64,000 nucleotides of DNA, taken from assembly GCF_003473485.1 (NCBI RefSeq), contig NC_053047.1, positions 40,410,972 to 40,474,971 of the forward strand. Reading direction: 5' to 3'. Each line of letters begins with the position of its first letter. Position 1 is the first letter of the stretch. The DNA is from Medicago truncatula. Lineage: Eukaryota > Streptophyta > Magnoliopsida > Fabales > Fabaceae. The notes under the pieces are model-generated. The model was not told where the DNA came from. It did no database searches and worked only from the letters and a program-made list of their open reading frames with translations. This document shows positions 1 to 64,000 of this stretch, one piece after another. The position numbers and the translations under genes were made by a program.

Positions 1-1319
1 AAGGTGAAAAAAGTAATGACATATTTCAATTAGACAATAAGTGGGCTTAGATGCAAATTGAAATCCAAAATAATGTAGTATTGATTTAAGAACACACCTC
101 CTTCATGATTTGAGTTTTGATTTTTGTTTTGATGTTGATCATGAATGATGTGTGGGGTGGGAGTATAACTCTCTTATGGTGTTAATCTTTTCATTACACA
201 ACCATAAAAAATTTCTTAAATCATATAACGTCGAAGTTGAGGATACTGTTAAAAGAAATTTGTCATTTAACTAGTATTTATGGTTTTTTTGGATATTTGT
301 AATCACAATTATTTTTACAATTTTATCTTTTGAGGGAGAGTAAGTTTATATATTCAACGTGTTATTTATCGGTGATTGAAGAAAAATATGTATAATAAAT
401 AAGGATATGTAGGTAATTAAATAATTAATATAGTCGAAAATAGAAAATATGTTGTATAAAAAAGGACTTTTTTTTTTAAAAAAAAATAGTCTTATAATTA
501 AGTACGGAGACAGTACAATTTATTTTGTGCCTAAAAGTTGGAGCAACATCAAAGAAATGAGTGTTGAAATCTCCCTCGATAAACTAATGAAGAAATATTC
601 TCTAAAAATATCCATAACCTAATGAGTTTTTGTGCCTAAAAAACTCCAAAGAAGAAATATCATCTTATACCAATAAATGAATGAGACTATATATTTTACA
701 ATTTTGGTGTAAAATGATATTCTTTTAAAATGTCAAAAAAATAGATTACTTGTCTTGCCACTTAATAATCATTATTTACAAAAACTTTTCAATTCGAATT
801 ACAACCATTTTAATACAATTATGACCTAAATTATCCCAAACCAATGCCACCTTATTGAGTGGAGATTCACATACCAAAGACATTAAAAAAAATCGATACG
901 TCGACACAAATGTAAATAAAGCCTTCTAGAGAAGATCCTTCTGGCTACAAATTTACTAAATATAACTTGGAGTATGTGGCGATCCTGTGTCATCACAAGC
1001 ACCAAACATAATTAACGAAGAATAATCAATTCTAAACGAGGTTTGCAAAATAATTCTTGACATAGGTAATTATCCCAAAGCCACGCAGGAATTTCCCCTT
1101 GAGGACGCCCAAAATATGGCATCTTGCTCCAAGGCTCAACCATATTGACCTTCACTATCAAACTTTTAACATTGTACTTCCTCAAACACCGATTAGTATT
1201 AAAACCTCACAAATCCCGATGTTATGCGTATAAGATACTAGGTCATTAGACCCGTACATAAACACTGAGTTATTAACCCTCACATATCCTCCCCCTCATC
1301 ATCCGAGGGATTTCCTTAA
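1..1319. other. Gene-free AT-rich stretch
   Basis: No open reading frame with coding character is visible on either strand. The only recognisable content is a decayed Stowaway-like MITE at about 285-516. The remainder is unassigned AT-rich sequence. Confidence 0.5.
285..516. repeat. Decayed Stowaway-like MITE
   Basis: The interior and right end resemble the better preserved element at 30258-30544. Shared blocks are an ACAATTTTATCTTTTGAG-like stretch, a GTGATTGAAGAAAAA-like stretch and a right end CTTATAATTAAGTACGGAG followed by ACAGTA. The left inverted repeat is not recognisable, so this is an old copy. Confidence 0.5.
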
Positions 1320-2690
1320 TGGTGTGAAGAAGATTTCCTTCTTAGACTTGACTGAATTTTGATGATAACAAACTTACATAACAAAAGAAGAAAAACCATG
1401 GAGGCTCAAGTTGAAGAATGAAGACAATGGGACTTAGGCTTCATAGTTATATTTTTGTAAGTATGGTCCTTATCTTTGATTTATCATTCTTAACTTATGG
1501 AACAACTTAGAATGCTCAGAAAATAATTATAAACATTTTTTCTAAGTCTCCATATGAAGCAATGCTAAAACTATGATGAAAAGAAATCACACACTCACAT
1601 TGATTTTCATATATAGTGATTTTACATTAAATTATTTTTCCATGAAAACCCATAATTTATTATGGAAATTTTTCAATATTTTTTTAGCATAAAAATATTC
1701 TTATCATACATTGAAAACTGCTAGTATTATTCTCATCATGGCCTTATCAAATTATATATGGCTTTAATGTCTATGAATAATAATATTTCAGCATATATTT
1801 TTATAGTAGAATAATTGATTGCAAATTAATTATTTTGGCTATGTAAATTGCATATAAATACAAGCTGGAGTATTGGCTTACGTGTTTTCAAAATCTACAC
1901 AGAAATGATCGTGCCATTTCACTTTGTATATTTTTTTTCCGTTGGCTAACAAGAAGAGTTAACGGCTAAATCATTAACATTACAACAGCCGTTTCTTTAA
2001 TTTAATTTGGCAACAACAATTTTCTTCTGAAAAGTAGCAATGCTTCATTAACATCTTTTTAGCCTCTATAAATTCAATTGAGAATCAAAGCAATTTAATA
2101 CACAACAACTTTTATTGTCTCAATTGACATTTTCAATATCACTTGCTTTCAAACTTTCATTCAAATTGTTTGGAAAACTTTGCCTACACTTTAACATTTA
2201 TTAGAAAGTTTTCTGAGCACTAAGTCCATTTGTTAGAGTGATATTGACAAAGATATACAGCCATACATTTGTTATTCTTCAACTACTTTGTTATAAAGTG
2301 TCTTGCCATTGTTGGTGAGAATTACTGTTTAAGATAGTGGGGGTGCTATCTTGTGATTGTTGTAAAATGTTCTTTGATTCGGGAAGATTCAAAGTCCACC
2401 AAAAGTGTTTGGTGTTTGTGTTGTAATCAAGATTCTAACAAAGATTGCTTGTAACAAAGATTCTAACATAGTGAATTCCTTCGCGGGGTGCGAAGGGAGT
2501 GGACTGACCCTAAGGTTTAGAGGGGAACCACTATAATTCTCTTGTGTCTTTTTTTCTTCCCTTATTCTTTTATTTTTCCGCATTCATACCTTCATAATAA
2601 GATTCCGGAAAAATTATCAAGAACACTAAACTTACAAAAATTAACCAATATACCGAGAAACCTAATTCACCCCCTCTAATTAAGTTACAA
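1320..2690 (+). repeat. Probable Copia-type LTR remnant (solo LTR-like)
   Basis: The left part has the TTTTGATGATAACAAAC block that I associate with legume Copia LTR starts. The right part has a GGGGTGCGAAGGGAGTGGA stretch, a GAACCACTATAA motif, a T-rich tract and AATTCACCCCCTCTAATTA near the end, a typical Copia LTR 3' region. No primer-binding site, gag or pol follows, so a solo LTR or fragment is most likely. The boundaries are approximate and the family assignment is from motif memory. Confidence 0.42.
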
Positions 2691-2980
2691 TCTGAACTTA
2701 CAAATGGGTACTATCATGGAAAGGGGTTGGGCATTTCACAAATCACATTATCACAAGTTCACACTCTCACTAATCAACAAACACATAAGTTCACATTTTC
2801 ACATATTCACACAATCACATAAAGTTTACAATGATAGAAACTTAAATTACACTAATTCATAATCACATTAGTTTCACAAAGTATACACTTGTCATATCTG
2901 TTCCCCTATAATATTCACACAAACCAACTACCACAAGTCATAACAATAACAACCGTTGTAACAACAATTCATGGCATGTT

Positions 2981-2987
<7 letters not shown>

Positions 2988-3046
<59 letters not shown>
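2988..3046. repeat. TA dinucleotide microsatellite, left half
   Basis: About 28 TA units directly abut the left end of the MITE at 3047-3233. The TA run resumes on the other side of the MITE. Confidence 0.95.
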
Positions 3047-3050
<4 letters not shown>

Positions 3051-3231
3051 TCTGCTAACCGGTGCCCCCGGGGCACTGGTTAAGCATACCATAAAAGGGA
3101 ATTATTATCATAAAAGGAAACTGTTTTTGACTTTATTATAAATTAATTACACAATTTCAATACATTAACTACTATATAATTTCCTTTTTTATATCCTTAA
3201 CCAATGCCCCGAGGGCACCGGTTTGCATTTT

Positions 3232-3233
<2 letters not shown>
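3047..3233. mobile_element. MITE inside a TA microsatellite
   Basis: A roughly 187-bp element has imperfect inverted ends of about 40 bp. The left end reads CTAACCGGTGCCCCCGGGGC and the right end, reverse-complemented, reads CAAACCGGTGCCCTCGGGGC. It is flanked by TA repeats on both sides, so a TA target duplication cannot be told from the microsatellite. It has no coding capacity. The GC-rich ends stand out from the AT-rich surroundings. Confidence 0.8.

Positions 3234-3278
<45 letters not shown>
3234..3278. repeat. TA dinucleotide microsatellite, right half
   Basis: About 22 TA units follow the right end of the MITE. Together with 2988-3046 this was probably one continuous TA tract before insertion. 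Confidence 0.95.
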
Positions 3279-3283
<5 letters not shown>

Positions 3284-4049
3284 TAACAATTTTAACAATA
3301 AATATTGACATATATGTCACTATTTTGTAAGAATTTTAGCAATTACAAAATCCAAAGAATCATGAATTTATCAATCTTGCTAAAATATGACAATTGATGC
3401 TTTAAGGGTAAGTCTCTCTTCTTGCTTTACATCTAGTATTTACAAGGGTTTTAGAATTTGTAAATAAACACTCTCAATCTAGATTCTATGTCTCTTTAAA
3501 TTTCATCAAAGAAACTCTCGTAGCATCTTACTTAATTTTCATATTTACATTTTACTCCAATGGTGGTTTTTTTCCTCTTATTTAATTGACTTTCTTTTTA
3601 GTTTAAATATAGGAGGTTGATCATTAAAATAGTTCCATAAGTTGAAAGGTCATTCAAATGGAAGACCCATAAGAAAAAGACCCTATAATTGATGCCGAAG
3701 ATTAAGCTATTAGTGAAAATCACTATCATATTTAGACGCTCTTTGAAGAATATCAGCTGCTTAGAGCAAGAATTTCTCATATAATGTAGTAAAGAATAAT
3801 CCTCCAAAAGGATACTGAATTCAGTGACCATTTTGGATTGATTCACTTCATATATTCCGTCTCTTTGAATTTCATTTTAAAAAACCTCATGTAATCATCT
3901 TAACAAACACATTTAAATAAATATAAATGATGCATATGAATACACAAATAATCATTTTGAAAGACTGAGTGGATATTTTTAAATGTTCTATTGAATAATT
4001 TAAAATTGGTAAAAATAACGAGACATATTCTACAAGTGTGCTTGTATGG

Positions 4050-4775
4050 CTCTGTTTGGTAAAAATAAGCTATAAGCTAGCTGGTAGCTGAAAAGCTAGC
4101 TGATAGCTGATAGTTTATAGCTGAAAAGCTTGCTTATTAAAAATAACGTGTTTGGTAAAATTAGTTGTTGAAGTGGCTGATAAGTATAAAATAACATAAA
4201 AGGATTTTTTTTTTTTTTTTAATATACATATAGACACACACATTTTTTTGTAATGTATTTATTTTTAATTATAGTTAAATATGTTTTTGGTCCCTATAAA
4301 TATTCAAACTTTTGGTTTTAGTATCCATAAAAAAAAAAAGTTCGACCTTTAATTCTAAAAAAAAAAAATCATTGACAATTTTGATCTCTGCTTTATGAAT
4401 CCCAAAAATACGAAAAAGGTGGAAACAAAATGTGAGCTAGAATGTATAAAATTTTACAACGTACAAAAGATTAGTTATTTTTTCCTTTAAAAAAAAAATA
4501 GGCTAGTTATTTTTTGTGTTGTGTACGGCATGTTAGTGCTCCTTAAAAAAAATACAACGTGGCATTTTTTTAAGGGAAAAATGGGGCGGTTATAAAGATG
4601 AACATGGGTAGTTGTTTAATTAAAAAAATTATTAATTTAAATTAATAGGGTTAAAGTTGGAAGAAAATATAAAAAACTACCAGCTATAAGCTAAAAAGCT
4701 ACTTAAAATAGCTTTTCAAAAAATTCTATAAGCTCATGAAAAAAGCTTGTTATCAAACACGCCACGTTTTCATCT
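4050..4775. mobile_element. Foldback/MITE with AAGCTATAAGCT-type arms
   Basis: The left arm starts at TGTTTGGTAAAAATAAGCTA and is full of AGCTATAAGCT and AGCTGATAGCT motifs. The right arm ends with AAGCTTGTTATCAAACACGC, the imperfect reverse complement. The interior at about 4276-4420 holds a piece resembling the start of another MITE family (TTAAATATGTTTTTGGTCCC, as at 41340), so insertions are probably nested. No coding capacity. Confidence 0.6.
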
Positions 4776-7700
4776 CAAAAAGATATTCCAAAAAGTTTAA
4801 TCAAGCATTTATTTATAAATTAATTTTATAACTATATAACACTAATATAAGTATTCTAAAATAAACTTTAATAATTTATAAATAAGATCTTTAAAACTTC
4901 CAATCCATACATATCTAATCAAAATCAACTCTACCTTATTTAACTGCCATTCAAAAAATAGGTAGATAATTAATGATTAGGTTTTCACAACATACATTAA
5001 ATAATTATAAGAACTTAGGAAGAATACAAAGCATTTTTGCACTTAACATATATATAATAAACAAAAATGTTAAAAGCATGTGTTTTCATCATAAATAAAA
5101 TAGAATATAACTGTCTCATAAATCATTTTTGAAACTGAACAGTTCATATTGTTCTTATGACTCATTCTTTAATCATGATTTTAAAAAGATGATTTTTTTT
5201 TTTAAGATTAAAATATGAAAAACCTTTGAATTGATTATTTAAAAATAAAAACTTTGTTTTTGAGAGTTGTTTAATGGGTTTTTTTTGGGAAGAGAGATGT
5301 TTAATATTCTTGGATTTATAATGACGACATTCTTTCTATTGATTATTATGTTGAATTTGTTAACTATGTTGGATTTGTCTCATAAGTTTATTCTTACCAC
5401 ATCCTTATAGCACGTTTGACCGCATCCTTCATTTTATTGTCCATAGTGGTTTTATCTCGGCATATATATGATGCATGTTGTGTAGCTCGCTCGTGTAAAG
5501 TAAGGAGAAATCAATTGCTCAATTGCTCGATAGAGTTAGACTATTGTCTTTTTGGTGGTTGAAATTTAAGATAGAATTAGATTATTGTACCCTTTAATGG
5601 TAGTGACTTAATTGCGTTGTTTCATTCATTTTCATTTGGTCGTGTTTTGTTGTAAAACTTTTAAGTTCCTCTTGCACATCTTGTAGTAGGGAAACCTTTT
5701 CGTGGTGTGAGTGTAGAGTAGATAGAGCAAGAAAGAATAGATATATCAACAAAAGTATGATAACACATACCTATGTATAAAATGTTTATTTAGAGGACCT
5801 ATGCATAAAATGTTGACAGATAATAGACTCTTGTTTTAAGATAGATAAAGTATACATCAACAAAAAACTTATGTACTTTAGAGCAAAAACAAAAACTTAT
5901 GTATAATATGGTTGGAAATAGATTAGGTTTAACCAATTTTTAAAGTGTACATGTGTTCTGCTCAAAGAAATTAAAAGTTTATTTTTAGGTTTGGATTTGA
6001 CCGTTTTGAAAACTTAATACGGCTTGTAAACCTACTTAAAAACCTATTCTACGATGTCTTCTTAAATAAGTTATTTAACCTAACTCAAATAAACTAGTTA
6101 GCTAATATGTCAATGAAAATAAGTTATATTTTGAGACCTAAACATGATCTTTGTTGTCAAAATTAAAAGTTAGTCAATGATTTGACTAGTAACTCTCAAC
6201 AATCATTCCATTTTTCTTCAAATAATAGCATCAAGGGAGGAATTGTCCCTCAGTTGTGAGTTTCTCAACTTCTCTAAAAAGTGTTAAGTATGACAAGAGA
6301 AATTTTTAGAATTAAAATGCTATGAAAACATAATTAAAAACTAGAAGAATAAAAAACATAAGTAAAATATGAGTGAAATAATCTGTTTGAATGATTAAGG
6401 GTCCGTTTGGTTTGAGAATTAGGAGGGGACCCCTCCCCTCCCTTCCCCTCCACAACTCTTGAACTAAATGGACCCTAAATGTGTCTAAAATGTAATGTCT
6501 GAGATTCAAATCCCGACCACCAAAAACAAAAGTGTGTCTAAAATTGAAATTTATAAATGGTTTTATAGATAAGTGTTCATAGCCTAAAATTCGATTTGCT
6601 ATGAATGGTGGTGACCTACACAAATCATGTTTTGATTATCATTATTCGGCCACACACCTTCTCTCTAATAATCATGTTCCCATTATCCATTTTTATTGGC
6701 TAAATCAACGTTAAATATCTTTAGGTGTAATAACTAATCTTTTAGAGAATCTTGTCTTTTCATGACCTCCTATTTAAATTATCAATTGATAATACATTTA
6801 AATATGTCAAAAATTGGAGGATTAAATTTGAGTTTGTCCAGAATTTGCATCTTCTCAAGTTGCAGCAGTTGAAGGTTGGACAGTGAGAAACTAGTCTGAA
6901 TTAGTTTTTGTGCCAAAGTATTCAAGAGCTTCAATAAAACATGTTGTTTCGATATGCCTTCGTGATAATATAATTCGTTGGAAATATCGCTCATATGATT
7001 TTTAGAAAAACGCTAGTCACAACAAATTACATTTTCGCGAGACATATCGAACCTTATAAATAATTCTAACTTTACCTCCACGACTCCACACCCTCCCATG
7101 ATTTCCGGAAATAGGATTTGAATATTAGACTGAATTAGTTTTACAATTCTAAGACAATAGCATCACACGTCATTTGCTATACGTTTGGGATGGTTCTCTC
7201 GCTATATCAAGCATTACGCAAATTATATAGATCAATATGCTTAAATTACATAAAAAGATTGGCAAATTTATGAATTAACACCAAGTATAAAATCTAATAT
7301 AACAACAATTGTATCTCTAAAAAAAACAATTGTAGATTCTGTTTTTGTTAAAAAAAAATTGTAAATTCTTTTATTATCTATATTTTATCTTTATCTAAGT
7401 AGATCTAAAAGTTTTTTTGAAACAAAAAAAAAAAAAAATGTAAAAGGTTTTTAAACGGCTTATAGCCTGACATATATAATTAAATGGAATTTTTTAAAAA
7501 TTATTGATTTTATCTATTAAAAAGAAAAACCTAATATAACAAGAGTTTAACATAATCTGGACCATAAATCCTTGTAGGTCGTTTTTTTAATTGTAAATAT
7601 ATTATTATATATAACTAAAAAAATGAGTACAAACATGTAGAAAATTGAGTGCAAGAAGTACTCAAGTCAATGGATGACAAAAATAAATAATCCCTTGTAC

Positions 7701-9557
7701 AGTAAAAACAAAACTGAAAGCTAAAACAAACACCGGAAAACTAACTACACTTCTATTTCTATCAGGAACACCCAACCACAATAGAACAAGAGTAAGACTA
7801 AGAACAGAACCCCTCAACCAACCAACTTTTATAGAAATCCGTCACAAGACACTATTGATATCAATACATAATGGATTCATGATCCACTTATAGAAGAAAC
7901 ATGTGTGACCATAATGTTTTCCATGTAGGTGGGATTGCCTTATTCCTTCCATATGCCTGTATCACACGTTACTAAAGCTATAAATCAAGCTAATACAAAT
8001 CATTCTCTATATCCAAATAAATGAAAAGTCATTTTATAGCCTTCGAGTTGATTTTAAGAATAGCAATTTCAAGCATTGCACATGCATGCTTTGCTAATTT
8101 TGCGAGTACTAGTCAATTTAGTGAGAAACAAGTATGATTCTAATTTCCCTTTCTTTTTTTCTTCTCACCACCCAATCTTTTTGTCATATTAGTAAATATT
8201 TTTGAGTCATTATCATACCTTCTTCTTTTTTGAATAGGCATTATTATACTATCCTATTAAAAATAAATTTAATCAATCGCTTAGGTGAGACACTTGAGTC
8301 ACATTTTCATTTCTTCAATGTGAGGCATCCTTTACAAGTGTGATTGTGAATCACATGAAATGAAACTTTTGCATGTGCAACTACATGTTTGGTTAAGTAA
8401 CTTAATTAAACATTTATTTAATATAGTATTTCAACAAGTTTAATTCAGCTTCTATTTATAAAATTTTTATAACTATGTCTACAAATATACAAATACAACC
8501 AAGTAGTTGGACTCAATTGGATAATAAACTTTAATTAAGGTTAAAGACGAATCCTTAAAAAAAAAAAACATAAGTTTTAATCCCTTAAAAAATAACTCGA
8601 GTTTGAATCCTTACCAAAACAATTATCGATCTATTTGACTTTACTTCCCAACTAACCTCTAAATTATCAAGGTCTCATTTCCCCGATAACTAAAGGGCTA
8701 ATAAAAAAAACACACACATACAAATGTAAGTCTTATAAAATAAACTTTAGTAAATTATAGATAAGATCCTTGCTTAATAATATTTGTTGATTAAAAAAAA
8801 TAAAATCAAATTCATTCCTAACTAATAACCAAGACCAATTCTACCTAGAGTCATTTTAAAAAAGTGATAACAACACACTCTTTTCTTTTAAAAAAAAAAA
8901 AAAAACACACTCTTTTTTTTGGTACAAAAAACACACACTCTTTAATACCAATTTTCTGACACACTATATATCTTGGACGGGTTAACATTTATACGAGTCT
9001 CATCAAAATTTACGAGTCACATAAAAATTTGTTAAGACCCATGCAAATTTGAACCAATCAAAGAATGTGTGTTAAAGAGCTTGTATTCTCTTGCTAAGAT
9101 TATTATCCTAGAAAGAAAAAAAAAAGTAATTAATGAATGATTTGTTTTTACCACACATATTGAAATAAAAAGAATAAGTAGTTAGAGTAAAAGTAACACA
9201 ATCTTTGTCTTTATCAATAGAATTTCAGATGTTAATCTCAATCAACAGCTCTAAACCACAATGGTAGTACTAGTTTCTGACCTGTTATATGAGTCAGTCA
9301 TTACCATACTCTTTTTATATATAAAAATTCACAAAAAGAAGAACAACATGTCACGGGACTGAAAAACTGTATTATTTGTCATGTTCCACACCATGTTTTG
9401 AATTGTCTCTTAATTGAATTTTGTTTGTTTCATCATGTCACAAACATAAACACACCACATGTGACATAATCCCTTATCTTTGTTGCTTTTAAAAGCATTG
9501 CTGCGTTTTGTTTTCATAACTTCAAGCTTTGTTGATTTCTTCCTCTAAATCAGTAAC
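4776..9557. other. Gene-free intergenic region upstream of ABIL
   Basis: About 4.8 kb of AT-rich DNA with no credible ORF or splice structure. A small inverted element lies at 6399-6477. The last few hundred bases should contain the ABIL promoter and 5' leader, but no distinctive element stands out. Confidence 0.5.
6399..6477. repeat. Short inverted-repeat element
   Basis: The ends are AGGGTCCGTTTGGTTT and the approximate complement ACTAAATGGACCCT. The middle has a G-rich tract followed by a C-rich tract (GGAGGGG and CCCCTCCC), so the whole 79 bp can fold. It is probably a small deletion derivative of a MITE. Confidence 0.5.
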
Positions 9558-12500
9558 ATGGATGTGAATTTTAAGTCACTTTCCTTTGAAAAATCAGAAG
9601 CTGAACCTGAAGTGGAAGAAAACATGCACTTTCTTAAGTCTCTTCAGGTTCATATATCTACTGTGTTATGTTCTATTTTCTTATTATGGTATTAATATTA
9701 TAGTGCTTTTTAGTGAAGTTTAATATTTTGGTAATGGTTTTTGTAGGAGTTAAGAGAATTGAGGTCTCAGCTTCACTATGCTGCAGATTATTGTGAAACA
9801 ACATTCATGGAAAGTGAAAAGAAGAGAGAGTGAGTATTTTCTATATGGCAAGAATTTATCTGTTGATTAGCTGAATTTAGCTAGCATGTTATTTTCTTTG
9901 ATCTTCATTTTTTTTTTTTATATATCTTGGTCAATTTTTCTTCTACTATTTCTTATGAACAGTTTGTTTACATTTGTGGCCTGTGAGGGGATTTACTTCA
10001 ATGTTTAAAAAAAACTGAAACGAACCGGTCAATTAAACCGGTTTAGCCGAGAACCAACCGGTTCACTAGTTGGTTTGATCTTCAGTTTGGTTGAACGAAC
10101 CAGATTGAATTGGTTTGAATCGATATCCACGGTTGGCTCAAGCGATTTTCTTTGTACTTCTTTTTATCTATTACTCTCCCCATCTCATTATAAGCATCTC
10201 AAATATGTCACTTATTATGAGACGAACGAGTTAGAAAAATTGAAGTATAATAAATAATAGTAAAATTAATTAATATTTCATCGATAATAGTAAGAGACAA
10301 ATAATATGAGACAAACAAATATTACAAATAAGATATATAAGATGAAGAAAATATTTGTTTTCAAACTTAGTTAAAATGATTGAACCAACTGAACTATGAC
10401 TCAAAAATCTAATCGAATCAATTCTAGTTTTAAAACATTGTTTTACTTGGACACCTTGAAAGCTCCATGACCTATAGCAGGACAGATTTGGACTTGAAAG
10501 CTCAATTCTCAATTTTTGTTTTGGGTCTAAAATTGTACATTTGTGTAGTGGGGACCACTCACCAATGAAGCCAGGTCACTATTGGGGGCATTGGCATATA
10601 AAACTAATTAATCTAAATCAACTTGAGTTGGATTTTCTTCGACTCTTCCATTTTTTTCAGACTCAATCAAATCTTACTTAGTCATTGGATTAATTAAATG
10701 GTTAATAAAAAATTTCTCTTGGTTATTACATTAATTCAACAATTAAGATTTGACCGAAGTACACTAAAGGTACATATCTTTCGACAAATAATCCTTAAAA
10801 AAAAAAAAAATCTTTCGACAAATAATTTAGGTGTTTAATTATTAAGGAAGAGAAGAATATAAAGAAGACTTAATTACCTTCTTGGTCCTCTAACTATTTA
10901 ATTGGTATTAGATTGGTCATCTAAGTAAAAATTGATTTATTTTGGTCCTCTAAGTTTCTCATTGTTACTACATTTGGTCCTTTCTGTTAGTTTTATTCAA
11001 ATAAACGTTAGGATTTGTGTTATGTAGGTACCTGTCCTCATGTTTCACACATACATATGAACCATAACAGTTACCAATAATATCAGTCATTATTTAATCA
11101 TAACACCTTAACAAGGCATAAGACCAAAATGATACTAATAAATAAAGTTAGAGGACCCACATAATACAAACCCTAACGTTTATTTGAATAAAACTAACAG
11201 AAAGGACTAAATGTAGAAACGGTGAGAAACTTATAGGACCGAAATAAATCAATTTTTAGTTAGAGGACCAATCCGATACCAATTAAATAGTTAGAGGACC
11301 AAAAATATAATTTAGCCTATAACAATGTTAAAGAGTCTCACATCAAATAAAAGATAGTCTAAATATGTGTTTATAAGTGGGGACAATCTTCACCTTACAA
11401 GTCAGTTTTGTAGGGTTATGTTAAGTGCAACTATAATGTTTTATCTTTTATGATTTTTAAGACGGTAGCCGAGCATCCGTAAGATCCACTGAATCAATTA
11501 AGAATCATTAGACCACCTGATAGGGTTCTGTTAGGTCTAATTGCGATTTGTAAGAAACAAGTTTCATATATTGTTGAAACTTGATGATCATAGTTGTGAG
11601 TTTACAATGTCACGTAATTTTCTTGGAATCCAAATCATCATGCTATTATAACTTTAGTGTACTTCTTTTTTAGTACACTTTCTAACTTTAGTGTAAAAGT
11701 AAGTTTGTTTGTTAGTTGGACATATTGACCCGTGACATATTGAAATTTGTACATTTTTCAGTGTGATGGATGACACAAAAGAATACATATGCAGAGCTAT
11801 GGTTACTGTAGTTGATCATCTTGGGAATGTTTCCTCTAATCTTGAAGGTCTTATTTCTCATAAAAATTCATTTTCTGATGCTGAGATACGAATTCAGTGC
11901 CTCACACAAGTTAGTGCTATTACTTGCATAAATTCACTTATATGCACAATTATATGTTATATCATTAATCCACATGTAGTATCATGTATCAGTTTGAAGG
12001 TATATTCGGTGTCCGACACAAGGTAACACCAAGGATCCCACATTCGTGTTGTGATATTGATGATCGTTCAATCAAGACCAGACAATCTGAAACTTATATG
12101 ATTTTATAACAATTTAAAATACCGAGCTTGAATAATATACATTGTTCTATCTTGATTGAACGATCATAGATTAGATTAATATTTCGATGATTATTTTAAA
12201 ATATTGATAAGGGTACTAGTATTTTAGAATATTAATAATGAAGGGGATTAGGTCGATACAACCCTACAATTTCAAGCACAAACTTGATTATTACCTCTTT
12301 AGTAACATCATTTTCATAAAATTTAAGTTTCAAATGGGAGAAAAAAATATTAACATAGTTATAGCAAATTAACAACTGTTACTAAAGATGATGCTTTTTG
12401 ACAGAGACTTTTCACATGTGACCAATATGCTGATAAGGTTGCCCTATCAAATATGCAATGGAGGGAGAAATTGCCAAGATTACATACCAGATATTTATCA

Positions 12501-13627
12501 TCACGTAATATTCCATGTCACCTTTGATTATTTTGATGCATACAACATTTATTTTTTTGCAAATCAATTGCAATGTAATGTTACTAATTCAATGCTGTTT
12601 TTCATGATCAGCTCCTATCCTTGAGAGATCAAAGAGTGACAAATTAAGGTACCTCTTGGTTCCTCAATACTCTCATGAATCTGATTATGAGCAATGTTTC
12701 ACAATATATATTTTAATGGTTTAATTACTTTTTTATCTTTTAACTTAATTTTTAAATTCAATTTGGTCCTTTAACTTTAAAAATTGTCAATTTAATCCCT
12801 TTAAGTTAACCATATTAGTAAAAGTTAGACATTTTCATCCAAATTCCCATAAAGGGTGCATCTTATGCTGATGTGACATATTATGTGTAATTACACATAA
12901 TATGTGACATGGACTTTGACCAGCGAATTGGACGAAAATAACTAATTTACTAACAGATTTAACTTTAGAGACCAAATTAACACTTTTTAGAGTAAATTAA
13001 GGGACCAACAAGGTAATTAAGTTTTTTTAATTTTCACAACCAAGAAAAACCATGCTAGATATGACATGCTAAATACATATATTTTATTTGATGCAGTAAT
13101 TCTAAAAGTGAAGTTCCTTTAAAAAAAGAAGATAAACATATACAGGGGGATTTGCCACTTTACATGTACACTCAGAATCCATGTACAACTAAGAATTTGA
13201 AGCCAGCAACTGCAACAGTTAGCAAGCATAACAATTTAGCCTTTGGTAACATATCATGTTCTTATGAAAATATAATGTTATCTTATGTTCTTCTACATAA
13301 CCATTTTTTTTAGTTGCATCTCTAACATATATTTCTTTCCATCCTAATTAAAACTATGCTAGTGATGCCTGTTCGTGACGGTTTATCAGTGTTAGCAAAA
13401 GTTTCGAATCCTGCATTTGATTTCCATGTGAGTTTTCTTCTGAAATGTCTCACTCTCCTGATTCATGCTGCATAAAGAATTTGATTTCTCTTTTAGTCAT
13501 GGATTTGTAACTGTAATGGCTTAATTATTTATTGTAGGGTACTCCAAAGGTTACGCCGCGTCATAGAAGATCCTTGCATGGAAGCGACATCTTATATCTC
13601 ATTAAGCGCTCGAAACGAAAACATTGA
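9558..13627 (+). CDS. ABIL: ABIL: ABI-like subunit of the SCAR/WAVE complex
   Basis: Eight coding exons join in frame: 9558-9647, 9747-9829, 11762-11909, 12405-12516, 12612-12648, 13097-13245, 13363-13427 and 13538-13627, giving 774 nt and 257 aa. All junctions are GT..AG, and intron 2 has the ideal donor GTGAGT. The N-terminal half carries the ABI family signature: MHFLKSLQELRELRSQLHYA (residues about 23-42), then CRAMVTVVDHLGNVSSNL and IRIQCLTQRLFTCDQYADK. The C-terminal half is basic and low in complexity, ending KRSKRKH. Plant ABILs lack the SH3 domain of animal Abi, as here. In plants the family stabilises SCAR/WAVE, which activates ARP2/3 for actin nucleation. At 257 aa it is at the short end of the family. 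Introns 2, 3 and 5 carry MITEs. A polyadenylation signal AATAAA lies at 13708. The start is the first ATG of exon 1. Paralogue assignment is not attempted. Confidence 0.9.
10870..11325. mobile_element. Long-armed foldback MITE in ABIL intron 2
   Basis: The left arm (about 10870-11035) and right arm (about 11150-11325) are inverted copies of roughly 165 bp. Shared blocks include TTGGTCCTCTAACTATTTAA, AAAATTGATTTATTT and TTTATTCAAATAAACGTTAG. It lies inside the longest ABIL intron. Non-coding and able to form a long hairpin in the pre-mRNA. Confidence 0.82.
12061..12166. mobile_element. Small MITE in ABIL intron 3
   Basis: Perfect 17-bp terminal inverted repeats: TGATCGTTCAATCAAGA at the left and TCTTGATTGAACGATCA at the right, 106 bp in total. 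The same terminal theme recurs in the larger elements at 16221-16415 and 46412-46618, so these look like one superfamily. Confidence 0.72.
12715..13030. mobile_element. MITE with central palindrome in ABIL intron 5
   Basis: Imperfect inverted arms: the left has TTGGTCCTTTAACTTTAAAA-type blocks and the right has the complementary AGAGACCAAATTAACA and AAGGGACCAA. The centre is a perfect 30-bp palindrome at 12876-12905. It lies wholly within the intron between exons 5 and 6. Confidence 0.7.
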
Positions 13628-14171
13628 ATAAATGGAGAACATAATTTCTTATCATTTTCATGTGGAAGTTTAGTGTTAATTACATGATTCAAGAATCAAA
13701 TATGATTAATAAAATATTTGTATTTTGAAGCACTTTCAAACTAGTAGTTGTTTTTGTAGTTTTAGTAGGAAATATGATGATGATTATAACGATGTATAAA
13801 AACATAAACCGTTGAACTTGCAACTTTTGAACTAAACAAAATCAAGCTTGCAAAAGTACTTTTCAAAGAGATTTTTACCAAAGTAAAGAATTGTAGTGTT
13901 AATCAAACTCCTATTCAAAAGTCTTTTGACCATTTTAACAGTAACATTAGTAGAAGTACTATGAACCTTCCACTATTTTGAAGAAATAAAAGAATTTACA
14001 AGTACAGAAATTACACAATAACCTAAGAGACTTTACATAATGTACAAGCTGGTTATGCTGAGAAGAAAAACACACAAGAGATTCTACTACTGCATAACCA
14101 AGGTCTTAATCTTTGTGTTTGTTTACATCTGCATTGAACTTTTATAATCTTCCCTTTTTTCGTTACCGATA

Positions 14172-17100
14172 TTAATGTCGCGCGATAGGACTTCTTATAG
14201 CATTCAAATATTCAAGCTTGTCCAAGTAATAATTTTTCTTTGGTGTTCCAAGCTTATTCAAAACTTTTTCATCTTTCTCTTTCAAGTCTTCTAAGTCACT
14301 TGTAGAATTAGTCCTTTTCAAATCTCCTTTTGTCCATCCCATGAAATCTGAGAGAGTCATTGATGGTGGTGTGTCTGAAGAACTCATCCTTCCTATCCCA
14401 CTATCCTCAGAGTTTGGAGATGTTTGATCAGACATTGGCAAAGAATCCAATGAGAATCTCCGACTGGATGCCGCCAACGATGGATTCTTTGTCATTGAAT
14501 CCACATATAAAACATCATCAATCCTTGATAAAACTGTATAAGCCAAGCTTTCTATTACTCTTGAATAGCTCTCTAGAATGGCTTGTCCCACATCCTGTGA
14601 TCATTTTGGAAGCAGTCAATTTCATCAGTACATGCTAGAATAGCAAACTTGGTTCAAAAGAAAGTAGATACGAGAAAATACAACCAAAGAAAAAAAACAA
14701 GATTTGATCACGAAGTTCGACTAGTTGTGCCTATGTCTCCGACTATAGAGTCGTTGCAGTGATTTTCTATAATTCAAACTTAGGGTTAGATATTATAACT
14801 CATGATTCAATACTACCATCCAAAGGGAAATCAAGAGCGACCGCCCCACCTATCAGTAAACTATGAGCCATAACCAACATGAATATTAGTCTATGCTTGA
14901 TTTTGTTGTAGCGAAATTTGATTTCATAAAGTTAATTTCCGTAAGAAGTGAGTTTAATGTAAAGTTATCGGTGTTTGGATAAATTCAGATAAAAGTGAGT
15001 CGAACAATAATTCAGATAAGAGTGTAACGTTGTTATCACCTTGTTGTATTGGATTTTGCTGATATCAAGTGAAGACTGTGGAAGTCCTGGAAACTCTTGT
15101 TTGATCATCAACAATATTGTTTCTGCTCTCTCTTCAAAGAGTTCTCTCTTCTCCATGCTTATTGCTGAACTCCATGAAGATTTTCCATCTTTATTCATCT
15201 TCCTTTTCCATATTACAATAGAAGCTTCAATCCTATTCTTGAGGTCAAGAACTTTATGTTCGGTGGTCATGTCCATTGTTGAGAGGAATTGTCCCGGATC
15301 AAAGTATTCCACAGTAATGCACTTATAGATTGACTCACCAAGGCTTTCTCTACCATTCTGACAAAGACATGAAAGAAAATAAAAACTTAGTTACATAAAG
15401 ATTTCAGCATTATCTCTATACCATACCGTGAGATCATAAAGCGTTTTTTTATAAGCTCTCTCAAACGGTCTCACAAGTGCTTATATTACAAGCGCAAATA
15501 AATCAATCTAAACCGACCCTTAATTATATTACCTTAGGGAGAGATTCGATGTAGTTGTCAGGTATCTCCATCTCTGATAGTACTTGAGCATTTATTGCCA
15601 TGGCTGCTTTAAGTACTTGGTTAACATTGTCTTTCTCGAACTGTATCCATTTCACAGCTACATCTGATAACCCTGTTGGAGGAACTTTAACAATTGGTAG
15701 CCACCATTTGTCACTCTTTCTTTGAGTGACAGTGTTACCTTCAGCTTCCTCATCACTTTTTGAGACATACCAGAATTCATTTTGATCTCTAAAGTTGTCC
15801 AAAATGTCCTATAATTACATTGCCATAAAGTTAGTCCAAAATTCTAATAGTAATTAAGAAAAAAGTATGTTTGGATTCACTTATTTGAAGTTATATAATG
15901 GCATAAGCGCTTATGCCATAAGTGTTAAATTAAGTTGCATATCCAAATAGGGCAAAAATGTAGTTACTTACAAGGAGCATTGCATCAAGCTTGCGCAAGG
16001 CTGGAATGTTCATGAGCAGATCGCTTCTTTGCCGAGTTGTCATGATCTACATAATGCCATAATTCATAATATGTTATTATGTGTCACAATAATATAGCCA
16101 ATGTCGTGGGAAAAATACTTATGCATATAAATTTGCAACGCTAAAAATAGAGCATTATTTTAAGCATTTAAGATACATCATAATTGTTCTCTAGGAGACT
16201 CTTGATGATATTCGGATTTCACGCAGTTAGGGATTCTCCGCATTCATGCAGTTGGGACATCAGTAGTCGTTCATCAAGATCAGAGGGTAAAAAAATGCAT
16301 ATTTGATTTTTTTTTTTATTAATTCAAAATAGCGAGGTTAAATCTAAACCGTCCGATCATGATTGAACGCCCACATTGTCCCAATTGTGTGAATGCGGAG
16401 AATTCCTGATTGCAGGGGAGCCGGATCCACGATATACATCAATTAAATAATTTTCAAGCTGAGTGTTTACCTCCATGGTTGATCCATCCTTAGCTAACTG
16501 TTGTGATGGAGCAAATTCAACAATATGATCAGTCACAGAAAGAAGCCATTCAATTTCTTTTCTCCACCTAGTCTTCCTTTCTTGAGACATTGGCTCCAAC
16601 TTTGATTGTTCTCCAAAAACAGATGCTACATGAAATCATGAATTTTATAAATCACCAATGTTGTTGTTCCCTTTCATTAAAAAAATTATTGTTTGATTTT
16701 AATAGAGTTTAATTTTGATGCATTGTTAGTGTAAAAAAGTTACACTTGACAAAAAGTCTTACTTATCATATGATTAATCTACGTAGTTACGATTAAAGTT
16801 TAACATTTTAAAAGATTTGACAATTACGATTTGTTGACGGTGTAAAATATTTACGAATTAAATCCTATAAACCACATGTCATGTGACACATAATTTAGAA
16901 AATTCTTCCACTTTTGGAAAATATTTACAAAACCATTTCATTTTCTACCATAAAGATTTGAGGGTAAAAAAGTATATACCTGCAAGGTTTGTTATGGCAT
17001 TTGACAAAGCCAATGCTGAAGAAACACCATTTCCTGCACCTGACATGTCTTCTCCTAGAAGCAGCTTAGCAAATCTTTCCTTCATCAAGTCAGATTCTGA

Positions 17101-17760
17101 ATCAAAACCATTAAAAAAAGAATATTCAGCAACTTAATTATGTTTTTTCCCTCATGAACACACAAAAAAATCAAATTTTAAAAAATAAATAATTACTTTT
17201 AAAAGTTTTCATCCGTTCGTTACATTTTTTTAAATGATAAAAACAAAAATTGCTTCAAATGAGAAATTATTATTTTGAGTAGCTTATCTCGAAAGTCATT
17301 TTCCATAGATAATATATATTTTAAAAAAATGATTTTAATTCCGGCTAACAACACAAATTGACTCGATTTTTCTAAAAATTAATCTCTAAATTAAATAATA
17401 TCAAAACTATATTTTTCTTTTTATAAATCAATAACAAATCTTATGATCTTAAAATGTAGAGAGAAAAATTATACCTGTTGGTGGTGGCTTAGGAGGCATT
17501 CTAGCTACAGCTTCTTGAATATGATCATTATTAATATTGAGAGAAACTCCTATTGGCTGAGTTTCCAATGGAATATCACTGGTATATCTTGCTGATTCAA
17601 AGCTTTTTGAGTGAACTTTATGATCACTATGATCACTTCCTTCATCATGATCCTTATCAAATAAACCTTGAATATGTTTCCCAGGGATCTCAAACATTTT
17701 TCTAAAATGAAAAGACCTTGATTTCTGCATGCTGAATTGGTGATTAAAAGCCCTAACCAT
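14172..17760 (-). CDS. ROPGEF: RopGEF: PRONE-domain guanine nucleotide exchange factor for ROP GTPases
   Basis: Seven exons read on the minus strand (17475-17760, 16980-17096, 16471-16625, 15972-16046, 15533-15808, 15040-15357, 14172-14594) join in frame with GT..AG introns: 1650 nt, 549 aa. Residues 1-95 form a variable N-terminus ending MPPKPPPT. The PRONE catalytic domain spans about 96-445. It opens with [17 protein letters not shown] and SNAITNLA, continues with [11 protein letters not shown] and [12 protein letters not shown], and includes the tryptophan pair of [15 protein letters not shown] at 246-247. The C-terminal tail (446-549) is rich in Ser/Thr, with RRFSLDSLP, and ends SPIARH, the kind of regulatory tail seen in RopGEFs. 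The protein exchanges GDP for GTP on ROP at the plasma membrane, downstream of receptor-like kinases. Length is normal for the family. All key blocks are present, so it should be functional. It is convergent with ABIL, with 544 bp between the stop codons. Intron 3 carries a MITE. Subgroup not assigned. Confidence 0.94.
16221..16415. mobile_element. MITE in RopGEF intron 3
   Basis: Inverted ends share GGATTCTCCGCATTCATGCA (left) with its near complement at the right (GTGTGAATGCGGAGAATTCC). Further in, TCGTTCATCAAGATCAGA faces TCATGATTGAACG. It lies between RopGEF exons 3 and 4. Related to 12061-12166 and 46412-46618. Confidence 0.75.
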
Positions 17761-19078
17761 TGTTAATTAGACCTTATTTAATGTTCTACCTTTGTTTTTT
17801 TTATTAAAAAAAAAAAAAACAAAGGTTCAAAACAATTTGGCTATTGAATCTCTTGATGTAGAATTTGTTGACCTTTGCAATTTTTGTTGTGTTTTCTTCT
17901 TGTTTTTTCTTAGAGGAGTTCTTTCTTCTTGTTGAAATTAGTATTTGATCAATTAGATAAAGAAGACAAAAGAAGGGTAATTATGAAAAGGGATAACCCT
18001 CCTTCAATCTAATGATGTTAAAGAATGTTACAAAAAAAATTCTAAGATGATATGTTAGATTAATGAAATTTTGTTTGCATGTAAAATGGTTAGGTTTGGT
18101 TTCATGATAGAAAGAAATTTGTTGAGTTTGTTTTATGAATGAGTGGATGAGAAGGTTAATACATGAAATTACTAACCATAAATGACAAAGAAAATTATGC
18201 ATATTTCTAACTATAGTAGTAATTATTATCTCTTATTTTTCTACCATCCCTTTGTACAAAATTTTAAAACGGATTGGAAAAAGAAAAAAGAACAATTAAG
18301 TTATTAGTTAGTGGATGAAAAAATTGGCATCTAATTGAATATGCACAACTACCATTTTAATGGTTAAACTTTCTTTAGTTCATTTCATATAAAATATGGA
18401 TTAATTTCCGGATAGCCAGAAAATGAGATCACTATAATTAGAAGGGAACATGCTTTATTCCAATCCATGTGAGAAATGCTTTATTCCAATCCTTAAAAAA
18501 TAATTGGGGAAGGTGGTTTGACCATTTTACCAAGATTAAAATGTTAAGCTCTAAGCTTTATATATACGAGTTTGCTAACTTAGACAAAAAAAAAATAAAG
18601 ATCCAAGTTGGCAAAAATACATAGGATTTTTGGTACATAGCCTATTAACAGTTATATTATATTTTATACCAATGACAGTTCAAGAATATAGTTCAAGCTT
18701 ATGCACAGTGCTTTAAGTGCAGTTGTTTTGCTAGTAACATTAGGTGGGAAACTTTGAATTTGTCAAAAGGTGTTGGTGGTACAATAATTGATTTTGGTAC
18801 GTACATCTTTAACTTATTTTGCTGAACCTAGTTATGAGATCATTAAGGAAGCATTCATGAAGAAAATTAAAGGGAATTTAAGAAAGTTTTGAAAGTTTTG
18901 CACCTTCAAAGCCATGTTATAATGTGAGTGGAATTTAAGAAATGGAATTACCTGGATTTGGAATTTTGTTTTCAGATGGTACTTTTTGGGATTTTCTTTT
19001 AGAGAATTACTTAATTCAGATTGAATATGGTGATGTTGTTTGTTTGTCTATTTTCGTGATTCCTAGCCTTGGTCTGCA
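17761..19078. other. RopGEF upstream region
   Basis: This contains the RopGEF 5' leader and presumed promoter, transcribed leftwards. Poly(A)/poly(T) tracts lie just upstream of the start codon at about 17800-17822. No other gene or repeat is evident. Confidence 0.4.
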
Positions 19079-19251
19079 CCTATGAAGCACAAACACTCTT
19101 TGGATTAGGCGTATTTCGGTGTCAGACACGTGTCGTGTCCGACACCGACACATATAATTACATTTAATTATGTGATTTTTTCAAATTATTAGCAGTGTCG
19201 GCGTGTCATTGACCGTGTTGTGTCCGTGTCTGTACCCTTGCTTCATAGGTC
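19079..19251. mobile_element. MITE with GTGTCCGACACCGACAC motif
   Basis: The outer inverted ends are CACCTATGAAGCA and TGCTTCATAGGT. Inside are GTCGTGTCCGACACCGACAC and, on the other side, GTGTCGGCGTGTC and GTTGTGTCCGTGTC. Fragments with the same motif occur near 12003-12025 and 19540-19570. Non-coding. Confidence 0.7.
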
Positions 19252-21066
19252 ACTCTGCACTTTCAATAAGTGGAAACTATTAACAACAGAATTGTTGTAT
19301 ATTTTGTATGATATGAAGAAATCAAGACTTGGTTATGCTCCAATGAAGTGTGTTGAAGTTTAATTAACATCTCATTATGATTTTTCTTCGAATTTTTCTA
19401 ACAACATACGTATCTCATAAAAACTTCAAAAGCATTTGAGAGGCTTCCTAAAACAAACTATTTGAGAACTGAATTGATGCATAATCTATTTGGCACCGAC
19501 ACTTCCGGTTGAAGGCGTGTTTGGTTTTCAACATGCGTCAATATACGACGTATGCCGGTGTCCAACATTGATACAACAGCGATATGTGCTTACATTCAAT
19601 GGTTCAATTTTCTCAAATTAATGTCAATGTCATGTTTGGATTATATGTAAAAGTCTCAATATATTCTCTTATTGTTCGAAACAATTAGTTGCTGCACATT
19701 TCTATTAAACACTTCAACACTTAGTTCATGGGAAAAGAAAAAAAAAGATTGTTACACATTATTGTTTAAGTCAAGAAGTCAACTATGAAGTCAAGAAATG
19801 CTCACTCTGCAACCAATTAATAAAGAACATGGCGTTTGGAGGTCGAATTTCGAAGTTTCAGACCTGCTACCTGATGTAGCAGAGTTGCATTCTTATTGTA
19901 TTAGTATTAGACTTTGTGCTTTGCTTTTTCTTATGTTCACTAAAAATAGCACCGGGAGAATCAATACTGATGCGGGATATTTTCGCTGTAATAATGTAAC
20001 ATCAGCAAACCTGTGTGCGAGAGATGCAACCAGAAGCTTTATTTCAGGCTCGACTACATGGTCTTATTTATACCTTACTAGAAATTAAGCTGGGAGAGGC
20101 GTTTGTCATTGCAACTCAGATGCCAAACTGTTTGTTGATTTTATTAGTACTGGTTCAGAAGATCTTACCGAGTATTGTGTGATTCTACGTGAGAGTCGAG
20201 GGCTTCTCTATTTTAAGTCCAAATTACGTAGTTCAGTATGTAAGGCCTCAAGCGAACGTATCAACTCATTTCATAGTTCAGTATGTTACCAAGTCACCAA
20301 ATCCAATCCTCAATCCTACGAGCATTGCGTCGTTTGCAAACTGATCCACATCCACATGCCATTGGACCAAAAAAATTCATGTCAGGTTTTTTCTCTGAAT
20401 ATTTTAGTAGGATCCAACGGAGCAACCTTGTTTTGAGTTTGATCAATACAACTACATGGTAGCTAATATCCGAGTCAATCAAATTTCAGAATTGATGAAT
20501 GCCAATAGCCTAAAATAATTTCCAATAAGGATTAAAAAGAATCTTATCTAGTGATGAATGCAAATCAAAGTGATGCATTGGAAGATCACCAATCATGACA
20601 GGCAATAACATTTATATCATTGAGTCTAGAATAATAAACAATGCAATGCTATACAGGTGCATATATGGTCCTGAAGAATTTGACAAGACATTTGCATTTT
20701 TAATCTCTAGTTATGCAGATAAGAGTTCACGATCACGTCATGAACACCACTCGTGCCTGTGTCATCGATAAATAGTATGTGAAAAATAGCAATCCAAACA
20801 TATTACATGATGGTTCAATTTGAACCACAAAATTTGAACTGCATACCATTCAAATATGCAAAAACTATTGTAAACCATAAAGATTGAATTATTGAAAAGG
20901 TAAAAAAAAATTATAATATAATCTAAAGTACACCATTTATTTATTTTTACATAAGACTTCATTGTCACTTAAAACTTCCAAGACATTAAAAAACAGCAAA
21001 TTAGAACTTAAACATGTTTTAATTCCGTCACCTAATCCTCAAAGCTTTCTTCATCAAACCATGGTG
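19252..21066. other. Unassigned region and 3' flank of the I29-B3 ORF
   Basis: Open frames at 19798-20088 and 20179-20436 lack recognisable motifs, and I do not call them genes. The section from about 19790 to 20470 is less AT-biased than its surroundings, so it may be an old gene or transposon fragment. The right end is the 3' flank of the minus-strand ORF at 21067. Confidence 0.35.
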
Positions 21067-22017
21067 TTAAGTTGAATTTTTTTGCACCAACATCATCCCT
21101 CCATTCTTTGACATGGGGAAGATCAGAGTATCACCCTCCTTAACTCGTTTCGCTCTAAGAAAATCATCCCATCCTTCACAAAGAAATTTCTCATTAACAT
21201 CTCCACCAGAACTCTTCACCTCGCACGGAAAATGTACACCGAACTCCTGATCAATGACATTCATGTAAGGAGGATTGTCGATCAAAAACCTCTTTGAAAT
21301 TTTCTTTGGGAAATTCAGTACGTTCTTTCCTTTGCTCATGGATTCTTCAGTTACCTTCATTTTCCAAGAATTCAAGTTGTCACCATCCATCTCAATGCGT
21401 TCGAAAAACTGGTAAATCTGTAAATATTTTGCCAAATCAGAATCTAATGGAATTAAAGGGTTTCCATTGTTATAGAGATACATGGTGCCGGGTTGAGGAG
21501 CCGGGAGGAAGTCGTACTCGTAAGGACAGAGGCCATATCCATATTTCTGAATGGCTTCCTCGATAGTGAGGGGATGAGAGGAGTTATTTGGGTGATCTTC
21601 TTCATTAGAATTTTCATTGAGCATTTGTAGAGAAAGGTAGTTATTGTGAGGAGGCTTAATGGGATAGTTCTCCTTGAACAGTTTGAACCTATAGCGTTTA
21701 TGTTCCTCTGAAGAGTATGTTTTTCCATATTTCTTGCACCAAGTTTCGAAGTGTTCATAAAAGTCGGCATCAGAGACTCCATCGGTTTGTCCAAGGCATC
21801 GAATTGGTAGCACCGGTTTATGTCCTTCGATAACTCTGGAAAGTCCATAATCCAATGACCTATAGAATACTCCTACATCATGTGTGGATTTGCAGGGATG
21901 AGATGATGAGCGAAGCCTCACGCCGTTGGAGAAATTCATTCTGGAAGATGAAGGAAGCCTCAAGCCATTGGAGAGATTCATTCTGGAGGAAGCATTGATT
22001 AACATGTTGAACTCCAA
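21067..22017 (-). CDS. Chimeric protein: I29 propeptide-like segment plus B3-like domain
   Basis: An uninterrupted single-exon ORF of 316 aa. Residues 10-37 are two copies of a short repeat (SSRMNLSNGLRLPS and SSRMNFSNGVRLRS), encoded by a 42-bp tandem duplication. This stretch is poor in acidic residues and could be a targeting peptide, which is inference. Residues 86-118 match the cathepsin propeptide inhibitor (I29) pattern: FYEHFETWCKKYGKTY, then EEHKRYRFKLFKENY. No papain-like peptidase follows. Residues about 233-312 look like a plant B3 DNA-binding domain: NFPKKISKRFLI, then FLCEGWDDFLRAKRVKEGD, TLIF and a hydrophobic end. The start is the first in-frame ATG; residues before about 84 could be an addition. 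The ATG lies about 38 bp from a Helitron 3' terminus at 22055, so the promoter is probably Helitron-derived. It may be a real lineage-specific gene or an intact transposon-associated ORF. The B3 call rests on motif similarity only. Confidence 0.62.
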   Translation of the reverse strand: MEFNMLINASSRMNLSNGLRLPSSSRMNFSNGVRLRSSSHPCKSTHDVGVFYRSLDYGLSRVIEGHKPVLPIRCLGQTDGVSDADFYEHFETWCKKYGKTYSSEEHKRYRFKLFKENYPIKPPHNNYLSLQMLNENSNEEDHPNNSSHPLTIEEAIQKYGYGLCPYEYDFLPAPQPGTMYLYNNGNPLIPLDSDLAKYLQIYQFFERIEMDGDNLNSWKMKVTEESMSKGKNVLNFPKKISKRFLIDNPPYMNVIDQEFGVHFPCEVKSSGGDVNEKFLCEGWDDFLRAKRVKEGDTLIFPMSKNGGMMLVQKNST

Positions 22018-22054
22018 AACCCTAATCTCTGAACAACCAAAGTACGCAATTTAA

Positions 22055-22355
22055 CTAGACCATCGACCTGTGTGCTAAAGCACGGGTCATATGGATGGTA
22101 ATATTTGACGGTAACAAAATAGTTAGGTTAAGTATAATTAACATAATCTCTTACTTAGGTTAAAGTATAGCGGGACGTGTTACCATTTATAAGTAAGATA
22201 AGTAAGAGATATAGCGAGATGGGTTAACGGTTATTCTTTTCTAAAAAAATAGCATCTAATTAGGAACATAATTTTATTTTACTTTAGATAAACATTAAAT
22301 GCAAAAGTGTGGAGGGAAAAATTAGGTTAAGTATAAGGAGACGGGTTAACATTTA
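22055..22355 (-). mobile_element. Helitron 3' terminus (minus orientation)
   Basis: Read on the minus strand, the sequence ends in a hairpin-forming GACCCGTGCTTTAGCACA block followed by GGTCGATGGTCTAG and a host T, which fits the Helitron 3' rule (hairpin, then CTRR before T). It is adjacent to the start of the I29-B3 ORF. The segment to 22355 contains one copy of a repeat found again at 25290-25451. Confidence 0.6.
22206..22355 (+). repeat. Direct repeat copy A
   Basis: A 150-bp block (GAGATATAGCGAGATGGGTT through GGGTTAACATTTA) recurs at 25290-25451 with high identity. It ends exactly where the next Helitron terminus (CTAG at 22356) begins. Confidence 0.8.
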
Positions 22356-22725
22356 CTAGACCATTGACCCATGCTAACACACGGTTCATTTTAAGAAGTA
22401 AATATTCACTGTAAAAATAAAACAATGTAGTGCGCTTGAATGTAAAAATTGTCGTGAATCAAAGCATAATGTCAATTACGATAGACTTTGTTATTGTTCC
22501 ATAATTCTAAGACGCAGTTTATGTTACTTTAACATAACATATAATTTTAAAAGGGAAACTGAAGTTTGTTGACATGCAAATAGTTTCAATAAGTAAGAAA
22601 ATGAATAGTACACAAAAAAGTCCTACACATTACGGAAAACTTCTTTGTAGACCACATTTGATGCAACATCGGTATAATTGCCGTCCTCGTCATTAATCAA
22701 TATCTTTAAACCACCCCTCGAACAA
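22356..22725 (-). mobile_element. Second Helitron 3' terminus with PIF1 scrap
   Basis: On the minus strand this ends GTGTGTTAGCATGGG, then TCAATGGTCTAG before a host T. It is collinear with and very similar to 63395-63730, sharing blocks such as GCTTGAATGTAAAAATTGTC and the PIF1 C-terminal coding end. It therefore belongs to the same Helitron family, but the 5' boundary of this copy could not be fixed. Confidence 0.7.
22623..22725 (-). pseudogene. C-terminal fragment of Helitron PIF1-type helicase
   Basis: Minus-strand translation gives SRGGLKILINDEDG, then TDVASNVVYKEVFRNV and a stop. In autonomous plant Helitrons this is the extreme C-terminus of the RepHel/PIF1-like helicase. Upstream of SRGGL the frame diverges, so only about 35 residues survive. 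A fuller copy is at 63630-63797. Confidence 0.72.
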
Positions 22726-23069
22726 TACGTGTGAGTAAGATATGATGGTTGAGCAATAAAGAGTATTACTTATCACGATAAGCACAAAATAGTGGAACAA
22801 AATTAGGAAATGCCAAACATTTTAGGATAAAGATTAATATGAATAAAATGAAATTAATATTTTTGATGAGGCATTTTTTTTACTTAAGAATTGGAATGTA
22901 AATAGGGAGGGCGCGGAACAAATGGATGCACTTGAAGTGGAATAAATTTAGGAAATGCCCAACATTTTAGGATAAAGATAAATACAAATAATATGAAATT
23001 AATATTTTTGATGGGGCAGTGTGTTTGACTTAAGAATTGACTTGTAAATAGGGTTTAGGGGCGCAGAAC

Positions 23070-23580
23070 AAATTATTAGGATAGTTGACTCGGGTGAAAT
23101 GTAGTAGTTACTTAAATGAGAGGAATTAGAATTTTTAGTTTGTTTCCACCCAAAACATATCTTAGAGATGTGGATGAAATCTCTTACTTATTTGAATGAG
23201 AGAAATAAGGATTTTAGTTTGTTTCCACCAAAAAGTTACTTTAGATATGTGGATGAAATCTATTGGTTACTTGAATGAGAGAAATTAGGATTAAGATTTT
23301 AGTTTGTTTCCACCTAAAAATATTTTAGACATGTGGATGAAATCTTTAGTAGTTACTTGAATGAGAGAAATTAGGATTTTTAGTTTGTTTCCACCCAAAA
23401 CATATTTTAGAGATGTGGATGAAATCCCGTAATTATTTGAATGAGATAAATAAGGATTTTAGTTTGTTTCCACCAAAAAGTTACTTTAGAGATGTGGATG
23501 AAATTTCTTAGTTACTTGAATGAGAGAAATTAGGATTAGGATTTTAGTTTGATTCCACCCAAAACATATTTTAGAGATTA
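23070..23580 (+). repeat. Minisatellite with three-unit higher-order period
   Basis: Six units of about 80 bp, each containing TTTTAGTTTGTTTCCACC, a GATGTGGATGAAAT block and a TTGAATGAGAGAAAT block. Units 1/4, 2/5 and 3/6 are most alike, and equivalent positions are 245 bp apart in all three pairs (23136/23381, 23215/23460, 23300/23545). The array thus arose by duplicating a three-unit block. Confidence 0.9.
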
Positions 23581-23890
23581 GGATTAGTAATTGTTAGTAA
23601 TAATGTTACTAAAAGTGTCACCAAAAGATAGTAATTGTTACTAATAATGTTACTAAAAGCTATGCTACTAAAATGCTTCAATAACACAACAATGCTACTA
23701 AATATAGTTTGAGGAGCACAAACACAAATATATAAATCAAAAACCAAAGCAAGCAAGGCTAAATTATTTATGAAATTCAAGGGACATTTGCTAAATTCAA
23801 AGACAAAAAAATAGATACTTCCAAAACTCTAAGAAACTAAAACTTAAAGTTCAAAGTGGAAAGGTGTTGCACAATTTATCTAAACATGGA

Positions 23891-24826
23891 CTAATTGTAA
23901 ATAACATCAAGGTAAATGGTATCATGTGACCCAACCATCGGAGCACCCCCTCTGATCTTCACACCTTCACGGAGCCTGCGAGCTTCCACAAACCTATTCC
24001 AACGCCGTCCTATCTTGAAGTGTTCATAAGGAAAAGTTTCAAAAGTTAGCTCACACACCCATAAGTTACCGCAATCGTCGATAATATTCACAGTTGTCTT
24101 GAGTGTATCAAGCATCTGCGGAACATTGCTGGTGTAAAGTAGAATCTGCAAAATTAGAAATCCATGTAACTTATATCAACTAAACGGAAAAGGAATAAAA
24201 GAAGTTAAGGTGGACACGAAAAGTGTATCATACCATGCAACCTTTAGTAACATCATACTCAGTTAATTTTTTTTATAAATCAAGAACCATGTCAGTGATA
24301 TTGTGACGATAAGCGAGAAGAGATGTTATTGGGGGGAGATAGTCATCGAAAGTTGCTTGCAAATTCATCTTGTCAAGAAGGAAATGCATAGGGGGATCAA
24401 AAATCGGGTAAGGGATACTCTTGTGAAACCTATCAGTCAACTGTATATCAAACTGTCACGAAAGAGATTTCGTAAAAGTCACGAATCGCTTTTCATCCCT
24501 TTGTGAGAAAAAATGCTCCGTTTACTCTGTCGATCAATACTTCAAACTTGTTGGACTTAGGATCAGTCAATATTGCATAGCGCCCAATTTGATCTCCGAA
24601 ATCACCGCCAAACATGTTTGGCAAGTATACTGCACCCTAAAAAAATAACAAACAAAAACATCACAAACGTTGATAAAATAGAATGCAAATAATTAAGAAT
24701 AGGTATATTTCACAAAAAACACATACAACATCAATGTCATATTCAACGATATATGATCTGTATTTCAGTCTCAGCTTGTTGATTGCTTTGTCAAGATCGG
24801 AAAGAGGATTTTTCACCAACGGACCT
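23891..24826 (-). pseudogene. Broken B3-domain gene
   Basis: Minus-strand exon-like blocks run from high to low coordinate. At 24727-24826 is PLVKNPLSDLDKAINKLRLK, ending at a GTATGT donor. At about 24510-24638 is GAVYLPNMFGGDFGDQIGRY, followed by SNKFEVLIDRVNGAFFLTKG, a TGA where tryptophan is expected, and KAIRDFYEISF. After a frameshift comes IPYPIFDPPMHFLLDK with another in-frame stop. At 23891-24151 a clean last exon encodes DDCGNLWVCELTF, HFKIGRRWNRFVEARRLREG and a stop. These are two B3-like domains of the kind multiplied in legume genomes. At least two stops and one frameshift make it a pseudogene. It sits beside Helitron sequence and may have been captured. Confidence 0.68.
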
Positions 24827-24863
24827 ACAAAAGATTGAAAGGTATGGAAGCCATGTTGATTAA

Positions 24864-25131
24864 GAAATTTCGGTTTAAGAGAAAGGTATGGTTTTAAAAA
24901 GAGATTTCGGTTTAGGAGAAAGGATTAAAATATATTGGTGAGGGTTTGGAGGAGGGGAGTTAGGAAATATGGTTTATGGAAATCAATTAGATAGGTAGAA
25001 ATTTCGGTTTAAGAGAAAAGTATGGTTTTAAAAAGAGATTTCGGTTTAGGAGAAAGAATTAAAATATATTGGTGAGGGTTTGGAGGAGGGGAGTTAGGAG
25101 ATATGGTTTATGAAAATCAATTAGATAGGTT
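24864..25131 (+). repeat. Two-copy 134-bp tandem repeat
   Basis: Units 24864-24997 and 24998-25131 both begin GAAATTTCGGTTTAAGAGAA and share GAGATTTCGGTTTAGGAGAA, ATTGGTGAGGGTTTGGAGGA and AATCAATTAGATAGGT. They differ at only a few positions, so the duplication is recent. Confidence 0.9.
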
Positions 25132-25289
25132 TTAGGAGGAGTTAAGTTAGGAAATCATGGCTAGGGTTTGAGGAGGGGAATTAGGAAATATGGTTAGGTT
25201 TTGAAGGAGGGAAAAGTTGCTAAAATATTAAGTTAAAATTAGGGCAACAAAACTTTGTTTAGGAATAAGAAGATAAGTAAAAGAGAAGA

Positions 25290-25451
25290 GAGATATAGCG
25301 AGACAGGTTAACGGTTATTCATTTCCAAAAAAAATAGCATCTAATTAGGAACATCATTTTATTTTACTTTAGATAAACATTAAATGCAAAAGTGTGGAGG
25401 GAAAAATTAGGTTAAAATTAAGTTAAGTATAGCGAGACGGGTTAACATTTA
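25290..25451 (+). repeat. Direct repeat copy B
   Basis: A second copy of the block at 22206-22355, slightly longer, again ending GGGTTAACATTTA but continuing ATAAGTAAGAG. The pair brackets the Helitron scrap, the minisatellite and the broken B3 gene. Confidence 0.8.
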
Positions 25452-27894
25452 TAAGTAAGAGATTGAATTGAATTCCAAAACCCTAATTTTTTTTTGTTAC
25501 TTTCAAAGTCCTAATATAAAAAAATAAAAAATATGCGGCTTTTTCTCCTTCCAATTATACTTAAACAAATTTCATCGAAAGTTATTTTGTTGATGTCATT
25601 CAACAAGATAAAGATTTATATTATATTTGTTATATTATTTTTTTTAAGATTTGTTACATTTTTTTAAAGATATTATATTCGCTATATTGTTCGATATCAT
25701 TAAAAAAAATAAGTATAGTCTGTTACAATATGAAAGTGTAAAATATATATTATCTATATCTATAATTTTAATCAAAATCAAATTAATTTTAATCAAAATT
25801 TCATAAAAATCATTTGTTCATAATATACATGCATTAGTGCATAATAAGAAGAAAATTGGACAAACGGGCACATAATGCCATTCTAAACACTAGTAATAAT
25901 AATAATAAAAGTGAAGAACCATTTTGGTCCCTGTGAAATTCTATAGGGGCCAAATTAATCCTCAACAAATAAAAAGATCATATTTAGTCTCTTATAATAT
26001 AAAACCGATACAATTTAGTCTCTGAATTTTTATTTTTATCATTGAACCTACATATGACGTGTACAATTAGCTTAACTATGTGGCGTTAAGTTAACAATGT
26101 CAATTAAGTGCCAACTGGGGAATAAAAAGATTTTTTAGGGGACAAACTAGTCTCTCATTTAAAAAACTGAAGCAAAATAAAACAAAAATTTTAGATTTTC
26201 ATGATAACAGAATGAGTTGTCGTGTTTAAATTTCACATTTTCATGATAAGAGAATGAATTGTCGTGTTTAATACTGAAATATAACAAATGAATTAATTCT
26301 CGATTCACGATATGAGAATGGATGGTAGTGTTTAACACATCCTTCTATTTTAATTTCCTGCATTTCGTTGCATGCTTCTCATTTTCATTGACACCCTTTT
26401 ATTTTTGGCTAGTGACCACAACCGTTTCAAACGGAAAAGATGGCCAATAAAAAGATAAAAGTACCAATTTTATCTCTTAAAATTTAACACACTGTATTTT
26501 ATATGCTATGAACATAGACCTGATATTTCAATTGATTGTTTTTTTTTTAGGGAATTTCAATTGAATAAGAAACTAGTGTTACCAAACAAGATATCGAGAA
26601 ATTCAGGAAATCATAATCACTTGTCATCATTTTAAACCAAGTTCCATTGACCCTATTAACAATTACAATCATGGGTAAGTGAGCCATCCTAACTTCCATT
26701 GGAAGGAAGATCATGGTGTAATGCCTAATCAAGGTAATCAACAAGAGTCTAACATGAAAGAAATTCTCCCTCATGTTCATGAAAGTGTCGCATGACAAGA
26801 TCTAAAGTCTTGGCCAAAAGTCAAGAAGCTTCCAACAAGAATAACGAAACATCTATCACGATCCTAGAGACACATATTGGGCATCTTCTCTCAATTGAAT
26901 TGTCTAACATAACTAATGATGGTCTTGCAAGTAATTAAACTAGTATATTAATAGAGTTGAGAAGTAGAAAAAGAGCAAGAAGAAGAGAGGTGAATGAGTT
27001 GAGGGTGATGAAGGAAAAAATGAAAGTGATGAGGGAGTAGTTGATAAAGATTAAAAAATATTGAAAAGAAAAAAAAAGTGTTTCACAAATACTTTTTAGA
27101 TAACGAATTTGGAGTAATTCGTTCATGTATGTTAGTTGATAGACGTAGAGTTAGATTTATAGTCACAATCCACTCTTAGATATTAATACTATCATACAAA
27201 TTAACTGAGCGAGACATCAAAAATTACTAAGTAAGATATATCTCTCGTCATTTGTCAGAGATGAAAACATACAGAGAGAGATATGGGAAGGTATAATACA
27301 AAACCTATAATTATATAATCAATCAGGAGAATGTTAGACAGTTAAGGAAGTATAATCCCAACATATCTATCGCTATGTTGTTTCAACTTTCCTTTCATTG
27401 CTTTTGTACAAATTCAATGCAAAAATCAACCAACTACATTGTTAATTTTATTTTTTTTTGAAGGAAACTACATTTTTTTTTTAAGAGATTGAAGGAAACT
27501 ACATTGTTAATTGTTGAAAGGCATCGATAGCACACAAGACCATATGAATACTCTAACTCAAAATACTTACCTTTGATGTGTTTTGGAACATCCCTTTCAT
27601 CGAGAAATTCTAACATGGTCACAAGAATAAACAAATAGTGTTTAGTCATACACATATAAACAATTATTTTTTAATGATAAAAAAAAAATTAAATATTTTT
27701 AAGATAATCTTTTTATGTGAGTGTGTCTAAAAACTATTTATTTAGCTTATGACCATGGAAAAATTGCTCCCTTTTATCTCGAGTCTACAGAATGGTGATC
27801 TTATTTTCATTCTTGTCAAATTTCAATGTGTTTCGGAACTAGGAAAGATAAGAATAAATTAATAGAAATATAAACTACGAAAGTAAATTGTAAA
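25452..27894. other. Gene-poor intergenic stretch
   Basis: AT-rich. At 26197-26330 a unit of about 50 bp (TTTTCATGATAAGAGAATGA with a TGTCGTGTTTAA block) is repeated two to three times. About 25915-26170 contains TTTGGTCCCTGTGAAATTC and TTTAGTCTCTGAATTTT blocks typical of the ends of legume MITEs. No gene is recognised; a minus-strand open frame at 26547-26798 shows no known motif. Confidence 0.4.
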
Positions 27895-28059
27895 CTAGAG
27901 CATGTTGTGTTTGTGCCCCTTCTTGCCTTCTTCAAGTTCACCTATGACATTGGTTGAGAGGGTTCGCCTTTTCAGCTCTGCATTTCGCCATCCGCTCTTG
28001 CCTAACAAAGACAATGGCTGAGACTTTATCCTCCCAAACGCATCAACATGTCTTTCCAT
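27895..28059 (-). pseudogene. Short coding-like exon of unknown family
   Basis: Minus-strand ORF of 54 aa starting MERHVDAFGRIKSQPLSLLG, with WRNAELKRRTLSTNVIGELE near the end and a stop. Composition is clearly protein-like (charged, no low-complexity runs) and GC is higher than in the flanks. An AG immediately precedes the ATG, so it could equally be the last exon of a spliced gene or a captured exon. I do not recognise the family. Confidence 0.45.
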
Positions 28060-28657
28060 CTCAGAAACATCGAGAAAACGTGAGAAAATTCAAAAAACAT
28101 ACATGAAAAATCAACAACTCTGCATAATTTTTCATGTTATACAAGTAGTAGTAAACGTGGTTTCAGGGCTAGTTGAAAAATAAGATCACCGGGAAAAATT
28201 CGGACATCCAAAAATATAAAATAAAAATAATAAAAAAAGTCACACTATCTCTATCTCTATTATAATAAACAAACGGCTTCCTAAAAATCAACAGTACATT
28301 GGACACGTGACATCTTCATATTGCTCATCTCATTTAATGTTTTTCACCAACCAATTAAAATTGATGTTGATTCAATTATATTTTATTAGTTAATCAAAAT
28401 AGATCATGACTTATTTATTTTTCATCAGCCAACTGAGCTAAGCTCACGAGTACGTTTTATATTTTGTTTAACATTTCATATTCTTATATTACTTTTTATC
28501 TTGATTTCTTAGAGTACATAATAACCAAACACGCATAGACCAAGATTTGCAAGCTTGGCTCTTCCCAAGTATCTATCTCACAACTTGAGGATAAAACGGA
28601 ACATAGTTCAATTTCCTTTTCTTACTCCACACAACTGCTTAATTTTATTTACACCTT

Positions 28658-29053
28658 CAACATCCTTTATTTGAACCCCCTTTTTCTTATAAGTATTCTT
28701 TATAAGAGGTCTAACATTTATGGATGTCTTTCATCTTAAGCTTCGTACTCCTGCTGGTTTGGAACTTCAGCTGCCTTAGATGTAGCTTTTTCATCTATCT
28801 TCTTTTGAACTTTCTTAATTTCAACTTCATCCCTTTTAAAATCAGATTCCTTCTGCTTTTCAATTTCATCCAAGGCATTCAGCGCTGCATTCGCCAACTT
28901 CAACTGCTGGTTTATAGGTTAATTAATATTAAAGAACTCAAATATTAACAAAGAAACTAAAAGTACGAAGCTTAAGATGAAAGACGTCCATAAATGTTAG
29001 ACCTCTTATAAAGAATACTTATAAAAAAAAGGGGGTTCAAATAAAGGATGTTG
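28658..29053. mobile_element. Foldback element enclosing a captured exon
   Basis: Arms 28658-28749 and 28961-29053 are near-perfect inverted copies, sharing for example AAGTATTCTTTATAAGAGGT and its complement. Between them lies a minus-strand coding segment (28736-28914). A second short copy of that segment's C-terminal end lies on the plus strand just outside the right arm (29053-29092). This is the layout of a Pack-MULE-like or foldback element carrying a gene fragment. Confidence 0.7.
28736..28914 (-). pseudogene. Captured last-exon fragment, coiled-coil-like, unknown family
   Basis: Minus-strand translation runs NQQLKLANAALNALDEIEKQ, then KESDFKRDEVEIKKVQKKID, then AAEVPNQQEYEA and a stop. 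The Lys/Glu-rich stretch looks helical. There is a stop codon shortly upstream, so only an exon-sized piece is present. The C-terminal end recurs on the plus strand at 29053-29092 as EAEVPNQQENED plus stop. Family not recognised. Confidence 0.55.
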
Positions 29054-29092
29054 GAAGCTGAAGTTCCAAACCAGCAGGAGAACGAAGATTAA

Positions 29093-29755
29093 GAAGAAAG
29101 AAATCCAAAATATATATGTCAGACCTCTTACCTGTATCACTTGCATATTTTTATTTTTATTTTGAAATGCAAATTTTTTTCACGTCGAGATTGTGCAAGA
29201 CACACAAAAGCTAGCGAGGGTTATGGATTATTTTTGACTTATAGATTAATTGTCTAGTGGCTTCCAAGGTGAAAAGACTGGTAAATATACCGAGCAAGTG
29301 AGAACAACAATGTTATTTGTAGCGAGACTCACTAATTGTCTTCCGGCCAATAAAATTTCACACTGGCCGGAAAACATGGGGTAGTGGGATATAATTATGG
29401 TTTGACTTGGAATTGTGCAGCACTATTAAGCCTTCGTGATCAACATGAGTTTTACTGGTCCACATATGAACATCTTTAAATAAATAATGTGATATAAGTT
29501 TAAATAGACTAGAAAACTGAATAGATTAATTAAATTATACTATCATTTTTTACCAAAAACAAAAAAATTAAACTATCATTTGATAATCAACATGAGTTTT
29601 TACGGAATTTGATCATATATTATATCATATTTCAATTCTAGTTTATAATGATACATTTATATATGCGAAAAGTTAATGCATACTAATAAGCTTAAATTAT
29701 ATAAAAAAGTTAACAGATTTATATTTCAATTCAAAGTACAAAATATAATTTAATA
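29093..29755. other. Unassigned intergenic sequence
   Basis: No ORF, repeat or regulatory pattern that I can name. Confidence 0.35.
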
Positions 29756-29759
29756 ATAA

Positions 29760-29960
29760 AAAATATTATTCATATTTACTTAAATAGGTCGGCTTAATAG
29801 GCTTAAGAGGATTTTTGAATGGTCTGTGGTCTGACTTATTAAGCTAAATAGACTTCTAAAAATGTCTAGGCCTTCTTTATTTAAGAAAAAAGTCTCGTCT
29901 AATCTGACATGTCGTAGGCTAGACCGTAGGCCGGCCTGGTCTATTCTCATCCCTAATTGT
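29760..29960 (-). repeat. Interspersed repeat with AGGCCGGCCTGG-type end
   Basis: This is an inverted-orientation relative of 60600-60985. It has TAGGTCGGCTTAATAGGCTT at the left and GTAGGCCGGCCTGGTCTATT, then CTCATCCCTA, at the right. On the other strand this reads TAGGGATGAGAATAGACCAG. Non-coding. Confidence 0.6.
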
Positions 29961-30257
29961 GGCACAAATATCACAATTAAAACTGTAAAATTGTGGATAA
30001 TTATGTAGTTAAATTATCACAATTTTGACCCTAAATTGATTTAACTATCTATTCGACTTAATTAATCATATTTTTTAACGAAATTAACCAAGTCAAGTGT
30101 CACACGTGTAGAAAAAAAATAGATGTCTAAATATTATTGTTCATAAACATACCAATGTTTCCATAGAACAAAAGTTGTTTAGAAATTCATTTTCGAACAG
30201 TAAAAAGAGTACACAAATGTAGATTTGGATCTACAATTCTAACATGAGTAAAAAATA

Positions 30258-30544
30258 CTACCTCCATCCCTAAATATAGGAGTCATTTGCTAAAATTATA
30301 GGAATTAAGAAAGTTGGTAGTAATATTAAATTTGTTTATAATTAATATTGTTTTTACAATTTTGTCTTTAAAAGAGAGAGTTAATTTATGTTTTCAACAT
30401 AATATTTATTGTTGATTGAAGAAAAAAATGCAAAATAAATAAAGTTATGTTGATAAAGAAATGATTAAGGCACTTGAAAATATCAAATGAGTCTTATAAA
30501 AAAGGACACAATTTTTTTTGTCTTATAATTAAGGACGGAGGTAG
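30258..30544. mobile_element. Stowaway/mariner-type MITE with TA target duplication
   Basis: Inverted ends CTACCTCCATCCCTAAATAT and, reverse-complemented from the right, CTACCTCCGTCCTTAATTAT. Flanking TA dinucleotides at 30256-30257 and 30545-30546 give the target-site duplication. 287 bp, no coding capacity. Confidence 0.85.
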
Positions 30545-30546
30545 TA

Positions 30547-33500
30547 TCATGATATCACCATCCAAATTTCCGATCGAAAAAAAAAATCACCATCCAAATT
30601 TATTGGTTATTTTTTATGTTTAAAGTGTTCAATTAATTTTTATCATGAGATCAATAATCCTCTCATTTTGAATTGAAACATGAAAGATCCAAATGCTGAA
30701 GATAGAAACATATGAAGATAAATTGTGAGAGAATTTAGGTGTACTACGAAAATGGGGGTGCTTGTAGTTATGGATATTGTATGAAATGATCCACAATTAT
30801 AACAATGTATCCTTTTGGGCTTTTATTGCTACCAAAAACGCTTCGGACTGTAGAATACCCCAATTTTTCTTGAAAATTGCTTTTCGCACTTCACGCAATA
30901 CTATGAAACACCATAAAATGATAAATTTAACCCCGAAATTCATCGGCAATTAACTACCGCCGGTTAACTTCCATCGGCAACCTTTGATGTGGGAACATCA
31001 ATTTTCATTTTTCTTTGACGGCTTCCTTTTCTACCATATGAGCTTCTCGCGTGTTCTATGCAATTTAGATTATAAAATCTAAACGACACAAAAAACTCCA
31101 AAAACACGTTGAAACATTTTGGATTTATAAATACGAATGGAGCGCGCAATAAACTCATAGGATTGGAAAAATAATGGCCTTTTTATTTTACCCATTTTGA
31201 CCCTATCCAGGACAACTAATTAGGATGGGATTTGTCCAAAAATTATATTTGAGGATGACTCCTTTAAAATCCCCTTCATGTGCAACTTAGAATTTAAAAA
31301 CTTTGACCTAGTCCAAAGGCATAGCTCAAGTGCTTCATTGGTTGAAATGATTTTGAGTGAGGAGTTAAATTTGAAGGAGATATAACTTCGAAAAATAAGT
31401 ATTCATCTAAAAAAAACTTTGAAAAATAATTGGGGACATGGATATGTAAATTCAAAACAATGAAATGACTTAATAATAAGAATATGTTGTTTAGATATCC
31501 CAATTTGTAGAACACTATAGATATAGATTAAGGTGGTCCATATTAAATCTTGCGGTAAAATATGTCTATAAATAAATAGTGCAAAGAAAACAAAAATCAA
31601 CAGAAGTACTATATGGCCACTAGGGCACAAGATAACAAGATATGTCATTTTACAACCTAATCAGTGACCACAAAAATACAAAGAACAACAAAATCTTTCT
31701 GCTTCAGTTTTTATTTTTATTGTCTGAAAATATCTAGGGCTATAGTATATATGAGTGAGTATCCCTGTCCAATCCAAATCCAGTTTTTAAATATTCTCAT
31801 ACATTATATTTTCTAGTTCTAGCTAACTAGATATATTATTATTCTTTCATAAAGTTTTGACCCTCTACTTTGTCTCTCTTGGTTACTTGTGCTAGCATAA
31901 TATGCAACTACATAATTTTTTTGGGTACAAATGTCACTATATAATTTAAATTTACATACATACATATATATTTGCCTTGCCGGAGTCAGATATTATAATT
32001 TGGGACCATCATATCATATATTAATTCATGCAAATGTGTAGTATGTAGAGTCTATGCACAAGCTGCCATTTGGCAAAACTGCATGTCACATTCAAACCTA
32101 CTCATTTTTCCTTAAAAATTCAATTCAAATTCAAATTGTATAGATAGTGACTGAAAGAGATGTTGAAAGCATTTGGCTTGGTTATGTTGTTGTTATTTAG
32201 TAGAAGATTAATGTGACAAGGGAAAAGGGTTGGTGACCTATAATTAGTTATATATTGTGACCCATCTATATCTATAAGCTAAAATTCATTTATCATTTTG
32301 GTCACAATGGTATTTAAGATCAATTTCCTCTTTTATGTTTTCTCTCTATTTGCTTGACCACTAGAAGAAAAAGACATAACTTGAACTTTTGAATTAGATG
32401 ATTATGAGTTGATAAGGAAAAGTTAACAGTTTAAAGCATAAAAAAGAACTAAGTTCAAATTAATGGGCCTAACCCTAACTAATTACATGCCATTTTTTGT
32501 ATTAATTAGTTGCAATTACACTAAACTTATTACTATAGTTGCAATTTTTTCCTTTATGAAGCAATATTTGTTCATTTGGCGGGATATTCAAAAGATTTCT
32601 TAGAATATTGTTGTGACATAAGATAGTTTGAATTATTTTTTATAGTGGCCAATCTGTAATTTCATTTAGATAATCTAAGATGTGTTTTTTTAGATAATCT
32701 CATCTTAGGGATTGTGTTATTTTGAAATTATAATAATTTTCACATTACTTTATAATGATATTGTCTTAAATGATGAGAATCCTAGTCGTTGATCACATTG
32801 ATGAGAGATGTTCAAAAATTGTTTTAAAATGGTTGTACAAATATCATTTCTTTTATAAGATTCTCTAACATATATATTAAGGAGTTTAGGTCGAGGAAAA
32901 ACACAAACCAACGAGTACTAGTCACCCATCTCACTTTCTTTACATTTCAAGATTTCCACAGCTAAAAGTTCCTGTGGAAATCAACAAGTCGAAGATCAAG
33001 TTATATGCAGGCTCGTATATGTTTATTTTGCTTCTAAACATGATTTTTAGCTTCAAATTTACTAACAAAAGCTCAACTGGCTTCGATTTTTTTTTTTTTT
33101 TAGGATACTTAGCTTCAAAATGAAAGTTGATTCTAATTGAAAACACTTAATGTATCAAACATTACTTATTTTACATTAAATCACTTTTAACCAAAAGATA
33201 ATTCATGTGCAACTAAAAAAATCAATTTTGTATACTGCATATCTAAACTAAAATCATGCTTAATTAATTGGGTTGATTTATTCAAATGCTACTATACTAC
33301 TATAGTAGCATAATCTTGTACAATATGTGGGGGCACATGTTGTAAGCTATAAGCTATATTATTTCAAAAAAAATGTTGTAAGCTATATATATCCCATATT
33401 CAAGAGTGTTACTGCTTAGGGTATAGTAAAAGTCTAAATTGTACTTTTTTTTTTTTCAAATTTGAAATATCAATATTGACTTCAATTCAAATTAACAACC

Positions 33501-35510
33501 AAACATGGAAAAAAAACTGGTGAGGATTCAGTTACATTATTTATTATAGACACCAATCGCAGTGTTCTGCAACAAGAGTCCTGTGACTGCATTTAAAAAA
33601 ATTATTTATTTGGTGCTTGGTGTATCTTAGTACAATAAAGAGTTAAAAAAATTAACTTGGAATTGATTGTAGATAGTGACTTTATGGAAACAAAAATTGG
33701 TGGTTTAAACAGTGATTTGGACTTATATTTTAATTTTTAGCTACAAGCCTACAACCAACCAAGTTTTTTTTTGGCTTTTGAGGCATATAAAGATAAAGGA
33801 AAAAATCTGGATTTGAGTTGTATAAAGTAAAAGGGAAAAAAAGTTGCAACAAACTTTCACTTGAGTCACATTAAACCATAGAACAATATGTCACCTCTAA
33901 TAAAGTGTGTATTTGGGTGAATATTCATTCACCAAACATATTCTTCAATGAATTTGAATAAGATTAAATTTAAAATTCAATGCATTAACTATTTAGACAC
34001 AGTTACTTGATTGGTGAAACTTAATTTTGAATATTACAAATGGATATTCTAAACATAATATAGAAACCAAATTTTCAAATAAAATTAAGACTTTTGTCAA
34101 AACAAGATTAAAAAAATGAAAACCTAACGTTAAAGAATAAAATGAAAACCTAAATATAATATAACATTCTCTCTCTAATTATTTTTTTCTTCCCAATTTA
34201 GGTTTTGTATAGAGAAATCTTATTCAAAATAACAAAAAAATAAAAAAAATCTTATTCTAATCATTGTCAAATACTAAATATTAACACATCTATCTCTCAA
34301 CCAAAATGTGAACCTTATTTCTCCATAATATGGAAGTTTAATTTAGAATTTTTTTTTTTAATTTCTTACAATGTAAAAAGGTTTAACTTATTAAAAAATA
34401 AGTAGGAAGTTTGATTAAAAAAAAGGCTCAAATGACCTAACTATGTACATATTAAGTTCTAAAGGTATGAATAAAGTCAATAAACCTAGTTTAAGCTTCA
34501 TTTGAAATTCAATACTTCAAATATTTAAATATATTTTTGGTCCCATAGGTTTCAACCTAAGTTTGTAATAAACCATAAGTTTCAACTAAGTATATTTATG
34601 GTTTAAAAACTAAGTATATTTTAGCTCATCCATCCATTTGATAGTTTGTAGTAAACCATGCGTTTCACCTTCCTTGACCAATAATAACATATATGTATCC
34701 CTTTATAATGATACTCCCTTTATAATGATGTCCTAGATACATAATATATATGTATCCACTCTATTGTTCATATAAAAGAAGCATCAACATTTCACTTTAA
34801 CTTCACTCAAAAAAAAAAAACATTTCACTTTAACTTATCAATAGCATGTTTCCGTCAATGAACCATGGTTGCCTGTATCAATAAAGTTATTAATCAAATG
34901 ATCAATTTCAAATGATTAATAAACTTTATTTAACGAATGGTAGATCAAAATTTCCATGAAAAAATAGAACATGATCTCATGTCATTTAAGTTTTATCTAA
35001 ATTTTTCATTTGTTTCTCTCTTGTTTTGAATGGTAAAAATCACATTTTATTTTCATGATGATGTTTTTTTTTTTAACAATCCGTGAATAATGTATTATTA
35101 GTGGTTTTATTTCTCTTCGGTGAACCAAAAGTATAATGTCCCGTCAAGGCATTGTGCAAGCAGAACAATTTTTAACCAAAAAACCTGTCGGTGGATTTGT
35201 GTTTCATTCAAATAGAAACATTAAATTTAAAACATCAATTGAGGATAGACATTTTTCAACCCCCGTTTAATTTAATTTAATACAAAAACATTTACTAAAA
35301 TGAATAGTATTATAACTATTTTCCTTCAAAAAAAAAAGTATTATAACTATTGAAAAAAAATTGTTCAAGTAGTATAAGAGGCTCACACATTTTAAACATG
35401 AAAAATGTATAAATCTAAAGTTCAAACATCTTACATAAAATTGTCTTTACAATTATCAACTAAGTTGTGTTTATAAAACCAAACATTAGAACTATTAATC
35501 CCTTCAAAAA
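30547..35510. other. Large gene-free interval
   Basis: Nearly 5 kb of AT-rich DNA with homopolymer runs. No open frame has family character, and I found no splice-linked coding blocks on either strand. Around 34530-34640 lie fragments of the TTTGGTCCC type repeat. Distal regulatory DNA cannot be excluded. Confidence 0.45.
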
Positions 35511-35512
35511 TA

Positions 35513-35998
35513 CTACTTCATTCGTCCCAATTTAATTGAGCTAGTTTAATTTTTCACACAGATTAAGAAAAAGGGTTTGTCTAACATGTGCAATATTGCA
35601 CATGTTAAGGTAACTAAAATTAGCAAGTTTTTATTAAAACCAACAATTATTTAACAAAAAGTTATATATTTAATACAAAATGTTCAAGTTCCTATGCAAA
35701 GTTACTATTTTAAATTTTTTAACATGTGCAAATTTGCACATAATAGAAAAACCCTAAGAAAAATGTATAAATGAAAGAGAGAGAGAGAAAAGAAAAGTTT
35801 TGAGTGTCTTTGTCAAGTATTGGTGCATTCTTCTTTATCATAAATGTAAAGTAGAATATATTGAATTGGGAGTGGTGAAAGTAGTATTAATTAGAGTTAT
35901 AATTGGAAAAAAAAAATTAATTAAAAACTGAAATGGATCAAGATTTCTGGGACAATATTTTTACAAATAATTCAATTATTACGGGACGGAGGGAGTAG
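35513..35998. mobile_element. Stowaway-like MITE with nested insertion
   Basis: The left end CTACTTCATTCGTCCCAATT matches the complement of the right end (ACGGGACGGAGGGAGTAG). Inside, 35585-35750 is bounded by ACATGTGCAATATTGCACAT and ACATGTGCAAATTTGCACAT, suggesting a second element inserted in the first. Confidence 0.68.
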
Positions 35999-36016
35999 AA
36001 CTATTAATCACTTCCG

Positions 36017-36316
36017 GGTGCCATTTAATTTGGGAAAGGAGAGTTCTTTCCCATCATTGGAAAGTTGATCATGTCCATTAGATTAAATGAGGAACATATT
36101 TTTATCATACTCTCTCAACCATTAGATTATTTTTTTATACTATCTTTCACACTCTCTCTTTCATGTCCCCACACACCCATGTGAAAGATAATATAAAAAA
36201 ATAATCTAGTGGTTGAGAGAGTATGATAGAAATATGTTCCTCATTTAATCTAATGGACATGATCAACTTTCCCATGGTGGGAAAGAACTCTCCTTTCCCA
36301 AATTAAACGACACCTC
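36017..36316. mobile_element. Long near-perfect hairpin MITE
   Basis: Two arms of about 130 bp (36017-36150 and 36183-36316) are inverted copies with few differences. Examples are TGATCATGTCCATTAGATTA facing TAATCTAATGGACATGATCA, and TACTCTCTCAACCA facing TGGTTGAGAGAGTA. A loop of about 30 bp separates them. Confidence 0.88.
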
Positions 36317-37289
36317 ACTTCCACCCATTTCCAAATCTTTTGTAAGAAAAATATTTACCTTTACAATAACAAAATTTCAATTCCAAATCTTTAAAATAGT
36401 TTACGTCTATATAAAAAAATATATATACGTCTTGTCATGAGTCATCACCAATATGCTTGTGTAGGGAGCAACAATATGTCACACCCCTTATTTCTTTTTG
36501 TCAAGCACTCAAACAAACCTTTGAATGACATAAAATAAAGGCATGAATGATTCCATCCTTCCATTTAATAATCATAAAAACATCTATACTAAAAACATAT
36601 TTTATCCAAATGACCTATGCTAGTGTTTAGCATGCCCATGGTGTACTATTATGAACCAATCCTGTATGTCAACAATTAACCAATTATTAAGTCATAACTA
36701 CTCCCCTAAAAAAAAGTCATATAGCTGATTCCCAAGCATTCTGATTTTCGATATTCAAAAGTCAAAAGGCTAAAACAGTATTTGCATTATACATCCTCCG
36801 ATCACAAATATAAGTAAAAATTCATATTTTAGATTCATTTAATAAATAACGCATGTTGTACTTATTCACTCTCTCTCCCCCTTCGTTTAGAGGTGAGTTA
36901 TTTGAAAAACTATTTGTATAACAATTTATAAGATAATCATAGATTTGCAAAGAAAAGTAGTTATTTATACAAAAGTGGACCGTCAATATATTCCTAGGAA
37001 CCTAAAAGACCCCAAAAAGTGCATTTTAGACCCTTACAGAGGCCTCAACGCCCTTCAGAAAGGTCCTAAGGCCCAAGGCGCGCCCTCTCCAGGATGTTGC
37101 CTCAAGCTGCTTCTAGAAACCTCTAGAAGGCCGTCTAAATACCTAATTACCGCTATTACTTACTGCCTAAGTAACCACAAATCAGATACATGGAATGCTA
37201 TAAATACAACTCTTGAGAGCTTTCTCAAGGCACGACCAATACAAGACAAACCCTAGTTACGATTATTGTACTTTAATGCAAAAAAATTG
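36317..37289. other. Unassigned region, possible LTR fragment
   Basis: About 36940-37260 is less AT-rich, with CTATAAATA at 37198 followed by GAGCTTTCTCAAGGC and ACAAACCCTAGTTACG, reminiscent of an LTR promoter/R region. The ORF there has no known motif. No boundaries found. Confidence 0.3.
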
Positions 37290-37895
37290 TTTTTTTTTTA
37301 ACAATAAAAAATGTAATTATATTAACAACAAGAGCCTCATTAGCACAAGGCGTGCCTCAAAGACTCATCAAGAAACACCGAAATGTAGAAGTCAGTACTA
37401 CAACAAAACCAACTCAGCCAATACCCAAACATTGTAAAGGGCTTGACCACCAACTATTAGTACCAAACATAAAAGAGACTTTTCTAGCTTTCAACCAACC
37501 TAAAGACAAATATTTTACTTTATCAAGCAACCTGGGCAAAGGAGTAACATAATTATTAAAACACCTATTGTTACGTTCAGTCCATAAGACCTAGACACAG
37601 AGTAGGCAAATAAGTTGGAGAAAAGACTTTGTAGCCTTACTCCCACCTGTGAAGTGAACAAATTGAACAAAGTGGTCAGACAAAACATTAGTATCCACTC
37701 CAACAAAACCAATCCAATCACGAACCATCTGCCAAAGCAAAGCGAAGGAAGAGCACGAAAGAAACAAATGTTGCGCCGACTCCAAAGTACCGCAACCAGA
37801 GACACACAAACCAACTTCTTGTGAAATGACACCTCTGTATATCATTTCTCCTTCATTTATCCTCATCAATAAGTAAAACAATAAGAAAAAGGAAA
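37290..37895 (-). pseudogene. 5'-truncated LINE (L1-type) with zf-RVT remnant
   Basis: On the minus strand, residues RGVISQEVGLCVSGCGTLES and AQHLFLSCSSFALLWQMVRD match the zinc-binding region (zf-RVT) that follows reverse transcriptase in plant non-LTR elements. The frame continues through LWTERNNRCFNNYVTPLPRL and SFMFGTNSWWSSPL to a stop at 37414, with one internal stop before LWTERN. A 3' UTR and poly(A) tail follow (TTTATTGTT then A9, poly(T) at 37291-37300 on the plus strand). It is an inactive fragment. Confidence 0.82.
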
Positions 37896-38324
37896 TTCTC
37901 TAAAAGTAAATGGGAGATGTTGTGTGTAGCGAAAAAATCATCCATGTCAAAGATTGGACACCATTTGGGATGACATTGTGGTGTCAATGTCATGTGACAT
38001 TGGACAACCACAATTGGACAAAAGATCTTATTCTCTCTTTAATATAATTTTTTTGTTTTTTGTTACTTTTTTTAAATAAAGGATGACACGTGACCCATTG
38101 TGATTGACCAATGTCATAACTCACACAATAATGTCATCCAAGTATTGTCCTCAAAAATTAAGGTGGTTGGTAATTGAAAATTAACATGCATCGATTTGTA
38201 TTGCATTGCTCTAAGTGAAATTAATCTAGGAGTTAGATGAAAATAGGGTGTCGGGCACCATATTGTCTTTCATGTTAATATCTTGACATCAAAATTCAAC
38301 ATAGTATGACATATAAAATAGTAG

Positions 38325-38402
38325 TTGTTCTCGCGAGTTTAACTCAGTTAGTAAATATAATGCATAAAATATATAAGGTTTAGAGTTCAAATCCCGAAAA
38401 AA
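38325..38402 (+). repeat. tRNA-related SINE-like fragment
   Basis: Contains box-A-like GAGTTTAACTCAGTTAGTA and, about 45 nt later, box-B-like GAGTTCAAATCCCG, followed by an A-rich tail. It does not fold as a tRNA. A similar fragment lies at 46830-46965. Confidence 0.45.
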
Positions 38403-38857
38403 ATATATAAATTATGAGTTAGAAAAAATGAGGTGTTTGATGTCAAAACAATAGAATAATTCAACTATTGAATTTCATTAAGAAATATGAGTGACTATTA
38501 AAATTTACTTGCATTATACCTAAATTTATTTTTTATATCTAATAAATTATCTCCCGTATTAACTTTAGGATTAATCTAACCAAGATATAACATTCTCAAT
38601 TGTTCATTAAATAAAAAAGTATTCTCAATCGTTAGGTTAGTCTAACAACTCAAGTTATGTGATAAATGATGTAGATGCTCAAGAAAATGTTTTCTTATGA
38701 ATTGGATTGTTCGTCAACAACAACAACTAAACATTCTCCCACTAAGTAAGGTTGGATTGTTCATCACGATTTCATATTTGTTAGATTAAAAAAATAGATG
38801 ATTGCAATTGAATCTAAATATTGATTGAACATGTGTGCGGAATCAACGTGTATGTGT

Positions 38858-39395
38858 ATTAGACATGGCAACAAACCCCGCCCCCGCAAGACCCGGCCGC
38901 CCCGCCCCGAATTTAAGAGGGAAAAACCGATTTAATTGGGTGCGGGTGTGGGGGAATTTAGAGTTTTAGTACGGGGGCGGGGTCGGATGCGGGGGATGCT
39001 TACATCCGCCCCGCACCCGCTTTTTAAAATTTTCTTTATTAAATTTTATAATCTTATTTTCATAAGCACCAACATATTTTAATATATTATTACTCTTTAG
39101 AAACATATTTATTTTTCTCTTTTGAAAAAGTTTATTAGATAAATAATTATTAATATAATTATTGTGTTTTTGTTACTATGGAAAAAATGAAAAAATATGC
39201 ATTTTTTAAATATTTTATAAAAAATAAAGTTTTCGCGGGTGGGGGTGGGGCCGGGAGATCCGTCCCCATTGGAGGCGGGGTTGGGTGTTCAATTTTCACC
39301 CCCGATATAGTTTGGGGGCGGGTGCATGGAAGCGGAGGCGGGGACGGGGGAGTGACTCAAACCCGCCCCCGATCAGCCCCGTTGCCATGTCTAAT
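38858..39395. mobile_element. GC-rich MITE
   Basis: Ends ATTAGACATGGCAAC and GTTGCCATGTCTAAT are perfect inverted repeats of 15 bp. The subterminal regions are extremely GC-rich (runs of CCCCGCCCC and GGGGGCGGG) around an AT-rich core. About 540 bp, no convincing coding sequence; the ORF at 39178-39456 is a by-product of GC-rich repeats. Confidence 0.85.
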
Positions 39396-40016
39396 GTATA
39401 TACATGATCCAAATCCTAACTCCTACTTCCTCCATTCCAAATCTTTATACAAGTAGTTTAAGACTTTTGCACATATATTATATTTTTAGGCAAATCTCAC
39501 ACATATTAAGTGTAGAGAAGTGGACATATTACGGATCCAAAATCACGCCTCAATATACCAAATATATATATATATATATATTAAAGGAAACATACCAAAT
39601 ATCTATACAACATTTATGATATGGCTTTTGTCAAAAAGTGCACTTACATAATTATATTTATCATTAATTATTATTATATAAAGTCTTATTTTCCAATGTA
39701 AAAAAACTATAAATATGTTATTACAACCAGCCTCGTAAAAACAAATCATCTTAAATTCTTTTTGTTTTTTTTTAAATCATCATAAATCTATTAAATTTAT
39801 AATTCAAGGAAAAAAAATCATTTTAAATTTTTTTAAACTTCCATTATGTTACTTAAAACCATAAAAATTTCGGAGTGGAGGAAATAACTTCATTAATTAA
39901 CATAGTATAGTGTTCAAATCATACTCTTCACATTTACCTCTTCCGGTCGTTGTTATAAATAAAGTAAATTTTAACTTGTGCCCTAAAAGTACATGATAAG
40001 AAATCAAAAGTAGAGA

Positions 40017-40277
40017 AATTATTGTGTAGGAACGAACCTAACCTATCATCCTTACAAACAACAAATTAAAACATGACACGTCGTTGTTTTTCCACCATGA
40101 ATGGTGTTGGTGGTGAATGGTGATGGAAGATCATGAACTAGTGGTGGTGGAGAGAGAGAGAGAAATGACTAGTTGATTTATTTTTTTATAATTATTTTAA
40201 AAGAAAACAACGACGTGTCATGTTTTAATTTGTTGTTTGTAAGGATGATATGTTAGGTTCGTTCCTACACAAGAATT
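40017..40277. mobile_element. MITE with terminal inverted repeats of about 70 bp
   Basis: The left arm (TTGTGTAGGAACGAACCTAA through CACGTCGTTGTTTT) and right arm are inverted copies with only a few mismatches over roughly 70 bp. The core has GGTGGTGG and a GA microsatellite. The flanks carry AAATT on both sides. Confidence 0.87.
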
Positions 40278-40386
40278 TCTTCCAAAAGTATAAATAAAAT
40301 CTTGAAAATTGTGTATTTAAATTTTGAAAACTTTAAATTTTATCTTTTTAACTTGTATATTTATTGATTAATTCCCTTTTAACTTC

Positions 40387-40415
40387 TTAACTTGTGCCCT
40401 TAGGGCACAAGTTAA
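40387..40415. repeat. Perfect inverted repeat, 14-bp arms
   Basis: TTAACTTGTGCCCT, one T, then AGGGCACAAGTTAA. A partial copy of the arm (TAACTTGTGCCCTAAAAG) lies at about 39972, on the other side of the MITE at 40017-40277, which suggests the ends of a larger element. Confidence 0.8.
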
Positions 40416-41339
40416 CATGATCCTATAAACAATAATATACATTTACATTTTAGATTCATTTAATGAATTAATCTAAAATATTGTTTTATACTTATAATAG
40501 TGACCAGATGGTGTATCTTAACACATTATCTTCTATTTGTTAAAATTCATATGAATCAATCAAATTTTGTTGATTGAATATAAATTTGATAAAACCCTTA
40601 TGAATTTTAATTGTCGAAATAGAGTATGTTGAGATATACATTAGAGATGTATTTCTAACATTACTCTAATTTATAATCCTATATTTTTTTTTGGTGTGAA
40701 TCAAACATTTTTTCATACAATCACAAAAACTAATCTATAAACCGAATAAATCGGTAAAGTGTCAAAAGCTTTCATCAAAAGATTTAACACCGTTATATTT
40801 ACACCATTAATTAAACTCGAAGAGATGATTTATTATGTGATCCAAAATTACAAAAAAACACCCTTTTAAGTTAATTAATTTAAAACTCAAATGAATTGAT
40901 AACTTTGATGAAAGAAGAAAACATCCATATGAATTTTAATTAACGAAATATAGTACGTTGAAATGTATATCAGAGATGTGTTTCTAACATTACTCTAATC
41001 TATAATATTATACTTTTGTTGTGTAAATCATACATTTTCACGTACAACCACAAAAACTAATCTTTAAGCCGGATAAAACTCTAAAGTGTCAAAAACTTCC
41101 ATCAAAAGATTTAACACACTTATATTTAAGTCATTGATTAAACTCGAATAGATTATTCATTATGTGATCCAATCTTACAAGAAAACATCCTTTTAAGTTA
41201 ATTAATTTAAAAGTACAATAAGTTGATAACTTTGATGAAAGAAAAAAAAAATCCAAATATATTTACAAGACAACCACAAAAACTAATCTTTAAGCCGAAT
41301 AATCCGGTAAAGTGTCAAAAGCTTTCATCAAATGATTTA

Positions 41340-41827
41340 GGGTTAAATATGTTTTTAGTCCCTATAAATATATCAACTTTTCGTTTTAATCTCTCTAAAA
41401 ATTTCCTTCAATTTTTAGTCCTCCAAAAATTTCCATCTTCATTTTTGGTCCCTCTTTTAAAGTAAACTCATATGTAGAATTTATATTTTTGAATAAAATT
41501 TTGCAAAAAAATTCATAATATTATAAAAATCTCTCCCAAAAATATTTAGAATTTTTTAACAAAACATGAATTTTTAAATTTTTGATGGTTAAAAATTCAT
41601 ATTAAATTTATGTTTTGTTAAAAAATTCTATTTTTTTTTGGGAAATATTTTTACAATATTCTACACATTTTTGCACAATTTCATTAAAAAAAAACTAAAA
41701 TCAACATAAAAATAGGGACCAAAAGTAGTGATTGAAAATTTTGCAAGGACTAAAAGTTGAAGGAAAATTTTAGAGAGACTAAAACGAAAAGCTGGTATAT
41801 TTATATGACCAAAAGCATATTTAACCC
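41340..41827. mobile_element. Mutator-type MITE with 9-bp target duplication
   Basis: The element starts GGGTTAAATATGTTTTTAGT and ends with the complement (AAAAGCATATTTAACCC), with inverted arms of about 120 bp. It is flanked by a perfect 9-bp direct repeat AATGATTTA (41331-41339 and 41828-41836), the length expected of Mutator superfamily insertions. It interrupts copy 3 of the local tandem repeat, which proves insertion. Confidence 0.9.
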
Positions 41828-41844
41828 AATGATTTAATACCGTT

Positions 41845-42045
41845 TTTTTTATTGAATAAACAAAAATGATATATATTAACAATGACAAGTAATCTCTTGA
41901 GCACAAATTATATCAAAGAAATCATAAAGAATATACCAAGTCATCACCTAAAGACAAATACAAATCAACCAATGTCTAAACAAACAAGTGGACTCGACCA
42001 CGAGTTCAAAAAACAAAACGAACTTTCTTAATTTAACTTGGTGTA
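41845..42045 (-). mobile_element. Short LINE 3'-tail insertion
   Basis: Plus-strand poly(T) followed by ATTGAATAAAC and ATATATTAACAATGACAAG resembles the 3' end of the LINE at 37290-37895. A 12-bp target duplication with one mismatch flanks it (TTTAATACCGTT at 41833-41844, TTTAACACCGTT at 42046-42057). The intact repeat copy at about 40785 reads TTTAACACCGTT, confirming the empty site. The element is 5'-truncated and non-coding. Confidence 0.75.
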
Positions 42046-42344
42046 TTTAACACCGTTGTATTTACGATATTGATCAAACTCGAAAATATGATTTATTATG
42101 TGATCCAAAATTACAAGAAAAAGTTAATTAATTTGAAAGTAGAATAAATTGATAACTTTGATGAAAGAAGAAAGAAAGTTCCAAATATATTATTTTATGC
42201 TTTCATCATCAACATCATGTGAATGAAGTTGCGTGGAGCCATTTTCCACTTTGTGTGACACTGTCCCTTCCTTCATTCACCTCACCACACCTCTTTCTAT
42301 GTTTTTTGGAACAGCTTTTGCTTCTTTATCACTCTGCAACACAA

Positions 42345-43409
42345 CATCATTTGTACTTGGAACCAAACCCATTTTTTCCCATTTTTCACTTTCATAATCC
42401 TTCTTAAATTTCATTGTCTCAACATAAATAAACATTAAACTATCCAAAAAACCAAACACCATCACTTGCTGTTTTTTCAAGCTTTGTACTTGTGTTCTAT
42501 TAGTTACAAAAGTCAATGCACTTATGCACCCCCTTTTTTTCTACACCTCCCATTTGGATCTGAATTTCTTCTAGCTCATTCTCATTGATGAAAGTGTCTC
42601 ATTGATGAAACTTCTCAAAATATTTCTGGGTTTTCACTAATTCATCGTAAAAACAAAATTTTTATGATTATTTTCATGAATTTCTCAAGTGGGTCATTTT
42701 TTCTTCTCATGGTTTTTTGAGGTTGGAGCTTCTGAAAAATAAAGGGTAAGTTTTGTTTCATGAAAACTATGAATTATAGCTTCTTTTTATGTGATTTTTG
42801 GATTTTAATATTTTTTTAGTGTGTTTTTGGTTTCATCAATTTTAAGAAAGAGTAACAAAAAGTGTATATTTTTGTTATATGCAAAAGAAAATATTTATAG
42901 AGAATCACACAAAAATAAAGGGTAAGTTTTTGATGAATATTAGGACTATATGAGATTAAAGTTTGAGTTTTTAGCATCATTTATAAGTTGGAGAATTACT
43001 TGCAGATCTCATATTCTTTCTTTGCATGCTGCTTTAAGAATCTAATTGGAAACATAAGCAAATTGTTAATGATTTATACTTTTTATAAGAAAATTTGAGT
43101 GCTAAATGATTTATACTTTTTGTTTGTTTCTTTCTAGGTGGGATTATTGTGTTGTTTTGATAGAGACTGATTAATTTAATGGTTTTTGTTTCAGTGGGAC
43201 AGACATGTATTATTTTTTGTCTAATGTAGACAAATTGTAAGATCCAAGAGGACAAGATCATGTAAGTATTCTATTTTCTCTAAGTGATTTTTAAATTGTA
43301 ATAAGAATTATTGTTTTGTTTTTGTTGTTATCTTGTTATATAATTGTATTTTTAGTTCCTAAGTTATTTTATGAAATTTCTGTGACAGAATATTTCTAAG
43401 GACTTAGTC
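42345..43409 (+). other. 5' leader region of the TRM-like gene
   Basis: The leader appears spliced. A first non-coding exon ends at 42745 (AAAG, then the donor GGTAAG), an exon 43195-43261 lies between a TTTCAG acceptor and GTAAGT donor, and the coding exon starts at about 43389 after TGTGACAG. An upstream copy of AAATAAAGGGTAAG near 42911 offers an alternative donor. The transcription start is not determined; the pyrimidine-rich stretch at 42219-42400 is probably promoter or leader. Confidence 0.55.
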
Positions 43410-46374
43410 ATGTATAAACCATTTGTGACATGTGATGATCCAAAAGGAGTTGTTGAGTGTGGAAGTATAAGGAGATATAGGTCAAATTCTCACAAAATGA
43501 AGGATAAGACAAAGAGCCGAAAGCCGGCCGAAAATTTAGAGACAAATAAACAAGACAAAGAAGAGAAGGTATCAAAAGGTTCTACAGAAAGAGATTTTGA
43601 TCCATCTTCTTTGCAGCTTGTGGAGGTATCTAGAGGTGCCGCAAAGTTGAACAACATGATTGAGTCGTGGTCTAGAGGTGTGAGGTACGATGGAAAATCC
43701 GATGATATCGCAAAGGATTTGTTAAAAGGTGCTCTTGATTTGCAAGAGTCTCTAGAGATGCTTCGACAGGTGCAAGAAGCTTCGAATAGTATGAGTCGAT
43801 CGAAGAGAAGACAAGAGGAGAAACATGAAAGAAGTAAAATTGATGCACATGTGAATGATGGAAATAGATCAACACATTCTAATCAATTTTTTGAACACAA
43901 TTCAGCTTATGGTTCTTCAAGTAGTTGTAGAGAGGAACTTAAGAAAGTGATTAAGGAGAGTTTGGTTCGACAAAATCTATTCCAAAGCACAAGTACTTCT
44001 GAAGGATTGGATTCAGCTTCAGCAGCATTCCCTTCTACAAGCTCAAGCCAATCATCTGTTGTTTGGTATGACAAACTTTCTGATTCTTCGTGTTCACCGA
44101 CTTTTCCAAGGAAGGAAAAAAGTACCAATCTTGTTGCAAAGTTGATGGGATTAGAACAATCCCCTTCAAGAACATTTCCATCTGTCATGCAAAAACAGTC
44201 TGAGAATCAAAAGATTGTGAATCAGAAGAGACCTGTGTTCGAGATTGACACACCGAAGTTAAGAAAGCATAGTTCAATATTTGAGAATCCAGAAAGAGAG
44301 AAGACACTAAGGGAAATTCTTGAAACTACTCATTTCAATGGATTGTTAAAGTGTAGTCCTATTAGAGAGCACAAGCTTCATAATCATGTCAATCATTCAA
44401 ATGATCTTCATTACAAACAGTTTGATGATTTACCACCGATTGTACTCATGAAACCTCGGCGCGCTTCGTATCAGGAATTCGTAGAAACGTACGAGCCGGT
44501 TCCTCGAGAAGAGTTTTCCTTTAGAAATCCAAAAGCAAAAGGAGCTCCTTCAAAAACCTTCAAACCAAGGGAGGGTTCAACTACCAATATGAGAAAAGAG
44601 ACGATGGAAGAAAGTCTATCCAAAAGGTTTATCAAAGAGGAGAGATCGAAGCGCGTCAACGAGTTTTTGGAATATGATGTGAAAGAAATCAAGGCTGTTG
44701 AAAACAAGAAGGTTCAAAAAGCTAGTCAAAGATCACAGGCAAGTGAAACAGTTGATGAAAAAGCTAAGGTAAAGAACATTACAATTCTCAGAAAACCAAT
44801 ACAAAAGGAGGTTTCAAAAGCTAAAGTTGTAGCGAAAGCTCAAGATCAAGGCGAAATCAGGTCTAGTAGTGAAAAGTTGAAAAAGCCGCGAAGTGTGTCG
44901 AGGATTGAGAAGAATGAGATTCCATCTAGAAAGAGCACTTCTTCAAATTCAAATACTGCCATCACAAAACCAAAGACACAAAAGGTTAATAGTTCAAAGG
45001 AGTTGAGAAAGAGTCAGATGAAGAAGCAAATATCTGTTGATTTGCCGGAAGCAGCTAAATCGATTGTAAGTGTTACTGTCATTTTTTTTTTCTCTATGGT
45101 ATGTAGTAGTGTTTGAAATTTGAACCGTCTTGGATAAAAGAGTTTGGCTTAGTAATCCTTCAATGAGTTTCAATACATTATTCTTGTGCACAGGATGAAA
45201 AATTAAAGCAAGAAGAAGGAATGAGTATCGATGTTTCTTGTAAAGATGATTGCGCTGAGATTAAAATAATCACTACAGTAACAGAAGATCTCATCATGGA
45301 GGATGAAGTAGACACCTATGCAAATAAGACTCGAGGTAATTTCTGAAACTGTAAATGGATCCACTTTGGCCCTGTTTGGATAAATAGTATAATTAAGAGT
45401 TTATAGCATAAGCGCTTACCATATAAGCTCTTATGTATATGCTATTTCTATAACAACAAAAAATTAAAATAAAGTCAAACTACTTTGAACACTCCATGGA
45501 AATACGCTGAAAATAGTCGAGAGCATTTCATAAGTTGTTTCTATAAGCATTTCATATGTCAGTAGATAAGCTCAAATAAATCAATCCAAACATGCCCTTT
45601 TTAGATGATTAGAAGCACACATATCATTACACGGAATAAATTGGAAGCTTAAGTGACTTATTTCACCCTTTTGCAGATAATTGCGAGGAGGGCCAGAATT
45701 CTTCGGTTGATGATGTTTTGATGCTAAATTATGAACATGAAAATGATACCATCCCTGCCGAGGAAGCTTGTGACACCACCGGCGTCAGTGAAACTTGTTT
45801 CAAGCACGACACAGACATTGCTGAAACCACCTGTATCAGTGGAACCGATTTCGAGCCAGACAAAGACACTTCTGAGCTGAAATATTTGCTTCTAACTAGC
45901 AAATCATTTATTGACCATGCAGATGAGTTTCTCAATCTTGATATCGATTATCCTAAGATCCTACCAAAGATTGAAACTAATGGAATAGCCAATACAAGAC
46001 TCTATTTGGATTGCGCGAACGAACTCGCCGAGAGAAAAAGCCTTCAAGAGTCATCACAATTAGTTCACCCCTTATTGCTAACTTGTGTAGGGAATTCAAG
46101 ATTGCAAATCTCTTTGAGCAGCTTGGTTGAAGAAGTTGACAATGCAATTGAGAAGCTTACATCTTACAGTGAAAATTCTGAGACTAAACTTATTTTGGAT
46201 AATATTTGTGCAATGTTGGAGAGAGATATGAAGTGCAACAATAGATTGATAAATGGAATGTGGAACTGTGGTTGGAGGCATGGATTTTCTTGTGATGAAG
46301 CTGAACAAGCGGTTAATGAAGTAGAAAACATGATTTTAGGTGGATTAATTGAGGAGATTATTGTAAATTTATGA
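43410..46374 (+). CDS. TRM-like (TON1-recruiting motif) / DUF3741-DUF4378 protein
   Basis: Three coding exons (43410-45065, 45194-45335, 45677-46374) join in frame: 2496 nt, 831 aa. The N-terminal region has LNNMIESWSRGVRYDGKSDD and AKDLLKGALDLQESLEML (residues about 78-115). Near residue 240 is NLVAKLMGLEQSP, the VAKLMGLE signature (DUF3741-associated) of this superfamily. The middle is Lys/Ser/Glu-rich and probably disordered. The C-terminal DUF4378 region (about 667-831) contains LVEEVDNAIEKL, WNCGWRHGFSCDEAEQAV and ends GLIEEIIVNL, resembling the C-terminal M2 motif by which TRM proteins bind TON1. In Arabidopsis, TRMs bring TON1/PP2A to cortical microtubules and affect cell shape and division plane. 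Exon 1 alone encodes 552 aa. The start is the first ATG after the last leader acceptor. Intron 2 holds a hAT-like MITE. Family is well supported; the exact TRM subgroup is not. Confidence 0.88.
45366..45601. mobile_element. MITE in intron 2 of the TRM-like gene
   Basis: The left end GGCCCTGTTTGGATAAATAG faces the right end AAATCAATCCAAACATGCCC, and internal ATAAGCGCTTA motifs are typical. Related scraps occur in RopGEF introns (about 15430-15530 and 15870-15955). Confidence 0.68.
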
Positions 46375-46411
46375 TTATATATTTTGAGACATTTTGGATA
46401 TACAGCCCTTA

Positions 46412-46618
46412 GTTATGGATCTGGGTTGTGTGCGAGAAACTGCACGCAATCAGCCACATCTAAACAGTCTAATCAGACAGGACAGATTTGAAGATCGGTA
46501 TTTTCGATTTTAAAAACAAAAATGCATTGAAATCTAGTTCTTCCGATCTTGATCGAATGGTCCTGATGTAGCTGACTACGTGCAGTCATACCGCACACGG
46601 TCCAAATCCCTTAGATAT
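46412..46618. mobile_element. MITE downstream of the TRM-like gene
   Basis: Inverted ends around GGATCTGGGTTGTGTGCGAG and CGCACACGGTCCAAATCC, with second-tier repeats GCACGCAATCAGCCACATC and GATGTAGCTGACTACGTGC and a core of GATCGGTATTTTCGATTTTA. Same superfamily as 12061-12166 and 16221-16415. Confidence 0.75.
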
Positions 46619-46829
46619 CAGCATCTTCACCTTGTATATAATAAGGACTAAGAAATTGACCACAGGAAGGATAGAAGAGTTGAACAAGTTGGCTGCAGAA
46701 GTTGCATAATTTTTCTATGAAAATATTTTTTATTCTATAACTCTCATACATTTGAATTTGATATATCTATAATGCATTATAATTCCAAGAGTTTGATCAC
46801 GGAATTGATAGGTATAGAAAAGCATACAT

Positions 46830-46965
46830 CAGTCCTCGTGGGCATAATTCAGTTAACGGAGACAATGCATTGTTATATGCAGGGATTAAGATTCGAACTC
46901 TGACACCTTACTTGTTCACTTTAAAAAGTAAACTATAGCCACTAGATTGTTTGGCAAAAAAATAC
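46830..46965 (+). repeat. tRNA-related SINE-like fragment
   Basis: GGCATAATTCAGTTAACGG resembles an RNA polymerase III box A, and AGATTCGAACTCTGACACC resembles box B about 45 nt later. A TATAGCCACTAGATTG block follows, as in widespread legume repeats. It cannot form a tRNA cloverleaf. Confidence 0.45.
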
Positions 46966-47256
46966 ATCATTAAAAATTAATATCTTAAATAAATCTCATG
47001 TATCTTAATCACATACATTACACACATCAAAAAGAAAAATAAATAACTTAATTGAATGAATGAAATACAAACAAAATTTTGTTGTGGATTGATTAATAAA
47101 CTTGAGATGGAAGAATATAAGATCTAAAAGCTCCACTTGATTAAAGTAGAGGATGTACACCCTTTCCCATTTGTCACACCCTTTCATAATGAAAAAACAG
47201 TTGGTTAATGATCATACATTGAACTTCAGCTCATGGAGAACAATCCACTAGTAAAA

Positions 47257-48253
47257 TCAAGAGGAGGCTCCCTTATAGATTAGAAATTTAAGGGTCTCAA
47301 GAGAAAAATATATAAAGGTCCCTGGTGTATGGCTAAAAAAGCACCCGAAATTGGAACCTACTACACATTGCCACCTACTTCCATAATTCTTATCAAACTC
47401 CTGAAAAACCAAACACAACCTTATTTAGTTATTAATCGGTAATCAAACCTAACTTCAAACTCAGAAAATAAAGAGGAATGATATGTGAGCATATCATCTG
47501 TACAACCAACAACTTATCTGCTATGTTTTAATATTTTTTGATTGATTTCGATTTACATGCTCATCACAATGTTATATGGTGTTGCGTTAGTTGTCCAATT
47601 TTGGTTGTATAAATAACACAACTCTAAAATAAATCAACATTAAAAACCATAGTCAAATGTTAGAATAATTTACCTCCTACACCATAAAAACCATGAATTT
47701 CCCTAATTACCCTTCATCCTATTTAATAAAAAAAATTATGTTTAAAAGCAACATTCAACGAACTCAACTTCGTCATACTGAAAATAGGTTTCGACAAGCT
47801 CAAAATTTGAATTTGTTCCCATGTTTAGGAATATTCAAATTCAACTTCGTTGGAATAGAAATAGGTTCTAACAAAGTTGAATTTGAGCTAGTCAGACTAA
47901 AAATAAGTTTTGATAAACTCAAATTTTAAATTTATCGAAACACGAGCGTGTTTCAGTATAATTGTATTTGAGTTTTTTGAAATCTCAACGAGTTCGAATA
48001 AGAGAGTTTTGTTTCTTGAAAATATTAGAGATGAATTTATGAGATTTCTTGAAAAAATTTATGAGATGAATTTAAGGGTATAGAATAAATTTTTCAAAGT
48101 GTTAAAGTAATGTACCTTCTTGATATAACCAGCAATTGATCTACAATCACACACATCATAGAGATCAAGGGCTTGAGAAGCATATGACATAGCTTGAATT
48201 TGCATCTTCAAAGGCATATCTGTTTCTTCCACCACACCTTTTCCTTCCAACAT
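47257..48253 (-). CDS. LC8-type dynein light chain
   Basis: Two exons on the minus strand (48116-48253 and 47257-47400) joined by a GT..AG intron encode 93 aa. Exon 1 gives MLEGKG, then DMPLKMQIQAMSYASQALDL and IAGYIKK. Exon 2 starts EFDKNYGSRWQCVVGSNFGC and continues FFSHTPGTFIYFSLETLKFL to IYKGASS. This is the whole LC8 fold, including the KxYGxxWQCVVGxxFG and THS/PGxFIYF signatures. LC8 is a dimeric hub that binds short linear motifs. Land plants lacking dynein motors retain it in other complexes, such as nuclear pore assemblies. The frame is open 34 codons further upstream, but MLEGK is the conserved family start. A TATATATA stretch lies about 75 bp upstream (48326-48333). The protein looks intact. 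Confidence 0.95.
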
Positions 48254-49372
48254 CTTATGTTGCTTTCTTTGAAAATCCACAAATGATAAATGATTTCTAG
48301 TTCTCTCAATTGTTATTGTTGTGTGTATATATACAAAAAAAATGTAGCTCATCATTCAACAATGATACACACTTAGTTCATTTTGAATTGAATGAATGAT
48401 TAAGGAATTTGGCAGCTTATGGAAAGTAGCACATAACCCGAATTTTTTTGATAAGGATATAGAATAAGCAAGTTTATCTAAAGTTTTCGAATTAATAATA
48501 CTAACTTTTTTGCTAATGTATGAAAAAGATTATTCGAAATTTTTTTTTCCTTCAAAGTGGAGCATGGTATTATTTTGACCAGTGGAGAAAGGGTTATGGT
48601 ATCATTAGTAAATACTATATCTTGACTCATTATTAAATCGTGCTTCATTGAGAATTTTATTAAGAAGAATTTTCGTTTCAATTCATGGACAAAAGAATTG
48701 ACCGGTGGTTGGAGGCTTTGAGCAGCCAAATATTGATGTTACCTTTTCTTATCTTAGTACAACTGTGAATTTGGTTAGTACTCCAGTCGATTACGAGGTA
48801 AATTTATTTTTGGTCATGTTTTATTAATAGGGTGACAAAACGTGTCAATCTATCATGTTTTGATCGATTGATCTATCAACTTGTCTAAAGTGGAACGAAC
48901 AAATTAGATAGATTGTCTCTCATTGTTCCTTGGGTTAAGCGGAACGAATCAACTTAAGTGATATGGTCTAAAACCTCAACTTTTGTTATTTTTGGTTTTA
49001 CTTGTCTTGAATAAAAAAGAAAAGAAAATGACCTCAAATGTTAAAACATCAAACAACACAATAAAATTTTGATAAAGTATGTAATAAGGGCAAAAGCCAT
49101 CTCAATTTGTTAAGAAAAATGTGGTATTCTGTCTAAGAATAATAATTGGAGTTGGAGAGCAAAAATCTGAGTTTATAAATACAAATAAAATGGTTCCATT
49201 AAAATATATTCATGAATCATTTTTTTTAATCGACATTAAAAGAGATACTTATATTTAACATCTAAGACTACCTGAATTCTCTACACTTTTAATATCGCTA
49301 AGATAATTTTTGAGCAATTTGAGAAGTGGGAATAGTAAAAATGAAATACTAAGCTGACATATGAGAAGCCTC
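48254..49372. other. Intergenic region between the dynein light chain and snoRNA promoter
   Basis: Holds the promoter of the leftward light-chain gene. No other gene or named repeat is evident. The transcription units on its two sides diverge. Confidence 0.45.
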
Positions 49373-49476
49373 TTGGGCCAAACTCAACCCGGTTACTATA
49401 CTCTTGAAATGCATTCATTCACGGCGCACCCTATGAACATTCTAGACAAAACCCTAAATTCAACTCTATAAAAATA
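49373..49476 (+). promoter_or_regulatory. Promoter of the snoRNA cluster: site II, telo-box, TATA
   Basis: TTGGGCCAA at 49373-49381 is a site II-type element (TGGGCC). AAACCCTAA at 49449-49457 is a telo-box. TATAAAAATA at 49467-49476 is a TATA box. Site II plus telo-box is the known promoter signature of plant snoRNA, ribosomal protein and ribosome-biogenesis genes. Spacing predicts a transcript starting near 49500 and running into the snoRNAs. Function is inferred from position and motif combination. Confidence 0.75.
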
Positions 49477-49688
49477 AACCCTCACATTCTCAATTTCAAT
49501 TCATTCTTAACCATGGTGTTTGATCCTCTCATATTATCATCTATTATATGATATGAAACCAATCATCCATTCTTCAATTACCATCTTGGTTTTCCAATTC
49601 CACTTTTTAGGATTTCGATTTTACTTTTGTAGTTTATTTTCAGCTTCGGTGTTTGTTTTAAACAATTTTTTTAACTGAAACATGAATT

Positions 49689-49785
49689 GGACATTGATGA
49701 ATACTGTGATAGGTCTCGTTCGTCGTAATGGTAAATTTTTACCTTGCCGACCATTCTGTTATATCACCACCCATATTCTGAGTCC
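49689..49785 (+). ncRNA. C/D-box snoRNA with two 18S-complementary guides
   Basis: Terminal stem GGAC (49689-49692) with GTCC (49782-49785). C box TTGATGA at 49694-49700, one change from RUGAUGA. D box CTGA at 49778-49781. Upstream of D, CACCACCCATA (49765-49775) complements UAUGGGUGGUG of plant 18S rRNA. Internally, AGGTCTCGTTCGT (49711-49723) complements ACGAACGAGACCU, another conserved 18S segment a short distance downstream of the first, followed by a degenerate D' (CGTA). An internal hairpin GGTAAA..TTTACC is possible. By the +5 rule it would direct 2'-O-methylation in the 3' domain of 18S. Complementarity rests on remembered 18S sequence, and no standard name is assigned. Confidence 0.77.
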
Positions 49786-50014
49786 TTTAATTTTCTTATT
49801 TTTATTTCAATCTTGTTTATTTTGTTAATTAAGTTTGGCCAATGATTTAAATATTTATAATAGACAAGCATATGTCTGAAGTTTAACATGTAGACTAATC
49901 TAATCTTCTCAATGAGGCCAAATTTATACTAAATTTTCACTTATTTTTATTTATTTTCTTGTGTACTTCCTAGGTTAATTTGGTTATGATCTAGTGAATG
50001 TGATATGAATATTC

Positions 50015-50138
50015 TTGTCTATGATGATATCTTGAAGGCTTGTTTCTCAAAACATTCGCAGTGGCCGCCTAAGAACTTTCGCCTTCGCCAGGCTTGAGAG
50101 TTTATGCTGTTTTATCCTTCCTTGGATGTCTGAGACAA
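50015..50138 (+). ncRNA. snoU14: U14 snoRNA, copy 1
   Basis: Terminal stem TTGTC (50015-50019) with GACAA (50134-50138), C box ATGATGA (50021-50027) and D box CTGA (50130-50133). It has both U14 signatures: domain B ACATTCGCAGT (50052-50062), and domain A CCTTCCTTGGATGT (50116-50129) immediately before the D box, complementary to ACAUCCAAGGAAGG of 18S rRNA. U14 is required for 18S processing and guides a conserved cytidine methylation. At 124 nt it is longer than vertebrate U14, with an extra hairpin-prone middle, as in plant U14 genes. Confidence 0.94.
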
Positions 50139-50286
50139 TGTAACATGTAATCTCACAATGTTTAATTCTCTGTTGAAATAAGGGTTTGTGATTACAATTT
50201 GTTTCTGCAAAGTTGATCATGTTAGCTTACTATTTGTGTATCAGTCTTATATTCATGTTGTGATCTTTTTGATTTTGATTGTAAAT

Positions 50287-50409
50287 GACCAATGATGATA
50301 ATATTAAGGCTTGTTTCTCAAAACATTCGCAGTGGCCGCCTAAGAGCTTTCGCCTTTCGCCGGGCTTGAGAGTTAATGCTGCTGTATCCTTCCTTGGATG
50401 TCTGAGGTC
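50287..50409 (+). ncRNA. snoU14: U14 snoRNA, copy 2
   Basis: A tandem copy 272 bp downstream of copy 1. Stem GACC (50287-50290) with GGTC (50406-50409), C box ATGATGA (50292-50298), domain B ACATTCGCAGT (50323-50333), domain A CCTTCCTTGGATGT (50388-50401) and D box CTGA (50402-50405). The interior differs from copy 1 at several positions. The stem sequence differs too but keeps pairing, so both are probably functional. Confidence 0.94.
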
Positions 50410-50571
50410 TAATTATTCACAATCTATCAACATATTGGTTATAATTTAGTGGCTAATGATGTATAATTTTGTCTGTTACACAACTTTATTTAACTGTTAT
50501 ACAACTTTTACCTACATCATTCCATGAAATTTTTCAATGGTGGATTTAATGTATCAGTGTTTATACAACTT

Positions 50572-50668
50572 TTTGTATGATGATATTAAATTTCATGCCA
50601 TGATTTGAAAACACTTATTTGTAGAAAAAGAATTAATTTTTAAGAAAATAGAAATTTGATCTGATCAA
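50572..50668 (+). ncRNA. Weak C/D-box snoRNA candidate
   Basis: C box ATGATGA (50577-50583) and D box CTGA (50661-50664). AGAAATTTGA before the D box would pair with UCAAAUUUCU of 18S. The terminal stem is poor and the guide is AT-rich, so this could be chance. It is listed because it sits in the regular spacing of the cluster. Confidence 0.28.
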
Positions 50669-50698
50669 TTACATATTACTCTGAATTTTGTATTTTAT

Positions 50699-50786
50699 TG
50701 GCTATGATGAGTCATAGAGATAGTCATGCACCACTCTGATGTTTCCGTGCTGATAATTTTCTCATACCCATTATTTTTCTGAGCCA
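50699..50786 (+). ncRNA. C/D-box snoRNA with U32/snR40-like 18S guide
   Basis: Terminal stem TGGC (50699-50702) with GCCA (50783-50786). C box ATGATGA (50704-50710), D' CTGA (50736-50739), D box CTGA (50779-50782). The D' guide CATGCACCAC (50725-50734) complements GUGGUGCAUG of 18S. The fifth position before D' falls on the G preceding UGCAUGG, the site I recall as methylated by yeast snR40 and animal U32. The guide next to D is unassigned. Confidence 0.75.
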
Positions 50787-51008
50787 TTTCATTTTCATTA
50801 TCATGAATCAATATTTGAATTTTGGAAGATATTATCTACTTAATTTTAAATTTACTTTCATGTTTTCCTTGAATTTGGACTCATCCATTTGCTCCATGAT
50901 CTACTAGCAGTAATTTTAAAACAAACACCATTATTTGACACTGAAAGACTAATAGATATCTAGTCTTTAGTGATCTTAGCTTGTTCAAATTCAATGTTTA
51001 TTTTTAGG

Positions 51009-51280
51009 CCAAATACCTCCCTGGGTAAGTTTCACGTTTGTTTTAGATAGGTCATTTAAGTTTCTAAGGTTTTACATAGGTCATTTAAGTTTCTAAGGTT
51101 TTAGATAGGTCTTTAAGTTTCAAATTTGCAAGTTTGCTTCGGATAGGTCTTTATGTCAAAACTTGAAGGACCTAACTGAAACCTGGAAACTTTAAGGCCA
51201 TATTTGATGCAAACTTCAGTTTGAAGGATCTATCTGAAACAACTATGAAACTTAAAGGAATGGGGAGGTATTTGGTCTTA
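51009..51280. mobile_element. MITE-like inverted element with TAGGTC(A)TTTAAGTTT repeats
   Basis: Starts GGCCAAATACCTCCC and ends GGGGAGGTATTTGG. The left half repeats ATAGGTCATTTAAGTTTCTA and the right half has the complement (GAAACTTAAAGGA, ATCTGAAACAACT). A related array is at 58780-58945. Confidence 0.7.
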
Positions 51281-51484
51281 TTTTTACTTTTAAGTTTGAT
51301 CAACAGTGTCTGTTAAAATGATATTGCTACATTGGTATATTGTATTGATCAAATTGTAGAAGAAATGTGCATCATGAGTTGGATATGCTGAAATCAAAGA
51401 TAACATTCATGGAATGTCTCTATGTTTTTGTATGGTTCAATTAAAAACCTTCAATTGAAAATATGATTTTGCAAATTAGTTTTA

Positions 51485-52345
51485 ATTCTAATAAAAGGGA
51501 TATCGTGCATATGCAAACTATGAGGATTACAAAGGTGGTTGTATTGAAATATGCATCTACAGACTATGAGGATTACAAAAGTAGTTGTATCGAAAAAGCC
51601 ACATGAAACACGTAGAAGCTTCCCTCTTGAGCCCAAGCATTCATGCATCAAATACTGTCTACAATGAGGCCAGAAGTTTGGTTTCTTCAGTTAACATCTT
51701 CATTATGGAAGAACCATGTGTTCCTGCTACCATATTTAACCCAATTTTATTGAGATTTTCAGTACCAAAGCATCTCATTTTGCGATAGTAACTTAATTGC
51801 TTACATGTTGTAAGCTCATCTAAAAAAGAATAAGAACAAGTGTTTGCTGATTGTCCAATTATTGCTTATGAAATTCTTGCTTCCAATAATCTCTTGTTCT
51901 TAAAATTTGCTATAGTTTCGTTTCTTTATTGAAGAAATTATAATGAGTCTGCGTTGTGCTAATTTTATATAGAAATGAGTTGAGCTAAATTGAAATTGGC
52001 TTAGTTTTTCTGACTCATTAAGAATTGAATCGACTTGAAACTCAATTCATTTGACTAGATAGCAAGAATAAAAAAAAAATCGAAAAACAAAAAAGTAACG
52101 CATGTAAATTCCTTATATTTTTGTATGGTTCAATTGTAGTTTCGAAAACATCTCACTAGTGTTGTGTTGTTACTTAGGTGTTCATTCAACTATGTGTTTG
52201 TTGATTAAGGTATGAAGGTTCAAGTTTTCTTTATTAAATGCATAGTTTGTCTATCATAATCTCTCAAAAGACTAACATGAGATTATTCAAATGATTCGTA
52301 CCGTCCCCTCATATATTGCATGTTAAACTCATAAATTCATCTTAC
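51485..52345 (+). repeat. Segmental duplication, copy 1
   Basis: Blocks match 53750-54790 in the same order: AAAAGGGATATCGTGCATAT, ACTATGAGGATTACAAAG, CACATGAAACACGTAGAA, CATTATGGAAGAACCATG, GTAAGCTCATCTAAAAA, TGAAATTGGCTTAGTTTT and GACTAACATGAGATTAT. A 45-bp internal tandem (CTATGAGGATTACAAA) is present in both copies. No coding function recognised. Confidence 0.85.
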
Positions 52346-52399
52346 CTAAGCACTTGGATTGCTTTGCAATGTTGCTCGAAATTATTATGCACTATTGAT

Positions 52400-53496
52400 C
52401 CTATCTTTTTATATATTTTTTTATATATTAAAGTTAACACAGAAGCATATTTTAGTCCTAATTTTAACCTAAATCTATTGCATAAGTTTACTATTTTAAC
52501 CCTGATGCTAAATTCCTTTGTTTAACCTTATTGAATTTTCCCCCTCTCAATTTCTCGATACATCTTATATATCTTATATATTAAAGTTAACACAGAAGCA
52601 TATTTTAGCCCTAATTTTAACCTAAATCTATTGCATAAATTTACTATTTTATCCCTAATGTTAAATTCCTTTGTTTAACCTTATTGAATTTTCCCCCTCT
52701 CAATTTCTCGATACATCTTATATATCTTATATATTAAAGTTAACACATAAGCATATTTTAACCCTAATTTTAACCTAAACCTATTGCATAAATTTACTAT
52801 TTTAACGTTGATGCTAAATTCCCTTCTTATATATATCTTCTTATATATCTTCTTATATATTAAAGTTAACCCTATTGAATAATTTTACTATTTTAACCCT
52901 AATGCTCACACCTAATCTCCTATTTTCATGAACAACCCTAATGCTCACACCTAATCTTCTTATATATTAAATTTAACCCGTAAGCCCTAATTTTAACCTA
53001 AACCATATTGCATAATTTTACTGTTTTAACCCTAATGCTCACACATAATCTCCTATTTTCATGAACAACCCTAATGCTCACACATAATCTCCTATTTTCA
53101 TGAACAAAGCAAATCGGCATCGCTTTATTTCCCCTATTTCTTCAAAACAAATCGCCCTATTTCTTCAACAAAACAAATCGCCATATTGGAATAAAAGGGT
53201 TTTGAAAGATTATAACATTTTTTTTTTGTTAATATTACAAACAGGTGGAAGAAACATTTCAACAAACAGTTAAATGGTATCATTTACGCTAAATGTCAAA
53301 TATTTGATAAAAGGAAAATTATTTAAATAAAACATTTTACATGTTGAGGTTAAGAATGAGCTATTTTTACATGTCTGAGATTCGAATTCCAGCATCTGCA
53401 TATATTTGAGACCACATGTTTTATTCTCTTTGACATGCATTGAGATTTGTTTTTGTCTACTACATCTACAATGTACCGCACGGGTGGAAAGTCTAG
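52400..53496 (+). mobile_element. Non-autonomous Helitron-like element with tandem 5' ends
   Basis: Three 153-bp units start near 52428, 52581 and 52734 (TTAAAGTTAACACAGAAGCA), each preceded by TCTTATATAT, a Helitron-like TC start. Further on are repeated CTAATCTCCTATTTTCATGA blocks. The right end CCGCACGGGTGGAAAGTCTAG at 53476-53496, followed by T, fits a CTRR/T Helitron 3' terminus, though the hairpin is weak. It separates the two segmental duplication copies. Confidence 0.5.
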
Positions 53497-53749
53497 TTTA
53501 TAGTGATGTGTTTGTCTTTTTTTGTTAACCTCTGGTTTTTAGGGAAAATAAGTTCTATATAGTGACGAATTTTATTTTTTTCAAGAATTTTTCGTTTTTG
53601 TTTGAGCTATTAGGCGGGTAAATCAAAGCAAAAAAAAATTAGAGGGGGTAAATAAAAAAAAATATTTTACAGGGGAGGAAAATAACCTATATTACATGGG
53701 TAAAGACCTATTAACCCATTGAAAAATCTAGTAAGTTGAAAGTAGCACT

Positions 53750-54790
53750 TTTAATTCTAACAAAAGGGATATTGTGCATCTGCAAAATATGAGGATTACA
53801 ATGGTCGTTGTATTGAAATGTGCATCTCCAAACTATGAGGATTACAAAGGTCGTTGTATCGAAAGGTCACATGAAACACGTAGAACCTTCCCTCTTGAGC
53901 AGACTAGGATGTCTACCATAAGGCCAAAAGTTTTGTTTCTTCTTCAAATAATAGCTTCATTATGGAAGAACCATGGGTTCCTGCTACCATATTTTATTCA
54001 TGTTGTACGTAAGCTCATCTAAAAAGGAATAAGATCAAGTTTTTGATGATTGTCCACCAAAAGTTTATTTATTGAATAAATAGAATGAGTCTGCATTGTG
54101 CTAATTTTATACAGAAAGTCTCCAAGTATGATCGACCAGAGGTTTGTAACCCATATGAGAAATAAAGAGGAATATTATAACCCACAATAAACAAAAAAAT
54201 CATGGCTTTTCTTATTCAAAGGGAATTTGTAACAATGCGGATATTATAAAGCACAATCCTTCGTTAAGTAAATAAAATAAACCATAGTCCAAAATTGCGG
54301 CCTTTTGTTATTGAATCAGAACTTGTAAAAATGTGTGGTCTTAGGATTAGAATTGAGGTGAGCTGAATTGAAATTGGCTTAGTTTTCCTTGACGACTTGA
54401 AACTCAACTCGGATTTGTTGAACTTTTTACATTTGAAACTCAACTCTGTTCAAGTCTTTATGTTTTTGTATGGTTCAATTGAAAAATCAAGTAGATTCGG
54501 AAACACACTTTCTCACCAGTGTTGTTGTTACTTAATTCAACTACGTGTTTGTTGATTAAGGTGTACGAAGGTTAGTTTTCTTTATTAAATTGCTGTCACA
54601 TGATGATCTCTAAGTTGTATAGCTTGTTTAAGATTCAATCTCTTAAAGACTAACATGAGATTATCCAAATGACTGAGTATACCATCTTAAACGTCAATAT
54701 TCGTACAATCACCTCATATATTGCATGTTGTATCAAAACTCATAAATTCGTCTTACTTCCTTAGTTGAAATCACTTGATATATCTTGTAA
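53750..54790 (+). repeat. Segmental duplication, copy 2
   Basis: Second copy of 51485-52345, with extra sequence in its middle (about 54110-54350). Divergence suggests an old duplication. Confidence 0.85.
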
Positions 54791-56590
54791 GAAAGTATAA
54801 CATGACCACAAAGTTGTCTGGTTTGGGAGATTTGTCATGTTTCAAGGTCTTGTACGCCTAATAGCTCTACCATGCTCATATATTGATTTATTTACAAAAA
54901 CTCAACTAAAAAAATTGAAAACTTGCTAGATTGATTTATTTACAAAAACTCAAACAAAACAATTGAAAACTTGCTAGAAAGACTTTGAAACGAATCCTAA
55001 ACACTGATAAAAACATTATATGATTGACTATCATCACATATCAAAGAACTATTGAAACAAATGTCATGGACATAATTTATATGTTTCAAAACAATGTAAC
55101 TAATAATTGTTGAATTGTGATATTGCAAGCAAAACACGTGCTAGAGAAATTTTTCTGGATGGTATAGATGCTACTTGGAATGGACTGGCTGCAGTAGAAA
55201 AGTGAGTTTGGAAGAAAAAAGAAGAAGTTAAATGCAAGTAGTAATTCAACTAATAATGTAAGTTTTTGAATTATCTTTCTGTATTGTCTGTGTTCAATTC
55301 AATTATACGAGTGAAGGGCATAATGCTAATGTTGTATGTGTTCATTTACAATTAGTGGAATGAGAGGGGTCAACATAATTACAGTGATAACACTCAAACT
55401 TATATTAAATTAATAAAGGGTGTTTGGTATCTCATGCATTATGCTCTTACAATCAAATGGAATACATGTGGAAGATAAGCAATAGCAACAACTAAAGCGG
55501 AGGCAAGAGCAGTGGATGAAGAGAGAAACGACAACTGCAATAGCATTTGAAGAGGAGGCAATAGAAGCTCAAGAGGACGCAAAAACAACCGAAGAGGGGG
55601 CGAGACCATCAAAAGAATAAATGATGAAGTAGAGAATGTCCTCAAATGCAGTTCTTAAGGATATTCTCAACATCATCTTTATTCTTTAACTGCCCTTTCC
55701 ACCTATTCAGCTTATTTTCCCTCCTAAGTTGATTTTGGCCTCCACTACACCTACTATTGTAGCTTGCATTTGCTCCCTCTTCGGTAGTTAGAATAGAACC
55801 TAGTCTTGCCTCCTCTTAAGCAGCTGCCACTATTTCTTCTCTTGGGCGTTTCTTTTATTTTGATTCTAAGATTTTAATACATGTGTTACCAAATATCTTT
55901 AATCAATCTAGTTTAAGTCTCAATATCATCACCATAGTTATGCTTTCCCCATCACTCCTATAATTGTAATCGAATACAATCAATACAAGTGTTATGCCGC
56001 TAACTCATGTACTGTAATGAACACTCACAACATAAGACAACACAAACATATAATTTTTAAACCTACATTATTAGCTGAATTACAAAGCTACGTAGTTCTT
56101 GGAGTAAAAAGTTATTGTGTGTTGGTTTAATTTAATAAATGATTTTAAAAATATGTTGTTGATTTGATGAGGAAAAAAAGATATTGACTACGAAGATTTG
56201 ATTATCATGAGTTTGATTTGCTGCTTGTTTAATTTGAAAATAATTGTGATGACTAAATTAAAAGAGAATACAAAGCACTTTTTATCGGCTCTGAAATTTT
56301 TGCAATGATAAACCAAAAATGGATTTAGTACAGTCGCCAATTTTGAGATTTTTTGCGTGGTGACTAAATCAAAAAGGGATTTGATGCAGTCCTCACATAT
56401 ATTTTGGTTTTATATTATTTAAAAAGAAGTTTTGCGATGACCAAATGAAAAAAGAGGAGTTAGAGTCACCAATTTTAAGTTTTTTGCGATGATCAAACAA
56501 GAAGACGGTTTTAATATAATAATAAATAAAAAACAAATGAAGAGAAAGAGTTGTGAAGAAAAGGGTTGCGACCCTTTGTACCACTTCTGA
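54791..56590. other. Unassigned region with one exon-like block
   Basis: At about 55127-55200, on the plus strand, an open block translates KTRAREIFLDGIDATWNGLA then AVEK and ends at a GTGAGT donor. This looks like an exon, but I cannot connect it to others. About 55490-55620 is a GAAGAGG-rich low-complexity stretch. No gene is called. Confidence 0.35.
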
Positions 56591-56605
56591 AAAGAGAGAT
56601 CTCAT

Positions 56606-56693
56606 ATTAGTAGTGGTTCTAAGGATGCTCTTCTATGTTAAGACTTCGAATTAGTAGTGGTTCCAACGATGCTCTTCTATGTTAAGACTTCGA
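56606..56693 (+). repeat. 44-bp tandem duplication
   Basis: ATTAGTAGTGGTTCTAAGGA and the following GCTCTTCTATGTTAAGACTTCGA occur twice, starting at 56606 and 56650, with only a few differences. Confidence 0.9.
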
Positions 56694-57849
56694 GGTAGAA
56701 AAGCTTCTATTTTATTTCCTTCCTTCTTATTATATGTATGAAAAAAATTAGGTGAAATCTACGTGATTCTCATCACTTTATGTGGGATCTATTTTTAAAA
56801 TGTGAGATTCATATGCATTTCATCCAATAAAAGAACAAGTGTTAGAAAATGAATATCTATAACACTCTTCTTTGTATTTACCATATTTGGTTGTGAGGGT
56901 TATATGGTTTAAGAATATGATAGTTTTAATGTAAACTATAGGAAGCTCTCATTCTACATTTTTACTAATATTTGGATGTGTCCTTCTCTTTTTCTACGGT
57001 TTTCCTCTATTTTTTTTCTTTTAGTTTTTCTAATGTTCTCCTTTTTCCTCATCTCCCTCACTCTGCCTTTTTTTCCCTATATTTATACACCAAAGTTAGG
57101 GTAAGATCATTTGTAAATGATGTACTTATGCGCAACGGCCTCAAAGCATCCTTTGGCTTGTTGTGATATTAGCAGTACAAGTGCACTCAAATGTAAAACA
57201 AAGAAGTAAACAACAACTGATAAAGATAGATTGAAATTACACTCAAAATGATGGTAGGGTAGAGACCAGATGTCTCTTACAATCCTTTTGCAAGGAAAAG
57301 GAAATATAGATAATTAAAGGTTTAAAACAATATGGTTATTTGATACAAATAGCAATGCTTGTCAACGATGCACTACTATATTTTATGTCTTTATATTTTT
57401 ATTTCACTTTTGTATTTATATTTTCTTTTTGCTGTTTGTTGAGTTTTGAATACAAAGATTAAGTTATTATATCACTTATTTTAAAAAACTTTTTAATTGG
57501 TCGGACAATATTGAAGTTCTACAATGTCGACCATGAAATACAAAGTTAACATTTTGACTTAGATTCAAATGAAAATTGTGAAAAATGATTAAGCCATGAA
57601 TTAATTTAATCCTTGAATTATCACTCTCCAATTTAGTCTTTAAACTTGTAAATACTTGTTAGTCATTGATACTTCAATTTAGTCCCTTATGTTAAGATGC
57701 CCAATTTTTCCTCAAAAAAAATAAATTAAGATGCCCAATTTAGTCATTAAACTTGTAAATATACTTATTAGTCCTTGAAGTGTATATAATACTTGAATTT
57801 AGTCCCTTCTATTAAGTTGTTAGGAACTAAGTTGACAGATTTTTGATAA
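56694..57849. other. Unassigned AT-rich stretch
   Basis: From about 57590 there are CTTGAATTATCACTC, TTTAGTCTTTAAACTTG and TTTAGTCCCTT blocks that look like decayed MITE or LTR ends. No gene recognised. Confidence 0.35.
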
Positions 57850-58760
57850 ACATTAGGGACAAAATTTCAGAATTTCATATTATTCGGGGACTATTTATTA
57901 TATTAAAAAGTTTATGCACTAAATTGAAGGGAGAATGATAGATTAAATGCTTAAATGCATTTTTGACTCCCTAACCTTTAAAAAGTTGTGATTTTACCCC
58001 TCTAACAAAAAAATAACAATTTTGCCCTCTATCCTTAGGAAAATGTGATCTTTTGACTCTATCTATATGAACATATGTTTATTTTAGCACTTTATCTTTA
58101 GGGAAATATGCTCATTTTCTCCCTTATATTTACATAATGTTGCAATTTTGGTTCCCCATTTTGGAAGCGTCTTTTGCAACGTTATGTAAAGTTAGATGAT
58201 AAAATTGTTTGTTTTTAGAGTTTAAAATGCATCATTAAATGTATCAAGCACGTAAATTGATGTATCAAGGTGTTGCAAATGCATTTAAGCCTAGTTTAAA
58301 AACTAAATTGATGATTTATTCTATAAAAAAGATCATTAAATGTATAAATTACGTAAAACACAATTTCACATTTTGCATTCAACATTCCAACATATATATT
58401 CATTTCCAACGTAAGCAATTTTAAAGGTATTGGGAAGGTTATACATCTTGAAGTTGATATCAATAACAAATTTTACCTTTTTTAAATTGGATTTGGTGAC
58501 AATATTTTAGTTTCCATCAAACTTATCTCTTCCTCATATCAATTCAAACAATAATGTAAATAGGAAAGACATGCTATGTTAAAGACTACACCATATTGTT
58601 AAGGGTGGTGTATGCGTCCTTCCACTTTAACAGTACAAGTGTATGCGTCCTTCCCCAATTTAGATTATAGAGTATTGCATGGATCCAATATACATTCCCT
58701 TATGCAACCATTTTTAGGTAACTCAAAAACTAAATGAGACTATGAAATAACCTCCGTTAA
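57850..58760 (+). repeat. Local duplication, copy 1
   Basis: Shares with 58985-59600, in the same order: TTTCAGAATTTCATAT, GTTTATGCACTAAATTGAAG, ATCATTAAATGTATCAAG, ATTTTAAAGGTAT, CATCTTGAAGTTGATATCAA, TTGGATTTGGTGACAATATT and CCATTTTTAGGTAACTCAAA. Confidence 0.82.
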
Positions 58761-58779
58761 GCTAAAGTTGATTTTATAG

Positions 58780-58945
58780 AAATGATCTATCTGAAACAAA
58801 CTCGAAACTTAAAAGAACTATCTGAAACCTTAGAAACTTAAAGGACATATATCCGAAACAAACTTCAAACTTAAAGGACCTATCTGAAACCTTACAAACT
58901 TAAAGGACCTATCTGAAACAAACGTGAAACTTAAAGGATCCAGAG
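58780..58945 (+). repeat. 28-bp-type tandem array
   Basis: GAAACTTAAAGGACCTATCT plus GAAACC/GAAACAAA is repeated about five times with variation. It is related to the inverted element at 51009-51280 and lies between the two local duplication copies. Confidence 0.75.
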
Positions 58946-58984
58946 ATATTTAGCCTAAATTATATAAATATACCTACTAGTCCT

Positions 58985-59600
58985 TTCTAAACATTTCAGA
59001 ATTTCATATCATTTGGGGACTACTTATTATATTTAAAAAGTTTATGCACCAAATTGAAGGAGAATGATAGTTTAAGAATTAAATCGATGATTTATTCGGT
59101 AAATAATCATTAAATGTATCAAGTAGGTGAAACACAATTTCATTTCCAATGTAAGGAATTTTAAAGGTATGGAGATACATCTTGAAGTTGATATCAATAA
59201 CCATTTTTACCTTCTTTTTTTAAATTGGATTGGATTTGGTGACAATATTTTTTTTACAAATCAAACACTGGACAACTGGAGTTGTTCTGTCCTATTCTTC
59301 ATTTTTTAACAAATCAAACGCGTGTGTTTGGATTGGGGGTTTAGGAGAGGAAAGGAGGGGAGAATTTATTTTTCATTTTTAAATTATAGACTATATAATG
59401 TGTTTTTTTAAAATAAATTAAGTGTGATTGAAGTGTTATTTATCATGTTAATATGTTAACTTTTTAAAAAACATTTCATAGTATCCGTAATTTAAAAATA
59501 AAAAATAAATCTTCCCCTCCTAAACTTTCCATCCAAACACACCATAAAACAACCATTTTTAGGTAACTCAAACTAAATGAGACAATGAAACATTACTCTC
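58985..59600 (+). repeat. Local duplication, copy 2
   Basis: Second copy of 57850-58760, shortened, and interrupted by the MITE at 59332-59544. Confidence 0.82.
59332..59544. mobile_element. MITE with GTGTGTTTGGAT ends
   Basis: Left GTGTGTTTGGATTGGGGGTT and GGAGGGGAGAATTTATTTTT face right AAATAAATCTTCCCCTCCTA and CATCCAAACACACC. 213 bp, inverted ends of about 45 bp. It breaks the alignment of the two local duplication copies, so it inserted after the duplication. Confidence 0.83.
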
Positions 59601-60599
59601 ACCATAACTAAATAACACCAAGTAAGTTCACAATATTAATGTCTGTGTTTCTAGAATGATTTCTTAAAACCTCACCCTCTTTCTGATTTTCTATCAAGCA
59701 TGGAATAATGAAAGAAGTTAATTAATTTTTTTTTGAAGAAACTAAAATGAAAGAAGTTAATTGAGAAGGAAAACTATAATTTATTCAGAGTAATTTTCAA
59801 TACTGTATATAAATCATAACATCACTAAGCATATTTGTTTTTCTTTCCACCGTCAGCTCATACTATCTTTTTACTCTCAAATATGAACAATAAATATAGT
59901 AATTAAAACAATATTAACCTAGAATAGATAACATGGACAAGAACAAGGAAATGCTTATTGTCAAAAAAAAAAAGAACAAGGAAATGCTTAGGATCATTCA
60001 TCAGATCTTACCATTTTTCTCATCTCTAAGCCTTAATGGACAAATGATCCCATTATTCTCACTATAATAAATTAAATGACTAGAGTTTGTTTATCTTTGC
60101 TTGTCAAGGTTGGATTTCCAATTCAATAGAGCACTTGCTTCTCTACTTTAATGTTCGGTAGTGGCAGAAAAACTAAAGAATGAAACAATCAATGATTTTA
60201 CAACAATTAACCAGTAATTTCACGATAAAAAGTACTAGTATATTACTAATAGTTCGAATTACATAATCGTACCAATTAACCAGGTGAATGGTGAGGGACT
60301 TACTAGAGCCATCATGAGGGAAATAAAAATAAAAAAAAACCTAAAAGACATCATCAAAATGAGTTAATAAGTTTCAAAAGACATAAAAAAAAATAGCTAT
60401 TTTAATAACTCCATTCTTCAAAATGCTTCATTATTATCATATTCTTACTATTTACCATTTTTAGGAGATTTAAATTGAATAATCCAAAATATAGTAAAAA
60501 TGGTTCAGATTATAAAATTCAAACAGTGTCAAAATGAGAAATTCATATGCTTACAAGAAATTGGTAGGGTGGAAAACAAAATCTCCAAACGTGCTAGGG
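59601..60599. other. Unassigned AT-rich stretch
   Basis: No gene. A short duplication (AAGAACAAGGAAATGCTTA) sits at about 59938-59990. Nothing else named. Confidence 0.4.
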
Positions 60600-60985
60600 A
60601 TGGGAATAGGTCAGATTACTACACTCTCACTAGGGATGGGAATAGGCCAGGCCAAACCAGGTTTTGATAGGCCTGAGCCTGACCTACGAAAAAATTTGTT
60701 TTTCTTGGCCTGGGCTGACCTATTTAAACGTATGGACTGACCTGAAAGCCTACTTCCAAGCCTACATTACATTAAGGCCATCAAATAGTCATTTGACCTA
60801 CTAAATAGGCTAAACAAGCCTTAAAGCCTACTTAAAAGTCTATTTTAGTACAAGTAAATTTTAACTAAATTAAAGCCTACTTAAAAACCTATAACAACAA
60901 AGCTTATGAAGAGACTATATTGTTTAATAAATAGATATTAATAGGCTGACCTATTAGGCTTAACAGACTTTTAGCTTGACCTATT
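60600..60985 (+). repeat. Interspersed repeat with GGGATGGGAATAGGCCAGGC start
   Basis: Two copies of CTAGGGATGGGAATAGG open the element. The interior is made of AGCCTACTTAAAA and GACCTATTTAAAC motifs and it ends GGCTTAACAGACTTTTAGCT. A minus-orientation relative is at 29760-29960. The short ORF at 60534-60740 is a by-product. Confidence 0.65.
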
Positions 60986-60989
60986 AAAA

Positions 60990-62260
60990 CTAGGACTTTT
61001 GCCCGTGCTAACGCCCGAGACATTAAAAATGGAGAAGCTAATATATTACAAAGAGAAATTACCGGGCTTTTCTTAAGGTTATGGTGAGTGATAATCGCAG
61101 ACTTGACATGAATTTTGGTTCTTATCCGTTGTGTGTTTTATTTCAGTTCATGTGTTATGACTGTTATTTGCTTGAGAAATTTTTTCAATTAGACTGTGAA
61201 TTTGATTAATTTTGTATCAAAAGTTAAGTTCACGGTGTAAGCATAACATATTCTATATCAAATGTAGCAGTATGTGCTTCATCCAAACTGTTATCCCTTG
61301 CACACACATTGGATTCCGTCTATATAATCCACATAACTTAACCACCAATGATCCCTAAGGCTTTAAAATATGAGATAATTCTTCATATACATATCTTCTA
61401 ATTGTATATTTTTATATCAAGCTGCATAATCAACCTTCTTTCAAGATTCATAGAGTTGAATTTGTCTGCTGCAAAACCATTCAATCTGCAAAAATAGATA
61501 AGGAAAGTGTCAGTATTTTAGATGAACGGGTATGTGGTAGAATTGTCAAAAGACACATAGTAGTGATTTCTACCAACATACACTCAATCACAACAAATAT
61601 AAACTAAAGAAACTGTGAGGGAAAATATAAAAAGAGAAGCATAGAAAACTTTCACCACATCCTATTGAAAATCCAAAAACTGTCTGAAATTTCTTACATG
61701 GTAAGAAAGGAGTAAAACTTCAACAATTCATATATCACTTAGACGGGTCTAGTGTGCTAACTATACTGCTGTACATTAGTAGATTCAAATCAACCAATAT
61801 TGAATAAGTGATTTTTTAAAATGATAACCAACATATAAATTATTTCAAAAGAAGTAACATATTATAATTAAATTTAAGAACTATCAGAAAAAGAAAAAGA
61901 AAAATCTTCTCACTATTTGAGTTGGTGAATATTTTAGGTGCTACTGTTATTCCATCTTAGTCTTGATATCATATTGTTTTTTCCAGTTCTGGAACGTTGG
62001 ATTGATATTATTTCTTCTGTTTTTAAAATTTAATTGATTTTTTCCTCAAAAAAAATAATACTTGATTTTGTTCTTTATGTTCATTAATACTTGATTTTCC
62101 TCAAAAAAAAAAAAACTATTTTTATCAAGCAAAAAAGCATAGAAACACATGAGTGACACTTTTAATGATTAGATTATTTTGTGTTATCTTGCGCTGTAGA
62201 TTTGTCTATTCCATGTGGTAGTAGCATGAGTAAAAAGGGGAAATATTTAGTTAGTTGCCA

Positions 62261-62291
<31 letters not shown>

Positions 62292-63389
62292 CATGAATGA
62301 AAGGTGAAGATAATGTTGCTGATAAAGAATAGAGAATTAGTGAAAAGAATTGACTATCAAACAGTTATTATTTATCTCAAAATGAAAAATATTTAGTTAG
62401 GAACTATGAGCATATTCATATCTGAGTAAAATCTCACAAAATATTTATCCAATTGCATAGCTCAAAAAAACATAATATGCTTGACTTTCAATAATTTGGA
62501 TAGACCGATTATTACAACCAAACATCACAAAAGTTGGAAGTAGTAAAAAAATACACCATTAAAATTTACATCACATGACAGTTGACAAAATTTGAAAAAA
62601 AAATATAACTCCACACATAAAAGAGAGTTCCAAATCATTGTTTGATCTAATTTTCGTTCAAATCACTACTGGTTGGCAATATGGTTACAAAAGCAAAGTA
62701 GCACCAAGCACCATCTATCTCAAAATCATCTTAGAGGTGGAGAGTGATTAGACTCAAAACACAATTCAATTCATAGAAAAGGAAAAGCTATTACCTTGAG
62801 AGAAACTTTGCAAAATTAGCAAATCTGAACAGCGATGGCTTCTTTCTCTTTATCTGGAGTGGCAGGTTTTAGGTGGAAAAATTGTGTTGTTCTTTTTGTT
62901 TGCCTGGATGATACGATGCCGCAGACGACAACGACGAAGGTGATGTTGGAATCGAGAGCATTGGTGAAGGGCGACGACAGGAGAGAGCTGCGGCGACGAC
63001 AAAGAATTTTGTTTGAATGTCTGAGAGTGAGGTTGAAGATGAACAACTCAAAGGGGGAAGAGATTTTTTTGAGTAAAAGCAATCTGAATTCCAACACATA
63101 AAGAAGGAATAATGGGAGAGGAGACAAGAGAACTTAAAAATGAAGGAGAAAGAGGTGGACATCGATAAGTGTGGAGTCAATTTGGGAATTGGAGGATAAT
63201 TAATGAGTCAAAACTTGGATAAGTGCATAGGAAATATACATCAAATTTGAAAGTTTGACTCAGATTAGATCAAAGGATGAGATGCATGCTTAACCAAATG
63301 ATGAGATCCAACGGCCTCCCTTATTTTGGAGCCAAAACCATTTAGGTTTAGGGTTTGCAAAGTCATTAGCAATGTTAACAAAGATTAGA
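60990..63389 (-). mobile_element. Candidate non-autonomous Helitron, about 2.4 kb
   Basis: On the minus strand it starts TCTAATCTTTGTTAACATTG just after a host A (63390) and ends GGGCGTTAGCACGGGCAAAA then GTCCTAG before a host T (60989). This fits the A|TC...CTRR|T insertion rule, and the end motif resembles the other Helitron 3' ends here. No Rep/helicase is encoded. A less AT-rich segment at 62835-63130 carries overlapping open frames on both strands that may derive from a captured gene; I do not recognise it. A TA microsatellite lies at 62265-62291. Confidence 0.5.
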
Positions 63390-63394
63390 TATAA

Positions 63395-64000
63395 CTAGAC
63401 CATTGACCCGTGCTAACGCACGTGTCATTTAAAAAAATTAATACTCACTGAAAAAATAAGACACTGTAGTTCGCTTGAATGTAAAAATTGTCGTGAATCA
63501 AAGCAAAATGACAATTACCATAGACTTTGTTATTGTTCCATAATTCTAGTACGTAGTTCCTATAACTGAAGTTCGTTGACATGCAAATACTTTCAATAAG
63601 TAAGAAAATGAATAGTACCCAAAAAAGTCCTACACATTACGGAAAACTTCTCTGTAGACCACACTTGATGCAACATCGGTATCATCGCCGTCGTCGTCAT
63701 TAATCAATATCTTTAAACCACCCCTCGAAGTAACCTGTGATATTGCAATGTACAACTGTCCATGTGAAAAATAACAAAGATGAATCCAAAACGACATCTA
63801 AAAATTTCAATAAATAGATAGCTACCTCAGTTGACTCAATCATGCTTTCAATTGTCATTCGGTTAGTGTTGAGCAAGTCATCTGATAAAGACGCGGAGCT
63901 GTTCGTTGAAATTTGGCTGACACTTCGGGTGAACTGTATTGATGCATTTTTCATTCTAATAAAATGGCACCAATGTTAATAGAAGAGTGGTGAGACCTCC
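63395..64000 (-). mobile_element. Helitron 3' part carrying PIF1 C-terminus, running off the window
   Basis: The minus-strand 3' end is CGTGCGTTAGCACG (perfect stem GTGC/GCAC), then GGTCAATGGTCTAG and host T. It is collinear with 22356-22725. The element continues beyond the right edge, so it may be autonomous outside the window. Confidence 0.78.
63630..63797 (-). pseudogene. Helitron PIF1-type helicase, C-terminal part
   Basis: Minus-strand translation YFSHGQLYIAISQVTSRGGL, then KILINDDDGDDTDVASSVVY and REVFRNV plus stop. HGQLYIAISQVTSRGGLKIL is the conserved final helicase motif region of PIF1/RepHel proteins, with Q where R is usual in AISRV. A stop lies upstream in this frame near 63798, so the helicase is either split by an intron or broken here. 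Confidence 0.78.

Follow-up and report, generated by a model that had tools for sequence, protein, structure and literature searches.

A cluster of five box C/D snoRNA genes in Medicago truncatula, including two U14 genes and a U27 gene with variant boxes

A stretch of Medicago truncatula DNA of 64,000 nucleotides (64 kb; the window) raises the question of which small nucleolar RNA genes it carries, whether they share one promoter and transcript, and whether their guides are all directed to 18S rRNA, as the initial annotation had proposed. The interpretation of the locus given there is supported in part.

Content of the cluster

Scanning the whole window against Rfam at gathering thresholds identifies four box C/D snoRNA genes, snoZ43, two copies of U14 and snoZ221/R21b (Table 1). 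All four matches lie within 49,689-50,786 on the + strand, and the compact C/D-box cluster described in the initial annotation is borne out. A permissive Rfam scan of 48,500-51,500 adds a fifth unit, U27 (SNORD27), such that the cluster contains five units, not four; the snoRNAs previously described as three well-formed units and a weak one are real, but the count was too low. The cluster has the box C/D hallmarks of a C box (RUGAUGA), a D box (CUGA) and a closing terminal stem, and in the four units other than U27 the D box is CUGA, the C box is intact or has one mismatch, and the stems are 4-5 bp. Searching for a C box with one mismatch allowed, a CTGA D box and a terminal stem returns 4 candidates in 49,300-51,300, compared with totals of 4 on the + strand and 1 on the - strand over 24 control 2-kb pieces each. 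U27 is overlooked by this search because its boxes are non-canonical.

Both U14 genes have the two signature domains claimed for them, and both exceed the Rfam U14 cut-off. Domain A is complementary to the genome's own 18S rRNA at positions 87-96 (10 of 10 in each copy), and domain B to the 18S sequence on contig L014, where it pairs at C414, corresponding to Arabidopsis C418 (14 of 14 in each). On the same L014 18S, the snoZ43 D' guide pairs at the A1330 site and its D guide at the U1266 site; with these two guides and a degenerate D' box (CGTA), snoZ43 is of the SnoR32 type as judged by its target sites. The D' guide of snoZ221/R21b forms 13 bp, including two G-U pairs, at L014 18S G1271, the equivalent of the SnoR21 site at Arabidopsis G1275, and its D-side guide is without a supported target. 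The assembly's two 18S copies recovered with a 5' probe (L066, L067, L068 and L069, on C9) align to 18S only up to about base 370, and a mid-18S probe has no match in the assembly.

Table 1. Positions of the cluster features in the window and of related loci
Feature	Position	Strand	Basis and details
Site II element TGGGCC	49374..49379	+	Sequence, motif scan; motif definition from PMC3022908, PMC4660826
Telo box AAACCCTA	49449..49456	+	Sequence, motif scan
TATA-like box TATAAAAA	49467..49474	+	Sequence, motif scan
snoZ43 C/D snoRNA, SnoR32-type by target	49689..49785	+	Rfam RF00330, 119 bits (cut-off 43); D' guide 49711-49723, D guide 49762-49775
U27 (SNORD27) C/D snoRNA, variant boxes	49837..49919	+	Rfam RF00086, 40 bits (cut-off 52), E 7.7e-5; D' guide 49862-49874, D guide 49900-49910
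U14 copy a	50016..50137	+	Rfam RF00016, 87.6 bits (cut-off 64); domain A 50053-50062, domain B 50116-50129
U14 copy b	50287..50409	+	Rfam RF00016, 83.5 bits (cut-off 64); domain A 50324-50333, domain B 50388-50401
snoZ221/snoR21b C/D snoRNA	50699..50786	+	Rfam RF00300, 84.3 bits (cut-off 44); D' guide 50723-50735
Second U27 gene	L032 4488-4570
Third U27 gene	L034 2148-2228
snoR21b-carrying repeat (L056)	C7:21.04M
snoR21b-carrying repeat (L057)	C2:32.1M
snoR21b-carrying repeat (L058)	C5:13.7M
snoR21b-carrying repeat (L059)	C3:1.34M
snoR21b-carrying repeat (L060)	C2:49.4M
snoR21b-carrying repeat (L063)	C7:8.4M
snoR21b-carrying repeat (L064)	C4:53.07M

The upstream region and the transcript

The promoter proposed for the cluster is recognizable, with a telo box and a site II element upstream of the first snoRNA, the arrangement that defines TeloSII clusters, together with a TATA-like box; transcription would be expected to start at about 49,500. 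Both motifs are found in the preceding 1 kb at 175 of 6300 window positions and in the preceding 330 bp at 41 of 6300, counts that include the surroundings of this cluster, and their co-occurrence alone is therefore only moderately unusual. Comparison of the five paralogous clusters of the genome adds weight to the promoter reading. In all five, a telo box occurs in the 1 kb upstream (the nearest forward copy is at -185 to -240 in four clusters and at -449 in the fifth), and two have a site II element within that distance, one of these, on C1, having it on the reverse strand. Of the 17 intergenic snoRNA clusters of Arabidopsis tabulated by Gaspin et al. (2010, Table 3, PMC3022908), 16 carry both motifs, and Qu et al. 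(2015, PMC4660826) describe using the pair in a search for new non-coding genes. Wu et al. (2021, PMC8053127) note that, of 26 snoRNA genes put forward on the basis of their promoters, 24 were unexpressed in their data. The two motifs are therefore weak evidence by themselves; in the present cluster they are accompanied by Rfam matches.

The five snoRNAs probably come from one transcript, a single RNA polymerase II precursor that would be trimmed into all five, and the anatomy of the cluster fits this. We infer transcription, processing and methylation in Medicago truncatula from these sequence features. The units could instead be intronic, as snoRNA units often are in rice, and belong to a host transcript that has escaped recognition; Gaspin et al. 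(PMC3022908) also describe the same promoter motifs at intronic clusters, the leader is identical to that of the C6 copy at 120 of 164 positions, and short exons would be missed by a list of reading frames. But there is no stop-to-stop frame of 100 codons or more between 46.4 and 53.7 kb, and a domain scan of two of the listed frames gave a match (DUF4378) in one, which ends at 46,371. We regard a host transcript as improbable.

U27 and the targets of the guides

The U27 gene of the cluster has box C AUGAUUU and box D AUGA, which depart from the canonical RUGAUGA and CUGA, and it does not reach the Rfam gathering score (40 bits versus 52); the other two U27 genes, among the paralogues on C6 and C8, score 42.7 and 42.3, and no U27 is above the cut-off in the genome among the 65 scored of 183,715 first-look candidates. 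The D' guide makes 13 bp with the genome's own 18S and places A28 five bases from the box, and the D guide pairs with U6 snRNA. A search of the 430 Mb genome for the A28 guide followed by the D' box finds three exact matches, which are the three U27 genes (control, 0); only two have the U6 guide with an [A/C]UGA box behind it.

Box C reads AUGAUU[U/A] in all three genes; box D is AUGA in two of them, C6a and C8, and AUAA in the third, C6b. In the C/D kink-turn, position 6 of box C pairs with position 1 of box D, normally as G-C. All three U27 genes have U-A in its place, and the sheared G-A pairs are kept in C6a and C8 while one is lost in C6b; the gene in the cluster has these pairs together with an 8 bp stem. 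From this we infer that the change is compensatory and does not reflect decay. U27 probably guides a mark on a splicing RNA, U6, besides rRNA, and we consider the chances evenly divided that it functions as a dual guide, to 18S A28 and to U6 snRNA, on a compensated kink-turn variant, U-A (AUGAUU.../AUGA) for G-C.

These observations bear on the proposal in the initial annotation that all recognised guides are directed to 18S in an 18S-dedicated cluster, and on the reading that the members of such a cluster are held together by a shared role in small-subunit maturation. Both the U6 guide of U27 and the content of the sister clusters speak against it, and we consider it very unlikely. It is also very unlikely that the cluster is a partly decayed, unexpressed duplicate, since although its U27 boxes are non-canonical and local duplicates do decay (the copy 18.5 kb downstream, with a U14 lacking a C box and the AUAA box D in U27, is decaying), the other four units keep their boxes and stems, the U27 change looks compensated and is common to the C8 copy, and the promoter motifs are present. 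If U27 is indeed a dual guide, these clusters would bring a ribosome mark that is invariant and a mark on the spliceosome under a single, growth-linked type of promoter.

Dispersed snoR21b copies and comparison with known systems

For snoZ221/R21b there are at least 12 matches in the genome, at least 11 of them over the cut-off, both counts being lower bounds. Seven are carried by a repeat of about 900 bp, each time in a copy that is almost complete; its terminal inverted repeats are about 140 bp long, and six of these seven loci also have MIR2629 matches over the cut-off. Nine-base target duplications, identified by eye, are exact in four copies, contain one mismatch in two, and are unreadable in the copy whose 5' end is truncated; from the 9-bp duplications and inverted repeats, we take the repeat to be a Mutator-type, Pack-MULE-like element. 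Over about 250 bp around the carried gene there is a match (84%) to an snoR21b locus that stands alone on C1, and the source of the carried gene likely resembles this locus (L061, C1:9.968 Mb). All seven carried copies have an altered D box (CAGA or TTGA) and are therefore probably not working snoRNAs. Among the literature matches listed for 'Pack-MULE' with 'snoRNA', neither term is in the titles or abstracts. We also note an imperfect inverted repeat at 51085-51194 of the window, which may be what is left of a small transposon and has a sub-threshold match to MIR1888 (22.8 bits, cut-off 72).

The locus belongs to a familiar type of gene cluster and illustrates it well; both clustered polycistronic U14 genes and telo box/site II snoRNA promoters have been published for plants. 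Plant U14 genes are described as clustered and transcribed in polycistronic units (PMC7464842, citing Leader et al. 1994, 1997), and polycistronic precursors are given as standard in plants (PMC5122169). The cluster resembles those systems in its linked U14 genes, also accompanied by other snoRNAs, which there share one precursor; the species differs, and the likeness is to the description in PMC7464842, gene order aside. Like the TeloSII promoters described for Arabidopsis and rice (PMC3022908, PMC4660826), it has a telo box, site II element and TATA box upstream of the first snoRNA, although here the telo box is common to all five paralogous clusters and site II, within 1 kb, to just two. 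The 18S sites are identical to those given for Arabidopsis SnoR32, U27, U14 and SnoR21 (Wu et al. 2021, PMC8053127); the U6 site of U27 and the degenerate D' box beside the A1330 guide of SnoR32 are likewise found in both species, with U27, compared by its site description in that paper, having AUGAUUU and AUGA boxes here.
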